DNA of 64,000 nucleotides from Absidia repens (lineage: Eukaryota; Mucoromycota; Mucoromycetes; Mucorales; Cunninghamellaceae), in NCBI GenBank assembly GCA_002105175.1, contig MCGE01000042.1, positions 62,001-126,000 on the forward strand, read 5' to 3'. This document shows, piece by piece, positions 1 to 64,000 of this stretch (its first letter is position 1; each line of letters starts with the position of its first letter). Position numbers and translations under genes: made by a program. Below the pieces are notes generated by a model. The model was given only the letters and a program-made list of their open reading frames with translations. It was not told where the DNA came from and searched no databases.

Positions 1-37
1 ACACTATTTTGTGGAATACTCACAATTATGTTTATAG

Positions 38-710
38 GATGTTGCCGCTCAGTGCAAAGTATCGTCTATGTATGCTGACGAAGAAGAAGTGCTAGTTTCC
101 CGTGACACTAACGTAATCTCTTTCCACTCTTCTTTAGGCCTACGTTTCAATTCTACAAAGGCGGCAAGAAGGTGGCCGAAATGAAGGGTGCCAATCCAAC
201 TCAACTCGAACAGAATGTCAAGCAATACCAAGGTGGTTTAGAAGGTGCCTCTTCTTCTTCTTCAAGTGGTAGTAATGCATTTGCAGGTGCGACTGGGCAT
301 GTAAGTATATGAATGCCATAACGAGACAATATGATATACTCAACTACTTTTGGTCATCATCAATCAATAGACTGATTTAACTGAAATCATTACTCCCAAC
401 CAAATGGACGCATTGAATCAACAAGAAGAACACAATGTTAAGAATCTCTTCAAGAAGGATGAATCATATTTAGAAAGTGATGTAGATGAACAACTGATTA
501 TTAGTGTGCCATTCAATCAACGTAAGTGATATAAAAAAGAACGTTGGGAACTGTATGATCATTGTATGACAAATCTTTTAATCATGGTACTTCCATTATT
601 ATCATAGCTGTCAAGCTACATTCCTTGAAATTCAAGGTACCTGAAATTGGTAAGCATTAAATTACAGAAAACATTCATATGGGGAAATTAACTAGATGAT
701 AATCCATTTT

Positions 711-744
<34 letters not shown>

Positions 745-1182
745 TAGCTAAGGCTCCCAAAACTATCAAGATATTTGCCAATCGCCAAAATCTCGGTTTT
801 GAAGACGCAGATTCCATGAAGGAAACTCAGACTCTCATTTTGGAACCCAAGGATTTTGAAGATGATGCCATTGTTAACTTGCGCTTTGTCAAATTCCAAA
901 ATATTGTCAATATTGTGGTAAGGAACAAAAAAAAGAGAGACGATTGAATTTTGTTACAGTGAATACATTCTCATGAACTTTTGTTGACATGATAGTTATT
1001 TGTGGCTGATAATCAAGAAGATGAGGAAACAACAGCAATTCAACAATTGACATTTATTGGGTAAGGATGAATACAAACATGTGGCAATTCCCTGTGATGA
1101 TACGATATAACTAATCAAAACATTATATTTACTCGAATCTTCCTCAGATCCACTGTTGAAGTAAGTACAACAACATTGTCAA

Positions 1183-1220
<38 letters not shown>

Positions 1221-1301
1221 AACATCATATTCATCATATTTATTTCTTTTGCTTAGTCGACTAATATGGGGGACTTGAAGAAGGTGGGGGAAGAAGAGTG
1301 A
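38..1301 (+). CDS. TXNL1: Thioredoxin-like protein 1 (thioredoxin + PITH domain), 5' partial
   Basis: The 3' part of a gene that starts before the window. Exons read as 38-69, 138-300, 371-521, 608-649, 748-917, 996-1060, 1148-1160 and 1257-1301. The first two give the end of a thioredoxin fold (VSSMPTFQFYKGGKK; the SMPT block carries the fold's cis-Pro). A Ser-rich linker follows, then a PITH domain (KAPKTIKIFANRQNLGF, NIVNIV, QLTFIG) ending STNMGDLKKVGEEE. Family members are cytosolic redox proteins that associate with the 26S proteasome. The catalytic CxxC would lie upstream and is not seen. Two oddities are a 13-nt exon (1148-1160) and an intron whose pyrimidine tract is about 30 uninterrupted T. 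All exon phases join cleanly. The gene converges on the FIT2-like gene. Confidence 0.88.
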
Positions 1302-1915
1302 TGGTTGAAAACACGACATTCAAGGTCGCACACACCGCACACTTGGAATAGTTATAGTCATAGTTTAGTTACTTATATTTTGATATTTTAATATTTTTAT
1401 TGACATCATTATCAGTATAGTAGATATATTTCTTTTTGCAAAAGATAAAATAAAATAGGACTACAGTTTATTAAATAAAAGTATCATATGTATGAGGAAG
1501 CGATTTTGTACAAAGGAGAAAAATGGGACTGCAATTTATTGAATAAAACTTCAACGAAATGATTGTGACAGAGGGGTAAAATGGACTAAAGTTTATTGAA
1601 TACAAAAATCAATAGGGAAAAAATAAGACAGCAGTTTAACGAATAAAAAAATGGGGAAAATAAAACTACGGGAAATTATTTTGTATGGAAGGCGAAATAA
1701 AATAGCACTACAGTTTATAAAGTGAATATGCGGATATGACTATAAAGGGGAATTCTATGTTCTATTACTAGTATTTTGTCCAACTAGGGGATTGTGGCGG
1801 TAAACCAATGGCTGGCAGGTTTGGAAAGAGTCCAAGGTACTACCAAAAAAAAAAAAGTTAAAGTGAGGAAAATGAGTTAGTGTATTTGAAATTGCCACAT
1901 ACTACGTCCGTGATT
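1302..1915. repeat. Convergent intergenic region with degenerate tandem repeats
   Basis: No gene is visible. About 1440-1730 contains at least five imperfect copies of a unit resembling AAAATGGACTACAGTTTATT followed by GAATAAAA, spaced about 40-75 bp apart. Each copy carries an AATAAA-like signal, so the array could supply poly(A) signals for the two converging genes. That role is inference. Confidence 0.5.
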
Positions 1916-2659
1916 TTATGCACTTACTAATGAAGCCCATCCAAGGATACCAAAGACAGTGCCTGATAGGAGTTCAAAATGGCCGTGGAAATAGATTGCA
2001 GTCATTACCAGCATCCACCACCATAACACAAGCAGGGAAAATACAACCAACAGAGAACACCATGCTGAAGACTGGGAGCGTTTGAGTTGAATAGCAGCAG
2101 GGATAGAATAAAACAGCCAAGAGAGTTCTTCCCAAAGGAATAGACTGGCGTGAATTAACATGACACAGTGGCCAGAGACGTCATGACCTCCATACCATTT
2201 TCCGCCTAATTGACGACATGTTGATTGACGGAAAGTTTGAGATAGTAATAAAGTGAGTTGTTGTTGTTGTAGTAGTTGTTGTGTTGTTAGGTCGCCATTG
2301 CCATCGACTGAAAGAGGAGCACAGGTACCGCCAGTCGCAACGTAAACCCGATCGATGAAGCTAGGACCCAAGAGCCATTGAGTCATGACATACCAGTACA
2401 TAGTGACGAAGGCAAATCGATAGATAGACTGGGTTATTTGCTGAGAAGACCATCGTTTGTTAAGAATAAAGTATACATAGCACCCATATACTACTGTCAC
2501 CCAGAACCAACCTTTTTTGATAAAAACGACATTGAAAACGTTGTCTTTGGTGCTAAAGTAGGTACGCGGCGGTGTAAATAGATCCGAATATATAAAAGAT
2601 ATAACAACACTGACTATGTATAATGCTACAGACACCTTTTGATGTGCTTTGAGATTCAT
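1916..2659 (-). CDS. FIT2: FIT2/Scs3-family fat storage-inducing transmembrane protein
   Basis: A single exon of 247 aa with several hydrophobic segments and two signatures of the FIT family: GGHDVSGH (His164) and AIYFHGHFELLSGTVFGI (His225). Family knowledge: FIT2/Scs3/Yft2 are ER membrane proteins that support lipid-droplet budding and phospholipid homeostasis, act as acyl-CoA diphosphatases, and have these two His in the catalytic pair. The length is near that of Yft2 and human FIT2. A Gln-rich loop (residues about 127-134) is lineage specific. It is divergent from POL2, with about 185 bp between the start codons. Confidence 0.85.
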   Translation of the reverse strand: MNLKAHQKVSVALYIVSVVISFIYSDLFTPPRTYFSTKDNVFNVVFIKKGWFWVTVVYGCYVYFILNKRWSSQQITQSIYRFAFVTMYWYVMTQWLLGPSFIDRVYVATGGTCAPLSVDGNGDLTTQQLLQQQQLTLLLSQTFRQSTCRQLGGKWYGGHDVSGHCVMLIHASLFLWEELSWLFYSIPAAIQLKRSQSSAWCSLLVVFSLLVLWWWMLVMTAIYFHGHFELLSGTVFGILGWASLVSA

Positions 2660-2737
2660 TTATACGGAAAAGGATGGAGGAAGTGAATAGGGGCCACAAC
2701 GCTCAAAAGCAAAGAGTGTATCATTTTAATCCCCGCG

Positions 2738-2743
2738 ACGCGA
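2738..2743. promoter_or_regulatory. ACGCGA, MCB-like element upstream of POL2
   Basis: CCCCGCGACGCGAG lies in the short divergent promoter about 105 bp before the POL2 start, an isolated GC-rich patch in AT-rich DNA. ACGCGA resembles the ACGCGT MCB box bound by MBF at G1/S genes, including replication polymerases in yeasts. Its function here is inference. Confidence 0.35.
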
Positions 2744-2843
2744 GATGTTTAATTTTTTTATCGTGGCGGGTAAAAAAATAAAATAAAAAATAAAGCTCTT
2801 TCGTTTATTGATCTTTTTTGTATATATCCTCTTTTTTTACATT

Positions 2844-5800
2844 ATGACTTCCCGTCAAGAGTTTGGTGTCTCTTCATCCAAATTTTCTTCCAAGGGTAAC
2901 CAACGTGCACCTCGCCCTGGATCTACACACCTGAAAAATTCGATAAAGCAATATGGACTTCCTTCCAGTTCAGTGGATGCACCAACAAATATTGATCAAC
3001 GCTTCGAAGATATCCAGACCCTCGATGAACTGGAAAGCAGGTTTGGATTTGATCGGTACGAAGGTGGCCCTGAACGTCTTGGTTGGCTTATTAACATGCA
3101 TGCGGTACATAACAAAAACAAAAGGCACAGTATCGAGGAACGGGGATCTGGATCACTAACACCTTCTATTTTTTCTAGACGCTGATTATGGACGAAGAAT
3201 GGAGTGGCGGATATGCTGGTGTAAACTACTACTTTATTGCTGAAAATGGGCAAACCTTCAAAACTACTTTGCGGTACAGTCCTTACTTTTACATTGGTTG
3301 CAAGGTAACAATTAATAGCATACATATCCATAGTGAAACTAACCCTTTTTCTTTTTCCAAAGACTGGCACTGAAACTGAAGTGGAAGATCACCTCCGGCG
3401 ACGATTCGAAAACACCATCGAGAAAATGACACGACAGGAAATGGATGACTTGAAGCAGGTAAGGATAACAAAAACCATATACGTTCTCCACAGGTACTAA
3501 CTCAATTCACTCTTATTTGCGTTTCTTGATAGCAAAACCATCTTATTGGAAATACTCGAATGCTGATCAAACTAAGTTTCCGTAACGTATCTGATTTGCT
3601 GTCGGTGCGAAAGGTGCTACTCCCCGTGGCAAAGAAAAACCAGCGAAAAACTGAAGCAATTGATACATATGCGGAGGTAGTCAAGTAAGTTAATAGAAAA
3701 ACTTGGAAGTGATCAAATGGTTTCATTCATACTCTTTGTTTATCGTCATTAGTGAATCCAATCATATATCATACGAGCAGCAACATTCATCAGCCTCCAT
3801 GTCATCACGGCGGAATCCTCAAGAAGTACTAGAGAACATTATAGATATTCGCGAATATGATGTACCTTACTACGTACGTGTGGCGATTGATTTGGATATA
3901 CGTGTTGGTCTCTGGTATACTGCAAAGGTGTATTCAAATGGAACGGCGACCATCAAAAAACGAAGTGATCTTGTCCATCGACCTGACCCTGTTGTGTTTG
4001 CTTTTGATATTGAAACCACAAAATTACCACTCAAGTTTCCTGATGCTACTATTGACTCCATTATGATGATATCTTATATGATTGAAGGGCGAGTAAGTGG
4101 AAAAATAAACGTTATATTGCTTCTTTTCTAATACTTTTATAAATATATCTCTAGGGATACCTTATTACGAATCGGGAAATCGTTAGTCAGGATATTGAAG
4201 ATTTTGAATACACCCCAAAACCGGAATTCGAAGGTCCATTTACTGTCTTTAATGAAGCTGACGAAGTAAGTGCATAAATAAGAAACGAATGATAACCGTG
4301 TACTAATTTTTTTTCTCGTTTTCTAATACAGTATGCGCTCCTCCGACGATTCTTTGAACATATTCAAGAAGCTAAACCCACCATCTTCGTTACATACAAC
4401 GGTGACTTCTTCGATTGGCCATTTGTAGAGGCTCGGGCAAACGTGCACGGTATGGATATGTATCAGGTAATAAAAATAAAATAAAAAAAAAAAAAAAGAA
4501 AGGACCATCATCTTTCTCTTCGAAACACTAATGCCATCCGACTCTTTTTTATTAGGAAATCGGTGTATACAAAGATGACGAAGATGAATACAAATGCAAA
4601 CATGCCTCTCATATGGATGCCTTTCGTTGGGTGAAACGTGACTCATATTTACCTCAAGGAAGTCAGGGTCTTAAGGCTGTCACTACTGCAAAACTCGGTT
4701 ACAATCCAATGGAATTGGATCCAGAAGATATGACAAGGTAAGATTTCAGAATATATATTGTATAGATGACTTTTCTGATGCATCTTCGTTTGTTTTGTTA
4801 GATTTGCTGCTGAACAGCCACAAACACTTGCACAATACTCTGTCTCCGATGCTGTGGCTACGTTTTATCTTTACATGAAATATGTCCATCCATTTATCTT
4901 CTCACTCTGTAACATCATTCCGCTTGTCCCTGATGAAGTGCTTCGAAAAGGTTCTGGTACACTTTGTGAATTGCTACTGATGGTAAGTCAAAGAAAACAT
5001 ATTACCGTGTCCACTTAAGATCTTACTCATTTTTTATTTTACATTTCTATTCTTAGGTTGAAGCATACAAAGTCAATGTCATCATGCCAAACAAACACAT
5101 CGAAGAAACCGATCAATTTTATGAAGGTCACAAGGTGGAAAATCAAACCTATGTCGGTGGGCACGTTGAGGCTTTGGAGGCGGGCGTATTTCGAAGCGAT
5201 ATTGCAACTGATTTCAAAGTGGATCCATCGGCAGCGCAACAGGTAGGTCAAAAAAGAAAAAATTAAATTTTGATTGTCAAGGTAACTGATACTCCTGTTA
5301 TGTTTTTTCTTCTTTTTTTGACATTAGCTTATTGACCAATTGGACGAAGCTCTCAAATTCACTATTCAAGTTGAAGAAAAGAAGAAATTATCTGATGTAG
5401 CCAACTACGACGAAGTTTACAACGAGATCAAGGAACAATTGGAACAGTTACGTGACACACCAATAAGAAAGGAAGCGCCACTTATTTATCACTTGGATGT
5501 AGCAGCAATGTATCCTAACATCATTCTCACCAATCGGCTTCAACCAGACGCCATGATCGACGAATCCATGTGTGCAACCTGCGAATTCAACGTACCTGAT
5601 AAACAATGTGATCGGCGTATGACATGGACATGGCGTGGCGAATATTCCCCTGCAAAACGGAACGAATATAGAATGATTGAACACCAGCTCAGCATAGAAA
5701 CCTTCCCACCCAAGATACCCAATGGTGCTCCTAGAACATGGCACAGCTTGATGGACAGCGAACGGCAATCACTCATCACCAAACGATTAAACGAATACGC

Positions 5801-8800
5801 GAAAAAGGTGTACAAGAAGGTCCGGGAAACCAAAACGGAAGAACGTGAATCCATTATTTGTCAGCGGGAAAATCCATTCTATATCGAAACTGTGCGGGCG
5901 TTCCGAGATCGACGATACGAATACAAAGGTCTACACAAGGTCTGGAAACAGAATCTCGACAAGTCCAGCAAGGAAGGCGCTGTCACCAAGGTTGCGGAGG
6001 CCAAGAATATGATTGTGTTGTACGATTCCCTGCAACTGGCTCACAAGTGTATTCTGAACTCGTTTTATGGCTATGTTATGCGAAAAGGGGCTCGATGGCA
6101 TTCGTTGGAAATGGCTGGTATTGTCTGTCTCACTGGGTCAAAGATTATTCAAATGGCGCGTCAACTAGTGGAACGCATTGGCCGTCCTCTGGAATTGGAT
6201 ACAGATGGTATTTGGTGTATTTTACCGAAAAGCTTTCCTGAAACCTTTACGTTTACTCTCAACAATGGCAAGAAATTCCGGATCGACTATCCATGCACAA
6301 TGTTGAATCACTTGGTACATGCCCAATTCACCAACCATCAGTACCAAACTCTTACCAACAGCAATACAATGGAATACAGCACTCACAGCGAAAATTCTAT
6401 CTTCTTTGAAATTGATGGTCCTTATCGTGCTATGATTTTGCCCTCCTCAACAATGGAAGACAAGCTGCTCAAGAAACGTTACGCTGTATTCAATGAAGAT
6501 GGCTCATTGGCGGAACTCAAAGGCTTCGAAGTGAAACGACGTGGTGAACTCAAATTGATCAAGATTTTTCAATCGGATCTCTTCAAGGTGTTTTTGGATG
6601 GACGCTCTTTGGAGGAATGCTATGAAGCGGTGGCGAAGGTTGCAAACCAGTGGCTAGATGTCCTCTACAGCAAAGGTGTCGAATTGAATGACGATGAATT
6701 ATTTGAATTGATTTCAGAAAATCGAAGTATGTCAAGGACCTTGGAAGATTATGGCGCGCAAAAATCGACTTCGATCAGTACTGCAAAACGGTTAGCTGAA
6801 TTCTTGGGTGATCAAATGGTGAAAGATAAGGGTCTGGCGTGCAAATTTGTCATCTCGGCTCGTCCCTATGATTTACCTGTCTCTGAACGTGCTATTCCTG
6901 TCGCAATTTTCTCTGCTGAACCAAGCATCAAGAAACATTACCTACGAAAATGGCTCAAGGATGATTCTTTGGTGACCTTTGATATTCGTGACATTTTGGA
7001 TTGGAAATATTATTTGGAACGGTTTGGCTCTGTCATTCAAAAACTTATTACGATTCCCGCAGCTATGCAGAAGGTGCGAAATCCTGTCCCTCGTGTCGCT
7101 CATCCTGACTGGCTCTTCAAACGAATCTCTGATAAAGACGACAAAATGAAACAACATCGGATCACTGACATGTTTGCAAAACGACCAACCCCATCCATTG
7201 ATGAAATCAACGACACTGCTATGGAGGGATCGGACGGTGACGTTGAAATGGGTGACATTGAAGAACTTGATATTGGTGGCAGTACGAATAGCAACTTTTT
7301 ACCGAAGATGGCCAAGGTGACCAAGCGAAAACAGAGATCGACTGATATGGACATTGATACTGAGCTTGAACTCCTGGACGAAGATCTCCCTGAAAATATG
7401 CCAGACATGCTGCAAGATTACCAAGGCTGGCTAGCTTACCAAAAACGCAAATGGAAACGACAACGCATCTCTCGACAAAAACGAAGACAGCAACTCGGTT
7501 ATGTGAGCAATACTGATAACAGCAACCTTGGAAGCTTCTTTAGACGACAAACTGGATCATTGGTGACATGTCCTTGGCAAATTTTACAAATTGCTGAAAC
7601 AGATGTACCTGGTGAATTCAAGATGTGGGTGCTTATTGGTGAGCAGTTCTACTGCATTCGACTCTCTGTGCCTCGGGTGTTCTATGTGAACAGTTATGAA
7701 GAAGCTCCTGAAGCCATCCACAGTCAGCATCTATCATGCAACATTGAAAAACGTACACGGACTTTGCCTCGCTCTCATCGTTGCTACAACTTACTCCAAA
7801 TGTCCATGACGGAAACCGTTTTTCAAGACGAACGGAAGAAATTCTCGGCTATTTTCAACCATCCCTCCACCGAAGGCGTATACGAAACTCAGGTCCCCCT
7901 TGCAATCCGTGCTATGCTTCAGCTCGGGTCTGTATGCCAAGTAGACAAGCTTAAAGTGGATGCCCTCGTACGTTTGGAAGATGTATTTAGTCTGGATCAT
8001 TTGAAACCTCGACATGATTTGAATTCTGGCTACTTTGAACACCCTGAACGCTTCGATTTTGTGTACCTTTATCATGTCAGCTCTGATAGCCGGCACTTTT
8101 TTGCCTTGGTTGGTGCGTCTCTTGAACGATCACATATCTTTTTGGTTGGTGTGGATGCTCGTGCGAAACAAATGCCAAACGTGAACAAGCTTTACCTCGA
8201 TTCATATCAGCAAATCATTCCCAACTCTGAAAGCTCGACAGTCAAAGTGAGGGATTCAATGGATTTTATGACAACTTACCACACCTCTGAAAAGGATGCA
8301 TGTAAGGCTATCAATAAGTTACTGTATCAACTGGACGATCACAAGAAAACCCCCACTATTTTGGCAGTCAATTCACCTCGGCAAGTTACCCACCTCACTC
8401 AGAAACTACCCGCCATCAACTCGTTCCCTTACGTGGCAGTACCCTCTCGTCAGATGGATAATCAATTTGGTGCACTCAATTGGCTTACTCCGGTGTGTAA
8501 ACAAATGTTGGCTTACTATATGCATCTAGGACCATGGTTGGATGAACGATTCAGTCAAGCTCGCTACGCCAATGTACCATTCTGCAACATACCCAATGAC
8601 CCATACCTATTTATGGCTGACTTCATCTTCGCCAAGCAGCTCATCAGCAATGATATGGTATTATGGTGGTCATCAGCACCAAAACCGGATTTAGGTGGAC
8701 GGGAATACGACGAAAACATATCCATCACCAATGAACTGATAAGCAATGAAATGAACAATCCTGGGGCATATGAAACTGTTTGTGTGGAAATGGATGTTTT

Positions 8801-10358
8801 ACGACTTTGTCTCAATACACTAATTATGGCACCTCTGATTAACGAAGTGGAGGGTAGTGCAGCAACAGTTGGATTTGATCATACGACGCTTACTTTGGAT
8901 GAATACAGCAAAGGTGCAGTGAAACACGTATCAGCATTCGGGGATGCAACGATCTCCAGTAAAACATTTACGGTGTTACGGGCGACAGTACAGCAATGGT
9001 TTCACGAAGCGATGACGGGAAAAAATTCAATGTGTGTGATGCTTCAAGACACTCTACTCCGGTGGCTGCTCAGTCCAAACTCGAACATGTATGACCCTTG
9101 CTTGCATGGCTTGGTCCACGGAATGATGAAAAAGGTGTTTATGCAGCTGGTAGCGGAATTCAGGCGACTTGGCGCCAAGATAGTGTTTGCCAATTTCCGA
9201 CGCATTATTATTGCGACTGCCAAGGAATCTATGGACGGTGCTATTGCTTACTGGCATTATCTCAGTCGATCTATACAACGGAAGCAGGTACTGGAAGTGA
9301 TGGAATTGAAACTGGTGAATTATTGGCAGGAACTGGTGTGGATGGACGAAATGAACTATGGTGGATTCTTGACGAATGCCGCTACCCAACAGCAACAATC
9401 TCAACAACCGACACAAAAGTCAGCCCTCGTCGTGACTATGAAGTGGAACATTTGCGATTATCTTGCACCAGCGATTCAGGATCAATTCAAAATCAATGTG
9501 GCTCAGTTTATTCAAAAGTTACATTTCATCAAGAAAAAATATCCTCGAGATATTAAGCACCACATCCAACAGCAAAAGCAGCAACATGATGATGATACGT
9601 TACCGGACCCTCGTGTAGAACAGAAACGTAAATATATTCGGCAGACGATGATGCGGGAAGTACTGCAGTGGTTGCCGGAACTCATGAAGGAACAAGAACA
9701 GGCATTGGGACAAAACGACAATCCAGCGATGGTGTTTCCTCAACTGGCTGGCTCCCACTTGAAACTGACGAACCCAGCACTGGAATTTGTGAAATCTCTG
9801 ATGGCCGTGCTCAGCTTGGACCCCGTGTTGGAAGACGAAGTACGAATCTTGAAACGCAATGCATTGGAAATTGTCGGGATGGGTGCGATTAGTGAATTCA
9901 GCAGCGACGCGCAGTTCCAGAATCCTTGCGAATTCCTGAAACTGAACGAAGTGGTGTGTACATACTGTGGTTATACTGAAGATCTCGATATCTGCCGTGA
10001 CCATCATCTCATGGGCCGCGAACAACAAAAATCAGCATCATCATCATCATCGTCATCAGTGTGGAGGTGCCGTGGATGCAAGGTTGGCTATGACAAGAAT
10101 GCCATTGAAGAAAAAATGATCACGCAGGTCAACCGGTGGATGATGACGTACCAACTTCAGGATTTGATGTGTCGGCGGTGTCATTCTGTCAAACGGGAAA
10201 ACTTGCTACGACAATGTGACAAGTGTGGTAGCGACTATGTAGCCATACAAAGCAAACAGGATGTGATTCGAAAACTGAAAGTGTTTGCTAATGTGTCAAG
10301 GGACCAGCAATTGTCTCTTTTACAAGATATCATTCAATGGAACATGGATCGGATTTAG
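2844..10358 (+). CDS. POL2: DNA polymerase epsilon catalytic subunit
   Basis: Complete leading-strand replicative polymerase, 2266 aa from 11 exons: 2844-3104, 3179-3304, 3363-3458, 3533-3684, 3753-4092, 4155-4265, 4332-4466, 4556-4737, 4802-4982, 5057-5242, 5328-10358. All phases join. Exonuclease motif [16 protein letters not shown] sits near residue 296 and Exo [13 protein letters not shown] follows. The CysX iron-sulfur motif is [14 protein letters not shown]. Palm motif A is [10 protein letters not shown] (about 646) and motif C is LDTDG (about 879). The C-terminus has two Cys clusters (CTYCGY..CRGC near 2133; CRRC..CDKC near 2205). Yeast Pol2 is 2222 aa and human POLE 2286 aa, so this is full length with no key residue missing. 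The start MTSRQEFG fits a short AT-rich leader. A weakly conserved middle half (about 1250-2100) matches the inactive second polymerase fold of the family. Confidence 0.97.
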
Positions 10359-10527
10359 TTATAGTTTAGTTTGGTCTTGTATTTTTTATAATGTATATAA
10401 ATTTGAATAAAAAATGTATTTTGACATATTATATATATATCATGGTCTTTTTTGAAGATCTGTTGCATGTGATTTGGTTGCATACTAGGGGGGGGATTGA
10501 ATATATTTGGCGTCCCGATCTGCTAAA

Positions 10528-10575
<48 letters not shown>

Positions 10576-10849
10576 CAGTACAATATTGAATAAAACAATG
10601 ATGGACTATTGATTTCATTTTGTTTGCAAGTATAGTTAAAAAAAAAACCTTTTATTGAAAAACAGTGGTGGAATATTGCTTCAAATATGTAATGACTAGC
10701 TAAACTATTAAATAAAAAATGGGTTGTGATGTAATTAGTTTGGAATAAAAATAGTAAAAAGTAAATGAATATAAAGTAAAATAAAGTGCATGAACTAAAT
10801 GAAGGTGCGTTGGTAGGGGGAGGGTGATAGGGTGGAGTAGCGGATAGAT
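10359..10849. repeat. Convergent 3' region with (AC)n microsatellite
   Basis: AT-rich spacer between the converging POL2 and SUR2-like genes. It contains an uninterrupted (AC)n tract of about 21 units at 10531-10573 and several AATAAA-like signals. No coding potential is seen. Confidence 0.75.
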
Positions 10850-12100
10850 TCAGTTGGTTTTGTTAGATTTTGGCCTCATTTGACGAGCGTCGGCATTCAT
10901 TTCGGTACCCAAAAGCTTATCCCAAAAAGTAAAGAATGGTTGAGAAAAATTGGTTTTAATGCCATATGCTTGGTGGTGAATATCGTGACTACAAAGCGGA
11001 GCGGGCCAAAAGGAGAAAAAAAGATGGACAAATGGAGGAAAAAAGGTGGTGAGTCGGAGAAGTAATCTTCAACAAAAGGAATCAATGCATTTGGTCATCT
11101 TCTTTTCAAGGTAACTTACTATTTGACGTTGTTTCCAAATAAAAATTGTAAAGGATTCCAAGGCAGATAGTATCCACAATGATCGTCCACTAAATTAAAA
11201 TGCATATTAATATTAAAAGGGGGGTGTCAGAAGATCAAAATAATGATAATAATATGTGGGAGTGTTATTCTTTGACATTTTCCTTACCAGTTTTCAAAGT
11301 AGAGAAAGTAAAAAATACCATACTCATTCGTGGGGTCATACGAGTCAGTTCGAAAGCAAGAGTTGCGCCAAGACTATCTAATAAAAATCCTTCCACAGGG
11401 TGGTTGTACAGAGCCCCAAATGCATAAGGGACATAGAGTCGATGATGATGAGAATGGAAGTGCTTGTATAAAAATTTGTTCAAATGAAATAGCCGATGTA
11501 AGAAGTATTGATGAGTATCCATGATAATCCTAATATACGGTGCCAAATAATAGAAAGAAAAGAAGAAGGTATCAGTAAGTACCAAATAGGTATTCATAAT
11601 TTTATTTCGACTTACATCGCTGCGAAGAATTGGGCACCGGGAATAACCACCCAGTATAAAGCATTGGCTATATTCAAGGCAAGTTGAATATGGCGATCAG
11701 GATTAGAAATAAATGGAAGAAGGTTCAACGCGTTCATAGAATAGGAGACGAGGCGGCCTAAGGATTGTTCTTGTTGCGCCGCCATCAGTTGCAGGTTGAC
11801 GGGATGAAGCACGAGCGAGCCAAGGATAATTTGAATAGCTTGCTGTAAGGTAACCATGCCAAGCACACGTTTGACGCTGACTCGGTTTCGTTTGTCGCTA
11901 TCTTCAGAAGAGTGGATTCGGTACTGTTCAAAATAAGGAATTTCGGCAATCATCAAAAAATGGAATATCATACTATAGATCCAATACGCAGCAATCGGTA
12001 CCCACAGAGCAAGGATTTCATCAGCCCATGGATCTTTTTGAATTGAGTGATAGGAGGTCGACAAGGCTTGTAAAATGTAGTCTATCATATTAGAGAGCAT
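10850..12100 (-). CDS. SUR2: Sphinganine C4-hydroxylase (fatty acid hydroxylase family)
   Basis: Four exons on the minus strand (12100-11616, 11529-11288, 11189-11120, 10988-10850) give 311 aa. The ER di-iron hydroxylase His clusters are present: HRLFH, HSHHH and HDIHH near residues 171, 184 and 267. The blocks DTHQYFLHRLFH, NHPVEGFLLD and KTNFSQPFFTFWDKLLGT are those of the Sur2/SYR2 family, which hydroxylates dihydrosphingosine or dihydroceramide to phytosphingosine using cytochrome b5. Yeast Sur2 is 349 aa. The start at 12100 (MLSNMIDYILQ) is the first in-frame Met; Met5 is an alternative. It is divergently arranged with a cytochrome b5-like gene, biochemically suggestive but not proof of partnership. 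Confidence 0.92.
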
Positions 12101-12424
12101 GGTGAAATTGTGGTAGGCGATGAATATATTATATATAGATATCTATATATATATATATATATATATGAGTGTGCTGGTGAGTGAGTGAGTGCAGTAAAAA
12201 TAGAAAGAAGAAAGGAAAGAAGGAAATTGAAGCAAAACGAGAACATTTCATATATTGGTTTTCGGTTCCGGCTCGACAGGTTCCGAGCGGAAGGTGAAAA
12301 ATTGTCTCTCACAAAGCTGTATTTCGGCGTGGATCTCCTTTTTTTTTCCTTGCTCTCTGACCAACAGGCGTTGTTTTTTGGTTTTTTGGTTGTTTTTTTT
12401 TTTTTTTTTTTTCTTTTTTGCAAT
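12101..12424. promoter_or_regulatory. Divergent promoter region between SUR2 and the cytochrome b5-like gene
   Basis: 324 bp shared upstream region with an (AT)n tract near 12134-12166 and a 19-nt T run just before the downstream start codon. No specific binding site could be assigned. Confidence 0.4.
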
Positions 12425-13282
12425 ATGTCGACTACTCAAAAGCGTAGGGCTCATAACAAAGAAACGGAACATGTTGAAGAACCATCAGCGACAAGAGAAA
12501 CTACGAGTCAACAGCAAACAAAACCAAATCAAAACCAAATCACTTTTGGAAAAGTCCTGAAAAATGCTGTAATTGTGCTGGCTTGGGGTTTAACTTTCTT
12601 CTTTCTTGGGTCCTACTTGTTGACTGAAAGCTGGACTTGGGGATACCGCGGCAAATGGACTAATCTACATACATATATACCTGTAAGCATTTACATAAAA
12701 AAGCGCAAGACTAGAACACACTATACTAACATTAGTATCCTGACATAGCAAAAACAACTTGTGTTTACTGAAAAAGAGTTACTGCAATACGATGGAAGCA
12801 ACCCCAACCTCCCCATCTATCTAGCTGTGGAGTAAGTATTGAACAAGACAATTAATATTACAGTATGGGAAGTACTTGAAACTGATCCCGACTTCATTAT
12901 ATTGATAGTGGCGATGTATTTGACGTTACAAAAGGGCGTGGCTGGTATGGATACGTAAGTGTAAAAGGGCTGGAGGAAAATACTGTGTCTTTTTTTATTA
13001 ACTGGTTATTGATTTGGGGTGAGGATATTTTAGGGTGCATCTTATGGTCACTTTTCAGGAAAAGATGCAGCTAGGGCGTATGTCACTGGATGCTTTGAAG
13101 ACCATTTGACGCATGATCTTCGCGGTTTATCGGCGGCTCAACTCAAAGGCGTGGCACACTGGAAGTCATTTTACACCAATCACCATACCTACCACAAAGT
13201 TGGCACAGTCATACATCCACCTCTCGATGAAAGTACACCCATTCCTCCTCCATGTAGACAAGCCGTCGGTCAGAAACCTTGA
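12425..13282 (+). CDS. Membrane-anchored cytochrome b5-like heme/steroid-binding domain protein
   Basis: Four exons (12425-12682, 12749-12831, 12909-12954, 13034-13282) join in phase to 211 aa. There is a polar N-terminus, one transmembrane segment (about residues 46-65, VIVLAWGLTFFFLGSYLL), then a cytochrome b5-like domain. That domain reads LVFTEKELLQYDGSNPNLPI, YLAVDGDVFDVTKGRGWYG, YGHFSGKDAARAYVTGCF. This is the pattern of membrane-associated progesterone receptor/neudesin-type proteins (Dap1, MAPR), which bind heme or sterols and modulate P450s. The tail WKSFYTNHHTYHKVGTVIHP is also typical. The family is clear; the orthologue is not. Confidence 0.85.
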
Positions 13283-13442
13283 AACGCTTTTGAAACACTC
13301 TAGAACGCTTAGTTTAGTTCAATATTGTTGAAATTTAGCCCAATATAAAAATAAAAAGGATATATTTTTTACAATCATCGAATCTTCTCTTTTTTTATTT
13401 CGTTGTCTTCTTTTTATATATTCCTCTTATCTCGAACTAACA

Positions 13443-13721
13443 ATGGTAGATACTGGTAAACCTGATTGTTGCGAAAACGGTTCCACTTGTTCCCCAGAAG
13501 ATTGTGTTTGCTGTAAAGACGTACAACAAGATAACAACAATGATGGAACTCAATATCAATACAAAACGTAAGTTTGAATTATAGGATACATGGAACGTAT
13601 TATACTTTTTTCTGACGCAATGCTTTTAACTAGTTGTCAAGGCGCCGGGTGCAGTTGTGGTGCCAGCTGTCAATGTGCACTTGAAGAATCTAAGGAAGAC
13701 GGTTGCGGATGCACTGGTTAA
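13443..13721 (+). CDS. Metallothionein-like cysteine-rich protein
   Basis: Two exons (13443-13567, 13634-13721) give 70 aa with 13 Cys, arranged as CC, C, CVCC, then C, CSC, CQC, CGC after a Cys-free linker (DVQQDNNNDGTQYQYK). There is no aromatic residue except Tyr in the linker and no signal peptide. The CxC/CC clusters and two-lobe layout are those of metallothioneins, cytosolic proteins that bind Cu(I) or Zn(II). The intron lies between the two putative metal-binding lobes. No metal-response element was recognised upstream. Confidence 0.75.
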
Positions 13722-14249
13722 ATTCTTGTTTCAAGTAGACTTTTTAGTTATTTAGTCATTGACTTATTGATTTATTTTTGAATACAACATCAACAATAAA
13801 AGAATAGTTAATACACCATGATTGGTAGTCTGTATTTGTTATATTACTAGACGTAGTTTACTTAGTGATTTGTAATATAGGTTTAATATACGTGGTGCCG
13901 AGGGCCTCGATTTAGTCAATCACGAACTGAAAACCACCATTAAGATTCAAAACCATGGCTTCCGATGGAGGCCTTTACTCTATTATGTGTCGTTTGAGAA
14001 GTGACGTTGTGTATAGTCTGCTTCCCTTAGTTATACGCAACTTGAATCATGTAGTGGGTAAATAAAGGTACGTTTATTTATATGGTTATTTAATGAAATG
14101 AACTTGTACACATATTTTTTGCTCTATTTTCTATTGTTTATACATTCTTGATCAAATATCTCCATATCGCTAGAAAAAATCCGACCTTGTTTTGTTATCC
14201 TCTTTATTTACTGTTTATCGTTGACTTTCTAGTGCTGCACAGTGCCGAA
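13722..14249. other. Intergenic region without recognised features
   Basis: AT-rich spacer between two Cys-rich genes. Small ORFs overlap but none has supporting motifs or splice structure; nothing else was recognised. Confidence 0.5.
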
Positions 14250-15743
14250 ATGCTTAAATTCTACCCGATAGTTTGTATTGTTGTTATATGCCTGATTGGC
14301 TTTATAAATGCGGAACTACAAGGAAAAGGTACCATCCAGTGTGAGTGCAAAGTCCAAAACTTTAGACAACTTTAGTCTCAATCCCAGTCCTCCCCTTTTT
14401 TAACTAACTTGAACGCATTTATTCCTAGTAGTAGACTGCCCAAATTATAGCTACAAATGCCCAGATTGTAAAGAAGGTCAATTTTGTTCATACCCTATGA
14501 GTCACGGCTGTGAAGGAAGTGGGGTGCCTGTGTGTCAATCCAAATGCCATGGTATAATATGTGCCGCCAAAGCGCTACCTTGGTAAGACATAAAAAAACC
14601 ATTTCAAACGCCGATACCAGTTATGCATATGTTTGAATTATGTCCATCTCTCGTTTTTTTTTTTTTTTTTTGGTTTTTTTTGGTTTTTTTTCCTTCTATG
14701 ATAGCCCAGATGACTGTCCTTTCACTTGTGAATACCATGGTCCACCATGCTGTCCATTTATAGGGCAACCTACTTGTTTACCACCTTGCGAAACTTTTGT
14801 TCCTTGCAAAGTTACACCTTGCCCTAACGATTGTCCTGATGATTGCTTTTACCCGAATGCTGACTATTGCTGCCCTCAAAGTGGTCAACCTATTTGCCGC
14901 TCTCAGATTGGCGATGTTGGGTCTGATCAAAAAAACAAATATGTGAAACGTGGAGAAATTCTTCCCAGCGATTCAACGCCAAACAAAGCTAATGACGTCT
15001 CTGGTGAGTTCAGTCCTCCTAATTTACCTGATTCTGCTCTCAATCTTATTGACGACAAAAGAAATAATCCCATTTGTATTGATATGATTGTCCCATGGTA
15101 AAATAAAAAATATGGTAGAGTGTTTCTACATATAGCGCTTGATATCTGACATATTGGTTTTTTTATGCGTCGTATTGTATTGTACTTGATTTTAGTCCCC
15201 AGAATGTCCGAATGACTGCGAATACCCAACTGGAGTACCTTGTCCACTGACACACCCACCAAAATGCCACTCAACAATCAATGCTGGCCAAGCCGGATAC
15301 ATGGATAGGAAAAATCACAACAGAGCAATAGCAAAATTCAACGTATTGGCGGACGAGGCCACGGATATTGTCGGTGAAGAAGTCAAGGCAATGTCACAAT
15401 TGGAACAGCTTCTTGCACATGAAAACAATTTAGCGGAAAGGAGAAACCAGCAACGCAAGCCACACACGTCCGCTCATCACACCGTTCCCTCACACAAGTC
15501 ATCTACGACTACTATTACAACGTCCACTACAACTACTACTAGCGCACGTCTGCCTTCTTCAAAATATGTCCTATAATGTACATTCCGTGGCAAGCATAAA
15601 AAAAGACAGGGAAAAGTTGCACTCATAGCTGAAAATGATAGTAATCTTACCGTCTTCTTTATAGCCCCGAATTGTGTCCCAGCACTTGCATTCGTCCTTC
15701 TGATACGCCTTGTCCTCTTGCCTTATCTGGTTATTGTCCATAA
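14250..15743 (+). pseudogene. Secreted modular Cys-rich protein gene with broken reading frame in its fourth exon
   Basis: Exons read 14250-14340, 14429-14582, 14705-15097, about 15196-15589 and 15665-15743. A signal peptide (MLKFYPIVCIVVICLIGFINA) precedes repeated modules of the kind CPxDCPFTCEYHGPPCCPF and CPNDCPDDCFYPNADYCCP. The first three exons join in phase. The fourth contains a clear module (PECPNDCEYPTGVPCP) and a Ser/Thr-rich tail, but that frame is not reached by the canonical splice from exon 3. It also differs from the frame that leads through YIPW and a GC-AG junction into the last exon (PELCPSTCIRPSDTPCPL, stop). So either exon 4 has suffered indels or unusual splicing is used. 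The family is not recognised. The product, if made, would enter the secretory pathway. Confidence 0.55.
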
Positions 15744-15778
15744 ACTTGATAATTATTTTTTAGTTATAATTTACATTA

Positions 15779-17012
15779 CAGTGTTTCCATGTTTACTTAT
15801 CGGATTTTTTGAAATCGATGTCGCACTAAAATAAAATCAGATGGCGGGTTTTAGCATTCCAGATGTCGTATGTTTTTGGTTGTCTTGTCGCATTTTTTGG
15901 TTTTGACTTGCCGCCGAGGTAAATGTCGTAAAGGAGATGTCGTAAAACCTATATGTTCAAATTAATATCCAAAAGCATGATTACAATACAAAAAAAAAAA
16001 AAAAAAGTAGAAGAAAAATGTAAGCAACGGAATACTTTATTGAATGTATAAAATAGAGGAGGATGGGGTGAATCAAATAATCTAAGCAAAATAACTATAC
16101 TAGAAGCAAAAATGGCTAAATTGGTTTTCTATTGAGACAGTCTTCAAAGCGGGAGAGTAGAGAGGGAGATAGAGGGAGCGGTATCCACGTTCGGTAAGTG
16201 ATTCTTCTATATTTTTCCATGACCAGATAGCATTTCTTGAATTCCGGGTATTGATCCATGATGTCCATTGTATCCTTCAACAAATTTCAAGTAATGGGTT
16301 AGTTGTTCGTTCCTATTGCCCTACCTTCTTGATTGCGCCTTTCTTTTCGTTCACAGTCTTGCGTTTCTTTGCTTTCTTGATATTTGGATTTCTGATCGAC
16401 GTATTGACAACACCACCAGCACAGATTGCACCCAATATCGTATGAGAGATTGTCGCCTTCACAATTGGAGCGGATACCTTGTCCGTCGCAGGTTGATAAG
16501 GAATCCAGATTCATCGATAAAAAAAAACCATAATTTTGCATATAGCTAACATCACCGTCTTGCCATTTCAATATCCAATCGTATCGTTGTTTAGTTTCTT
16601 TGTTTCGTTTTCTGTTCCCTTGTTTCAGCTGTTGTTGTTGTTGTTGTTGTTCTGCATCCAAGTCTATGTTGCCACGTTGTTCATCCGTTTCCTTTTGCCA
16701 TTCCAAGTAGGTTTTCATATTTGTCAAGTTTACAAATCGAATACCATCGTCCAAGTCGTCATCGGATATGGCCATTGGTGCATTTCCATCTTCATCGACG
16801 ACGTTGCCTTGACCATCTTCATAATAAAAATTGAGAGTCTTTTCTAAAAAATAAAAAGTAAAAAATCAAAAAAATGCGCCAAGCAAAAAATAAAAAAAAG
16901 GGACAAGCCAAATAAAAAAATACGACATCTGACATTTCAAAATCCGCCATCTGATTTTATTTTAGTGCGACATCGATTTCAAAAAATGCGACAAGCAACT
17001 GTGGAAACACTG
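15779..17012 (-). mobile_element. Decayed Tc1/mariner (IS630)-like element with long terminal inverted repeats
   Basis: The ends CAGTGTTTCC and GGAAACACTG are inverted and flanked by TA on both sides (15777-15778, 17013-17014), the target-site hallmark of Tc1/mariner. The inverted repeats match for about 100 bp (15779 to about 15900 against about 16917-17012), including GAAATCGATGTCGCAC and TAAAATAAAATCAGATGGCG. Inside, on the minus strand, are transposase remnants. An N-terminal piece is at 16840-16550 (YYEDGQGNVV..., Gln repeat, KRYDWILKWQDGD). A Lys/Arg-rich piece follows. A C-terminal piece near 16210-16150 has RGYRSLYLPLYSP, close to the RGY..LPPYSPxLNPIE block preceding the last acidic residue of this family. 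The middle of the catalytic domain is deleted and frames are broken, so it is non-autonomous. It lies 35 bp after the stop of the Cys-rich gene. Confidence 0.78.
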
Positions 17013-17429
17013 TATCCCCTCCCCTTCCTAGTTTAGCTTAGTACATATACTGTGTTAAATTTTTGCTTGCTTCCGTATTTATTCAATAAAACTATTATAT
17101 ATTATATTTGACATCTGCCTTATATATATGTATATTACAATCATGTATAGTATGAGATTTTTCTCTTTCTAAAGCTGGTCATTTTTGACTGCAGGGTTGA
17201 GGAATTACAATACCACGACGTTTATCAAAAAAAAAAGGGAGAAGGATATATGAGTTAGCTAAATATCTTCCTGTGCTCTTCAAGCATCATACTTTAAGAG
17301 ATCATTGCTGTGTATTTTTTATGCTTCTTTCACTGTCACTTTTCATGCATCTATCACAGCCATTATTTAAATCATTTAAGAAATTCGACTCACAGGTATA
17401 TTTAGGCTCTCCCGCCCTAATACAGTTGA

Positions 17430-18545
17430 CGGAATGCTGAGCACGACGGTTGATCAATGCAGTCTCATCCCTATGGTGTTTTTTTTTTTTTTTTTTGGAC
17501 ACACACATATCAGTAATTTTTTGGCACACACAAGCACTGTATTATACAATCTGGGTATACACATCCATCAAGACAAACTAGACGTACGAGACTATGTAAA
17601 GCAAAAAGATAAAACATATTTTATTCAGATGCACATGTACAGTACGACAAATAAATTAAACTGATCTAATGATAATTCTATGACACATACAGTACCTAAA
17701 TGTGAGACACTCAAGCGTATGCGTTATTAATGTGGAGGGTGTGGGGTGCAGTGTCATGTTGCAGAATAAACAAAACATAATACATATATGAAAAATTAGA
17801 GGATAATATATTTTACGGTAGGCAACAAATTATTCTACCATATTGTGGAGATTTACTAACCAGGCCGAATTGCTCCATGTTGTCTGCAAAAGCATCAAGA
17901 GAAGAGAAAAACTATATACCAATAATAAATGATGGTGGTTACTGTCATGAGAAGAGAACCATCACCTTGACGATGTTTTATGGTGTTGATTGTTGATTGT
18001 TGCAAGAAGAGAAGCGAAAACTGGGAATTTCCTTTTTGGAGTCACAAAAAAAATGTCCAAAAAAAAAACTATTTCAACTCCCGCCACGTGGATTTTGTTT
18101 ACTCTCAATTTCTTTTCCGCTCTCTATTTCTTTTTCATTTTCTTATTTTCTTTTATTTTTTAACTTCACCTTTCAACTTCTATGAGGTTATGCTGGACTT
18201 AGATTAGTGTTAGGACTAGTTTAGAAGTGTTTTCAGAATCATACCTTGTTAGGTTCTCTTTTTACTGCATCACCCCTTGTGATTAGTATTGACCCATGTC
18301 TCGCTTTAGTTAGCAGATGTCCCTTTAGTCCATCTCATACCTTGTACGGCATATTAGATTGCATTTTATAATTTTCTCTTCATATTAGTGTTGACCATTT
18401 ATCAAACCTCACATTGTCTCCTTCATGCTTCCTCCTAATACATCCCTCCACCGAATACTTTGTTAAAATGATCCTGTCTACTTTAGTTTTAGTATCCACC
18501 AATATGCTCCAATAAAATATACCTGTTTATTAAGCGACCTATGAC
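17430..18545 (+). repeat. Dispersed repeat family, copy R1
   Basis: Aligns by eye with 57600-58800 over most of its length: GAGCACGACGGTTGATC, TTTTATTCAGATG, GGTTACTGTCATG, GCCACGTGG, GGACTAGTTTAGAAG and ATTAGTATTGACC blocks. It has no open reading frame of substance. The CACGTG palindrome is followed by a T/C-rich tract. Confidence 0.55.
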
Positions 18546-18798
18546 TCATTTGATAATGAACAATTTAGATATTGTAACTGTACTTTCTTTAAGTATCTTT
18601 CCAAACACCTGCATGCTAATCCAGTCAGTAGGACAACTATCCCACAAAAGTCACAGGAATTGACCGGCAGTCTTAAATTATATAAAGCCTGGCCCTATAC
18701 CCTACAGCACCGTTTATATCAACCAAACTTGACCACCAACGTCACCTCCACCAAGCTAGACATATTGTATATATCCAGCTCACTATTTTAGTTTTATT

Positions 18799-18800
<2 letters not shown>

Positions 18801-18858
<58 letters not shown>
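18801..18858. repeat. Poly(T) run of 58
   Basis: The longest homopolymer in the window, an uninterrupted run of T in intergenic DNA between repeat copies. It may be partly an assembly artefact. Confidence 0.85.
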
Positions 18859-18859
<1 letters not shown>

Positions 18860-19079
18860 GATGTGGTATTGTAATATTTGATAAAATAAGAAGACGTTAT
18901 AAAAAATAAGTGATATAACAGATATGGTTTTTATTGAATAAAATGAGGAAGGGTTTTTATAATAGGGGACAACAGCAGAATACCCTGCAGTTGCTTTTTT
19001 TCACACAAACATAGGCTTTTTTTTTTTCACCCACACATAGACACATATACAGATACATGCCGGATTTTGCACATATATC

Positions 19080-19670
19080 TTACCCATAATATAATGGAAC
19101 GCATGAAGGAAACTAATGGTAAAAAGGCAAGGCATGTTTAATTCTGATACATTATAATATAAACCATGGCAACTAACATTAATCTAAGCTAATGACACTA
19201 TTCTAAAATGAAGGCTAATCTAGTGGAAGATAGACATCACGAATCCAAATGAAAGGGTTTCCCCATGATGTTTGCTTTGCGTTTTTTAAAACGCCTCTAA
19301 TTCGAATTCTAACACTAATCCTAGATCATCAGTACCCCAATGAGCCCTGCCATCATATCATTCAGACTATCATGAAGGAAAAAAAAATAAAAATAAAAAA
19401 GAAAGAAAAAGAGAGGGAAAAAAAAATGGGGGTCAAAAAAAAATAGAAAGCAAGATGCGGAGCCTGAATCATCCAGCCTACCATAGTGCAAAAAAAAAAC
19501 CGCCCGCCCCCCCCATTGACGGCCCCAAGGGCTGTCCACCATAGTGCGAAATGGCGGAGGCTTTCATCCTATCCCATCAAAACCCATACTTAAATAAAAA
19601 AAAAATTGTGACATCCAATAAATCGAATGATTTCCAAAAGTTCCAGCGGAGCGCCAGAGCGTTTATTAAA
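19080..19670 (-). repeat. Dispersed repeat family, copy R5
   Basis: Read on the minus strand it carries the family core CATCATGGGGAAACCCTTTC and ATTTGGATTC, plus TAGGATTAGTGTTAGAATTC upstream. The distal part (TCCAGCGGAGCGCCAGAGCG on the plus strand, about 19645) is shared almost exactly with copy R6 at about 54940. Confidence 0.6.
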
Positions 19671-20047
19671 GTAATAATAAATGTAACAAGAATACTATTG
19701 ATGATACTATAATACACTAGTCGAAGGGAGGGGAGGGGGGGTAAATAGTCATCTAATTGAATAAATAAAATACAATACCACTTGGCATAAAGAAAAGGAG
19801 AATAGTATACATGATGAAGGAGACGCTGTTGTCAAAGTATGATAGCCAACCATATTAAGACAAAATAGGATAAAAGTAAGCAACAAAATGTGATCTAATA
19901 AGGAACGGGGGATAACACTGTCCGGCCTATATGAATAAATAAATAAATAAGAATCAGGCTGATAAAATCGGTAAAGGTTTGCTTTGATGAGGTTGCTGTA
20001 TGTAGTGTTGTCGATGAAGCGGGTGATGTGGTTGGTGGTATAATATA

Positions 20048-22661
20048 TCATTGCTAGCAAAAAAAGACAGGGGGATGTAAAAATAAGTTAGCAAATTCAG
20101 AAAAAAAAAAAGATAGCGATGAAGTGTGCATTGTTGTCATAGGCATTACTGTCATATACAACAATTGTGTTCATAATCCTTACTTTAAACATACGGATGG
20201 AAGGCCGTTCGAGATTGCTTGGTAAAGGTGGTACAGGAGGTATAGCTTGCCCGTCTTGTTGGTATAAACGCATGGATGATCGTGGTCTTGGAACCATACT
20301 TGGTGAAGAAAATCGAAGTAAACCTTGATGATGGCCAGAGGCAGTTTTGGGTCTTGGTATCAAAGATGGGGTATCAGAACGCAGAGTAGGTGATTTGGTA
20401 CCATCATAAAGTCGACGCTCGCGATCCACATATGGTAGCATATCATGAGCTTCTTGTCGGGCAAGGCTGCTTTTCGGTCGTGGTGGAAGATGGTACTGCT
20501 GTTGTTTTGCTGTTGTTGTCGGTGTTTTTGTACGTCGCATACTGTTCGATCCGATACCTGCTGGTTGTCCTTTAGCGCGTGTTGGTGTTTTGGAACGGAT
20601 GATATCGGGCGGTTCTACACTTTGCGGTCGTTTTCGTAGCATGGTACTTTTGGTTGGTTTCATAAAAGATGCCAAATCGGTGCTGCTGTGCTGCGCTGAT
20701 GGTGATTGAGGCACATGGCTTTTCCGTCTTTGTTGATGGCGTGCAAAAGAGGAAGAAGAATCCATAGTAAGTCCAGAAGTAGTCACACGGCTTTCGCCCT
20801 TCCATAATGGTGCCAGAGTGGAGAATTCATGCTTACTTGGCTTGATGCTAGTGCTCCACGCAGGTCGAATAGGAGTGAGGGATTTTCGGCCAGTCGTGGT
20901 GTGTCGCGATGAAGTTGATTTAGAATCTGCAGAGGACGTTTCGGATGTACTTGGCCGAAGAATCCGATTGTACTGTGGTGTTGATGGATGAGACGAGAAG
21001 TTGAGAGGGCTAGCTGCTCGGTGTTGCTGCTGCTGACGAGTGTGTAATTTTGTAGATCGATGATGATTGTCGCGACGTTGATAAGTTCCGCTACTTGGCG
21101 TCACGCTGCGGACTCGTCGATAATCTTCATGCTGAGAGGTCGATTGGTTCATTCTTGGAAATTCATTGGTGATCGATGCTGCCCTTGTTTTAGAGTGATT
21201 GAAGTCGACTAGATTGGTACATTCCTGATCCGAGGTCCGTCTACGTATGCTGTTCCATGCCCTATGATGACTTTTATCACTTTGTACGGAGCTGGCTGGG
21301 CTGATAGGGGTCTCCATCAAATACCTTTCCGCATCCAACAAATCATGCAGGCGTAAATGATCCATGACTGCTTTAAGTTGTTGCCACCGTAATACCATTG
21401 CTGATTGGCGTTCGCATGTAGTTCTATCCTTCGTCATCCTCGAGGTGATACCATCTCCCAGCATTGTTAGCATTCGGTCAATAGAAGGTGGGTAGTTTGC
21501 GTATTTGATTTCAAAGTTTTTTTCAATGGATTTGAATTTTTTTCGATCAAAAGGAGGAGGAGTCGTAGATGTTGAAGATGCTGATGAGTAAGAGTGATTT
21601 CGTGAGACTGAGCGTGAGAAGGTCTTGGAGAGGTTGCCGAGTGTGCTTGGTGACTGAGGACTTGCGAGGCCGGCGTTGCCGATTGAATGTTGTTGATGTG
21701 TCGGGTCGTGCCAATCATAAATTTGCTGAATAAAATTGTAACATTCTTGTACCGTTTTGTCCAATCCATTGATCATTGTGTCTACTTGATCGGCCACCTG
21801 GCGGAACACCGCTAGCCACCGGTCTTCTTTCAATTCGTCCTTGAGTTCATCGATCTCAATTCGTAAGCATTCCCATTTTTCTTGGACAAGTCGATGTTTG
21901 CGGACCAGAATACCCGAGTCATCACCAGGAGGTCGGCTTGAATTCATGCGAGCATAAACCTTTTCCACAGCAAGGAATACTGGATTCACACGGTGATCTA
22001 AATCAGACAATAAAGCTTCATCCTTGAGAGATTCACCACTTGTCGAGAGAACATCACCACCAGATCCATTTTCTGTCATGATTGGAGTTGTTTCTCTGGT
22101 CAATGCCAAATGCCGTTTTTCTTGATATCGAAAGATCGTAGATGTAAGATTGTCAATATCCAGCATAATTGTTTGCATCATCACCAAAAGCTCATGTTTT
22201 TCATACGCCGTTTCCATCTGTTTTGTAACCGAGAGCATAAAATGATATAAACCAGACCATTCAGATTGGACCTTCGCCATTGCCACCTTGGTTGTCATAC
22301 GTTTTGTTGATAGCGTTGCTGCTGAATCATCCTCGGTGTGGTCGAATTTTCCATCCATCGAATCACTGACATCCGTAAAAGATCCCATGACACCTTCCAT
22401 TTTGGCCATCCGTTCTTGAAGAGGCACCACTTCAGTGGAAGACATAATAGCACCATCCTTTGCCTTTTGTTCCATTGCGAATACTATCAAGTGTGCATTC
22501 TCCATCCATTGCAGCAGCTGCATTTTGATTTCATCAAAGACATCTACCATGTCGGCATACATCAGCCCCTCTTGTCGCTCCAAAAGAGTGTGAATGTCTT
22601 GTTCTATTGAGTCCAAGGTATCAAGTTGAGACAGGGTATCATTTGCACTGTTGTCCGCCAT
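20048..22661 (-). CDS. KAR9-like spindle-orientation/microtubule plus-end adaptor
   Basis: A long first exon from the Met at 22661 (MADNSAND, context ACAAAATGG) to 20184, then a short last exon at 20053-20048 (Gln, stop). That gives about 827 aa. An upstream in-frame Met at 22706 is possible. Residues 1-450 are helical with blocks like EDRWLAVFRQVADQVDTMIN, the pattern of the KAR9 domain. The C-terminal half is Ser/Pro/Arg-rich, basic and low complexity, with a SxIP-type EB1-binding motif (TPSLIPRPK, about residue 764) and a related SMVPRPR. Kar9 links cortical actin/myosin transport to Bim1 on microtubule plus ends. An alternative, stronger donor (GTATGT at 20194) would replace the C-terminus with a different, longer tail ending at 19749. 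Fair confidence in family, low in the last exon. Confidence 0.7.
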
Positions 22662-22706
22662 TTTGTACAAAAATTGTAAAGAGTGGTAGTTAATACGTCC
22701 AGTCAA

Positions 22707-23390
22707 CTATAGGATTCAAGAAGCAAAAAAAATAAAGGTGGGTCAGTTCCTTCCTCGCTAATTGAATCGGCTTTGTATACCAGCATATATACTTACCTAA
22801 ATCAGTTGAAGAGAATAAATAGAATAAAGGACTAAGGAAGTATGTGATTCGTAAGTAGTTTATTCTATTTCAAGATAAGATGGGTTGAATGATCATAAGA
22901 GGGATATTTGGTTTATGTTAAATAAAATAAAAAAAAAAAAAAGAGGAGAAAAATAAGAGAAGGTGGGGAGAAGAGAAGGAGGTGAAAAAAAGGTTAGTTA
23001 CACAAAAAACGCGTGGCTCTTGACTACTACAGTTTTTTTTTCAATTAGTTTCATCGACTAATGACTGCTCTGATACCCCTCTATTATATTGATGGTCTTT
23101 ATTTTTTAAAACAGACCTCGTTTGAATGATGCAAAGCTCACAGAAGTGATCTAATAAGCGAAGCTGCATCATGTCCTCGAAGACCATTTCTTATCCAAAT
23201 ATGTGATACGATAGTCAGGGGTAATTAGCTTGAACTTTTTATTATTATGTCTATTCACCTACCTTCTCTTATATTACGAATATGATAGTATAAATATAGG
23301 TACAACACGCATTGGCCAATACACCCTCTCTAAACAGCCATAGGCGCCATGTGTAACCCATCTCTTTGGATAATGATAAAATGCGATACT
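22707..23390. other. Upstream region of KAR9-like gene, nothing recognised
   Basis: AT-rich DNA with A-rich tracts. No supported exon, RNA gene or named repeat was found. Confidence 0.4.
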
Positions 23391-23399
23391 TCGCCGTAC

Positions 23400-24509
23400 T
23401 TTACCTAATTTATGACGAGAGAAAAAACTGAACCTAAATGTACACCCAAGCTACTAAGATTTGTTAGTGGAAACCGAAAACCCTACAGGTTAACGTCTCA
23501 TTATGTCTGGCAAGTCTCGCAACAACTTCACTCTGACCTTTTAAACTCAATGGAAAAAAAAATCATAGCTATGGACTTTGATGATATGGGACTTGATGGC
23601 CCTGTCAATTTACACTGTGGTAGACAGCCCCTTGGGCTTAACCGGTTTTTCGTTTTGGCGTTTACGTTTTTGGTGATTGTGCCACACTCAATGAAAACAA
23701 TGGACTGGATATATACAACATGTTTATTCTAGCATAGGCTATATTATTTTGCAGAGACGGCTACGCTGACGGCGCACGCTAGGGTAATTAATACGAATGA
23801 TAGAACTTGAGCATAGCCATATTTCTATGAAGTGATCTAGCACAAACCCGTCGATGGGACTCTAAGAGGGGGAGGTGAGGAAGTAGTCATAAGTGTTTGT
23901 AAATATATCACAAATAACCATAATAACTACTGTTGCTTATTATATAATATGTCAGATGACAAATAATAAAAAGATATATTTTATTTGAGGAAATATGGTG
24001 AATATTAAACTAAGAGTGTGAGGAGGGGGCTCATTGCAGCAAGTGATGTAATGGAGTTAGCATGAACGAGGTGATCACGAGGGCTAAATAATGGTCGACA
24101 CTATTCTAATGGTATGCGTGGAAAAATATATCTAATACGCTGCCCAAGGCATGAGAAAGACTATAAATGAGTATCTTTTATTAAAGCGAAAGAAAAGGCC
24201 AATATTAATCAAATGGGATTGATGCTAATAAAAAACAAACGCCTTTCGTACAAAACATGGGGCACTTTTCATTAAAACAGTAGAAAGAAAAATATTTTAT
24301 TCAGATATACATTCAAACTATAAGCAAACCAATACTAAACTAAGTTAATGGAGGCTCCAAAAAGCCAACTAACAGGTGGTCCCAAATCCTGAATCCAAAA
24401 TGAAAGCGTTTCCCCATGCATGTTGTAATCCCTGAGCTGAAATCCCTTCTAAACTAGACCTGATACTAATCTAAGATTACCACAACCCCAAAAAGTTGAA
24501 TGGTAAAGG

Positions 24510-24558
<49 letters not shown>

Positions 24559-24720
24559 AAGAAAAGAAAATGGAAAGGAAGCGAACGACCAAAATGAAAT
24601 TGGGCGACAATAAAATCCACGTGTGCGGGATTTTAAATATTCCTTGTGGAGGCTCTCTTTTTTACAACAACCAAGACCGTACATGGTAGTTCTCAGTTTT
24701 GACACACCACATCACCATTT
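23400..24720 (-). repeat. Dispersed repeat family, copy R2
   Basis: On the minus strand: CACACGTGG, a T45 run, AATCTTAGATTAGTATCAGG, CTAGTTTAGAAGGGATTTCA, GCTCAGGGATTACAACATGC, ATGGGGAAACGCTTTC, then TCTGAATAAAATATTTTTC. The same order is found in R3 (34490-35660) and R4 (57600-58800). Further copies of flanking blocks (for example GCTACGCTGACGGCGCACG at 23761 against TTACACTGACGGCACAACTG at 34690) extend the homology to about 1.2 kb. Confidence 0.65.
24512..24556. repeat. Poly(A) run of about 45
   Basis: Uninterrupted A run inside repeat copy R2, at the position where other copies have a shorter T/C-rich (A/G-rich on the other strand) tract. Confidence 0.85.
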
Positions 24721-24960
24721 CACTGAGGCCGTATGATGACTTCTTTACTTTTTACTGCAGCCAACATTAACAACTAGTTGAATTGGATATATTGAATTTG
24801 AGTTTGGCAGTCGGTTCTTTTTTTTTTGGCGAGCTCCAAGCATTTTCCGGCGGCATGTGAAATTTAAACCATTATTTGACCTTGTGGTGTTTGAAAAATG
24901 GAGATTTTTTTTTTCTCACTCGAGTTTTTTTTACCTTTTGTCGAAGATTAACGAACAAAA

Positions 24961-25613
24961 ATGCGATTCTTAACTGTACTTTTTGGATTACTTGCTTTAC
25001 TTTTGGCTACTGTATATGCTGGTAAGAACACATTTGTGATTTTGGATTGTTTTTTAATGAATTTGTTTGTGGATTGGAACGGAAAGGTGGATTTTTCTAT
25101 ATGTGGGAGGGAGTGGTTTTGTGTGTAGTAACGGTGGTGAAAACAGGTGGCGAAAGGATGCTGAAATTGTGCAGGAAAAGAATGGACTTTGAATATCATA
25201 TGCATGTTTGTATATATGAATTGATGGTTGTGGCAATAAGCACAACAATACATACGCTTAGTTATGAGTGATATGCACTAACTGATCATCATTATTTTTT
25301 TGCCAATAAACTATGATCGACTCATTAGATTCTACTTACATTGTGGCATTAAAACAAGGTAGCGATGCAAAGCAAGTCCAAGAAGCAAAATCTGATATAC
25401 AAGCAGTGGGGGGAAAAGTCCTACATGAATTCAAGGTTGGTATGAAAGGATTTGTTGTCACATTACCTGATGATCAGTACAACACAATGACTACCAAAGA
25501 CTATGTGGACTTCGTGGAAGCTGATAAAGAAAGTAGGTTTGACGTTTGACCATAAATTTACAAGGCATATTGACATTCTTTTTCGATATTTTTTTTTTTT
25601 AGTGCATATCTGA
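24961..25613 (+). CDS. Secreted peptidase inhibitor I9 (subtilisin propeptide-like)
   Basis: Exon 1 (24961-25021) encodes a signal peptide, MRFLTVLFGLLALLLATVYA. Exon 2 (25329-25532) encodes STYIVALKQGSDAKQVQEAK, VGGKVLHEFKVGMKGFVVTL and DYVDFVEADKE, the inhibitor I9 fold found in subtilase propeptides and in the yeast vacuolar inhibitor Pbi2. A third mini-exon (25603-25613, MHI, stop) follows a 70-nt intron; the total is 91 aa. If that intron is retained the protein ends ESRFDV at 25549, 93 aa, also in frame. It has no protease domain, so it is a stand-alone inhibitor or chaperone. The signal peptide distinguishes it from cytosolic Pbi2. Confidence 0.85.
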
Positions 25614-26096
25614 AAATCTTTTATCTATACAAAACATTATGCGGGAAAACTCTACTTTGAATGCAACCTACAACAAGTCTAAATAGCTTTTTAGTTATTA
25701 AATATTTCATTATTATTTTGAAAATAGTTTATATATCTTCTCTCTGAATAAAAAATCTTACTTTTTTTTTTTGTTTTACTTCTTTATTGTTGTCTTTCTT
25801 ACCACTCAGCTTGTTTTTGAGTAATTACAATCTAGCACCACAAGAGAAGATGACCCCTTAGCATCATGTCGCCTTATCATACCCCTTACTATTATCACCC
25901 TGTGTTTTTTTGACTTATATATATAAATATATACATTATATAAAGATAAACTCCCTTTTTTCTTTCCTTTCCTCTTTCCTTTTTTTTTTTTTTTTTTTTC
26001 TGCATCTGCATCTGCTATCCCCTTTCTCTTCACTAAATATCATTATAGCAAGCAGGCTTTCTTTTAATCTTCTTTTATACCTTTATACGTGGACCA
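25614..26096. other. Intergenic region without recognised features
   Basis: AT-rich, pyrimidine-rich leader region of the following gene (T-runs near 25980-26000). No other feature was seen. Confidence 0.45.
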
Positions 26097-28514
26097 ATGC
26101 AAAAGATGGAATCTCGCTCCGACACATCATCATCCTTCACGACAACCACACAGCAACAAGGTAATATTGTTCTTGGTGATGTGGCAACAACAAAAACGGA
26201 AATGTATGAAGAAAAAATTCAGCAAGATGATAGTGCAATGGATCCCTCTACATTAGGATTGTCTGACGATCATCATAATGCTTCGCCCGACCGACATGAA
26301 CTTGATCATCATGATGCCAAGTCTACTAAATCAAATCAGCAAATCGGAGTTGAACGAAAAAAGCCAACATTTAAATCTGGATTTTATGCCATTATGACAG
26401 GTTCATGGCTTAATGTGCTTTTGATTTTTATTCCCTTTGGCATTGTTTCTCACTTCTTTTGGGGTCCTACTGCAACCTTTGTATTAAATTTCATTGCAAT
26501 CATTCCTTTGGCAAAATTATTAGGTGATGTGACCGAGGATATTGCATTGCGGACAGGAGAGGTAAGATCGGTTTCTATAGTATACTCTCATCTCCTATTT
26601 TTTACTCACTCGCTTTATTATTTTTTATACTCCGCATATCAAATATTTCGTTTGCTTTTTTTTTTTTTCAAGGTGGTTGGTGGACTACTAAATGCAACAT
26701 TTGGAAATGCAGTTGAATTGATTGTATCTATTATTGCACTCAGTCAAAACTTGGTAGTGATTGTGCAAAGCTCCATGTTGGGCTCCATCTTGTCGAATTT
26801 ACTACTGGTATTGGGAATGTGCTTTTGGTTAGGCGGTTACCGATTCAAAGAACAAGTCTTCAACGTCACTGTTGCTCAAACTTCAGCAGGTCTCTTATTC
26901 ATAGCCACTGCTTCACTTTTGATGCCTGCGGCTTTCTATGGATCTACTTTATACACGGTATCATCAGCTGCTGAAGTGCATGATATTTTGGCTATCTCTC
27001 GGGCGACCTCAATCTTATTATTGGTAATTTATGCCTCATATCTCTTTTTCCAGGTAAATTTCGTGATTCCCTCCCTATCTCCTTCATGGCCTCCTTACCA
27101 CGATCATTTTGATCTTCTTTACCCATTCCCCTTTTTGTTACCCTTCCTTCTCCTTCTTTTTTTTTTTGGAATTCATGTACTAACACTCGCTCTTTTTGTA
27201 TTTTTGTTATATGTATAATGAATTGAACTTTGAATTGGAATATATCTTAGCTTAGAACACACAAACAACTGGTAAGGAGTTATTTAAAAAGAACATTCAT
27301 TAATCGTGCATGATCATCTAACTTTAATATTCCATATTATCTCTTTTTTAGTTCCTGGCACCACCTCCCGAAGCATTCCACTTCTCTCGTCGAACCACTA
27401 GATCACGAATAAACGATGCCGAAAATAGCAGCACCCTTACAGAAAATGAACAAGAAGAAGAAGAAGAAGAAGAACCTGAAGAACCTATTATGTCTGGATG
27501 GCTGGCTGGTATGATGTAAGTGATTTCTATGCGTATATAAATAAGCATGATGCTAATCATTTCCCGTTATGGTGTTTGTTAGGTTATTCTTTATCACTGT
27601 CTTTGTAGCCATCTGTGCTGAATTCCTTGTTTCTGCTATTGAAGCTGTGGTTGAACAATGGAATATCAGTGAAACTTTTGTTGGTCTGATTCTCTTGCCG
27701 ATCATTGGGGTAATTAACCGTCAAAATACAAATGATTTACTTGTAAAATTAACCTTCCCGACTCTTTTTATTTTATTTTATTTTATTTTTGTTATGAACG
27801 ATCGATCGGTCTTGATTATACTTTGACAATCTCAATAGAGTAAGTAACTTGTCATTTTTACTATTTGTTATTATTTTGACATACAGGTAAACTAATGCTT
27901 ATTTTGTTAAATTTCGATCTCCGGTGCCTCTTTCTCCTGAATAGAGTAAGTGATCATCCATGTTTTTGAATTTTCTTTGCTCTTACACTCTGCTCCTTAT
28001 TTTTTTTTATCCAATTATAATAGTGCTGCTGAACATGTCACTGCTGTTTCTGTGGCCTGGAAAAACAAGGTAAAAAATTGAAAACGTTGCAGTTGCTATT
28101 TATATTTGTATTTATTTGTATTTGTTTCCTTAGATGGATTTAGCGCTAGGTGTCGCAGTTGGCAGTAGTATGCAAATTGCTCTTCTTGTCACACCCATCA
28201 TGGTCATCATTGGTTGGGGTATTGGTGTCAACATGAGTTTATACTTCAATATGTATGAAACTGCTATCATGTTTATCGCTGTTGTCATGGTGAATTATTT
28301 GATCATGGTAAGTTCTTTTAATGACTCGATTTTATGAATTGCAACTTACTTAATTATATCATAGGATGGGCGAAGCAATTGGTTGGAAGGACTTATGTTA
28401 TGTAGCGTGTACTTGATTGTTGCCATCTCTTTCTTCTACTATCCTGATGCCGCTGCCAACGATTTGGATACAGGCGTCAACTTGGGAAACAATTTGTCTA
28501 TCACCCCTCATTAG
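26097..28514 (+). CDS. VCX1: Vacuolar Ca2+/H+ exchanger (CAX family)
   Basis: Exons: 26097-26561, 26673-27053, 27352-27515, 27583-27709, 27839 (A), 27945 (A), 28024-28069, 28134-28307, 28365-28514; 1509 nt, 502 aa. An acidic/His-rich N-terminus precedes about 11 membrane segments. The first alpha-repeat has [18 protein letters not shown] (about residue 160) and the second [18 protein letters not shown] with [14 protein letters not shown]. An acidic loop ([11 protein letters not shown]) lies between the halves, as in Vcx1/CAX proteins that load Ca2+ into the vacuole against H+. The conserved GNAAEH can be built only by joining two separate single-A exons, each flanked by ATAG and GTAAGT. With none or one of them the frame breaks just before this motif. 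Confidence 0.93.
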
Positions 28515-29067
28515 AATTGAGTCAGCTCTTCTTCCCCACATCTATTATATTTATATCATCATACAGTCTTTCATACCCCATCCCACACTTTCCCTCCTAT
28601 CATCTATTTTCACAATGTATGTAAAAATACAGACAAAAACATCAGCTTTCATCTTCCTGACAAAAGATTTAATGTGTAGATTCACCCTTTCTCTTCCTTT
28701 TTTTTTTTTTAATTCATTATTAGTTAGTACCCCACTTCCCTTTTTTTTTTTTTGACAAATTTATCCAATAAATTCAGACTATAGTACGTCTTTTATACTA
28801 CACATATCATGCTATACAAAATGTTTGCTATTGTATAGAGACGCCATATCATATAAACTATGAATATTGTACATGAATGATTAAAAAATAAACTTTTATT
28901 CAGTTTTAACAAATAAAAAACAAGTGTGGATCAATAAAAAAGAGTGAAGATAAACAATAAAGTAAATGAGGAATGATTGAATACAAATAAAATGAAAAAA
29001 ATATGAAGATAAACTAAACTTGAATACTAACTAACTAAATATAACTATCTAACCCGGGCTAAGTGTT
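28515..29067. other. Convergent 3' region of VCX1 and PES1
   Basis: AT-rich spacer with several AATAAA signals on both strands and T-runs. No gene or named repeat was recognised. Confidence 0.5.
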
Positions 29068-30970
29068 CTATTTTTTGGATGGCTTGAGTGCCTTCTTCTT
29101 GCGTTCCAACTTGGCAGTTTCGTCCGACTTCTTCTTGTTGCTTTCTTGCATACGGTTGTATAATTTGCGTTGTTTATTGGACATCATCACTGTAGCCATT
29201 TCCTTTTGTTCGTCCTTTTCAATATCTTCCGCCGTACGTTTCTTGCTGGCCTTCTTGGTCTTGACAGCGGCAGAATCATCACCCTTGTATTCAGAGAAGG
29301 TCACACCAGCAGCTTCAGCCTTGAGTTCCTTTTCATAATCGTCGATTTGAGCATCACCAGAGGTAGCGGAAGTGGCCAAGGTTTCTTGATTTTCTTCTTC
29401 TTCTTCTTCTTCTTCTTCGACGTCGGATTCTTGTTCTTCCAAACCAGTTGTAGGTACATAATCACCTTCCTTGGCTTCAACAAATGGACTAAGATGGGGA
29501 GGTAAGAGTTGACCGGGTTCATAGAGAGAAGCCTTGATCATCTTGCGGGAGTTGACGCAATCAGCAATCCATTGAGGTTGAATATAGGTACGTGAGAGCA
29601 CACGGTTGTTGACCTTGGGTCGATCGCATACTTGAATGGTAATACGTTCATCTGTTTCAGGGAAGGGAGGCACACCACCAACAGAAGCATCCCAGCTGAC
29701 TTGACCACCACAAGCACGGATCATGAATTCTAAAGCGTATCTAGGAGTTTCCCGAGATAAGAAGAAGGTGTGGTTCTTGAATAATTGTTGTAATGACTGT
29801 ACTTCGTTGGATGCATCTTGAATTTGTTGTAAAGTCACTGTAGCACCTTGTTCTTCATCTTCATCACCCGTGTTGCTTCCGGCAGGGGCTGTTGATTTGA
29901 ATTCGTCCAAGGCAGCCGTTCCGTCGTCATCTTCGCCGATATCCGCCTTTTTGCTGTCAATGGCGCTCTTATCCAATTGGAAAGAATCCTTGCCGAGAAC
30001 TGGTGGATAGGACATGTTGAGTTCGTTGTACAATCGATAATTCACAAAGCCCATCAAAGTAATGTAGAAATCCAAAAAGGTGGTCATCACACGGAAATCA
30101 ACATCAGTAGGAATCTACATATAAAGAAAAGAGAATATTAGCAAACTAGGATGATTAAATTATTAATATTACTTCAATAAAGACTTACGTCGGTTGAGAA
30201 TTGATAAGGTACAATCCAGGTAACGGTTTGACCCTTGATGTCAGCTTGATAGTAGATACCTTTGATTGAGAAGAAGACCTTTCGTAAACACTTAGCTTGC
30301 ATCACATAGTTCTGGAATTCGGCAATGAGAGTTTGACATGACTTGACAGTCTTCGCTTTGATTCGACTATCCACAGGCATTTGGGAGAATAAGTACAACA
30401 TAGAGATAGCATCGTCCATATCACGTAAAGCATCCACAAAAGTAGGGTATCTATATATATATATATATATATATATAAGGTTCAGAGGTTAACAACGACC
30501 ATTCTGTATATATTAAAAAATCAACTTTTTTTTTACCTTTCTTTGATGATATGATCCAAAGTATAACTGGGTCTGTTGTTTTCGGTAAGTGATTTCGCAG
30601 AAGACTTTTGACCTTTATGGAGCACCTTGTTCAACTTTCTAGCAAAAGACTTGTAATCCCGGAACTTGACTAGTAGTGGTTCGTGCAAAAGATACTGAAT
30701 ATCCTTGACATAGTAGAAAGTGACGGGAGCAGTTGATCCTTTGTTGGCCTTCTTTTTGTTTCTAGGTTCACGAGGGTAGATTCCTTTGAGAATACAGATC
30801 CGTCTAAAAAAAGTGCCTGATTAGTTTAGATCCATCTACTTGATCAAAAAAAAAAGTGGTTTCACTTACCTAAAGTCAGCAATAGAGATTTGAAGCTTTT
30901 TTAAGGCTTGTTGTCTTGTGATAAAATTGGCAGCAGCCCCTTTGACACCTTTCTTTTGAATGCGACCCAT
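29068..30970 (-). CDS. NOP7: Pescadillo homolog, ribosome biogenesis factor
   Basis: Four exons (30970-30870, 30803-30537, 30450-30189, 30114-29068) give 558 aa. The start [19 protein letters not shown], the Pescadillo N-domain ([55 protein letters not shown]) and a BRCT domain (about residues 310-410, [29 protein letters not shown]) are all visible. An acidic stretch and a Lys-rich tail with a predicted coiled coil follow. Pescadillo/Nop7 works in the PeBoW complex (with Erb1 and Ytm1) for 27S pre-rRNA processing and 60S assembly in the nucleolus. It is divergent from ribosomal protein uS8, with which it may be co-regulated. Confidence 0.95.
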
Positions 30971-31098
30971 ATTCAGACAGTAGCGTAAACGAAGAAAAGA
31001 AAAGAGTTTTTTTTTTTTTTTTTTTTTTTCTGGCTCCTACTTTTTTGGATATTGAAATTCCGTAATGTGGCTTTTTTTGAAAAAGTAAGAAGATAACT

Positions 31099-31108
31099 GA
31101 AAATTTTC
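31099..31108. promoter_or_regulatory. TGAAAATTTT, RRPE-like element in PES1/uS8 divergent promoter
   Basis: The 10-bp sequence matches the core of the rRNA-processing element known from fungal ribosome-biogenesis promoters. It sits about 130 bp upstream of the PES1 start and about 300 bp upstream of the uS8 start codon. Assignment is by motif only. Confidence 0.35.
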
Positions 31109-31401
31109 CCAACTTTTTAGTTTTCCTTTTTATTTCCCATTCATCATCATCTACCGAACGTAAGTTTGCTGTACCCAGTTATCCACTTATCCATCCACAC
31201 ACCCATCTATCTATCTATCCATTCCATCCATCTATTCGTGCATGTATTTAACCTTTTGCAAAGCCAATCAGGCCACTTGCAAAAGGATGGAACAGTCACT
31301 TTTATGAATCCACTATACCTGGACACTCATACGAAGTCAAAACTGTTTCAACTAACATCATTCTTTATTTTTTTTTTGCCTTTGTTAATATAGTTATCAA
31401 T

Positions 31402-31791
31402 ATGCGTGTCTCTGTTTTGAACGATTGCTTGAACAACATCAATAATGCTGAACGTCGTGGCAAGCGTCAAGTTCTTATTCGCCCTTCGTCAAAAGTGATT
31501 GTCAAATTTTTATCTGTGATGCAAAAACATGGCTATATTGGTGAATTTGAAGAAATTGATGATCATCGTTCTGGCAAGATTGTTATTCAACTCAATGGTC
31601 GTTTGAATAAATGTGGTGTCATTTCCCCTCGCTTCAATATCAAGATTGCGGAATTGGAAAAATGGACCCAAAATTTACTTCCTTCTCGTCAATTTGGTCA
31701 TCTGGTATTGACAACCTCTTCTGGTATTATGGATCATGAAGAAGCTCGACGCAAGCATGCTGGTGGGAAGATCCTGGGATTCTTTTATTAG
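31402..31791 (+). CDS. RPS22: 40S ribosomal protein uS8 (S22/S15a)
   Basis: Single coding exon, 129 aa, essentially the universal sequence: [76 protein letters not shown] 5' UTR intron is likely: a GTAAGT donor at 31160 and a TATAG acceptor ending at 31394, eight bases before the ATG, as is common for ribosomal protein genes. It belongs to the small-subunit body and binds 18S rRNA. Confidence 0.96.
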
Positions 31792-32023
31792 TTTATCTTA
31801 TATCTTTAGTGTTTAGCTTAGTTGTACATAGTTTATTTAATATATATATATATATATTATGCCTGAAATGATCAAATAAAATACATATATATAATCAAAT
31901 CAATCAAATGAACAGTCGTGTTTTGTGTGTCATGTTTATTGTAAAAAAAAGGTTTTTATTGAGACAAATGGGGGAAGGGAAAGGCCGAGGCCTCTAACTA
32001 CAACTAATACTAATACTACTAAA
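31792..32023. other. 3' region of RPS22
   Basis: Contains an (AT)n tract at about 31842-31859 and poly(A) signals. Nothing else was seen. Confidence 0.5.
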
Positions 32024-32421
32024 TCACTGTTTTGCTACACTGGTTTTCCTGTACTGCGCGCTGTCTTGTACTGATTTGGGGAGGTCAGTCATAACCCTCA
32101 AAAAAAAAAAAAAAAAAGAGTGATAAGTATTGTAGTATACCTTTTTGGCTTTTAAGGTAATGTCACTCAAAAGGTTTCTAGCGTTCAACTCACCTCATCA
32201 TATCTAATCTTGTCTTTGCAGGACTCTACATAGGTAAAAGTTAAAAGATAAGTGTATCTTACACATCACAATTTCTATATTACCTGATTATGCTTGAGAG
32301 CATGAAGTGCTTGGAAAGAATATTGCTGTAATACATTGGCAGCATATTGTTTTTTGGCACGACTGTCGCTATCTTGACGTGTTGATTGGTATACCAGTTC
32401 TGGTGGGATGGTAGTAGACAT
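32024..32421 (-). CDS. Small conserved-looking protein of unknown function
   Basis: Three exons (32421-32284, 32225-32194, 32096-32024) join in phase to 80 aa. The sequence opens MSTTIPPELVYQSTRQDSDS and continues RAKKQYAANVLQQYSFQALH, then TRLDMMRVMTDLPKSVQD. Introns have clean GT/AG signals (GTAATA, GTGAGT; TGTAG, TTGAG). It is helical and hydrophilic, with no signal peptide or membrane segment. The family is not recognised. It is divergent from the ABHD10-like hydrolase, with 143 bp between start codons. Confidence 0.6.
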
Positions 32422-32564
32422 AAAGGAAAAAGGTTTCGTCGCTTTGTGACGATAAAAAAAAAAATCAGCCTGCCATTTTTAAAATCCGATCACTGCTCTA
32501 CCACTACAGAACAATGATTTTGAATCGCATGTGAGAGTGTGCCTACCTTTTTTTCTTCATATTC

Positions 32565-33416
32565 ATGTCGATACCGGCACAGTCAATACAACATCTCGGA
32601 CGGATTCCATTTTTCCACCACAAAACGACTTCGTCGCTCACTTTATGCTTTATACCTGGCTTCCGCTCTTCGTTCCAAGCGTCTCTGAAAAGTGACCATC
32701 TCTTTCGTTGGAGTCAACAACACAACATTGGCTTTTTGACTTGGGATCATGATGAGGAAACAAGTATTCAAGATTGGTGCCAACAAGGCCAAGACATTAT
32801 TATATCGCAATTACTATCACCACTGACCAAGCAAACGACGCAGAACGATACTCGACCATCGAAGCAGAGGATTTTATTTGTTGGAGCTAGCTTGGGTACC
32901 TGGCTCGCTATTCGCATAGCCCATGGCTTGATGATCCACGACAACAATTCAAAGGCGCTGACAGTTCAAGGCTTGATTGGAATAGGTGGTGCGGCGGACA
33001 CAACTGAAAAATGGCTGCAAGAACTCCAAGACAACAACGCGACGGCGACTCAGATTTTGTTAGAGGGCGGTAGTATTTGGCGACGACCTTCGAAATATGC
33101 CACTCACGGTTACTATGATATCCCGATCTCATTTTTGGAAGCCTCTCGCCCATCCCTTCTTTTTACTCAAAACAATGATATTGCTGAAATACCTTACCCA
33201 GTTCATTTGATTCACGGAGCTTTGGACCATGATGTTACATTGGCTTCTGCCCAGCGTCTTTTGGCTTGGATTCGATTCCGTCAATCATCGTCCTTGATTA
33301 CACCTGCTACTGCTGACTTACATTTGGTCAAAGATGGTGATCATCGTTTATCTCGACCACAAGATCTTGGCTTATTGGATAAAGTTTTGATCACATGCAC
33401 TGAAGATGGATATTGA
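32565..33416 (+). CDS. ABHD10-like alpha/beta hydrolase (thioesterase/esterase)
   Basis: Single exon of 283 aa. The nucleophile elbow GASLG has Ser109. The acid is probably Asp221 or Asp223 in HGALDHDV. The catalytic His260 lies in KDGDHRLSRPQDL, the DGDHR block seen in ABHD10. The N-terminal strand LCFIPGFRSSFQASLKSDHL and DHDEETSIQDW (compare S..F..GTIGRW in relatives) also fit. Animal ABHD10 is a mitochondrial S-depalmitoylase and acyl-glucuronide esterase; bacterial and fungal relatives are uncharacterised esterases. No strong mitochondrial presequence is seen, so location is open. Confidence 0.82.
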   Translation: MSIPAQSIQHLGRIPFFHHKTTSSLTLCFIPGFRSSFQASLKSDHLFRWSQQHNIGFLTWDHDEETSIQDWCQQGQDIIISQLLSPLTKQTTQNDTRPSKQRILFVGASLGTWLAIRIAHGLMIHDNNSKALTVQGLIGIGGAADTTEKWLQELQDNNATATQILLEGGSIWRRPSKYATHGYYDIPISFLEASRPSLLFTQNNDIAEIPYPVHLIHGALDHDVTLASAQRLLAWIRFRQSSSLITPATADLHLVKDGDHRLSRPQDLGLLDKVLITCTEDGY

Positions 33417-33670
33417 TCTTTTGCGAAGGAAGGATGGCGGTGTGATGATGGAAAACTGGTGATCCGTTTCCGAAGATGGTTTATAATAGAAACATCATCC
33501 ATCTTTGAATTTATGTAAGTTACTGATGAAAAAATAAATCTTGCGTTTTTTTTTTTTTTTTTTGTTCGCTCTTTTTTTCTCACTAACCAACTTTATTTTT
33601 ATTATTCCTTCTAAATTGAATCCAGCGACGTACCTTTTTTTTTTTGTATCTACAACGCTTTTACTGATTG

Positions 33671-34248
33671 ATGGGTCTTAAGTATCGGGTATATTTACAG
33701 CAAGAGCGTGGGAAAAAAATTTATGGCTGTTTGAATTGTCAGTCTCACTTGGCACTCGATGATATGATCGTATCCAAGGTAAACGAATATGTTAAAAGAT
33801 ATTACGGAGAATGAACTTGATACTAACGCCGTGATTTCTTTATAATTGTAAAAATAGGAATTCAACGGATTTGGAGGACCTACATATCTCTTCCAAAAAG
33901 TGTAAGTATTAGGGAAACAGAAACATAGAGCATCGAAGAATATGATAGCCCAGTGAATGAATACACTAACGGTATTATTTTTTTTCTATAGGGTAAACAT
34001 TGATGAGGCATGCAAACAAGAAGAAAGGTGACTTTCTAAATATGGTACACAAGTTAAAATCATTACTCACAGTACTTTATTTTAACTTTAGGATCATGAC
34101 GACTGGAACACACACGATAGCTACAATCTCATGTACTCGGTGTCTCACATGTTTAGGCTGGAAATACGTCAAGGCAAATGGTATTGGACAAAAACACAAG
34201 GAAGGAAAATACATACTGGAAAAAACACTCCTCAAAATCATGCAGTGA
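33671..34248 (+). CDS. MOH1: Yippee-like zinc-binding protein (Moh1 family)
   Basis: Four exons (33671-33778, 33858-33901, 33992-34027, 34092-34248) join in phase to 114 aa. The Yippee zinc ligands are present as CLNC near residue 20 and CTRC further on. The family blocks are GCLNCQSHLALDDMIVSKEF, GGPTYLFQKVVNID, EERIMTTGTHTIATISC and CLGWKYV plus HKEGKYILEK. Yeast Moh1 and animal YPEL proteins are small zinc proteins linked to the GID/CTLH ubiquitin ligase complex. The C-terminus (LLKIMQ) is slightly divergent from the usual IKDNGW. Confidence 0.9.
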
Positions 34249-34489
34249 ACCCATCCTTCCCTTTTTGCTTAGGCACATTTCACCGCCACTTATATTTATC
34301 CTAGTTAGCTTTGCCCTACATTGTATACAAGATATAGCTTTTATTACCCTTCATCTATCTAATTTACTCCCACGTTATTCCCCCAAGTTTGTTGTGTTTT
34401 ATTTATTTGTCAAATAAAGATTTTTGTGCTCCATTGGAGTTTTAAAAACACCATTGATTTGCTGAGTGTCAGGGGGTTAGGTTGTGTTG

Positions 34490-35660
34490 CGGTGAAGTGC
34501 TGGTTTTTGGGGAATGAAATGAGACACCTCTATCGTTTGGCGCGTCAGTAGACAGCTCATTAGGATGCACTTGGCTTTCATACGGGTTTGGGGGTATTTC
34601 TTTTTTTCAGTATACCATGCACGATGAAAATGATGAACTGGGTGTATGCAGTATATCCAGTCTAATGAAGGGTTGAATATTTTATGAACAAGGTTACACT
34701 GACGGCACAACTGAGGCTGATGAATACGCATGGTAGAGCAGGAATGAAAAAAGCTAGCCGCTACTGTTTCAGATGTGAAAGTAGTTATAATGTGGAAAGA
34801 AATGGCATATCACGGTGGCTATATTCACTGAACAGCGAAGAATAAGTCTACATTTACTATAAATTGACCTAGACGAGTTAAGTAATAACTAGGGTTCTCA
34901 ATAGAAAGTAGTCATAACGGGCGAGATACAAAGCATATGTTTGATAAGACACTAATAAACAGCTACAACAACGACATTTCTTACTAGCTGATGAACCAGA
35001 AGATGGTTAATAAAATGACATACTTTATTTAGGCATATTAAGTAAATACTAAGATGAAGGTGCGGGATTCATTCTAACAAGGGATTTAATGGAGGTACCA
35101 TGAGCGAGACTATTGAGAGAGTTGAAGCAAGGTCAACACTGATCTATAGGAGCTAGTAAAAAAAAAAAAGGATCTAATAAACTGGGCAGGGTATGGGATA
35201 CTATTTTATTAAACCCTTATAACTGTCAATACTAATAAAAAAAAAGGTGATGATTGTAAAAAAAGGAATCACTTGCATAAGACATCAGAGAGACTAATGG
35301 GACATTTTCATTCAAGCAGGTAAAAAGAGATATATTTTATTCAGATATAGATACAAAATATGGATGAACTAATACTAGACTAAACTAATGAAAGCCCCAA
35401 AAGCTAATGGTGGTCCCGAAATCCTGAATCCAAAATGACTGGGTTTCCCCATGTATCTTGTAATCCCTGAGCTAAAACCCTTTCTAAACTAGTCCTGACA
35501 CTAATCTAAGTCCAATATAACATCAAAGAAGTTAAATGGTGAAGAAAAAATGAAATGAAAGAGAGAGAGAAAGCGAAAAAAAAAAAAAAAAAAAAATTGG
35601 GAGTAAATGAAACTTCACGTGGGCGGAAATTGAAATGCTTTTTGTGGACTCTTGCCAAGC
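34490..35660 (-). repeat. Dispersed repeat family, copy R3
   Basis: On the minus strand: CGCCCACGTGAAG, TTGGACTTAGATTAGTGTCA, GGACTAGTTTAGAAAGGG, GCTCAGGGATTACAAGATAC, ATGGGGAAACCCAG, CATTTTGGATTCAGGATTTC, then ATCTGAATAAAATATATC. It aligns with R2 and R4 over more than 300 bp of core and further into flanks. Confidence 0.65.
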
Positions 35661-36534
35661 TTCAGGTCTGACCGATACCATGAAGAAAACACAAAATTTT
35701 TCAGAATATCACTGTCTTTCTCAATAAATTATGGCTACATATTTATAATAACTATATTATTCATAATGGCAACGCCATTTTACTCCCCCCCCCTTGTGGG
35801 TCCTTACTGTAAAAAAAAAAAAAAATACTGACTAAATAAGGTATAATAGACGGCCAGCTAGATCAAAAATATAGAGTGGATGATAAGGGAAGTGTCGCTA
35901 TCAAGAAGATAAATAAGTAACATGGGTGGTGAAAACTAATGGAAAAAGGGTGAGAAAGAATAAAGATTGTCTATATTAAATAAAATTACCAAAATGGAAA
36001 AAAACAAAAAAAAAATGTGTGAGGTAAATAAAATAAAAGATGGTGACAAATGCATGAAAAATACCAATATTTTGATGTTCACTTTTTGACACATGATACT
36101 ATTCTGGCTGTCAGTCATCTCTACCCTATTCCAGTTCTTATCACTACCAGCTATTTCAGTTCTTCCCCTTCTCACTGTCCTTTCTTTTTTCATACGTCCT
36201 GTCACACTGTTTTAAATAGCCTTTATCAACAACACGCAAAACACATACCGTAGATTAAACCCCTCCCCCTTCCACCATTTTGGAACAGAGAGTCCCCATT
36301 TTTTCGGAAATAGCCATTGATGAAAATCACACATTAGCCATCGTTCTCAGCATCACCAGTAACAGCACCAGAATTATTTTTTAAAAACAAAAAAGGTTGT
36401 GGCTCTTTATTGTATAAAAATATGAATATGGTACTACGTAATCTACGAGTAAGGGTAATAAGGTCTAATAAGTGATACGGAGGTAAAATAAAAACAGATA
36501 AAGTATATCTAAAAACCAAAATATAATATCCTAA
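35661..36534. other. Intergenic region before the SKI2 3' end
   Basis: AT-rich DNA with a C9 run near 35786 and A-runs. Short ORFs here have no motif or splice support. Nothing else was recognised. Confidence 0.4.
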
Positions 36535-39500
36535 CTAGAAGTACTGTAGAAATAAAAACAAAAACATGTGAGTGGAAAATGTACCATCATCCTCCTCCTT
36601 GAAAGACTCTTACCAGACTGGCAGCGAAAACAATGTCGCGTTTGATATCTTCTTCAGCTTGTTCCATCTTCTTGTATAAGCTAGTATCACCGACCATTCT
36701 AGCAGCGCCCATGACTTCACGGCATGTTTCGTCCAATCGGCTAATGCATCGAACGATGGACCCTATAATCATCAACATGAACAGATTCAAATATTAGTGT
36801 TCCAGACATATTACTTTCTTTTCTTGCACATACCTTCCAAAACATCGGTAAGATCAGTGATATATTTGAATGGCTAATAAAAAGAAGGAGTGGTTATTGT
36901 TTTGCAATTCAACGCATCCCGATATTTCCTCGAATAAAAAAAAAAAAAAAAAAAAAAAAAGGCTTACCAAACCACGAGCCCATTCATATACAACTTCCAC
37001 CAAACCAAACTTGAGTCCATTCACATAGTCTTCTACGGAAATAGGCAAGCCACAATCTGCCTGGATTTGCGCCACCTTACGAGCATAGGTCAGAATGATG
37101 TCCTTGCCCTTGGTGAGCTTTGGTGTCAACCGGGGTTCACTGGCATTGCGTTCCTGGAATACAAACGCAGAGAGAAGCGCCACCACCTCGGCAGGTTCAA
37201 AATCAGCGAATACATTGTCCAACACCAATTCCGTCAACAGCAACTCATCAGCAGAATTGATTTCACATGCCACACGCCCCTTGAGCTGCACAGTCCCTTG
37301 ATCATCGATATAGTTCAGTTGTTGCAATACTTGAATGCGTTGTTGATAATCAGGTAAAAGTTCCAAGTTTTGATCGGAGATTGTCACCTTGAGCATGTCG
37401 ATTTGGCCAGAGAGATGCTTGTGAGCGTGCATCAAAGCGTACTATATCAAACACACATATACACACAATATAAAAAAGGGAGTGAATACATGTCTTCCTT
37501 TTTTTTTTTTTTTTTGATGTCACGCAATGATTTTTTCCTCTATTCACTTACATGTTCATTCAGGTCAGGACACTTGGTACATTGGAATTCAGATCGTAAT
37601 CGTCGCATCAGGCTTGTTTTAGTTTTGAGCATTTCTTGGAATTCAATGTCCTTGATCTTGCCCCAGTCGAATTCAAAGATTTCTCCTAGAGAATATATAG
37701 ATATGAACCAAAGAAGCGTTATCTTCTCTTGTTCAATGATGCCCCCTAAAAAAATGCATAGTATTACCTTTCTGTGCCATTGTTGCAAATGCTTCTAGTT
37801 CCTGCTTTGCCAGTGTCATTTCCATTTCATTTTGCCCGGTCAAAAGTCCATCTACACTTGTCTAATATTTGCATGAAAAAAGACATAAAAGTTCATTAAA
37901 ATAACTATTTATCGAGTTTAGATTTCGCTTACCTTCAGAATGGATTTTGTCACCAAAATGATATCACCTGCGCCAATTGTTACGGTTTCTGTTTTGTTGC
38001 TATCGGAGTGTGTTGCGATAATCGATGTCACCGGCAGAGGAGGTTCTTCCTCACCTATTTTAAACAAACATAGATTTTGTTAAAAATTGAAAACATAAGA
38101 GTAGATACTTATTTACCTTTCATCATTTTTTCATTGACACCTTTGGATGTCAACACCAAACAGTTGAATGATTTTTGTTGACTACTTGCACCAGTACCAC
38201 TAGGAAGAGGTCGTAATATGACAGCTGGAGCGTTGCGGTATACCTAATAAAAATAAAAACAAAAACAAAAATACAAAAGGAATACTCATCATCAATATAG
38301 ATGTATATATCCCCCCTCGTTTCCGGCCTCTAATCAAGCCGCATGTCTACTTACACTATTGTTGATAATGACAAGTCGACCAATACAGAGAGCACGATTG
38401 CATATTGCTGATTTGGTGATGTATTGAAGAATCATGGCACGGGAGAGCTGAATCACTTGGCTACACATGTCATAAAATGAGGACAAGTCCGGATTACAGA
38501 TCGTACAATCCACTTGCTGCAGCGCACTTCGCTTAAGTTCATTTTCATCCATAAGGCGTTGAGTGTCGGGTAGAAGTCGTTGGTTGCTGTTTTCTGAAAA
38601 ACTACGTTTGATCATTTCTTCCACCTTGAGGGCTTCCACCCGAAGTAAGTTGAGGATCATGTTGTATGTTAAGCGGAACTGGGATTCCAGTTTTGTTGGT
38701 TTTCCGAGGATCATAGTGCTGAGAGAAGCAGCCTATATAAGTAAATAAATAAAAATAATCACCACTATTGAGCGAAGTGATATAAATAAAATGAATGGGT
38801 AGCTGCAATCTTACCGAAGGAGGCTCATCGCCGCCGCAAGCAATAATCACCATACCGGTTGAATCAAGACCGCGACGACCGGCACGACCAGACATTTGCG
38901 TGTATTCACCTGTATGTGACCAAGAAAATAAAAAAAATAGAAAAGGAATTGATTAATTAACCATTCTTTTTCATTCAGGTTTTCATAAATCCATGCATTC
39001 ATTACCAGGTAATAGGTCGCGGAACCCACGACCATCGTTTTTTCTTAGTCCCGAAAATACCACACTACGAGCAGGCATATTGACACCCTATAATATGAAA
39101 TATATATCAACATCATTCATATACCAAGATATCCTCTACCCAAAATAGTGATTTACCATTGCAAATGTTTCAGTAGCAAACAAGACTTTGACAAGACCAC
39201 GAGCAAATAAGATTTCCACAATCTATAGTTTAAGTAAGTTAAATGGATATGGAAAATATAAGATGAGATCATTTATCTATTTGTTTTGATTTTTTCAAAA
39301 GGTTAAAATAAAGATTGCTTTACCTCTTTAATAATCGGCAGTAAACCACCATGATGGACAGCAATACCACGAGAAAGTAGATCACGCATTCGTAAAATTT
39401 GAGGAAGTTCTTTGTCCGTTCCCCTGAGACGCACAAGACTACGTTCAATGAAGACATGAATTTCACTCTTTTCCAAGCTTGAGCACAAATCCGTTTTGGA

Positions 39501-42081
39501 AAGACTGCTTGCATATTCTTCGCATCGCCGTTTTGAGAAGGTGAAGATGACTACCGGGAGCAGTTGCTTTGTATTCAAAAGCCCAATCAAGTGAACGAAC
39601 ATGTTACGATCCTAATATAAAAAAAAAAAAAAAAAAGTACGTATAAGCGCCGGTCTGTTTCCTCTTTCTTTTTATTGGTTACTCCATAAAGTAACTTTAC
39701 CGTCTGCAATGTCTGTTGATAACTTCGTCCCATCTGTTTTACCGGCGCCCGAGCCACAACACCACGACCGCCACCACGACCGCCACGGCCAGCTGACCCA
39801 CCACGAGTACTTCCAGCCGACTCCCGTTGTTCTTTGCGTTTTGACATGGCATCCCCTGCTTTTTTGTATCTGAAAAAAAAAAAAGCTTAGTATGCCATTG
39901 GTTTTCATGTTTTTCGGGAAGGGGTTCTTACTCAGCACCGTTCATCTTTGTTTCATGTGCACCGACAATCTTGAATAGTTCTTTTCCAGCATATAAGTGA
40001 TGTTCCAATGGCACAGGGCGTTTGAGCGTGCTGATTACATAGATATCCTTTTTCTTTGTACGGCTATATGAAAAGGAAAAACAAGATCAATAAAAAAAGT
40101 CGCTACCACTTTCATTACCCGTATTTGTACTTACCCAACCCAATCAGCAAATTCCTTTGTATTCGGCACAGTTGCAGAGAGTAGGATAATATTGACATGC
40201 GCAGGTAACATGATGATGACTTCTTCCCATACCACACCACGCTTGTTTGAAGGGATGAGATGAATACATGTATATTAGTACTTTTTTGTTGTAACAATCA
40301 ACTTTTTTTTTAAAAAAAAAAAAGAAAAAGAGTACATACCTCCAAGTCGTTGACGTAATGAACTTCATCAAAGATCACAAACTCCACATCCCGAATCAGA
40401 TCAGCACCACGGTATAACATGCTTCGTAAGATTTCGGTTGTCATTACTAAACAGCTTGCTTCAGGTCGAATTTGTACATCACCAGTAAGAATACCAATAT
40501 CGTCACCAAATGTATGTTTGAAATCACGGAATTTTTGATTCGATAGTGCCTTGATAGGCGACGTATAGATGGCCCTACGCATTCAAAAATAATTAGAGTC
40601 CATCATTCATATTTTTCTATTTCCATCGTGCTTTTCAACTTACTTTGTCATATGTTTAGAAGCCAAGGCAATAGCGTAGTCGGCCACCACAGTTTTCCCT
40701 GCAGAAGTATGCGCAGCAATAAATACAGAGTCGCCCATTTCCAAATGATAAACAGCATGTTTTTGAAAAGTATCCAGTTCGAATGGGTACTAAGAAGGTA
40801 GTAGAAGAGTGATGAGTACAAAAAGACGATAATATGACTAGGAACATATTTGATACATACATGTTGAGCTAATTCAGGTACCATTTCATGGAAATTGTCG
40901 AAAGGTTGATTCACATTGATTTCATGGGCCCAATCACGTCGCTTATGGGAATCATTGAATGATTTGAGTTTCTTGGAGAGAGCGTCTTCAGGTTGGACTA
41001 GAGGAGTTTGCATAGGTAATAGAAGATCCACATCTTGCACGTTCGCAGTACTGGCATCATCACCATCCTATGATTTGCAATGACAATAAGGTAAAATATA
41101 TATATAAGTTACCTGAACAGTATCTACTTATGCCCTTCCGGTTGTCGTTTGTTTGTTTTACCTTTTGTAGTGTATCGCTCCTTTCTTCAGTTGTTTTGAT
41201 TTCCAAAAAGTCGAACGAAGCATCATCAGCAGGTTTGAGCATATCTTCGATGCTGAAGATTGAGTTTGTATTAGACGGCAATAGTGTAGCTTGGCCTTTA
41301 TCTTTCTGCTGTTGTTCATCATCGAATCGCAGTCCACGGTCCAAACTAGGCGCCATCACCGTTGTTGTTTCCAAGTCTTCCAAAAACGTTAGATCAATTT
41401 TGTCTGTTGATTCCAGTTGTAACGCCTCGTCATCCATCACCTCCACTTCCAAACCGCCGGGAGCAAAGGGAAACTGTGATGCCTTCCCCCTAACAAAGTC
41501 TTTGGTGGATCCAAAGGCACGCGCTAGACTTGTAGAATTGGTTGACATGAGATTGGCGTCGTCTTGTATGACCTCGCGGTAACCAATAATATCACCATCA
41601 TAACCACTTCGCACTAGTTGAAGGTCGGTACGGGATCTTGCCAATTGTTCATGAGTAAATGAAAAAAAGCTAGGGTCTTCATTCCAGTGTCTATTTATAA
41701 TATGCATACATGTTACTTTTCCAATGTTGTGGTTTTTTTCTGGATATATATTTGCTCTACTTACTCTTGACATTTGTTTAACCACGAAGTTGGGAAGCTC
41801 TGTTGGGGTGTAAAAAAGATCTGTTCAAGCTCATGCTCTATCTTTTCAGCTGTTGTTCCAGACTAATATGAAGAGAGGAAGAGAAGGGGGCATTAGTATA
41901 ATGAGAATATGTCGCTGCTGTTTCTTCCTACCTGGGACTCAGGTGGTGGTGTTTGGCTTGAGAGGCTGCTAAATACTTGAGCGAGGTTTTCAGATGTCAC
42001 TAAATGAATAAATAAAATGTTGGTCAGTCAGGACTTCATTATTAGAATATAACTTTCTAGAATATTACGTTGACTTGTCAT
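36535..42081 (-). CDS. SKI2: SKI2-family DExH RNA helicase, Ski complex/exosome cofactor
   Basis: 23 exons give 1253 aa (yeast Ski2 1287, human SKIV2L 1246). The first is 13 nt (42081-42069, MTSQ), followed by 41999-41932, 41862-41765, 41690-41162, 41067-40861, 40789-40644, 40574-40340 and so on to 36762-36614; the last is 9 nt (36543-36535, Tyr-Phe-stop). All phases join. Helicase motifs: AAHTSAGKT (I), [13 protein letters not shown] (Ia), DEVH (II), LLSATVPN (III), [12 protein letters not shown] (VI). The insertion (arch) domain and the C-terminal blocks [20 protein letters not shown] and [16 protein letters not shown] are clear. An RGG-rich loop ([15 protein letters not shown]) lies after motif III. 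Ski2 threads mRNA into the cytoplasmic exosome for 3'-5' decay, non-stop decay and silencing of foreign RNA. Confidence 0.96.
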
Positions 42082-42719
42082 TTTCCTTTGCCAATTGAAT
42101 TGAAAAGAAGGGAAGCAAAAAAAAAAAAAGTGGAAAGCGTTTGAAAATATGTTTTTTATACTCCGCTTTTCTAAAATTCTGACGGAAACGCCCTGTGGCG
42201 CTTATACATTATCGAAAATAGTACTTTTTTATTGTATTCAATGGTCTTTTTATTGTATTCAATGGTTTATATATTATATAGTAATATTCCAGCTACGTTT
42301 TAGAACCATTAGAAGGAAAAGGACCTTCACGTGTCTTTTTTGTCGCCGGAGGTTAAGATTTACTTCCTGTTTCTCGAAAAATGAGATGTTTGGAATTTGC
42401 TGTTATTAGTAATTGATGTATAGAAGGTCATTTATCTATGCAGAGCACTGAATATCTTTACTTTTCTGATGTTCAATCTAGTAAATATTCTATCAATAAG
42501 AGCCAATATTCCGTATCAAAGAGAGAATAGATAAGGAATAACAAGAGAAAGAGAGAAACGCCAACAAAATATAAAGCGAGTCAAAAAAAAATAATAAAAA
42601 AAAAATAGAGAGAAGAAAAGTTGTTTTTTATTCCAGAATGTCAAAATGAAAATACTAAATACTAGAATGCCTATACTAATGTGAAAGGAGTGAATGTGGA
42701 AGTTGCTTGTGTTGCCGAT
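42082..42719. other. Intergenic region upstream of SKI2
   Basis: AT-rich, with a tandem TTTTTATTGTATTCAATGG duplication at about 42226-42266. No gene was recognised. Confidence 0.45.
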
Positions 42720-42912
42720 ACAAGTAATGTAAAAATAAAATAGAAGCAAAAATAAAAAGTAATGGGAACTGATACAGTCAAATAAAATAAGTAACAAAAG
42801 AAGGGAACTGAGTCAATGTAAGAGATAAAAATAAGATAGAAGTAATGAGGACTGAGACAATGTAAGAAATGATAATAAAATAAAAGTAATGGGAACTGAG
42901 ACAATGTCAACA
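42720..42912. repeat. Imperfect tandem repeat, about 45-bp unit
   Basis: Four to five imperfect copies of a unit containing AAGTAATGGGAACTGAGACA and ATGTAAGA followed by AATAAAATA. Start points are near 42722, 42757, 42797, 42840 and 42885. Noncoding on both strands by appearance. Confidence 0.6.
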
Positions 42913-43400
42913 ATGAATGAATGAGGAAAAGTGAGAGGGAAAAAGGGAAAAGAAAGAAAAAAAATAAAAAAATGCAGATGCGCGATCAAAACAAAAGGAT
43001 TCAAAACCCGCCGCCTGTCAGTGGAGAGCCAATCACCGTCGAATATATACGGGCCGAATGATATTGTATCCCCGCTTACCGCACAATACATATTACCTTC
43101 CAATTTTCCAAAATGATACGTGTGGTGCTTATAATATGATGTGAGGGTGTTCGGCAAAGGGTTTCAAGATCGTATTACTTAACAATACGATATTCAACAA
43201 TTCAAATAACAAAATCCAAAATAACAAATTCAACGTCCGTGATCGATATACAGTTCAAGATAAAGATGTGTTTTATTTAGCTGTCAAATAAAATAAAATA
43301 AATACTAAAAAAGGAACGGTCACTAGGGGAAATGGTCGGTCACACGCTGAATATACCGATCTGCTTCATATACAACGTGGCCACGTTTCAAAAAATACAA

Positions 43401-43471
43401 GCCGGGATAGTATAGTGGCAGTACATTGCGTTGTGGCCGCACTGACCTGAGTTCGATTCTCAGTCCCGGCA
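43401..43471 (+). tRNA. tRNA-His (anticodon GTG)
   Basis: 71 nt fold as a tRNA: acceptor GCCGGGA pairing with TCCCGGC, discriminator A, D-arm with TAGTATAGTGG (A box), anticodon loop TTGTGGC with GTG at 43433-43435, T-arm CTGAG/TTCGATT/CTCAG (B box). There is no intron. One mismatch is possible at the top of the anticodon stem. The encoded 5' G pairs with C, so the extra G-1 of mature tRNA-His would be added by Thg1. A TTTT run just downstream can terminate Pol III. An LTR begins 61 bp downstream. Confidence 0.92.
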
Positions 43472-43532
43472 TTCCTTTTGCATCGTTCTGGTATTCTTTT
43501 GTTGTTTTTTATGATTTAACCATGTATGAATG

Positions 43533-43587
43533 TGTTACGGCTAATTTGGGTTGTTAGGTCGTAACTGAAATTTGTTTTTATAGGTCT
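43533..43587 (-). mobile_element. Older related LTR, left fragment
   Basis: Begins TGTTACGGCTAATTTGGG exactly like the LTR that follows, but then diverges (TTGTTAGGTCGTAAC against TAGGAAGCTTGTAAC). It is interrupted by the intact element after GTCT. Its continuation is at 51313. Confidence 0.65.
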
Positions 43588-44315
43588 TGTTACGGCTAAT
43601 TTGGGTAGGAAGCTTGTAACAGAGTAGTGTTTTTGTAGGTTTTTATATTTTTTTTGTGTTGGATAGGATGTTTTGAGTTATCCTTTAGTGTAGCTTTTGC
43701 TTGTTTAGAGCTTGAATATGAATTTGTTCCTTAGGCGGAATTCGAAATATCTTGCCCCTGATTTGGACAAAAATAGAATATAGAGTAGTGAGCACCAGAA
43801 CTTTTGTAGATAAAGTCCAACTGTAGAGAAAGTTTATAAAGAATAAACTTGAAAAAGTAAGATAAAATAAAAATGAAAAGTATTGACCTTTGTTAGTTCA
43901 ATAAAAATATAGTGTATAACACACAGTAAAAATGAAATAAAAAAAGGACTTGTAGTCAGAAAATAAGGAGGTTTCTATGATCCAATAGAAACGGTAGATA
44001 ATTTGGTGGTATAATAACCTTTGTACTGAGTTTTATTTAATATATTGGGAAAACTTGAAAAAAACTAAAGAAAAAATAAAAGGATAATAAAAAAAGGTGG
44101 GATATTTATACTAAAAAAATAAAAGAAAATAAAGTTGGACTGAAGCGAGGCGAAACAAGAAAAAAAGTAAAAAGTGATCTGAGATCCAAGATCTGGACCA
44201 GGGCAAGCTTCATTCACTCAAAGCCCAGTCACGGAGCTCTTGCGAGCTGAAGACGTTATTAAACCCGTCCTCGGACTCGCCATCACTGGAAGCAGTCTCG
44301 GACTGTTCCTCGACA
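43588..44315 (-). repeat. 3' LTR of the Ty3-like element
   Basis: 728 bp, TGTTACGG to TCGACA on the plus strand, same sequence as 50585-51312. It contains the last about 106 nt of the extra ORF and a TAGTGAGCACCAGAA motif (43786-43800) that recurs inside the element. No clear polypurine tract is seen just before it (minus-strand sense CCCCGGGGA). Confidence 0.93.
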
Positions 44316-44707
44316 TCCCCGGGGCAATGAGAAGACTGGCCGCCAGTCGTCCACCACGGATCAGTTTGCTGGATTTGTCGGAAGATAATACGGCGCATTC
44401 CTACTGTGTTTAGTTGTCCAAAGCGGTAGTTAAACAGGGACCGGAGCATATGTTGATAGTGTTGAATTTGTGGGCATACCCCGATCAAGTCATGGGCATA
44501 CGTAATGAAAGCTGGTACTAATTCTTGTTTTAGGGTCTGTTGTTTCTTCCAGTGTGTCCTTCTTTCTTCATAATGAAGATCATGGTAAGCCAGTTGTTTT
44601 TCTTTAATTAATTCGTCCAATGAAATTAATCGGTCGGTAGTTTGGTTAGTCCAGCTTTGGTTGAAGTTACTTTCGAATATTTGAAGGTGGTTGATTTGAT
44701 TGTCCAT
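44210..44707 (-). CDS. Extra ORF of the retrotransposon, ending inside the 3' LTR
   Basis: 165 aa ORF after integrase. It opens MDNQINHLQIFESNFNQSW, has a central basic helical part (HYEERRTHWKKQQTLKQELV) and an acidic Ser-rich tail (SETASSDGESEDGFNNVFSS) ending ELRDWALSE. No signal peptide, membrane segment or zinc motif is present, so it does not look like an envelope protein. Its last 35 codons lie in the LTR, so the 5' LTR carries the same stretch. It is preceded by a 28-nt A run and the motif ATATTTTTGGTGCTC. No family is recognised. Confidence 0.6.
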   Translation of the reverse strand: MDNQINHLQIFESNFNQSWTNQTTDRLISLDELIKEKQLAYHDLHYEERRTHWKKQQTLKQELVPAFITYAHDLIGVCPQIQHYQHMLRSLFNYRFGQLNTVGMRRIIFRQIQQTDPWWTTGGQSSHCPGDVEEQSETASSDGESEDGFNNVFSSQELRDWALSE

Positions 44708-44818
44708 TGTTGTAGTGTAAGGTTGAGTGAAAAAATCTGCTTTGTAGATGAAGTAATTGGAGGTTGAGGGTTGATATTGAAAGAAGTAAAATGACTCTAG
44801 AAATTATTTGAGTTTTTA

Positions 44819-44850
<32 letters not shown>

Positions 44851-44921
44851 CACCAAAAATATAAATATGTTACGTGAGCACTAAAATAAAAGTATGTACC
44901 AAAGTATATATGCATTGTTTG

Positions 44922-46475
44922 TTATATTAGTGTGGAATATAACTCCGCTGATATTCGTTGATCATCGCTTTTCCAAAATACATTGGGTAGGGAGTAGAGT
45001 TTCAGTCGGTTTCCATGTATTCTTTTCAATCGATTAGATTCATCTTTATACGGCTTGATCGTATAAGTACCTTTTCCTAATGTTTGATGGATGATATATA
45101 CACCTTCCCAATTATCGGATATCTTTCCAGTCCAAGAATTGGGTTTAATGCCAACGAAAAGGGTTACCAGGTCACCGAGTTTGAATGGTGGTTTCCATTG
45201 TCGAAGTTCATTATTTATTTTCTTGTCGATGGCCTTTTTCTGTGTGATTTGTGATCGTTTGATGAAGTCCTGTGCATCTTTTCTGATTTGGTTTAGTGTA
45301 TGCACCTCCCGACGAGCACGTTGGTCCAATTGATATTGATATTTGTAAGAAGTTGGATCGTATTCGAGATGGGATTGGTCGTAGGGCGTTTTTGGATAAT
45401 ATCCATAAGTGAGAAAAAAGGGTGAATATTGAGTTGTATTTTGTTTGATCGTCCGATATGCAAATAGAGCAGCTGGTAAATATTGATCCCAAGACGTTTT
45501 GTCTTCAGCTGTATTTTTCTTAATTATTTCACCCATTGTTCCATTTAGTCTTTCAATAAGTCCATTTGCTTGGGAATTGCCAACTGAGATGGTTTGGTGA
45601 TGTATGTTGTAATGGAAGCATACTTGCTTGACTAGATCATTTATAAACGGTCTTCCATTGTCCGTAATAATGATATGAGGGCAACCATGTCGAGTAATAA
45701 TTTCTTCGTAGATGAAGCTAGCGATTTCTGCAGAGGTTTGATACCTGATGGCTCGTGCTTCGATCCATTTTGTTAAATATTCGATTCCCGCTATGATGTA
45801 CCGTGCACCAGTTTTAGAGGTAGGGACATGTTTCACATCGATAGCCCATTTTTCAAACGGTTTGGATCCTACTGGTACCGGGTGTAATAGTTCTTTTAAT
45901 TTCTTTGGTCCACTTGTTTGGCATCGTGGGCAGTTTCTGATGTATTTCTGGACATCTTTGGACATTGTATCCCAGTAGTATTGTTGAGATATTTTGAATA
46001 GTGTATTTCTGAAACCCATATGTCCTCCCATGGGATGTGCATGATGCATTAATAACGCATCTTGGGTTTGAGATTGATTTAGGACTTTTCGTTTCGTTTG
46101 TTGTGTGATGTTGAAGTAAAATAGTATTTCCTTTTCGACTATGTATTTAGATGAGTGTCGATTTAGGTATCGCTTCTCGCGATCTGTGGCGTCTTCTGGG
46201 TATTGCAATTTCTTTAAGTAGTATTTGATTTGATTGATCTTTCGTTCGTCCATGTTGATAATTTCTTCTATTGTGATAGTTGAGCTTTTTACGACGTCGC
46301 ACTTGTTGGTCGCATTTTTTTTTTTTTTTTTTTTTGGTGGTATATTAAGTTTTTGTATTGTAGTGAGCAGCAAAAATATGTATCTGTTGTTTGTTATTGA
46401 CGGTCGATTAATATCCCAGACGTGATAGGAAATCAGCAGCTTCCTGTTTTCGTCCATTTCGATATTTAATTTCAA
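44922..46475 (-). CDS. Ty3-type integrase
   Basis: The real protein probably starts near 46252 (MDERKINQIKYYLKKLQY); the open frame extends to 46475 and overlaps the RT/RNase H ORF end in the +1 frame. It has the zinc-binding HHCC domain (LMHHAHPMGGHMGF and CPRCQTSG) and the DDE core (WAIDVKHVP, IITDNGRPF, NGLIERLNGT). A C-terminal domain has LGDLVTLF and LGKGTYTIKPY. It catalyses insertion of element cDNA. The upstream join to RT crosses an about 20-nt A run and the recurring GTGCTCAC-like motif, which makes a simple fused Pol uncertain. Confidence 0.9.
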   Translation of the reverse strand: MKLNIEMDENRKLLISYHVWDINRPSITNNRYIFLLLTTIQKLNIPPKKKKKKNATNKCDVVKSSTITIEEIINMDERKINQIKYYLKKLQYPEDATDREKRYLNRHSSKYIVEKEILFYFNITQQTKRKVLNQSQTQDALLMHHAHPMGGHMGFRNTLFKISQQYYWDTMSKDVQKYIRNCPRCQTSGPKKLKELLHPVPVGSKPFEKWAIDVKHVPTSKTGARYIIAGIEYLTKWIEARAIRYQTSAEIASFIYEEIITRHGCPHIIITDNGRPFINDLVKQVCFHYNIHHQTISVGNSQANGLIERLNGTMGEIIKKNTAEDKTSWDQYLPAALFAYRTIKQNTTQYSPFFLTYGYYPKTPYDQSHLEYDPTSYKYQYQLDQRARREVHTLNQIRKDAQDFIKRSQITQKKAIDKKINNELRQWKPPFKLGDLVTLFVGIKPNSWTGKISDNWEGVYIIHQTLGKGTYTIKPYKDESNRLKRIHGNRLKLYSLPNVFWKSDDQRISAELYSTLI

Positions 46476-49361
46476 ATTCGTATTCAGCTAGGTATTGGAT
46501 CCATCTTGCTACAATGCCAGATACTTTGGGTGATTGTACCAACCATCGTAAAGGTGAGTGATCTGATATGACTGTGAATTTCTTGCCGAGTAAATAAGGT
46601 CTGAATATTTGTAGGCTCCATACTAGGGCGAGGCATTCCAATTTGGTAGCACCGTAGTTTTGTTCACTATTTTTTAATCCGCGACTTGCATAAATCACTG
46701 GGTGTTCTTTACCATCATCGTCTAGTTGCGATAAGATAGTACCAATTCCTTTTTGAGAGGCGTCGCACACAATAATAAAGGGTTTCGAAAAATCAGCACG
46801 TCGAAGTATGGGTGCTTGTGTTAATTTTTGTTTCAAAAGGTTAAAGGCATCTGTTGCTTTTTGGTTCCAAGTAATATTTTTTGTCGTCTTGGTTTGTTCA
46901 TGTAAAGGTCTTGCAATGGCAGCGAAGTTTTTTATGAATCTCCGATAGTAAGAGGCCAATCCAATAAAGCCCCTGATTTGTTTAAGGGTTTTTGGTGGAG
47001 GGAATTCCTGAATTTTTTTTATTTTTTCTTCATCCGTCTTTATTCCATTTTTTGTTATCACGTAGCCCAAAAATTTCAATTCGTCTTTGAAGAATACGCA
47101 CTTGTCGATGTTGAATAATAATCCTCCTTGTCGTGCACACATGAATACTTGTCGTAGATCCTGTATGTGTTGTATATAGGTTTTGGAATGGATGTTTAGG
47201 TCGTCAATGTAAGCAACAAGGCACTTGTTTAGTAATGGACCAAAGCATAGGTCTATTAGGCGTTGAAAGGTAGCAGGACTATTTACTAACCCCATAGGCA
47301 GCATTTCGTATTGGTAGGTTCCAAACTTTGTCACGAATCCAGTCAATTCTTTGGTTTCTTGTTTTAATGGTACTTGGTGGAAACCGGAACGTAGGTCTAG
47401 CGCTGTGAATATTCTTGAACTGCCTAGTTCATCAATCAAGTCGTCAATTTTTGGCAAAGGGTAAGCGTCAACTTTGGTTAAAGCGTTTAGTTTGCGATAG
47501 TCAACAACCATTCGGTAATCACCATTCTTCTTCTTGACTAATATTATAGGTGCGGTATACGGTGTGCTTGCTGGTTTGATGATTCCCAGTTCACATAGTC
47601 GGTCCAACTCTTGCTTCAAGTATTCTTGTTCCACGGGTGCCATTCGGTATGGTCTATGTCGGATAGGTGGTGTATTTTCTTTCAGGATAATTTCGTGTTC
47701 CAATAGTGTGGTCTTGCCCATTCTGTCATTGTGCCAGTCAAATACATCTTGGAATTCGGTAAGTAGATGTATAAAGGACTTGCGTATATCAGGCGGTACA
47801 TCTCCTAACTGTAGTTTTTCTTCCTTTGTAGGGTCCAATTCTTGTAATGGTTGTATGGCGTCGTCGTCTTTTATCTCCATCTGTGCTAATTCGTATCCTG
47901 TGGATTGTTCGTCGTCTTCTTCTATTTCAAACTTTGTCATTCGATGCGCAATAATAGTGTTCGGTGGGTAACTTTTGTCGTTGTCCGTTATGTTGATGTC
48001 TATGAACTGATTGTCTTTCAAATATTTTTCATAGGTGACATCTGGTTGCATGTGGATGATAGTTGGTAGAGCGTTATCATTGGGTGTATTTAAATCAACG
48101 GTGCACATGGTGTATGGTGGAAGGGTGAATCCATTTTCTTTGGTACTGATAGTTACTTCGGTGTCCGATACATGGTCTATTCGGAAAGCGTAGTCTTGGT
48201 CTTCAGCAGGTGTAATTTGACACAATTCTTGATCTTCATCTTCTTCTTCTTTGTCATCATGTTCCCATTCTTCTTCTTCTGTTTCTTCATCGGTGACTTC
48301 ATCTTCATCACTTGTATCTTGATCGTCCATTATTGGTGTTGGTTTGACAGGGATTGGTTGACTTGGTCGTGGATTCTCTTCTTCATAGATGACGTGTGAT
48401 GCTTTCAAGGTAACCGGCTTTGATGATGCTTTGATGTATGTGATAGGGATAATCATCTTCTTGTGTTTATAGGTTACAGTTAGTGTTCCCATTTTGATGT
48501 TGATAATGGCTTGCGCATGATTCAACCAATCGATTCCTAGGATTAGGTGAGATGGACATTGTGGCAGTACTTCCATGTTAGTGGGTATACTAATGCCTTC
48601 AGTTATTTTGATAGGGACATCAAGGACTATTCCGAGGGTAGGTTGTCTGGTTCCATTACCAAGGGTGAATACATTGGTAGATGGGGTATCGATTTCCATT
48701 CCCAGCATCTTCATCATGGTTCTTGACATACATGATTTGGCGGCACCACAATCTATCAAGGCTTTGATTTTTCTGTCACCAATATATACTTCAGCATATG
48801 CGGCAGTTGTCACAACTTCTCCTTCTTCCATGGCGTTCAGTGTTATGGGCGGCTTTCTTCTTTTGGGTCGACAGACATCACGTAGCTGTTTCTTTAGATA
48901 TGGTGATGCTTCGAGTAGGTCTCCAACTTCAATATCGGCTTTACGGGTAAGGACATCGTCAGCGATACTATATTTAATAGCGGGATGTGTAGGTACTGAT
49001 TTTTGTTTCTTTTCAACCGTTTCTTGTATAGGAATGTTTTGCTGTGGTATTTGTGTTGATGAGGACGGTGTGTCTTCCAATCCATTGGTTCTTCTTTTCT
49101 TTGCTGATTTTGGGTCATGTAGGACATCAGGTGGTCTGTCTTTTCTGGTAGCAACGTAGAAATCTATATCTTCTTCATCTTCTTCTTCTTCTTCTTCTAA
49201 TAAAGGGTTAGTATGTTTATTTTTATCTTTATACTTGTTTTGGATATCCATGGTGGTTAGGTTATGGGTTTGTTGTTGAGTATTGTTTTTGTTATCTTTA
49301 TGTGTGGATTTGTTAGGCGGGTTTTCCAACTGACCATCAACTACAGTTGCCCGTGCTAGTT
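46408..49361 (-). CDS. Pol: protease, reverse transcriptase, RNase H
   Basis: Open from the gag stop in the -1 frame and ending SRLGY, stop at 46408. An N-terminal low-complexity acidic/Lys stretch precedes an aspartic protease with ALIDCGAAKSC and HLILGIDWL; the usual D[ST]GA is DCGA here. The RT follows, with VKKKNGDYRMVVDYRKLN, ALDLRSGFHQVPL and the catalytic YIDD in LVAYIDDLNIHSK. RNase H has FIIVCDASQKGIGTILSQ and ends SDHSPLRWLV and ADFLSRL. The ORF lacks a good ATG near its start (first plausible internal Met is at MDIQNKYKDK). Expression as Gag-Pol by frameshift is therefore likely. Confidence 0.92.
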
Positions 49362-49365
49362 TTTT
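49356..49365 (-). other. Putative -1 ribosomal frameshift site at the gag stop
   Basis: Read on the minus strand: TCA AAA AAC TAG. A AAA AAC is a canonical X XXY YYZ slippery heptamer and directly abuts the gag TAG. Slipping back one base enters the pol frame (AAA AAA CTA GCA), which stays open to the end of the RT/RNase H ORF. Confidence 0.72.
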
Positions 49366-50423
49366 GACTGTTGATTTTGTTGAGAGGGTTGTTGTGTTTG
49401 ATTTTGTTGGTATTGTGGATTGTATTGATACTGTTGATTGTTGTATGGGCGTCGGTTATTGTAATTGGGACGGCGATTTTGATTCATGGGTGGTGATGGA
49501 TGATAACCATTGTAGTCACCGTAGTTAGAATCAAAGACTGGGTCTTGATTTTGGTTATTGTAGTTGCGTTGACCATTATTATGATGATACGAGTTTTGAT
49601 TATAATGGGGCGCATTGCATTGTCGGGGTTGATGACGTGGATTATTGTATCGAGGGTTGGATGGTTGGTTGTATGTTCCATTTTGATTTTTTGAGAAGTT
49701 ATTGAATTCTTCTTTGATAATACTTCTGATGGATTTTTGTATATCTTTCATATCCATTGGGTTTGATGAAGTGATAGCGTTCAAACTGGGTGAGTTTGTA
49801 GCGGTTTGATAAGGGGGCATTTGAATAGTATCTGCTGGATGAGCAATACGCCGTGGGTGGAAGGGATTGTCAGCCATTGTAACCTGTTGAGGGTTATGTG
49901 CAGTCCAATAACCTTCGGCGGCTTTGAGCCATGCTTCAATGTCTCTACAGCCAATTGATATGCAATGTTGTTGTATGATAGGATGTACTCCTGCTCGGAA
50001 TCGGCTTTGAATCATTGATTCGGAATCAATTTCGGCAAGTTCAGCAGCTTCAAACAGTCTTGCGTAGAATGTTCGTGGATGTTCGTCAATACCTTGTACC
50101 ATGTTGTTGAAGGCATACTCATATGTTTGTATGAGTTCAGGGGTGATATATTGATCCATTAATTTTTTCATGACTTCGGAGTATGAAAGTGGGTCTTTTG
50201 TTTTTTTTAGCAATTTGTTTACAAAAGTCCTAGCAGCGTGGTACAATTGTGTCTTGAGTATAATCAGCTTGCGATCTTCATCATTGATGTTTGAGAGTGC
50301 AAAGTAGTTATCCAATGTTTGTTTAAAATTTCTGAAGTCTTCTCCTTCGAATCCAGAAAAGGGCATTAGCTTCATTTTTGGTTGGTAGATAGGTCCGTTT
50401 GCCAACACAGTTTGTTCGTTCAT
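49356..50423 (-). CDS. Gag-like capsid protein of the Ty3-like element
   Basis: 355 aa. The N-terminal two-thirds is the retrotransposon gag fold: MPFSGFEGEDFRNFKQTLDN, YHAARTFVNKLLK, FYARLFEAAELAEIDSES. The C-terminal third is very rich in Asn, Gln, Tyr and Arg (NYNNRRPYNNQQYQYNPQYQ) and has no CCHC zinc knuckle. Nucleic acid binding may instead use Arg residues in this disordered tail (inference). It ends SKN, stop. The last two sense codons plus one base form an A AAA AAC heptamer. Confidence 0.88.
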   Translation of the reverse strand: MNEQTVLANGPIYQPKMKLMPFSGFEGEDFRNFKQTLDNYFALSNINDEDRKLIILKTQLYHAARTFVNKLLKKTKDPLSYSEVMKKLMDQYITPELIQTYEYAFNNMVQGIDEHPRTFYARLFEAAELAEIDSESMIQSRFRAGVHPIIQQHCISIGCRDIEAWLKAAEGYWTAHNPQQVTMADNPFHPRRIAHPADTIQMPPYQTATNSPSLNAITSSNPMDMKDIQKSIRSIIKEEFNNFSKNQNGTYNQPSNPRYNNPRHQPRQCNAPHYNQNSYHHNNGQRNYNNQNQDPVFDSNYGDYNGYHPSPPMNQNRRPNYNNRRPYNNQQYQYNPQYQQNQTQQPSQQNQQSKN

Positions 50424-50560
50424 CTTGTTTTCAATTTCTTGTTTGTATGCTTCTAAAGCTTGGTAGGTAAGTCTGAGATTTGGTTTAGAAAAATAAGAGC
50501 GTTGTTTTGGAATTGTTTATAAGATTTTTGGTGTGATTTGCTTGAAAGTTTAATAGATAA

Positions 50561-50584
50561 CCCCTGTAGTGAGCACCAAAAATA
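50561..50584 (-). other. Candidate primer-binding region next to the 5' LTR
   Basis: Just inside the 5' LTR the minus strand reads TATTTTTGGTGCTCACTACA then GGGG. TGG five to six bases from the LTR is a usual primer-binding site opening, but the following bases do not match a tRNA 3' end I recognise. The same motif recurs at other gene junctions in the element, so a different role is possible. Confidence 0.4.
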
Positions 50585-51312
50585 TGTTACGGCTAATTTG
50601 GGTAGGAAGCTTGTAACAGAGTAGTGTTTTTGTAGGTTTTTATATTTTTTTTGTGTTGGATAGGATGTTTTGAGTTATCCTTTAGTGTAGCTTTTGCTTG
50701 TTTAGAGCTTGAATATGAATTTGTTCCTTAGGCGGAATTCGAAATATCTTGCCCCTGATTTGGACAAAAATAGAATATAGAGTAGTGAGCACCAGAACTT
50801 TTGTAGATAAAGTCCAACTGTAGAGAAAGTTTATAAAGAATAAACTTGAAAAAGTAAGATAAAATAAAAATGAAAAGTATTGACCTTTGTTAGTTCAATA
50901 AAAATATAGTGTATAACACACAGTAAAAATGAAATAAAAAAAGGACTTGTAGTCAGAAAATAAGGAGGTTTCTATGATCCAATAGAAACGGTAGATAATT
51001 TGGTGGTATAATAACCTTTGTACTGAGTTTTATTTAATATATTGGGAAAACTTGAAAAAAACTAAAGAAAAAATAAAAGGATAATAAAAAAAGGTGGGAT
51101 ATTTATACTAAAAAAATAAAAGAAAATAAAGTTGGACTGAAGCGAGGCGAAACAAGAAAAAAAGTAAAAAGTGATCTGAGATCCAAGATCTGGACCAGGG
51201 CAAGCTTCATTCACTCAAAGCCCAGTCACGGAGCTCTTGCGAGCTGAAGACGTTATTAAACCCGTCCTCGGACTCGCCATCACTGGAAGCAGTCTCGGAC
51301 TGTTCCTCGACA
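50585..51312 (-). repeat. 5' LTR of the Ty3-like element
   Basis: 728 bp direct repeat of 43588-44315, same sequence by eye, same TG/CA termini. It contains the promoter and R region by analogy with LTR elements; the transcription start cannot be placed. Confidence 0.93.
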
Positions 51313-51660
51313 GTCTTTATTTTTTATAGAGTGTGAGCACGAGGAATTTTTAGGATGAAGTTCAACCGATTGAAGCTGCAAAGGCTTAAAAATGAAATAG
51401 GACTAGACTTGAAAGTCCAAGTGGTGATGTATTATTTTCATTCTTGAAAATAATGAGAAAGGTCGACAAAATAAATAATGATTTAGATCAAGGCAAAAAA
51501 AAAAAAAGTATTCCAAAAATTGGAATAAAAGGAAGTCAACAAGTTGGGTGGATTAAAAAAAAAAAAAAAAACCTTGATAATGAATTCATTTAAAAAATAT
51601 AATAAAGATGATAATTCTTTTATTTTTTTTTTTTTGGAAGGTATTTATACTAAATTTTTA
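51313..51660 (-). mobile_element. Older related LTR, right fragment
   Basis: Starts with the GTCT target duplicate and shows ATAGAGTGTGAGCACGAGG, comparable to ATAGAGTAGTGAGCACCAG of the intact LTR, then a GGTATTTATACTAAA block resembling GGATATTTATACTAAA of the intact LTR. With 43533-43587 it forms a split older LTR. The right end is uncertain. Confidence 0.55.
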
Positions 51661-51664
51661 TAAT

Positions 51665-51687
51665 GTTTCGTGCGCGACGCACGAAAC
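51665..51687. other. Perfect 10-bp hairpin
   Basis: GTTTCGTGCG, CGA, CGCACGAAAC: a perfect inverted repeat with a 3-nt loop, GC-rich in AT-rich DNA, at the likely edge of the older LTR. Confidence 0.7.
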
Positions 51688-51699
51688 CCATCTATGCAT

Positions 51700-53600
51700 G
51701 AGGCACACATATACCCAGCCAAATCTTCCAATCATGTTTCTTCATTCATTGCCCAGGTGATAACTTCGTTCCATCCAAACAGCACTCCAAGGTTGAGATC
51801 ATGCTATTTTTACCAAAAAAGGTAACATTAAAGCGGATGCATAATAGACGGGGGTATATTTCTTTAAAAAGTTCACTATCATTCCTTCAGCTTCAGCTCG
51901 AAATACCAGGAGTCAAACCATGCATATTTACTGTGGTATCTGAAATCGTCACCACAATGTGTTGATACATATGGTTTTTATTTAATTGATAAAATGTGAA
52001 GTCTTTTTATAATAAAATGAAGATATTTGTGGCTGTGGATGGGAACATCATAACGGTGTATTTGAGACTACGGATAATTGAGGCTGTGTGCTATCTGATG
52101 TGTTAAATGACAAGTGTGAGAATAAATGGGGAGTTCAGGGGTAAAAAATAGAGTGAAGAGATAAGTCGGATATACAAATGATGATGGTATAGATGCTTTT
52201 GACGTAAATATTGCTAATCAGGAACCAGGAATACGACAGCATCTTTAGAAATATTATACAATCATTTTTTGCCACCAAACCATCCATCCATCTCTCATAC
52301 AATTAATTGCACAATGCTCTAAAGTTTACGCCTATAAGCTCACAGCTAGAGCCTACAGCCATAATAACCGCCTCTACATTATTGCCCACCATTCAACCAC
52401 ACACATACTTGGACATCCACGTTTGCTTGGATCCGCTTTCTAGTCACATACTCCTTCTCCTTATACCATTTTTTTTTTTTTTTTTCCCCCATCCAATATC
52501 CCCATACACACACAGAAATACCCCGCCATACCGCTAAAAAAACATGGAAATCCGCTAAAAAAGCGCCGGGAGAGGCGCGGCTACGCCGCGCTTTTGCCAA
52601 AATGACCCAGGGGGTAGTGCGAGCGGAGCCCAAAAATTTTTTCACCGCTTTAAGCTCCGAAGCCTGTGTAATGACCATTTTTGTTTTGACTGTTCCTTCC
52701 TTCGTTTTTGGCTTGACTGAAATTTCATTAATTTATGATTGTAAATCTTGCATTTCTTGGAATGTTTAAATATTCATCGAACTTATTAGAGGTATCTTCG
52801 ATATAGTGAAGTAGATGATTATATTTGTTTGGTACACGTTCTTGAATGGACTAACAATATTAGAAGATTTTAATGGATGGAAATTAAAGGCCTGAATGTT
52901 ATTACTAATTTTAGTAATTGATTTTTAATAGTTGTTCTTTTTAATAAAATGATAAAGATTGCCATTTCACAAGATAGTTAAATATGTGCATGGACTAGTG
53001 GTAAAACACAATATATGCTATTGTGTTTTTTGTTAGAAAGTAACTCGGGTTAATGGATATTCTGTTATGAAATAAAAAAAATAGAAAGTCGAAAATTAAA
53101 TAAGAATATTGATTACTTTTATTTGATGTGAATCAATCACCATTTTATTAGGGATGTGGTTAATGTTGTATACCAACAGATTCACCTATCATTCCATCTA
53201 CCATACATCTTTTCATGTATATACATTCATATTTAACCCTACACTTATCCCTATACCTTCGTTCATGCACATGCGATCATTCAATAATACGTAATTCAGA
53301 TCCCGAATGCCCACTACACGAATTCCTATCATATTCGTCACCCCTAATTTTACATGCCCACATACCATCACATCAGTATAAATAAGACAGTACATTTGAA
53401 TAGAAATAAAGAATGATCCAAAAGTTTCACAATACTTGATAACAAGTCCTATTCCATTTAATAATATAACAATACTGTCTAAATAATAGTGTCTCATTTA
53501 TTTCGAGTAAAAAAAAATAAAACAGTCTAAAATCTAAAGAGGGGATTGTTTCAAGTAAGCTACGCGCAGGAGGAATAATAAAGCTATGTAAACGAATGTT
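51700..53600. other. Gene-poor region with a GC-rich hairpin patch
   Basis: No supported gene. At 52575-52591 GCGCGGC and GCCGCGC flank a TAC loop, inside a roughly 80-bp GC-rich patch (AAGCGCCGGGAGAGGCGCGG) that contrasts with its surroundings and looks like a piece of a small mobile element. The rest is AT-rich with T-runs. Confidence 0.45.
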
Positions 53601-53610
53601 CATCATCAGG

Positions 53611-53790
53611 AGGACTCTTAACAATACCTTAATGAGGAGTATTGGTATTGATCAATACCTCTTAGCGGGAGTAGCAATCCCAAAACCTTAGCGAAACAAT
53701 ACCATTATTAGGTATTGGTACTGATCGGTACCAGGTATTGTGGACTTTTTCTCAATACCATAATCGGGACGGGACCAAATTAAGAGCCCT
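53611..53790. mobile_element. Possible MITE with short terminal inverted repeats
   Basis: The ends AGGACTCTTAA and TTAAGAGCCCT are inverted with one mismatch and enclose 180 bp rich in GGTATTGGTACTGATCGGTA-like palindromes (GGTATTGATCAATACC near 53640). No clear target duplication. Confidence 0.35.
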
Positions 53791-54046
53791 ACGCTCTGCC
53801 CACCATAGGAGCCGTCCATCATTTTTTTCTCAATCACTGCCCACCCACACTTTATAAATGCCCTGCCACCCAGTAGCTTCATAATTAATACTACAGTATT
53901 CTCAACTTTGCTCTTCGATATATCCCACCACAACAAAATACACTCTAACAGCTGTTTTTTTACACAAATGCCTCACTGTTTTCTTTTCTACGCACAAAAT
54001 TATAGGGTTGGTGGAATCAGTCTCCATAATACCCAATCCGTTTCTT

Positions 54047-54087
<41 letters not shown>

Positions 54088-54149
54088 ACACACTTTTTTT
54101 TTCTATGCATGTGTAATACACATTCGATGAAGTTCATCACGTAAACGTA

Positions 54150-54752
54150 CAACAGAGAAACTAATTTAAAAAAAGAACGTATTTATTCAAACGTAGATAC
54201 AAACGATGACAAAGTATTACTAAACTAATGACGATTCCATGATGCTAATCTACAGACGTTCCCAAATGCTACATCCAAAATGAAGGCGTTTCCCCATGAT
54301 GTTTGTTTTGCGTTTTTTAAAACGGCCCTAATTCAAGTTCTAACATTAATCCTAGATCATCAGTACCCCCAATGAGCCTTGCCTTCAAATCCTTCAGACT
54401 AACATGAAGGAAAAAAATAAAAAAGAAAAAAAAAGAGAGGAAAAAAAAAAGGGAGTAAAAAAAATAGAAAGCAAAATGCGGAACCTGAATCAACCAGCCT
54501 TTTTTTTTTTTATGTCAAAAAATCAGGGAAGGGGCAATCGCCATAATTACCATAGTGCATAATTCGTTTTATCTTCCAGTGGGAAGGCAGTTGCAACCCC
54601 TACATAATCAAACTCTAATATCTCCGACGCATTTCAAGTAAGCTATTATTTCAGCACACAAAAAACCCGTTGACGACGCGCTGAGCACGACGGTTGGGCA
54701 CCAAGGGGCTGCCCACCATAGTGCGAAATGGCGGAGGCCCTAATCCCTTCCC

Positions 54753-54787
<35 letters not shown>

Positions 54788-54975
54788 CACGGACAAAAAA
54801 CCATTGACGACGCGCTGAGCTTGGGCCTCACGGGGCTGCCCACCAAAGTGCGAAATGGCAGAGGCTTTAATCCTATCCCATCGAAACCCACACTTTAATA
54901 AAAAATTGTGACACCCAGTAAATCGAAAGATTTCCAAAAGCTCCAGCGGAGCGCCAGAGCGTTTATTCAGTAATA
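54150..54975 (-). repeat. Dispersed repeat family, copy R6
   Basis: Minus strand core ACATCATGGGGAAACGCCTT, CATTTTGGATGTAGCATTTG, ending GTTTGAATAAATACG. It includes a partial internal duplication: GACGACGCGCTGAGC plus GGGGCTGCCCACC occur twice (about 54670-54745 and 54805-54850) on either side of a T30 run. The distal TCCAGCGGAGCGCCAGAGCG block is shared with R5. Confidence 0.6.
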
Positions 54976-55062
54976 TAAAAACAGGGAATATAAATGTGCT
55001 AAACTGGATCATAATACGATGTACTGAACTAATTCATGATCTATGTTCCAACGCAAAATAAT

Positions 55063-55360
55063 CTAACCAGTCCTTTCTTGCTCCAGGTACGGATCCATTT
55101 CATCGTCCCATGCGAATGCTGTTATATTGGTTGGTTGAATTGAGGAAAAAAGACAAAAAAAAAAAAAATCGAGACAATTAAGGTTCATTTAGGTTATAAA
55201 CTGTGCGCACCATACAGCCGATCTTCAAACTTCCGTCCAGATAAGTCATCGCTGAATTCCTATGATAGACATCTTTACCATGCATAAACAATACTGATTA
55301 GAAACTTCCTCGACTGCGTCACTTTTCAGTCCATATAATAGTATTCCGTATTGTATATTC
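55063..55360 (-). pseudogene. Remnant of an unidentified gene
   Basis: Two segments join in phase with plausible splice sites: 55259-55211 (EFSDDLSGRKFEDRLY) and 55118-55063 (AFAWDDEMDPYLEQERTG, stop; acceptor ATAACAG). Immediately upstream, coding-like text appears in two other frames (IQYGILLYGLKSDAVEEVSN; then HGKDVYHRNSAMTYLDGSLK). Frames clash over a stretch too short for an intron, so the gene looks decayed. No family is recognised. Confidence 0.35.
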
Positions 55361-55794
55361 AAATACTGATTCCCATCTACCCAAAGAAAAAAAAAAGACT
55401 ATGATAGAAAAAGAATAATGATATGAAATGATACTTTTATTGATGCATGATAAAATAAAGTAATAATGATAAACGCATGTGAGGTAGGATATATACAATG
55501 CAGGGGATATTGAAATAAACAAGTATAATACGATGTGATATTGAATAATAAGTGAATACAAGAGTAAAAAAAAAAAGGGTAAAGAGAGGGGGGGGGATAT
55601 TCTACCATAAAAGACCATTTCCACAATAGCCAAAGCGCCAAAAACAGTAGTTTTTTTTTATTGAAGTTACAGGAATAAAAGCATGATAAAACAGTTTAAT
55701 TAAGCAAAAGAGAATATGTGCAATAAAATAAAACAAGAGGAGGAGGAAGAAAGAGAGGATATGAAATAAAATAAAAATGGAGTATACAAGAGAT

Positions 55795-56699
55795 CTATTT
55801 AGTTTTGGTGAAGGGGACCGAGAACCCTGATAACAGAAGGCGACCATCAGTATTTGTAAAGGCACTGGTATTGAATGTCACATCGAATCCAGTCATTTTG
55901 GGATAAACATCGAAGGAGCTTTCGATTTCAGGGAAGAGAGCCAATGCAGAAGGAGGGAATCCAATAGCCACATTTCCATTCCCATCCCCAGCTGTTATAG
56001 ACATACCAGGCCATTCTTTCAATCGCGGTAATACAATTTCCACTAATTTGTCCATGAATTGATACATTTCTTCTCCACGTAAGGTCACCTTGACACCAAT
56101 AGGCATACCTTCCCTGTAACAAACATGCAAACAAACCAATTAGTATTGCATTTTCACTTCAATTATGATAGCTATACTTACCGAAGTTTCCAATTGGCAA
56201 CAGAGGTTCTGGCATATACTACTTCAGGGCGAATACCAGTAATACTTTGGAAGGCCATAAATGCTGATAATAAATTACTCTTGTTTCCAATAGCATCCTT
56301 GATCATAGCGTGTAAGGTAATCTTATCCAGACGAGGGACCACACTGGCACTTTTCAAAGGTGAAATTGGTTTGACAGGTTTGCCGCCTTTACGAGTACGA
56401 GTAACGTAGACCGTGGTGGCGTTGTCTGCATCTGCTTTGTCTTGTTGTCCTTCAGTAGCTTGTAAGGCACGATCGATTTGAACTCCCAGATCAGGATATT
56501 TGGACATAGAAGGCGCTACACGTAAATGGTCGTATCCCAATATCATAAGGTCTTCGGCCAAAGTGCTGTCATAATATTCCTTCAAACGTAATAAGCCAAG
56601 TGATGAAGCCGCCGCTTGACTTGTATTCAATGATCGCAAGTTGCTATGGAAGTATGTGCGATGAGTGAAATTCAATCCTCGCGATAATGTTCGTAACAT
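55795..56699 (-). CDS. MRPL7: Mitochondrial large-subunit ribosomal protein uL5m
   Basis: Two exons (56699-56182, 56113-55795) give 278 aa (yeast Mrpl7 292). The start MLRTLSRGLNFTHRTYFHS is a basic, Ser/Thr-rich mitochondrial presequence; the open frame continues upstream of it but only as low-complexity 5' UTR. The uL5 core is clear: LDKITLHAMIKDAIGNKSNL, SITGIRPEVVYARTSVANWK, LREGMPIGVKVTLRGEEMYQ, FMDKLVEIVLPRLKEWPGMS, GNVAIGFPP, FPEIESSFDVYPKMTGFDVT. It belongs to the central protuberance of the mitoribosome. Confidence 0.92.
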
Positions 56700-57599
56700 T
56701 GGTTGTAGAGCGAAAGAAAAAAAAAAAAAAGAATAGACCGCCTTTTTTTTGTTTACAGTTTTTTTTTGGACGACGGGGATTGAAAATCGAGATATGTGGT
56801 TGTTCATTTTCTAGGGGCACAGTTTATTCATTTTCAATTGAGACGATGAAAAAATACAATTGGGATTTGGGATAAAATAATTTAGGATAGTGGAGAAATA
56901 TTTTGGGATGGGAAGAAATCAAATTGACAGGAATAAAATAAAATCAAGGGACAGTGGGATACTATTCAGACAGTTGAAAGTAATGGAAAAGAAGGCTGGT
57001 TAGCTTTCACTCTATAAAATATTGATTTTCTTTTTTTAAACTTACACAAGGAATAAATGTAATCTGTTAAAACATATTTGATACGGATAACGTCGCAAGG
57101 AGGGGGGAGGGAAACAGCGAAGGAGAGGCACCTGGTGCTGTAGATGGAAGGCGGAAGCATGTCGCCCGCTTGAATATCAGTATAGAACCTAGAATATAGG
57201 TATAAAGTAAGGGCGACAGTGAGTAGGAAAGGAGATAAGGAGAGGACAATACGGCAGAAGGATACCAGCGCCAACAACACCAAAGAAAAAAAACTTGATA
57301 TATATATGACTTATACTTGATAAAGAAAATACATGATAATGTTTGCTTGAGTTTTTTTTAAAAAACAAGAGATATATTTTGAGATGACAGAGAAGTAATG
57401 ATGAAACACAGAAATCAAGATTATACGCTTGAACCAAATGCCTTATGATACGCTTCAAATGTTCATATTTTTATGCGGTCATCGCTGATCATTTTATTTA
57501 AACGTCCTTCAGTACTTTTTTTTTTTTTTTTTTCATCCACCACAGCCATTCTTCATAACCATTCAAGAAGTCCCTCTCATCCTTATTTTGAACCCAGTA

Positions 57600-58800
57600 A
57601 CTATGTACAATAGAACAGACGAAGCGTTGAGCACGAATGTTGATCGATGTACCTACACCTGACCTTTTTTATTGCACACAAAGCAACTTTTATTTTTATA
57701 CATGAACAAATGTAATACAGTATAATGTAGGCATACCCATTCGGCACGACAATTTGACATACAACAGGCGATGTAAAAGCAACAAAAAAGAAACAAGGTA
57801 TATTTTATTCAGACGTAAACATGACTTATGTCAACTAACTCAACTATTAATTCTATAATGGCACCTATCTAAAGGTGAGACGTTTAGGAGTATGCATGCT
57901 AATTTGGTAAATGTGGAGTGCATTGGGCTGGGGGCTAATTTGCTGTACAAGGAAAATCGAATTGTTCCACCTTATCTCAATTGCATCAAGAGAAAATAAT
58001 AACACGTTGACAATATTGAAATGTTATGGTTACTGTCATGCGAATAGAACTATCATGTTGATGATGTTGTATACTATTGATTGTTGTTAAAAAAAGTGAG
58101 ATTTCTTTTGTATCCACCAAAAAAAAAAAAAGACCGGCAGCCACCGACAGGAAATATTTCAAATCCCGTCCACGTGTGATTTATTCCTCCCAATTTTTTT
58201 TTTTTTCGCTCTCTCCTTCTTTTCATTTTCATTTTCTTCAGCTTTTTTTTTCAACTTCTTTGGGGTAATGGCGATCTTATATTAGTATCAGGACTAGCTT
58301 AGAAGGGGATTCAGCTCAGGGATTACAAGATGCATGTGGAAACCCTTTCATTTTGGATCTAGGATCTGAATGTACCACTAGTTGACTTTTTGGAGCCTTC
58401 ATTAGCTTAGTTTTGTATTAGGTTGTCCGTTTAATGTATCTAAAATTCAAATAAAATATAGCTCTTTACTTAATTTAATCAAAAATGACCCATTATTCTC
58501 TCTCATGTCTTGTGAAATAGGTTCCTTTTGATTAGTGCTGACCTTTGTTGGGCTTCAGTAACATATGTCGCTTTTGAGTTTCTCATGCCTTGTACTTTCT
58601 ATTAACTCACATTTCACAACAGTCCTTTTAGATTAGTATTGACCATTCTTCAGATCTCATTATGTGCTCTCTCATCCTTCCTCCAAAAGATCTTTCCTTT
58701 GAATAGATCCTTTGTCACAATGAATCCTTCTCATTTAGCTTTAAGGTATATCAAAACGCTTGAATAAAATTTGGACTTTTTATAAACCACCCTCTGACCC
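57600..58800 (+). repeat. Dispersed repeat family, copy R4
   Basis: Plus strand order: GCGTTGAGCACGAATGTTGA, TATTTTATTCAGACGTAAAC, GGTTACTGTCATGCGAATAG, TCCACGTGTG, T-rich tract, TTAGTATCAGGACTAGCTTA, CAGCTCAGGGATTACAAGAT, ATTTTGGATCTAGGATCTGA, CAAATAAAATATAGC. It is the best bridge between R1 (5' half) and R2/R3 (3' half). Confidence 0.65.
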
Positions 58801-59413
58801 ATTATATAGTATAAGAAGCCGTAATTGTAGCTGTTTCGTGAGCCTCCTACCTTACATATGCTTCTACTCCCTCACAACAAACAACTTGCATCACGGACCC
58901 GACCAATTATATTCATAAACTTTGGTCTGCTGAGAGTAACCGTCCCAATAATATATTGTAGCATATTGTCCCACTGCTTTGCGAACTCACGGCGCCATAT
59001 GCATTCGGCGTCCGTCTGAGTTTGTGATGGCACACTTAGATTAACCATTTGATTTCTCTAATCAATCACCCTGAGTCCCCTTTTCCCATTCAATCCACAT
59101 CCGGTTTTTTCGATGACACAAAAACGTTTTAAACAGGAATCACTATCCATTTTACACAAAACATAATCAATTTTTGAACAGCACCTCTACTTTTTTCTTT
59201 CCAATTTCACTTGATTTCCCACCTCCCAAATAGTTACAAATATAATGATTAAGCAGTCTTTTTGTGTGTGTTTCAATAAGCACAATGGTTTTTTATTCAA
59301 TGGACAAACATCAGTAAATACAATAAATATCCAACTATACTACAATACCAGATACAAATAATAATAATACTATAAAATACATAAAATAAGGAAGGATAAT
59401 ATAATCTAGCGAA
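58801..59413. other. Intergenic region, nothing recognised
   Basis: AT-rich DNA between repeat R4 and the arrestin-like gene's 3' end. No supported ORF, RNA or clear repeat. Confidence 0.45.
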
Positions 59414-60717
59414 TCAGCCAAGAGAATGAGTCGACGAAGCTGTTAACTCATGTTCGTAATATTGAGGCGTGTATTCCGGTAAATCAAGATCCACAGCTAC
59501 AGCATCATCACCGCCAGCGGGAAGAACAACACTATTCATAAGTTGTGGTTGCTGTTGATTAAAAGAGGTATTGTTGTTGTCAGAAGCAGAGGAAGACGAT
59601 GGCGAGACAGGTACATTGTTCGATGAGGCTACTGAGGAAGAAAATAAGCAAGATGCATCCTTTGGATAATCGGTGACAATGATAGGAAACTCCAGTATAA
59701 GAGGTTTGGCGTTGGTGGTGGAGCTGGCAAAATGAATGGTCATACGTAGTCGATGCGTGATTTCTAAAAAGGGATCAAAATGATGTGTGCGTACTTGAGT
59801 TACTAAAGGTGTTCGAATAAAATGTGTTTCTGAGCTATTGCTGAAGGCTGGTGGGTGATAATCTGTTGAAGGGAATTTGGTGATAATTGGTTTCAAACTA
59901 TGCAAGCCCGATTTCGTATTAAATCTATATAATAAAAACAAAGTTAGTTCTATTCTTCTGCCCATAGTCATACACATTTTAATATTTACCTGTAAGTTTC
60001 CAGTTCATGTAACGCTAATTCGACCCGATTCACTTCGACTCGTTCCTTTTCCACACTCCATCGTAACGCCAAAACAATTTCACCTGTTTCAACTGCCATT
60101 GCTTTGGGTACTTCAGCAGACCATTCGAACCATTCACTAACTCCATTGTATTCAATACTGGGTATCAATGCACTGGCGCTAGGTAGATAATGTCGGCATA
60201 AAGTCACTGTTCGCTGAATCCTGTATTTCTTGAAGAAAGAGCCTGCTGAGAAGTTGGCCACAAGATGGTATTCGACAAAACCATGTTTAGTGCGGATGGA
60301 TGGTGGCAAGTGGTGAGGCAAATGCAAACCAAAATCAATCGTCTTTTCACCAGGGATATATATAAGTTCCTTTTCGACTTCACAAAGCGTCACCGTGGTT
60401 TCCAATCGAGTCATAGTGTCCATTGTTGGGCGATCGTCCCCCAAGCCGCTTCCAAATTCTTTAGGTGGCAAAGTGGATGATGGGACATCCATGCATAGTC
60501 CAGCTTTACCAACAAACTGTAGTGTAATACGGTTCCATTTAATCTTGGGATCGTTGAATGAGACGTGACCCATTAATTTGGTGCGTATTTGAGACATTGG
60601 GTTTTCTCGACTGGCTGGACCAATAAAGTATACTGGTGCTTCGTTGACCTTGACATCAACAGGTGGAAGATGCTTGTCTTGCTGTTTTCGCGGGGTATCC
60701 AAACCAAATCTTTTCAT
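59414..60717 (-). CDS. Arrestin-domain (alpha-arrestin-like) protein
   Basis: Two exons (60717-59990, 59924-59414) give 412 aa. The N-terminal arrestin fold has VYFIGPASRENPMSQIRTKL, MGHVSFNDPKIKWNRITLQF, FGLHLPHHLPPSIRTKHGFV and EYHLVANFSAGSFFKKYRIQ. A C-terminal arrestin lobe follows (SSETHFIRTPLVTQVRTHHF). A Ser/Asn-rich tail ends with DLPEYTPQYYEHEL; LPEY resembles the PPxY/LPxY motifs that recruit Rsp5/NEDD4 ubiquitin ligases. Such proteins act as cargo adaptors for endocytosis of plasma membrane transporters. Which cargo cannot be told from sequence. Confidence 0.82.
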
Positions 60718-61155
60718 GATTCAATAAAGAAATAGGGGGAACGACAAAATAGTAATAATAATAAAATAAAATTAGGCGTACAAGAAAAAGAGGAGAGGAA
60801 AAAAAAAGTGTGAAAAAGGAAAAAAAATGGTTATTTTTTGTCTTGAGTTTATCCAATCATCGTCACTTTTTTGATTTTTATATCCCGACTCCCAGGGCCT
60901 TTTGATTTCCTAATAATTGAAACGGAATACGTTATAACAATAGAAATAAAGCTTGCATAATGTTATTATTGTAGGACCTATCGAGATTAAGATACTCTAC
61001 AAATCAACATATATATACACCTAACCCCAGGTTGCTTTTTTTGTAGATCAGAGTAAGTCAACATTTGATCATTTCTGTATAAATTTTTTCGTATTTTATT
61101 AAACACGAAACTAAATAAAACTATGCTAATCTTAAGTAAACTTCACTATTCTATA
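60718..61155. other. Upstream region of the arrestin-like gene
   Basis: AT-rich, A-rich leader. No gene or named repeat was seen. Confidence 0.4.
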
Positions 61156-61394
61156 CTATTCTACATTATAGCGCCAATTGCCCGAAGCAGATGATCCAGG
61201 ATTGAATGTTGCACAACCAGAGAAATCTGTGTCATATACAGTATTTTCCGTCGTATTTTCCGGAAGTCCAAGTAATATGGGCGAGCTTCTTTGTATTGCA
61301 GTGTTCAATAAAACAAGATGTGTTAGGATCTAATCATCGTATTATATATGTATGTTATAATTTTTTGTATTACCTGTTTAAAATGGGATTTGCT
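61156..61394 (-). CDS. Terminal exons of an unidentified gene (partial or decayed)
   Basis: Two exons join in phase: 61394-61374 (ANPILN plus two bases of Arg) and 61288-61156 (SSPILLGLPENTTENTVYDT, FSGCATFNPGSSASGNWRYN, VE, stop). Both have GT/AG signals (GTAATA; ACAAAG, TTACAG). Further 5' exons could not be found in about 100 bp of AT-rich sequence before an A32 run. It may be a short gene, a truncated one, or the end of a longer one with distant exons. No family is recognised. Confidence 0.35.
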
Positions 61395-61529
61395 CTGTAA
61401 GATATGTGATTCTCCGTACATGTATCATATTTGCTACTTGGCACAGTCTAGCTACTACCCAGGCTTATGTGCATACTACATATTGAATAAAAAAAAATTA
61501 GTAAAGTGATCAACTTCCGGCGTATAATG

Positions 61530-61530
<1 letters not shown>

Positions 61531-61562
<32 letters not shown>
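61531..61562. repeat. Poly(A) run of 32
   Basis: Homopolymer A run followed by a GC-richer patch with CCGGCACCGGCACCGGCTCC at about 61600. The rest of 61563-62226 shows no gene. Confidence 0.7.
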
Positions 61563-61564
<2 letters not shown>

Positions 61565-62228
61565 TGATCCCATCCGAGATCCTAGTTCCCGAAAACCCCG
61601 GCACCGGCACCGGCTCCCACCCTACCACTATTCCGATACTAAATTAGTGCCCTAGCAAAAACAAAAAGGGCTACTATCACCAACAAGTTGAACAAAAAAC
61701 GCCAAGTCTTCACTCCAGCTTCCATACCTATCCCACTTTTGATTTCCAGAGTCAATATCATACAAATATACCCTTTAATAGGCAACGGAAATACTTATGG
61801 CGTCAGTCAAATAGTACAAAGGTACAATAATACCAGATGGCAGTGTTAAGAGACGAATGTTGATAATGCGAGTTTTAGTGGAATCATATAAATATTTGAA
61901 TGTAGCAAGACACACTATAAGCTACTATTTGTTCGTTGGCGTGATGATGAATACATAACAGATAAAGATTCTATTTTGTAGACAAAAAGAGAAATCCAAC
62001 AAAAAAAAAAGTAAAAAAAAAAAGAAAAAACGCCGCTCGCGGAAGTTGAAAAGTTTTGCCTATTTGAACTTTTCTGGTGCACGGTGTTTATCAAAAGTTA
62101 GGTGCAAATTTCCATTTTTTTGAAGGCGATCCGATCATTGCCAGGAATGATGGCCCATCCCTCTGTAACTTTTTTTTTTACTAACCTATGGAAAAACAAA
62201 GTTTTAACCCTATTATCAGCACAAGGTA

Positions 62229-62735
62229 CAGTCGAGAAAGTTAGGTTGGGTCAGGTTAGTTGAAAATGGGTCACCATTCTCAATATGGGGCAAACGCAAA
62301 AGTGGGTCAGGTTGGTGAAAGTGGGTCAGAGCAGCGAAAGTGGGCCAGGGTGGGTGAAAACAGGTCAATCATCTTTAAATTAGCTGTTAATACTATTTTG
62401 TTTTGACTATAACATGGGATCCTATTATAAATAAAATAATGGTTTTTATGCACATTTTGTCTAGCTCCATTTTGTCATATATCTATATTTATTTATAATA
62501 GGATCCCATGTTATAGTCAAAACAAAATAGTATTAACAGCTAATTTAAAGATGATTGACCTGTTTTCACCCACCCTGGCCCACTTTCGCTGCTCTGACCC
62601 ACTTTTACCAACCTGACCCGCTTTTGCGTAGTTGACCCATTATCGCGGAGTTGACCCACTTTTGCGGCGTTTGACCCATATTGAGAATGGTGACCCATTT
62701 TCAACTAACCTGACCCAACCTAACTTTCTCGACTG
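62229..62735. mobile_element. Fold-back element (MITE-like) built of TGACCC/GGGTCA repeats
   Basis: The ends CAGTCGAGAAAGTTAGG and CCTAACTTTCTCGACTG are exact inverted repeats, flanked by TA on both sides, suggesting a Tc1/mariner-type target. The arms (62229 to about 62431, about 62497-62735) are nearly perfect complements around a loop of about 65 bp. Each arm holds tandem TGACCCACTTTYG units of about 19-22 bp. The right arm has about two more units than the left. There is no coding capacity. The transcript would be a long hairpin. Confidence 0.78.
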
Positions 62736-62926
62736 TATCTGCATACAGAAAAAAGCAAAAAAAGGAGATTGCTACGAAGAAAAGGTGACGTTCGCATTTT
62801 CTCGGACCGACGATTGAAAAGTAATGCATGGTTGAGTTTGGATCCTGATGACCATTAAAGAAACCATCTGAAAGCCATACTCTCCTTTTATATTTTTTAC
62901 TTTTTCTTTCTTGTCATTTTTCATTC

Positions 62927-63425
62927 ATGTCACCAGTCAGCAAAAGCATCACTTCCAGCGCCAATATTAAGGTAATATTGTAATATGGACAGACCATAGC
63001 CAATGCAAGTGTTCCTGAATATTAACCCCAGAATTTGGTTTTGCTATTAGGCAATATATGATTATCGAAACAAGGCTCGGCCATACCACTTGCCATCCAT
63101 GTCCACTTCTCCAATAGCAACAAATCTTACAACCACGACCACCGTACATTCGCTTAGATCGCCTGCAATTACCCAACATGTAAGCCCCAGTCTGTTTTGA
63201 TGATAATCCAAAAAAAAAAACAAAAGAAAAAAATCAAAAAAATAACGACTAAGCTTTTTTTTTTTTTTTCATCAACAGATATTTATTTCATCACCGCCAC
63301 TGCTCTTCTGCCTGGATCCAAATAGTAATGGTTTATTTAGAAATTCACCCGCACATCATGATGATTTGTTAGATTTTGATAAAGTTATAAATAGTCAAGG
63401 AAATAAAACAGGACTAGAATTGTAG
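62927..63425 (+). CDS. Small Ser/Thr-rich protein of unknown function
   Basis: Three exons (62927-62971, 63051-63179, 63279-63425) all join in phase 0 to 106 aa. It starts MSPVSKSITSSANIKAIYDY and continues RNKARPYHLPSMSTSPIATN, then LFCLDPNSNGLFRNSPAHHD and DLLDFDKVINSQGNKTGLEL. Splice signals are standard (GTAATA, GTAAGC; CTATTAG, CAACAG). No signal peptide or membrane segment. The family is not recognised; the N-terminal half is low complexity and probably disordered. Confidence 0.55.
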
Positions 63426-63536
63426 TACCTATCCAAAACACACACATATACACACAAGGTCAATCAACCATTTATCGTTTCCATATATTAACAATCCGTT
63501 TTTTATTATTATCATCATCAAATATATAGCCACTAC

Positions 63537-63612
63537 TACTACTACTACTACTACCAAAACTACTAATACTAATAATACTACTAATACTACAGGTACGACT
63601 AATACTACTAAA
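63537..63612. repeat. (ACT)n-type trinucleotide repeat
   Basis: Runs of ACT and imperfect AAT/ACT units (CTACTACTACTACTACTACC) in the convergent 3' region between two genes. Confidence 0.8.
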
Positions 63613-63732
63613 ATCAACAACAATCCCGTCCTAATATTCACTACTATACAAATTAACAATAACCAAACATATAAATGATATCAACTAAGTAATAAAAAAC
63701 AATAATAAGCAAACACCAAATAATCCAATTCA

Positions 63733-63975
63733 TTAGTCTTCATCTTCTTCATCAGCTGTCTTCAACCAATCAATAAATTTGACAATCCTCTTCTTGAGTT
63801 CACCATGGGAATCGAGGCCATCAAACCAGACATAACAGGCTTCCTCATCCAATAGATCGCATTCATACCACTGTGACAAAACAAGGGTGCTTTTCGGTAA
63901 AAGGAGTGGGTATCTTTGAGTGCATCTATCCCAAGCTTTCAATAAAATCCGTTGATCTGATGTGGACTTGACAAA
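63733..63975 (-). CDS. W2 (eIF5C) domain protein, 3' end; eIF2B-epsilon or eIF5-like
   Basis: The last exon of a gene that continues beyond the window (acceptor TGTCTAG at about 63978-63976 on the minus strand). The 80 residues FVKSTSDQRILLKAWDRC, LVLSQWYECDLLDEEACYVW and LKKRIVKFIDWLKTADEEDE show the aromatic/acidic boxes at the end of the W2 HEAT domain found in eIF2B-epsilon, eIF5 and relatives. The acidic tail is typical of both. These factors act as guanine nucleotide exchange factor or GAP for eIF2. The catalytic part is outside the window. Confidence 0.7.
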   Translation of the reverse strand, partial: FVKSTSDQRILLKAWDRCTQRYPLLLPKSTLVLSQWYECDLLDEEACYVWFDGLDSHGELKKRIVKFIDWLKTADEEDED

Positions 63976-64000
63976 CTAGACACGTACAATCCATGTTCCC

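What the first reader, a model, noticed from the sequence alone, without database searches (positions are those of the whole stretch)
27710..28069. Two consecutive single-nucleotide exons needed to restore the Ca2+/H+ exchanger motif GNAAEH
Exon 27583-27709 ends LLPIIG in phase 0, and exon 28024-28069 begins T GCT GCT GAA CAT. The invariant CAX motif GNAAEH requires AA between them. The 314 bp in between hold exactly two places where an AG is followed by one A and then GTAAGT (27839 and 27945, both within AATAGAGTAAGT). Joining GGG + A + A + TGCTGCT gives Gly-Asn-Ala-Ala-Glu-His and a full 1509-nt frame; using none gives a stop and using one gives a frameshift. The three introns would be 129, 105 and 78 nt. 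Single-nucleotide exons are known in a very few genes; two in a row would be exceptional. An AG/GTAAAC junction (about 27887) between them also hints at stepwise (recursive) splicing.
Basis: partly seen in the sequence, partly recalled or inferred. Interest (0 to 1): 0.92.

Follow-up and report, generated by a model that had tools for sequence, protein, structure and literature searches.

The report
Two consecutive one-nucleotide exons, one codon
In a fungal calcium transporter gene, one amino acid's three-letter codon appears to be assembled from three separate exons, two of which are a single letter long, and the same arrangement survives in a diverged second copy of the gene.

Summary
The window is Absidia repens contig C37; the gene is a vacuolar Ca2+/H+ exchanger. 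Exon 27583-27709 ends GGG and exon 28024-28069 begins T GCT GCT GAA CAT. Among enumerated GT-AG routes only A (27839) plus A (27945) restores GNAAEH.

A diverged paralogue on C2 (dS 0.55; these introns 62-65% identical) keeps both AATAG|A|GTAAGT junctions, 107 instead of 106 nt apart, and again only A+A works. Four distant CAX paralogues have one plain intron at AA|T of this codon, so AA must come from upstream. Deposited proteins of the orthologous clade are broken at this codon in 6 of 11 models (probably 5 of 10 genes), against 0 of 229 other listed homologues; several breaks look like misread A|GTAAGT junctions.

Corrections: the CDS is 1530 nt (a 21-nt exon, 27251-27271, was missed); in-frame alternatives GSNAAEH (5-nt exon) and GAAEH (stwintron-like) exist; the AG/GTAAAC 'recursive' site at 27887 is not conserved in C2.

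Single 1-nt exons are known. Two in a row, with introns in all three phases of one codon, I did not find in print.

The parts
26097..26561 (+). exon 1 (coding, from ATG) of the CAX gene
   Evidence: model; the C2 copy has a matching exon; the deposited P0004 starts further in, at residue 100 of this model
26673..27053 (+). exon 2, carries the first-repeat motif GNAVEL
   Evidence: the P0004 sequence agrees
   Evidence: present in deposited P0001, P0004, P0008, P0010 and in the C2 paralogue
27352..27515 (+). exon 4
27583..27709 (+). exon 5, ends ...LLPIIG (GGG) in phase 0
27710..27838 (+). intron 5, in phase 0 before the Asn codon (GGG|A), GTAATT...AATAG, 129 nt
   Evidence: C2 counterpart 82 nt, GTAAGA...AATAG
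27839..27839 (+). exon 6: single nucleotide A, first base of the Asn codon (Asn-387 in the numbering without exon 3's 7 residues is 387 in the 509-aa model)
   Evidence: conserved in C2 at contig position 1231097
27840..27944 (+). intron 6, in phase 1 (A|A), GTAAGT...AATAG, 105 nt
   Evidence: C2 counterpart 106 nt
27945..27945 (+). exon 7: single nucleotide A, second base of the Asn codon
   Evidence: conserved in C2 at contig position 1230990
27946..28023 (+). intron 7, in phase 2 (AA|T), GTAAGT...AATAG, 78 nt; position shared with four distant CAX paralogues, so probably ancestral
28024..28069 (+). exon 8, begins T (third base of the Asn codon) then AAEHVTAV
28134..28307 (+). exon 9
28365..28514 (+). 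exon 10 to the stop codon
27887..27892 (+).

Best explanation
The gene encodes a vacuolar Ca2+/H+ exchanger. Its second-repeat motif GNAAEH is assembled across three introns that separate every base of one codon: the Asn-387 codon AAT comes from A (27839), A (27945) and T (28024), each on a different exon. The two middle exons are one nucleotide long. Shown by sequence and comparison: this is the only enumerated GT-AG route to the motif, in both gene copies. Inferred: the spliceosome removes the 314-nt stretch in three intron-defined steps. A 1-nt exon is too small for both its splice sites to be occupied at once, so the flanking introns must be cut one after another; each completed step rebuilds a donor (GGG-A|GTAAGT, then GGGA-A|GTAAGT) or an acceptor. 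In effect the AG|A|GTAAGT junctions would work like recursive-splicing ratchet points that leave one base behind. Also inferred: the AA|T intron is old in CAX genes, and the introns at GGG|A and A|A were added in the ancestor of an Absidia/Cunninghamella-group clade.
For: Enumeration: only A+A gives exactly GNAAEH, in the window (27839+27945) and in C2 (up to three internal exons, GT or GC donors; up to four reactions, donors GTAA/AG/GA/AT/TA, introns of 40 nt or more, 12 or fewer retained nt). Paralogue: C2 keeps AATAGAGTAAGT twice, 107 nt apart (106 here), in blocks of 14 and 18 identical nt, while these introns are 62-65% identical over aligned sites, dS is 0.55 and dN 0.034. Selection downstream in the restored frame: dS 0.76, dN 0.018, with stops in both other frames. 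Ancestral position: four of four distant CAX paralogues read GGA AA|GTRAGT...AG|T GCY GC, a single intron at the same AA|T place. Deposited proteins: P0004 equals the model over 410 of 410 residues including Asn; P0001 equals the C2 model over 510 of 511, with Ser for that Asn, i.e. that model also holds exactly 2 extra nt. Of 240 listed homologues, 6 of 11 clade models are broken at this codon (two of the six, P0010 and P0123, are probably halves of one gene) and 229 of 229 others keep the Asn, 222 of them in GNAAEH. Five of the six breaks fit a misread junction: GSNAAEH = AGTAA, GSIAAEH = AGTAT, GSK-stop = AGTAAGTRA, and LEQSNAAEH in two species (back-translation is inference). Donors after the 1-nt exons are GTAAGT in 4 of 4 cases against 3 of 14 other donors of the two copies (Fisher p = 0.011), as expected if the exon can hardly help U1.
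Against: No RNA read, cDNA or mass spectrum was available to me. The conserved AGAGTAAGT word also permits the in-frame 5-nt exon AGTAA (GSNAAEH) and a stwintron-like route (GAAEH). Long shared words are not unique to this stretch: intron 2 of the same gene pair shares a 23-mer and intron 1 a 14-mer, and 6 of 500 shuffled pairs of this stretch shared a word of 14 or 15. Branch-point motifs were inconclusive: no [CT]T[AG]A[CT] within 70 nt of the 3' end for window intron 7 or C2 intron 5, but none either for ordinary window introns 1 and 8 and C2 intron 8. Evidence from other species rests on predicted proteins, not DNA; the clade models of other species that read GNAAEH (P0003, P0005, P0006, P0009) do not tell how their genes supply the AA.
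Confidence: 0.9

Rival explanations
1. One 5-nt exon AGTAA at either junction (27839-27843 or 27945-27949) is used, giving GSNAAEH, with the two junctions as mutually exclusive duplicates.
For: It is in frame and canonical in both copies. Deposited Halteromyces radiatus P0008 reads GSNAAEH.
Against: It inserts Ser between Gly and Asn; none of 229 listed non-clade homologues has such an insert. It needs donors GTAACT/GTGATC (C2: GTAGCA/GTGAAC), weak against the consensus, when GTAAGT lies 4 nt earlier. It does not explain why both junctions are kept. Deposited P0004 has Asn directly after Gly.
Confidence: 0.05
2. A [D1,2]-type stwintron: a first splice ends at a later AG, so that the last G of exon 5 forms a new donor (G+TGATC; G+TAAGT by reading the sequence); the second splice then removes that G. 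The mRNA encodes GAAEH, lacking the Asn.
For: In frame and open in both copies. The AG|TAAGT word is what a [D1,2] stwintron needs (definition: PMC12403724 abstract).
Against: It needs an acceptor GAG 2 nt behind a TAG, or an AAG inside the donor word (that GAG is the poorest acceptor is recalled). It deletes an Asn present in 229 of 229 listed non-clade homologues. Deposited P0004 and P0001 both have a residue there.
Confidence: 0.02
3. Assembly or sequencing error: two bases of exon 5 or exon 8 were lost.
For: Would explain a 2-nt deficit in one gene.
Against: The same deficit with the same two junctions occurs in a second gene at dS 0.55, and deposited models of other species break at the same codon.
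Confidence: 0.01
4. An addition to the best explanation, not an alternative: the stretch is a regulated switch. mRNAs that skip one or both 1-nt exons carry early stops and are degraded, so inclusion sets transporter level.
For: Skipping both gives a stop 2 residues after the Gly; skipping one gives a frameshift and stop in both copies.
Against: No data on isoform levels. The stop is a necessary consequence of any frame-breaking exon.
Confidence: 0.15

Closest known systems
Fusarium CYP621A single-nucleotide exon (Nelson & Syed 2026, PMC12940212; part 1 of 3 of the text read)
   Same: A fungal gene; the 1-nt exon is required to complete a conserved motif; found in manual annotation; AG|G|GT. 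RNA reads confirm it there.
   Different: One 1-nt exon, not two in a row. It supplies the central base of a Gly codon. Fusarium, an ascomycete.
Arabidopsis APC11 single-nucleotide exon (Guo & Liu 2015, PMC4674806; passages read) and plant VPS55 1-nt microexon (PMC8831610; passages read)
   Same: A 1-nt exon (A in APC11); conserved GTRAGT donor in VPS55; misannotation; intron definition combined with recursive splicing proposed for APC11.
   Different: Single 1-nt exons. Adjacent microexons in the passages I saw are a 5-nt and a 12-nt exon (rice; Zygnema, PMC11096116 passages).
Recursive splicing ratchet points (PMC8605326; start of abstract seen in a search listing)
   Same: Juxtaposed acceptor and donor; stepwise processing.
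   Different: A ratchet point leaves no base in the mRNA (recalled); here each junction leaves one A. The introns here are short, 78-129 nt.
Fungal stwintrons [D1,2] (PMC12403724; abstract and outline read)
   Same: Consecutive splicing reactions within one apparent long intron of a fungal gene.
   Different: In stwintrons an internal intron splits the donor of another; here three abutting introns are separated by single retained bases.
Vacuolar calcium ion transporter (PDB 4k1c; that it is yeast Vcx1 is recalled)
   Same: The encoded protein aligns over residues 98-501 of the 502-aa query, E 7.5e-109, including GNAAEH.
   Different: Concerns the protein only.

Membership tests
1-nt (single-nucleotide) exon | One base flanked by AG on its 5' side and GT on its 3' side | tested here: met
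   27839 and 27945, AG|A|GTAAGT; the same twice in C2
1-nt (single-nucleotide) exon | The base is needed to keep frame and a conserved motif | tested here: met
   Only A+A gives GNAAEH; omission gives frameshift or stop
1-nt (single-nucleotide) exon | Conserved in related genes | tested here: met
   Diverged paralogue C2; in other species only indirectly, from broken protein models
1-nt (single-nucleotide) exon | Present in mature mRNA (reads or RT-PCR) | not testable with these tools
   No transcript data held; the third protein listing gave no new member of the clade
Recursive splicing ratchet point (AG|GT, zero-nt exon) | Acceptor and donor juxtaposed with no base between them | tested here: not met
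   One A lies between them at 27839 and 27945; the only zero-nt AG|GT (27887) is not conserved in C2
Recursive splicing ratchet point (AG|GT, zero-nt exon) | Splicing intermediates or lariats for each step | not testable with these tools
   Needs RNA
Stwintron [D1,2] | Internal intron splits the external donor between its first and second base, with a product in line with homologues | tested here: not met
   A formal route exists in both copies, but its product lacks the Asn (GAAEH) that 229 of 229 listed non-clade homologues have
CAX/Vcx1 Ca2+/H+ exchanger | Na_Ca_ex domain PF01699 and both repeat motifs (GNAVEL, GNAAEH; motif roles recalled) | tested here: met
   PF01699 over its cut-off; both motifs in the model; PDB 4k1c match
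CAX/Vcx1 Ca2+/H+ exchanger | Ca2+/H+ exchange activity | not testable with these tools
   Inferred from homology

The most novel reading that the evidence does not exclude
A codon in which all three bases lie on different exons, with introns in phases 0, 1 and 2 of the same codon, is kept across the Absidia/Cunninghamella-group clade and is built by ordered stepwise splicing in which each ratchet-like junction deposits a single nucleotide.
Probability: 0.6. Interest if true: 0.88.

Novelty: new variant of a known kind. Interest (0 to 1): 0.8.

Why it matters
A single 1-nt exon already strains models of splice-site recognition. Two in a row would require three abutting introns to be removed in an order that never leaves a 1-nt exon under two complexes at once, which makes the order of events testable on one short natural substrate. 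The gene pair, with older paralogues that carry only the AA|T intron, also gives a before-and-after record of how extra introns entered a codon. For annotation, it suggests that several public models of a fungal clade are wrong at a core motif of a Ca2+ transporter.

Tried and rejected
Recursive site AG/GTAAAC at 27887: not conserved in C2, where ACAG is followed by TTTACTAAT; the shared part is ACTAAT, a possible branch site. An A. cylindrospora fragment (P0123, EAHSLLTT) back-translates to the C2-like form; that is inference.

A single 2-nt exon AA (AG|AA|GT): none in the stretch; an AC|AA|AT place near 27728 is non-canonical and was not pursued.

Introner origin: the 314-nt stretch gave no second match in the genome at E 0.01, not even C2 (that search skips simple repeats and very common words). 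Tandem duplication of the two junctions: similarity outside AATAGAGTAAGT is 10-16 of 34-35 positions, no clear sign.

Other 1-nt exons: the nine further AATAGAGTAAGT places were read by eye; I recognised none, but built no gene models there.

cDNA from environmental sequence: the third protein search gave no new clade member; of 112 further proteins, 111 keep the motif and P0285 is interrupted two residues past the Asn codon's Ala-Ala, after GNAAE. Branch-point scan: inconclusive. Paper search with four terms returned nothing. DNA of related fungi: not searched; the DNA collections offered hold prokaryotes, viruses, phages and plasmids, and metagenome scans were capped at 0.

Errors of mine: the first gene model had wrong borders and was dropped; the C2 exon start was one base off and was corrected; the row 'exon upstream' was misindexed and is not used.

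Full report
What it is. The window lies in a 47.4-Mb genome. Deposited proteins P0004 and P0001 are named Absidia repens and come from contigs of 351,038 and 1,684,868 bases, the lengths of this genome's contigs C37 (the window's) and C2. The gene at 26097-28514 (+) encodes a vacuolar Ca2+/H+ exchanger: PF01699 over cut-off, PDB 4k1c (vacuolar calcium ion transporter) at E 7.5e-109.

Observation. The stated bases and positions were confirmed. The deposited protein of this gene, P0004 (410 aa, start placed later), equals residues 100-509 of the model without a difference, including that exon and the Asn. I could not see how the depositors' model obtains that Asn.

Is A+A the only way? I enumerated paths with up to three internal exons, GT or GT/GC donors, introns of at least 35 nt and at most 80 retained nt and, separately, series of up to four splicing reactions in which later donors may form across earlier joins (donors GTAA, GTAG, GTGA, GTAT or GTTA, introns of at least 40 nt, at most 12 retained nt). 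Only A (27839) + A (27945) yields GNAAEH; in the window this may or may not pass through the zero-nt site at 27887. In C2 again only A+A does. The other in-frame open products are GSNAAEH, GSNNAAEH and GAAEH, the same three in both copies; one search lists more, mostly longer. Chance is a poor explanation: 0 of 2000 shuffles had one AG[N]GTAAGT, let alone two; with a bare GT as donor, 4 of 2000 had two AGAGT.

The paralogue. C2 carries a second copy: 474 of 506 aligned residues identical, dS 0.551, dN 0.034. The three introns at the Asn codon are 82, 106 and 83 nt there against 129, 105 and 78, and 62-65% identical over aligned sites; the gene's six other introns are 57-84% identical. The two longest identical blocks of the aligned stretch, CCTGAATAGAGTAAGTGA (18) and CAATAGAGTAAGTA (14), sit on the two 1-nt exons. 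The longest word shared by 500 pairs of shuffles was 15 (2 of 500; 14 in 4 of 500). In fairness, intron 2 of the same pair shares a 23-mer, so shared words alone would not carry the case. The frame that A+A restores is under strong selection downstream: dS 0.761, dN 0.018, with 4-6 stops in each wrong frame.

Older paralogues. Four more distant CAX genes of this genome (C22, C6, C12:875 kb, C45:1340 kb; 52-60% identical in the best-matching exon) end the upstream exon GGA AA and resume T GCT GC or T GCC GC: one ordinary intron at AA|T (read by eye). A closer paralogue (C12:2186 kb, P0012) has its intron at GG|T. So the phase-2 intron of this codon is probably ancestral, and the requirement for AA upstream of it is seen in the relatives and not only deduced from the motif. 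The phase-0 and phase-1 introns would be later gains.

Other species. I had no DNA of related fungi, so I used deposited proteins. In a tree of 25 chosen proteins the window gene, C2 and eight deposited proteins of Absidia, Chlamydoabsidia, Halteromyces, Hesseltinella, Gongronella and Cunninghamella form one side of a branch (100/99). Adding P0001 and P0004 (the two A. repens genes) and the A. cylindrospora fragment P0123 (94% identical, not in the tree), 11 deposited clade models are among the 240 proteins of the first two listings, each listing being the best 120 only. Six of these 11 are broken exactly at the Asn codon and five read GNAAEH. P0010 and P0123 lie on contigs of the same length and look like the two halves of one gene, so this is probably 5 broken genes of 10. 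All 229 others keep the Asn, 222 in GNAAEH and 7 in ANASEH, ANAAEH or SNAAEH (Fisher 1.9e-9, descriptive only, since related models are not independent). Five of the six breaks read as traces of an A|GTAAGT-type junction: GSNAAEH (H. radiatus: AGTAA before GT), GSIAAEH (H. vesiculosa: AGTAT before GT), GSK-stop (A. cylindrospora P0010: AGT AAG TRA), and LEQSNAAEH (A. glauca P0002, A. cylindrospora P0123..CAG AGT AA before GT). The sixth, P0001, is the C2 copy itself with Ser for Asn. These back-translations are inference, but they predict the DNA and are easy to check. A third listing of shorter proteins gave no further clade member.

Mechanism. Shown: the anatomy, its uniqueness among enumerated routes and its conservation in C2. 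Inferred: splicing by intron definition, one intron after another. For APC11, Guo and Liu argue that exon definition is very unlikely for a 1-nt exon and propose intron definition combined with recursive splicing (PMC4674806, passages). Here the donors after the 1-nt exons are GTAAGT in 4 of 4 cases against 3 of 14 other donors of the two copies (p = 0.011), which fits an exon that can offer U1 at most one base; GTRAGT is likewise kept at plant VPS55 (PMC8831610, passages). Which intron goes first is unknown, and branch points could not be assigned.

What is known. Single 1-nt exons: plant APC11 and VPS55 (VPS55 also in Zygnema), Fusarium CYP621A (part 1 of 3 of the paper) and a placozoan mitochondrial cox1 exon (title in a listing). 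The Fusarium paper calls itself the first for a fungal gene. Adjacent microexons are known: 5 and 12 nt in plants, and three microexons in human RPS24 (abstract start in a listing; sizes not seen). I found no report of two 1-nt exons in a row in searches; these cover open-licence PMC papers only, and for most of the listed papers I saw only the listing.

Verdict. Two consecutive 1-nt exons are by far the best reading (0.9), pending RNA. As a kind it is a new variant of the known 1-nt exon; the double arrangement and the fully split codon are the surprising part.

Noticed in passing
27251-27271 and flanking introns 27054-27250, 27272-27351: A 21-nt microexon whose downstream intron (80 nt) is 84% identical to the C2 copy over aligned sites (the gene's other introns: 57-71%), and whose upstream intron shares a 23-mer with C2; possible splicing control elements.
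   Followed up: partly
L026 (G000:C12:2185200-2188500), reverse strand near 1887-1963: The closer CAX paralogue (deposited P0012) has its intron at GG|T of the same motif, 3 nt upstream of the AA|T position of the four distant paralogues; intron positions move around this codon.
   Followed up: partly
window 25313-25549 and L022 reverse complement 1-110: A short inhibitor-I9-like reading frame (family name recalled, not searched) lies upstream of the gene and, by eye, a similar stretch lies upstream of the C2 copy, suggesting a segmental duplication; the Rhizopus model P0018 has a similar-looking peptide fused to its CAX.
   Followed up: no
G000:C2 copy, deposited protein P0001 residue 389: The deposited protein carries Ser where the motif needs Asn; it differs from the A+A model at that residue only, so the public sequence is probably wrong at the motif.
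   Followed up: yes
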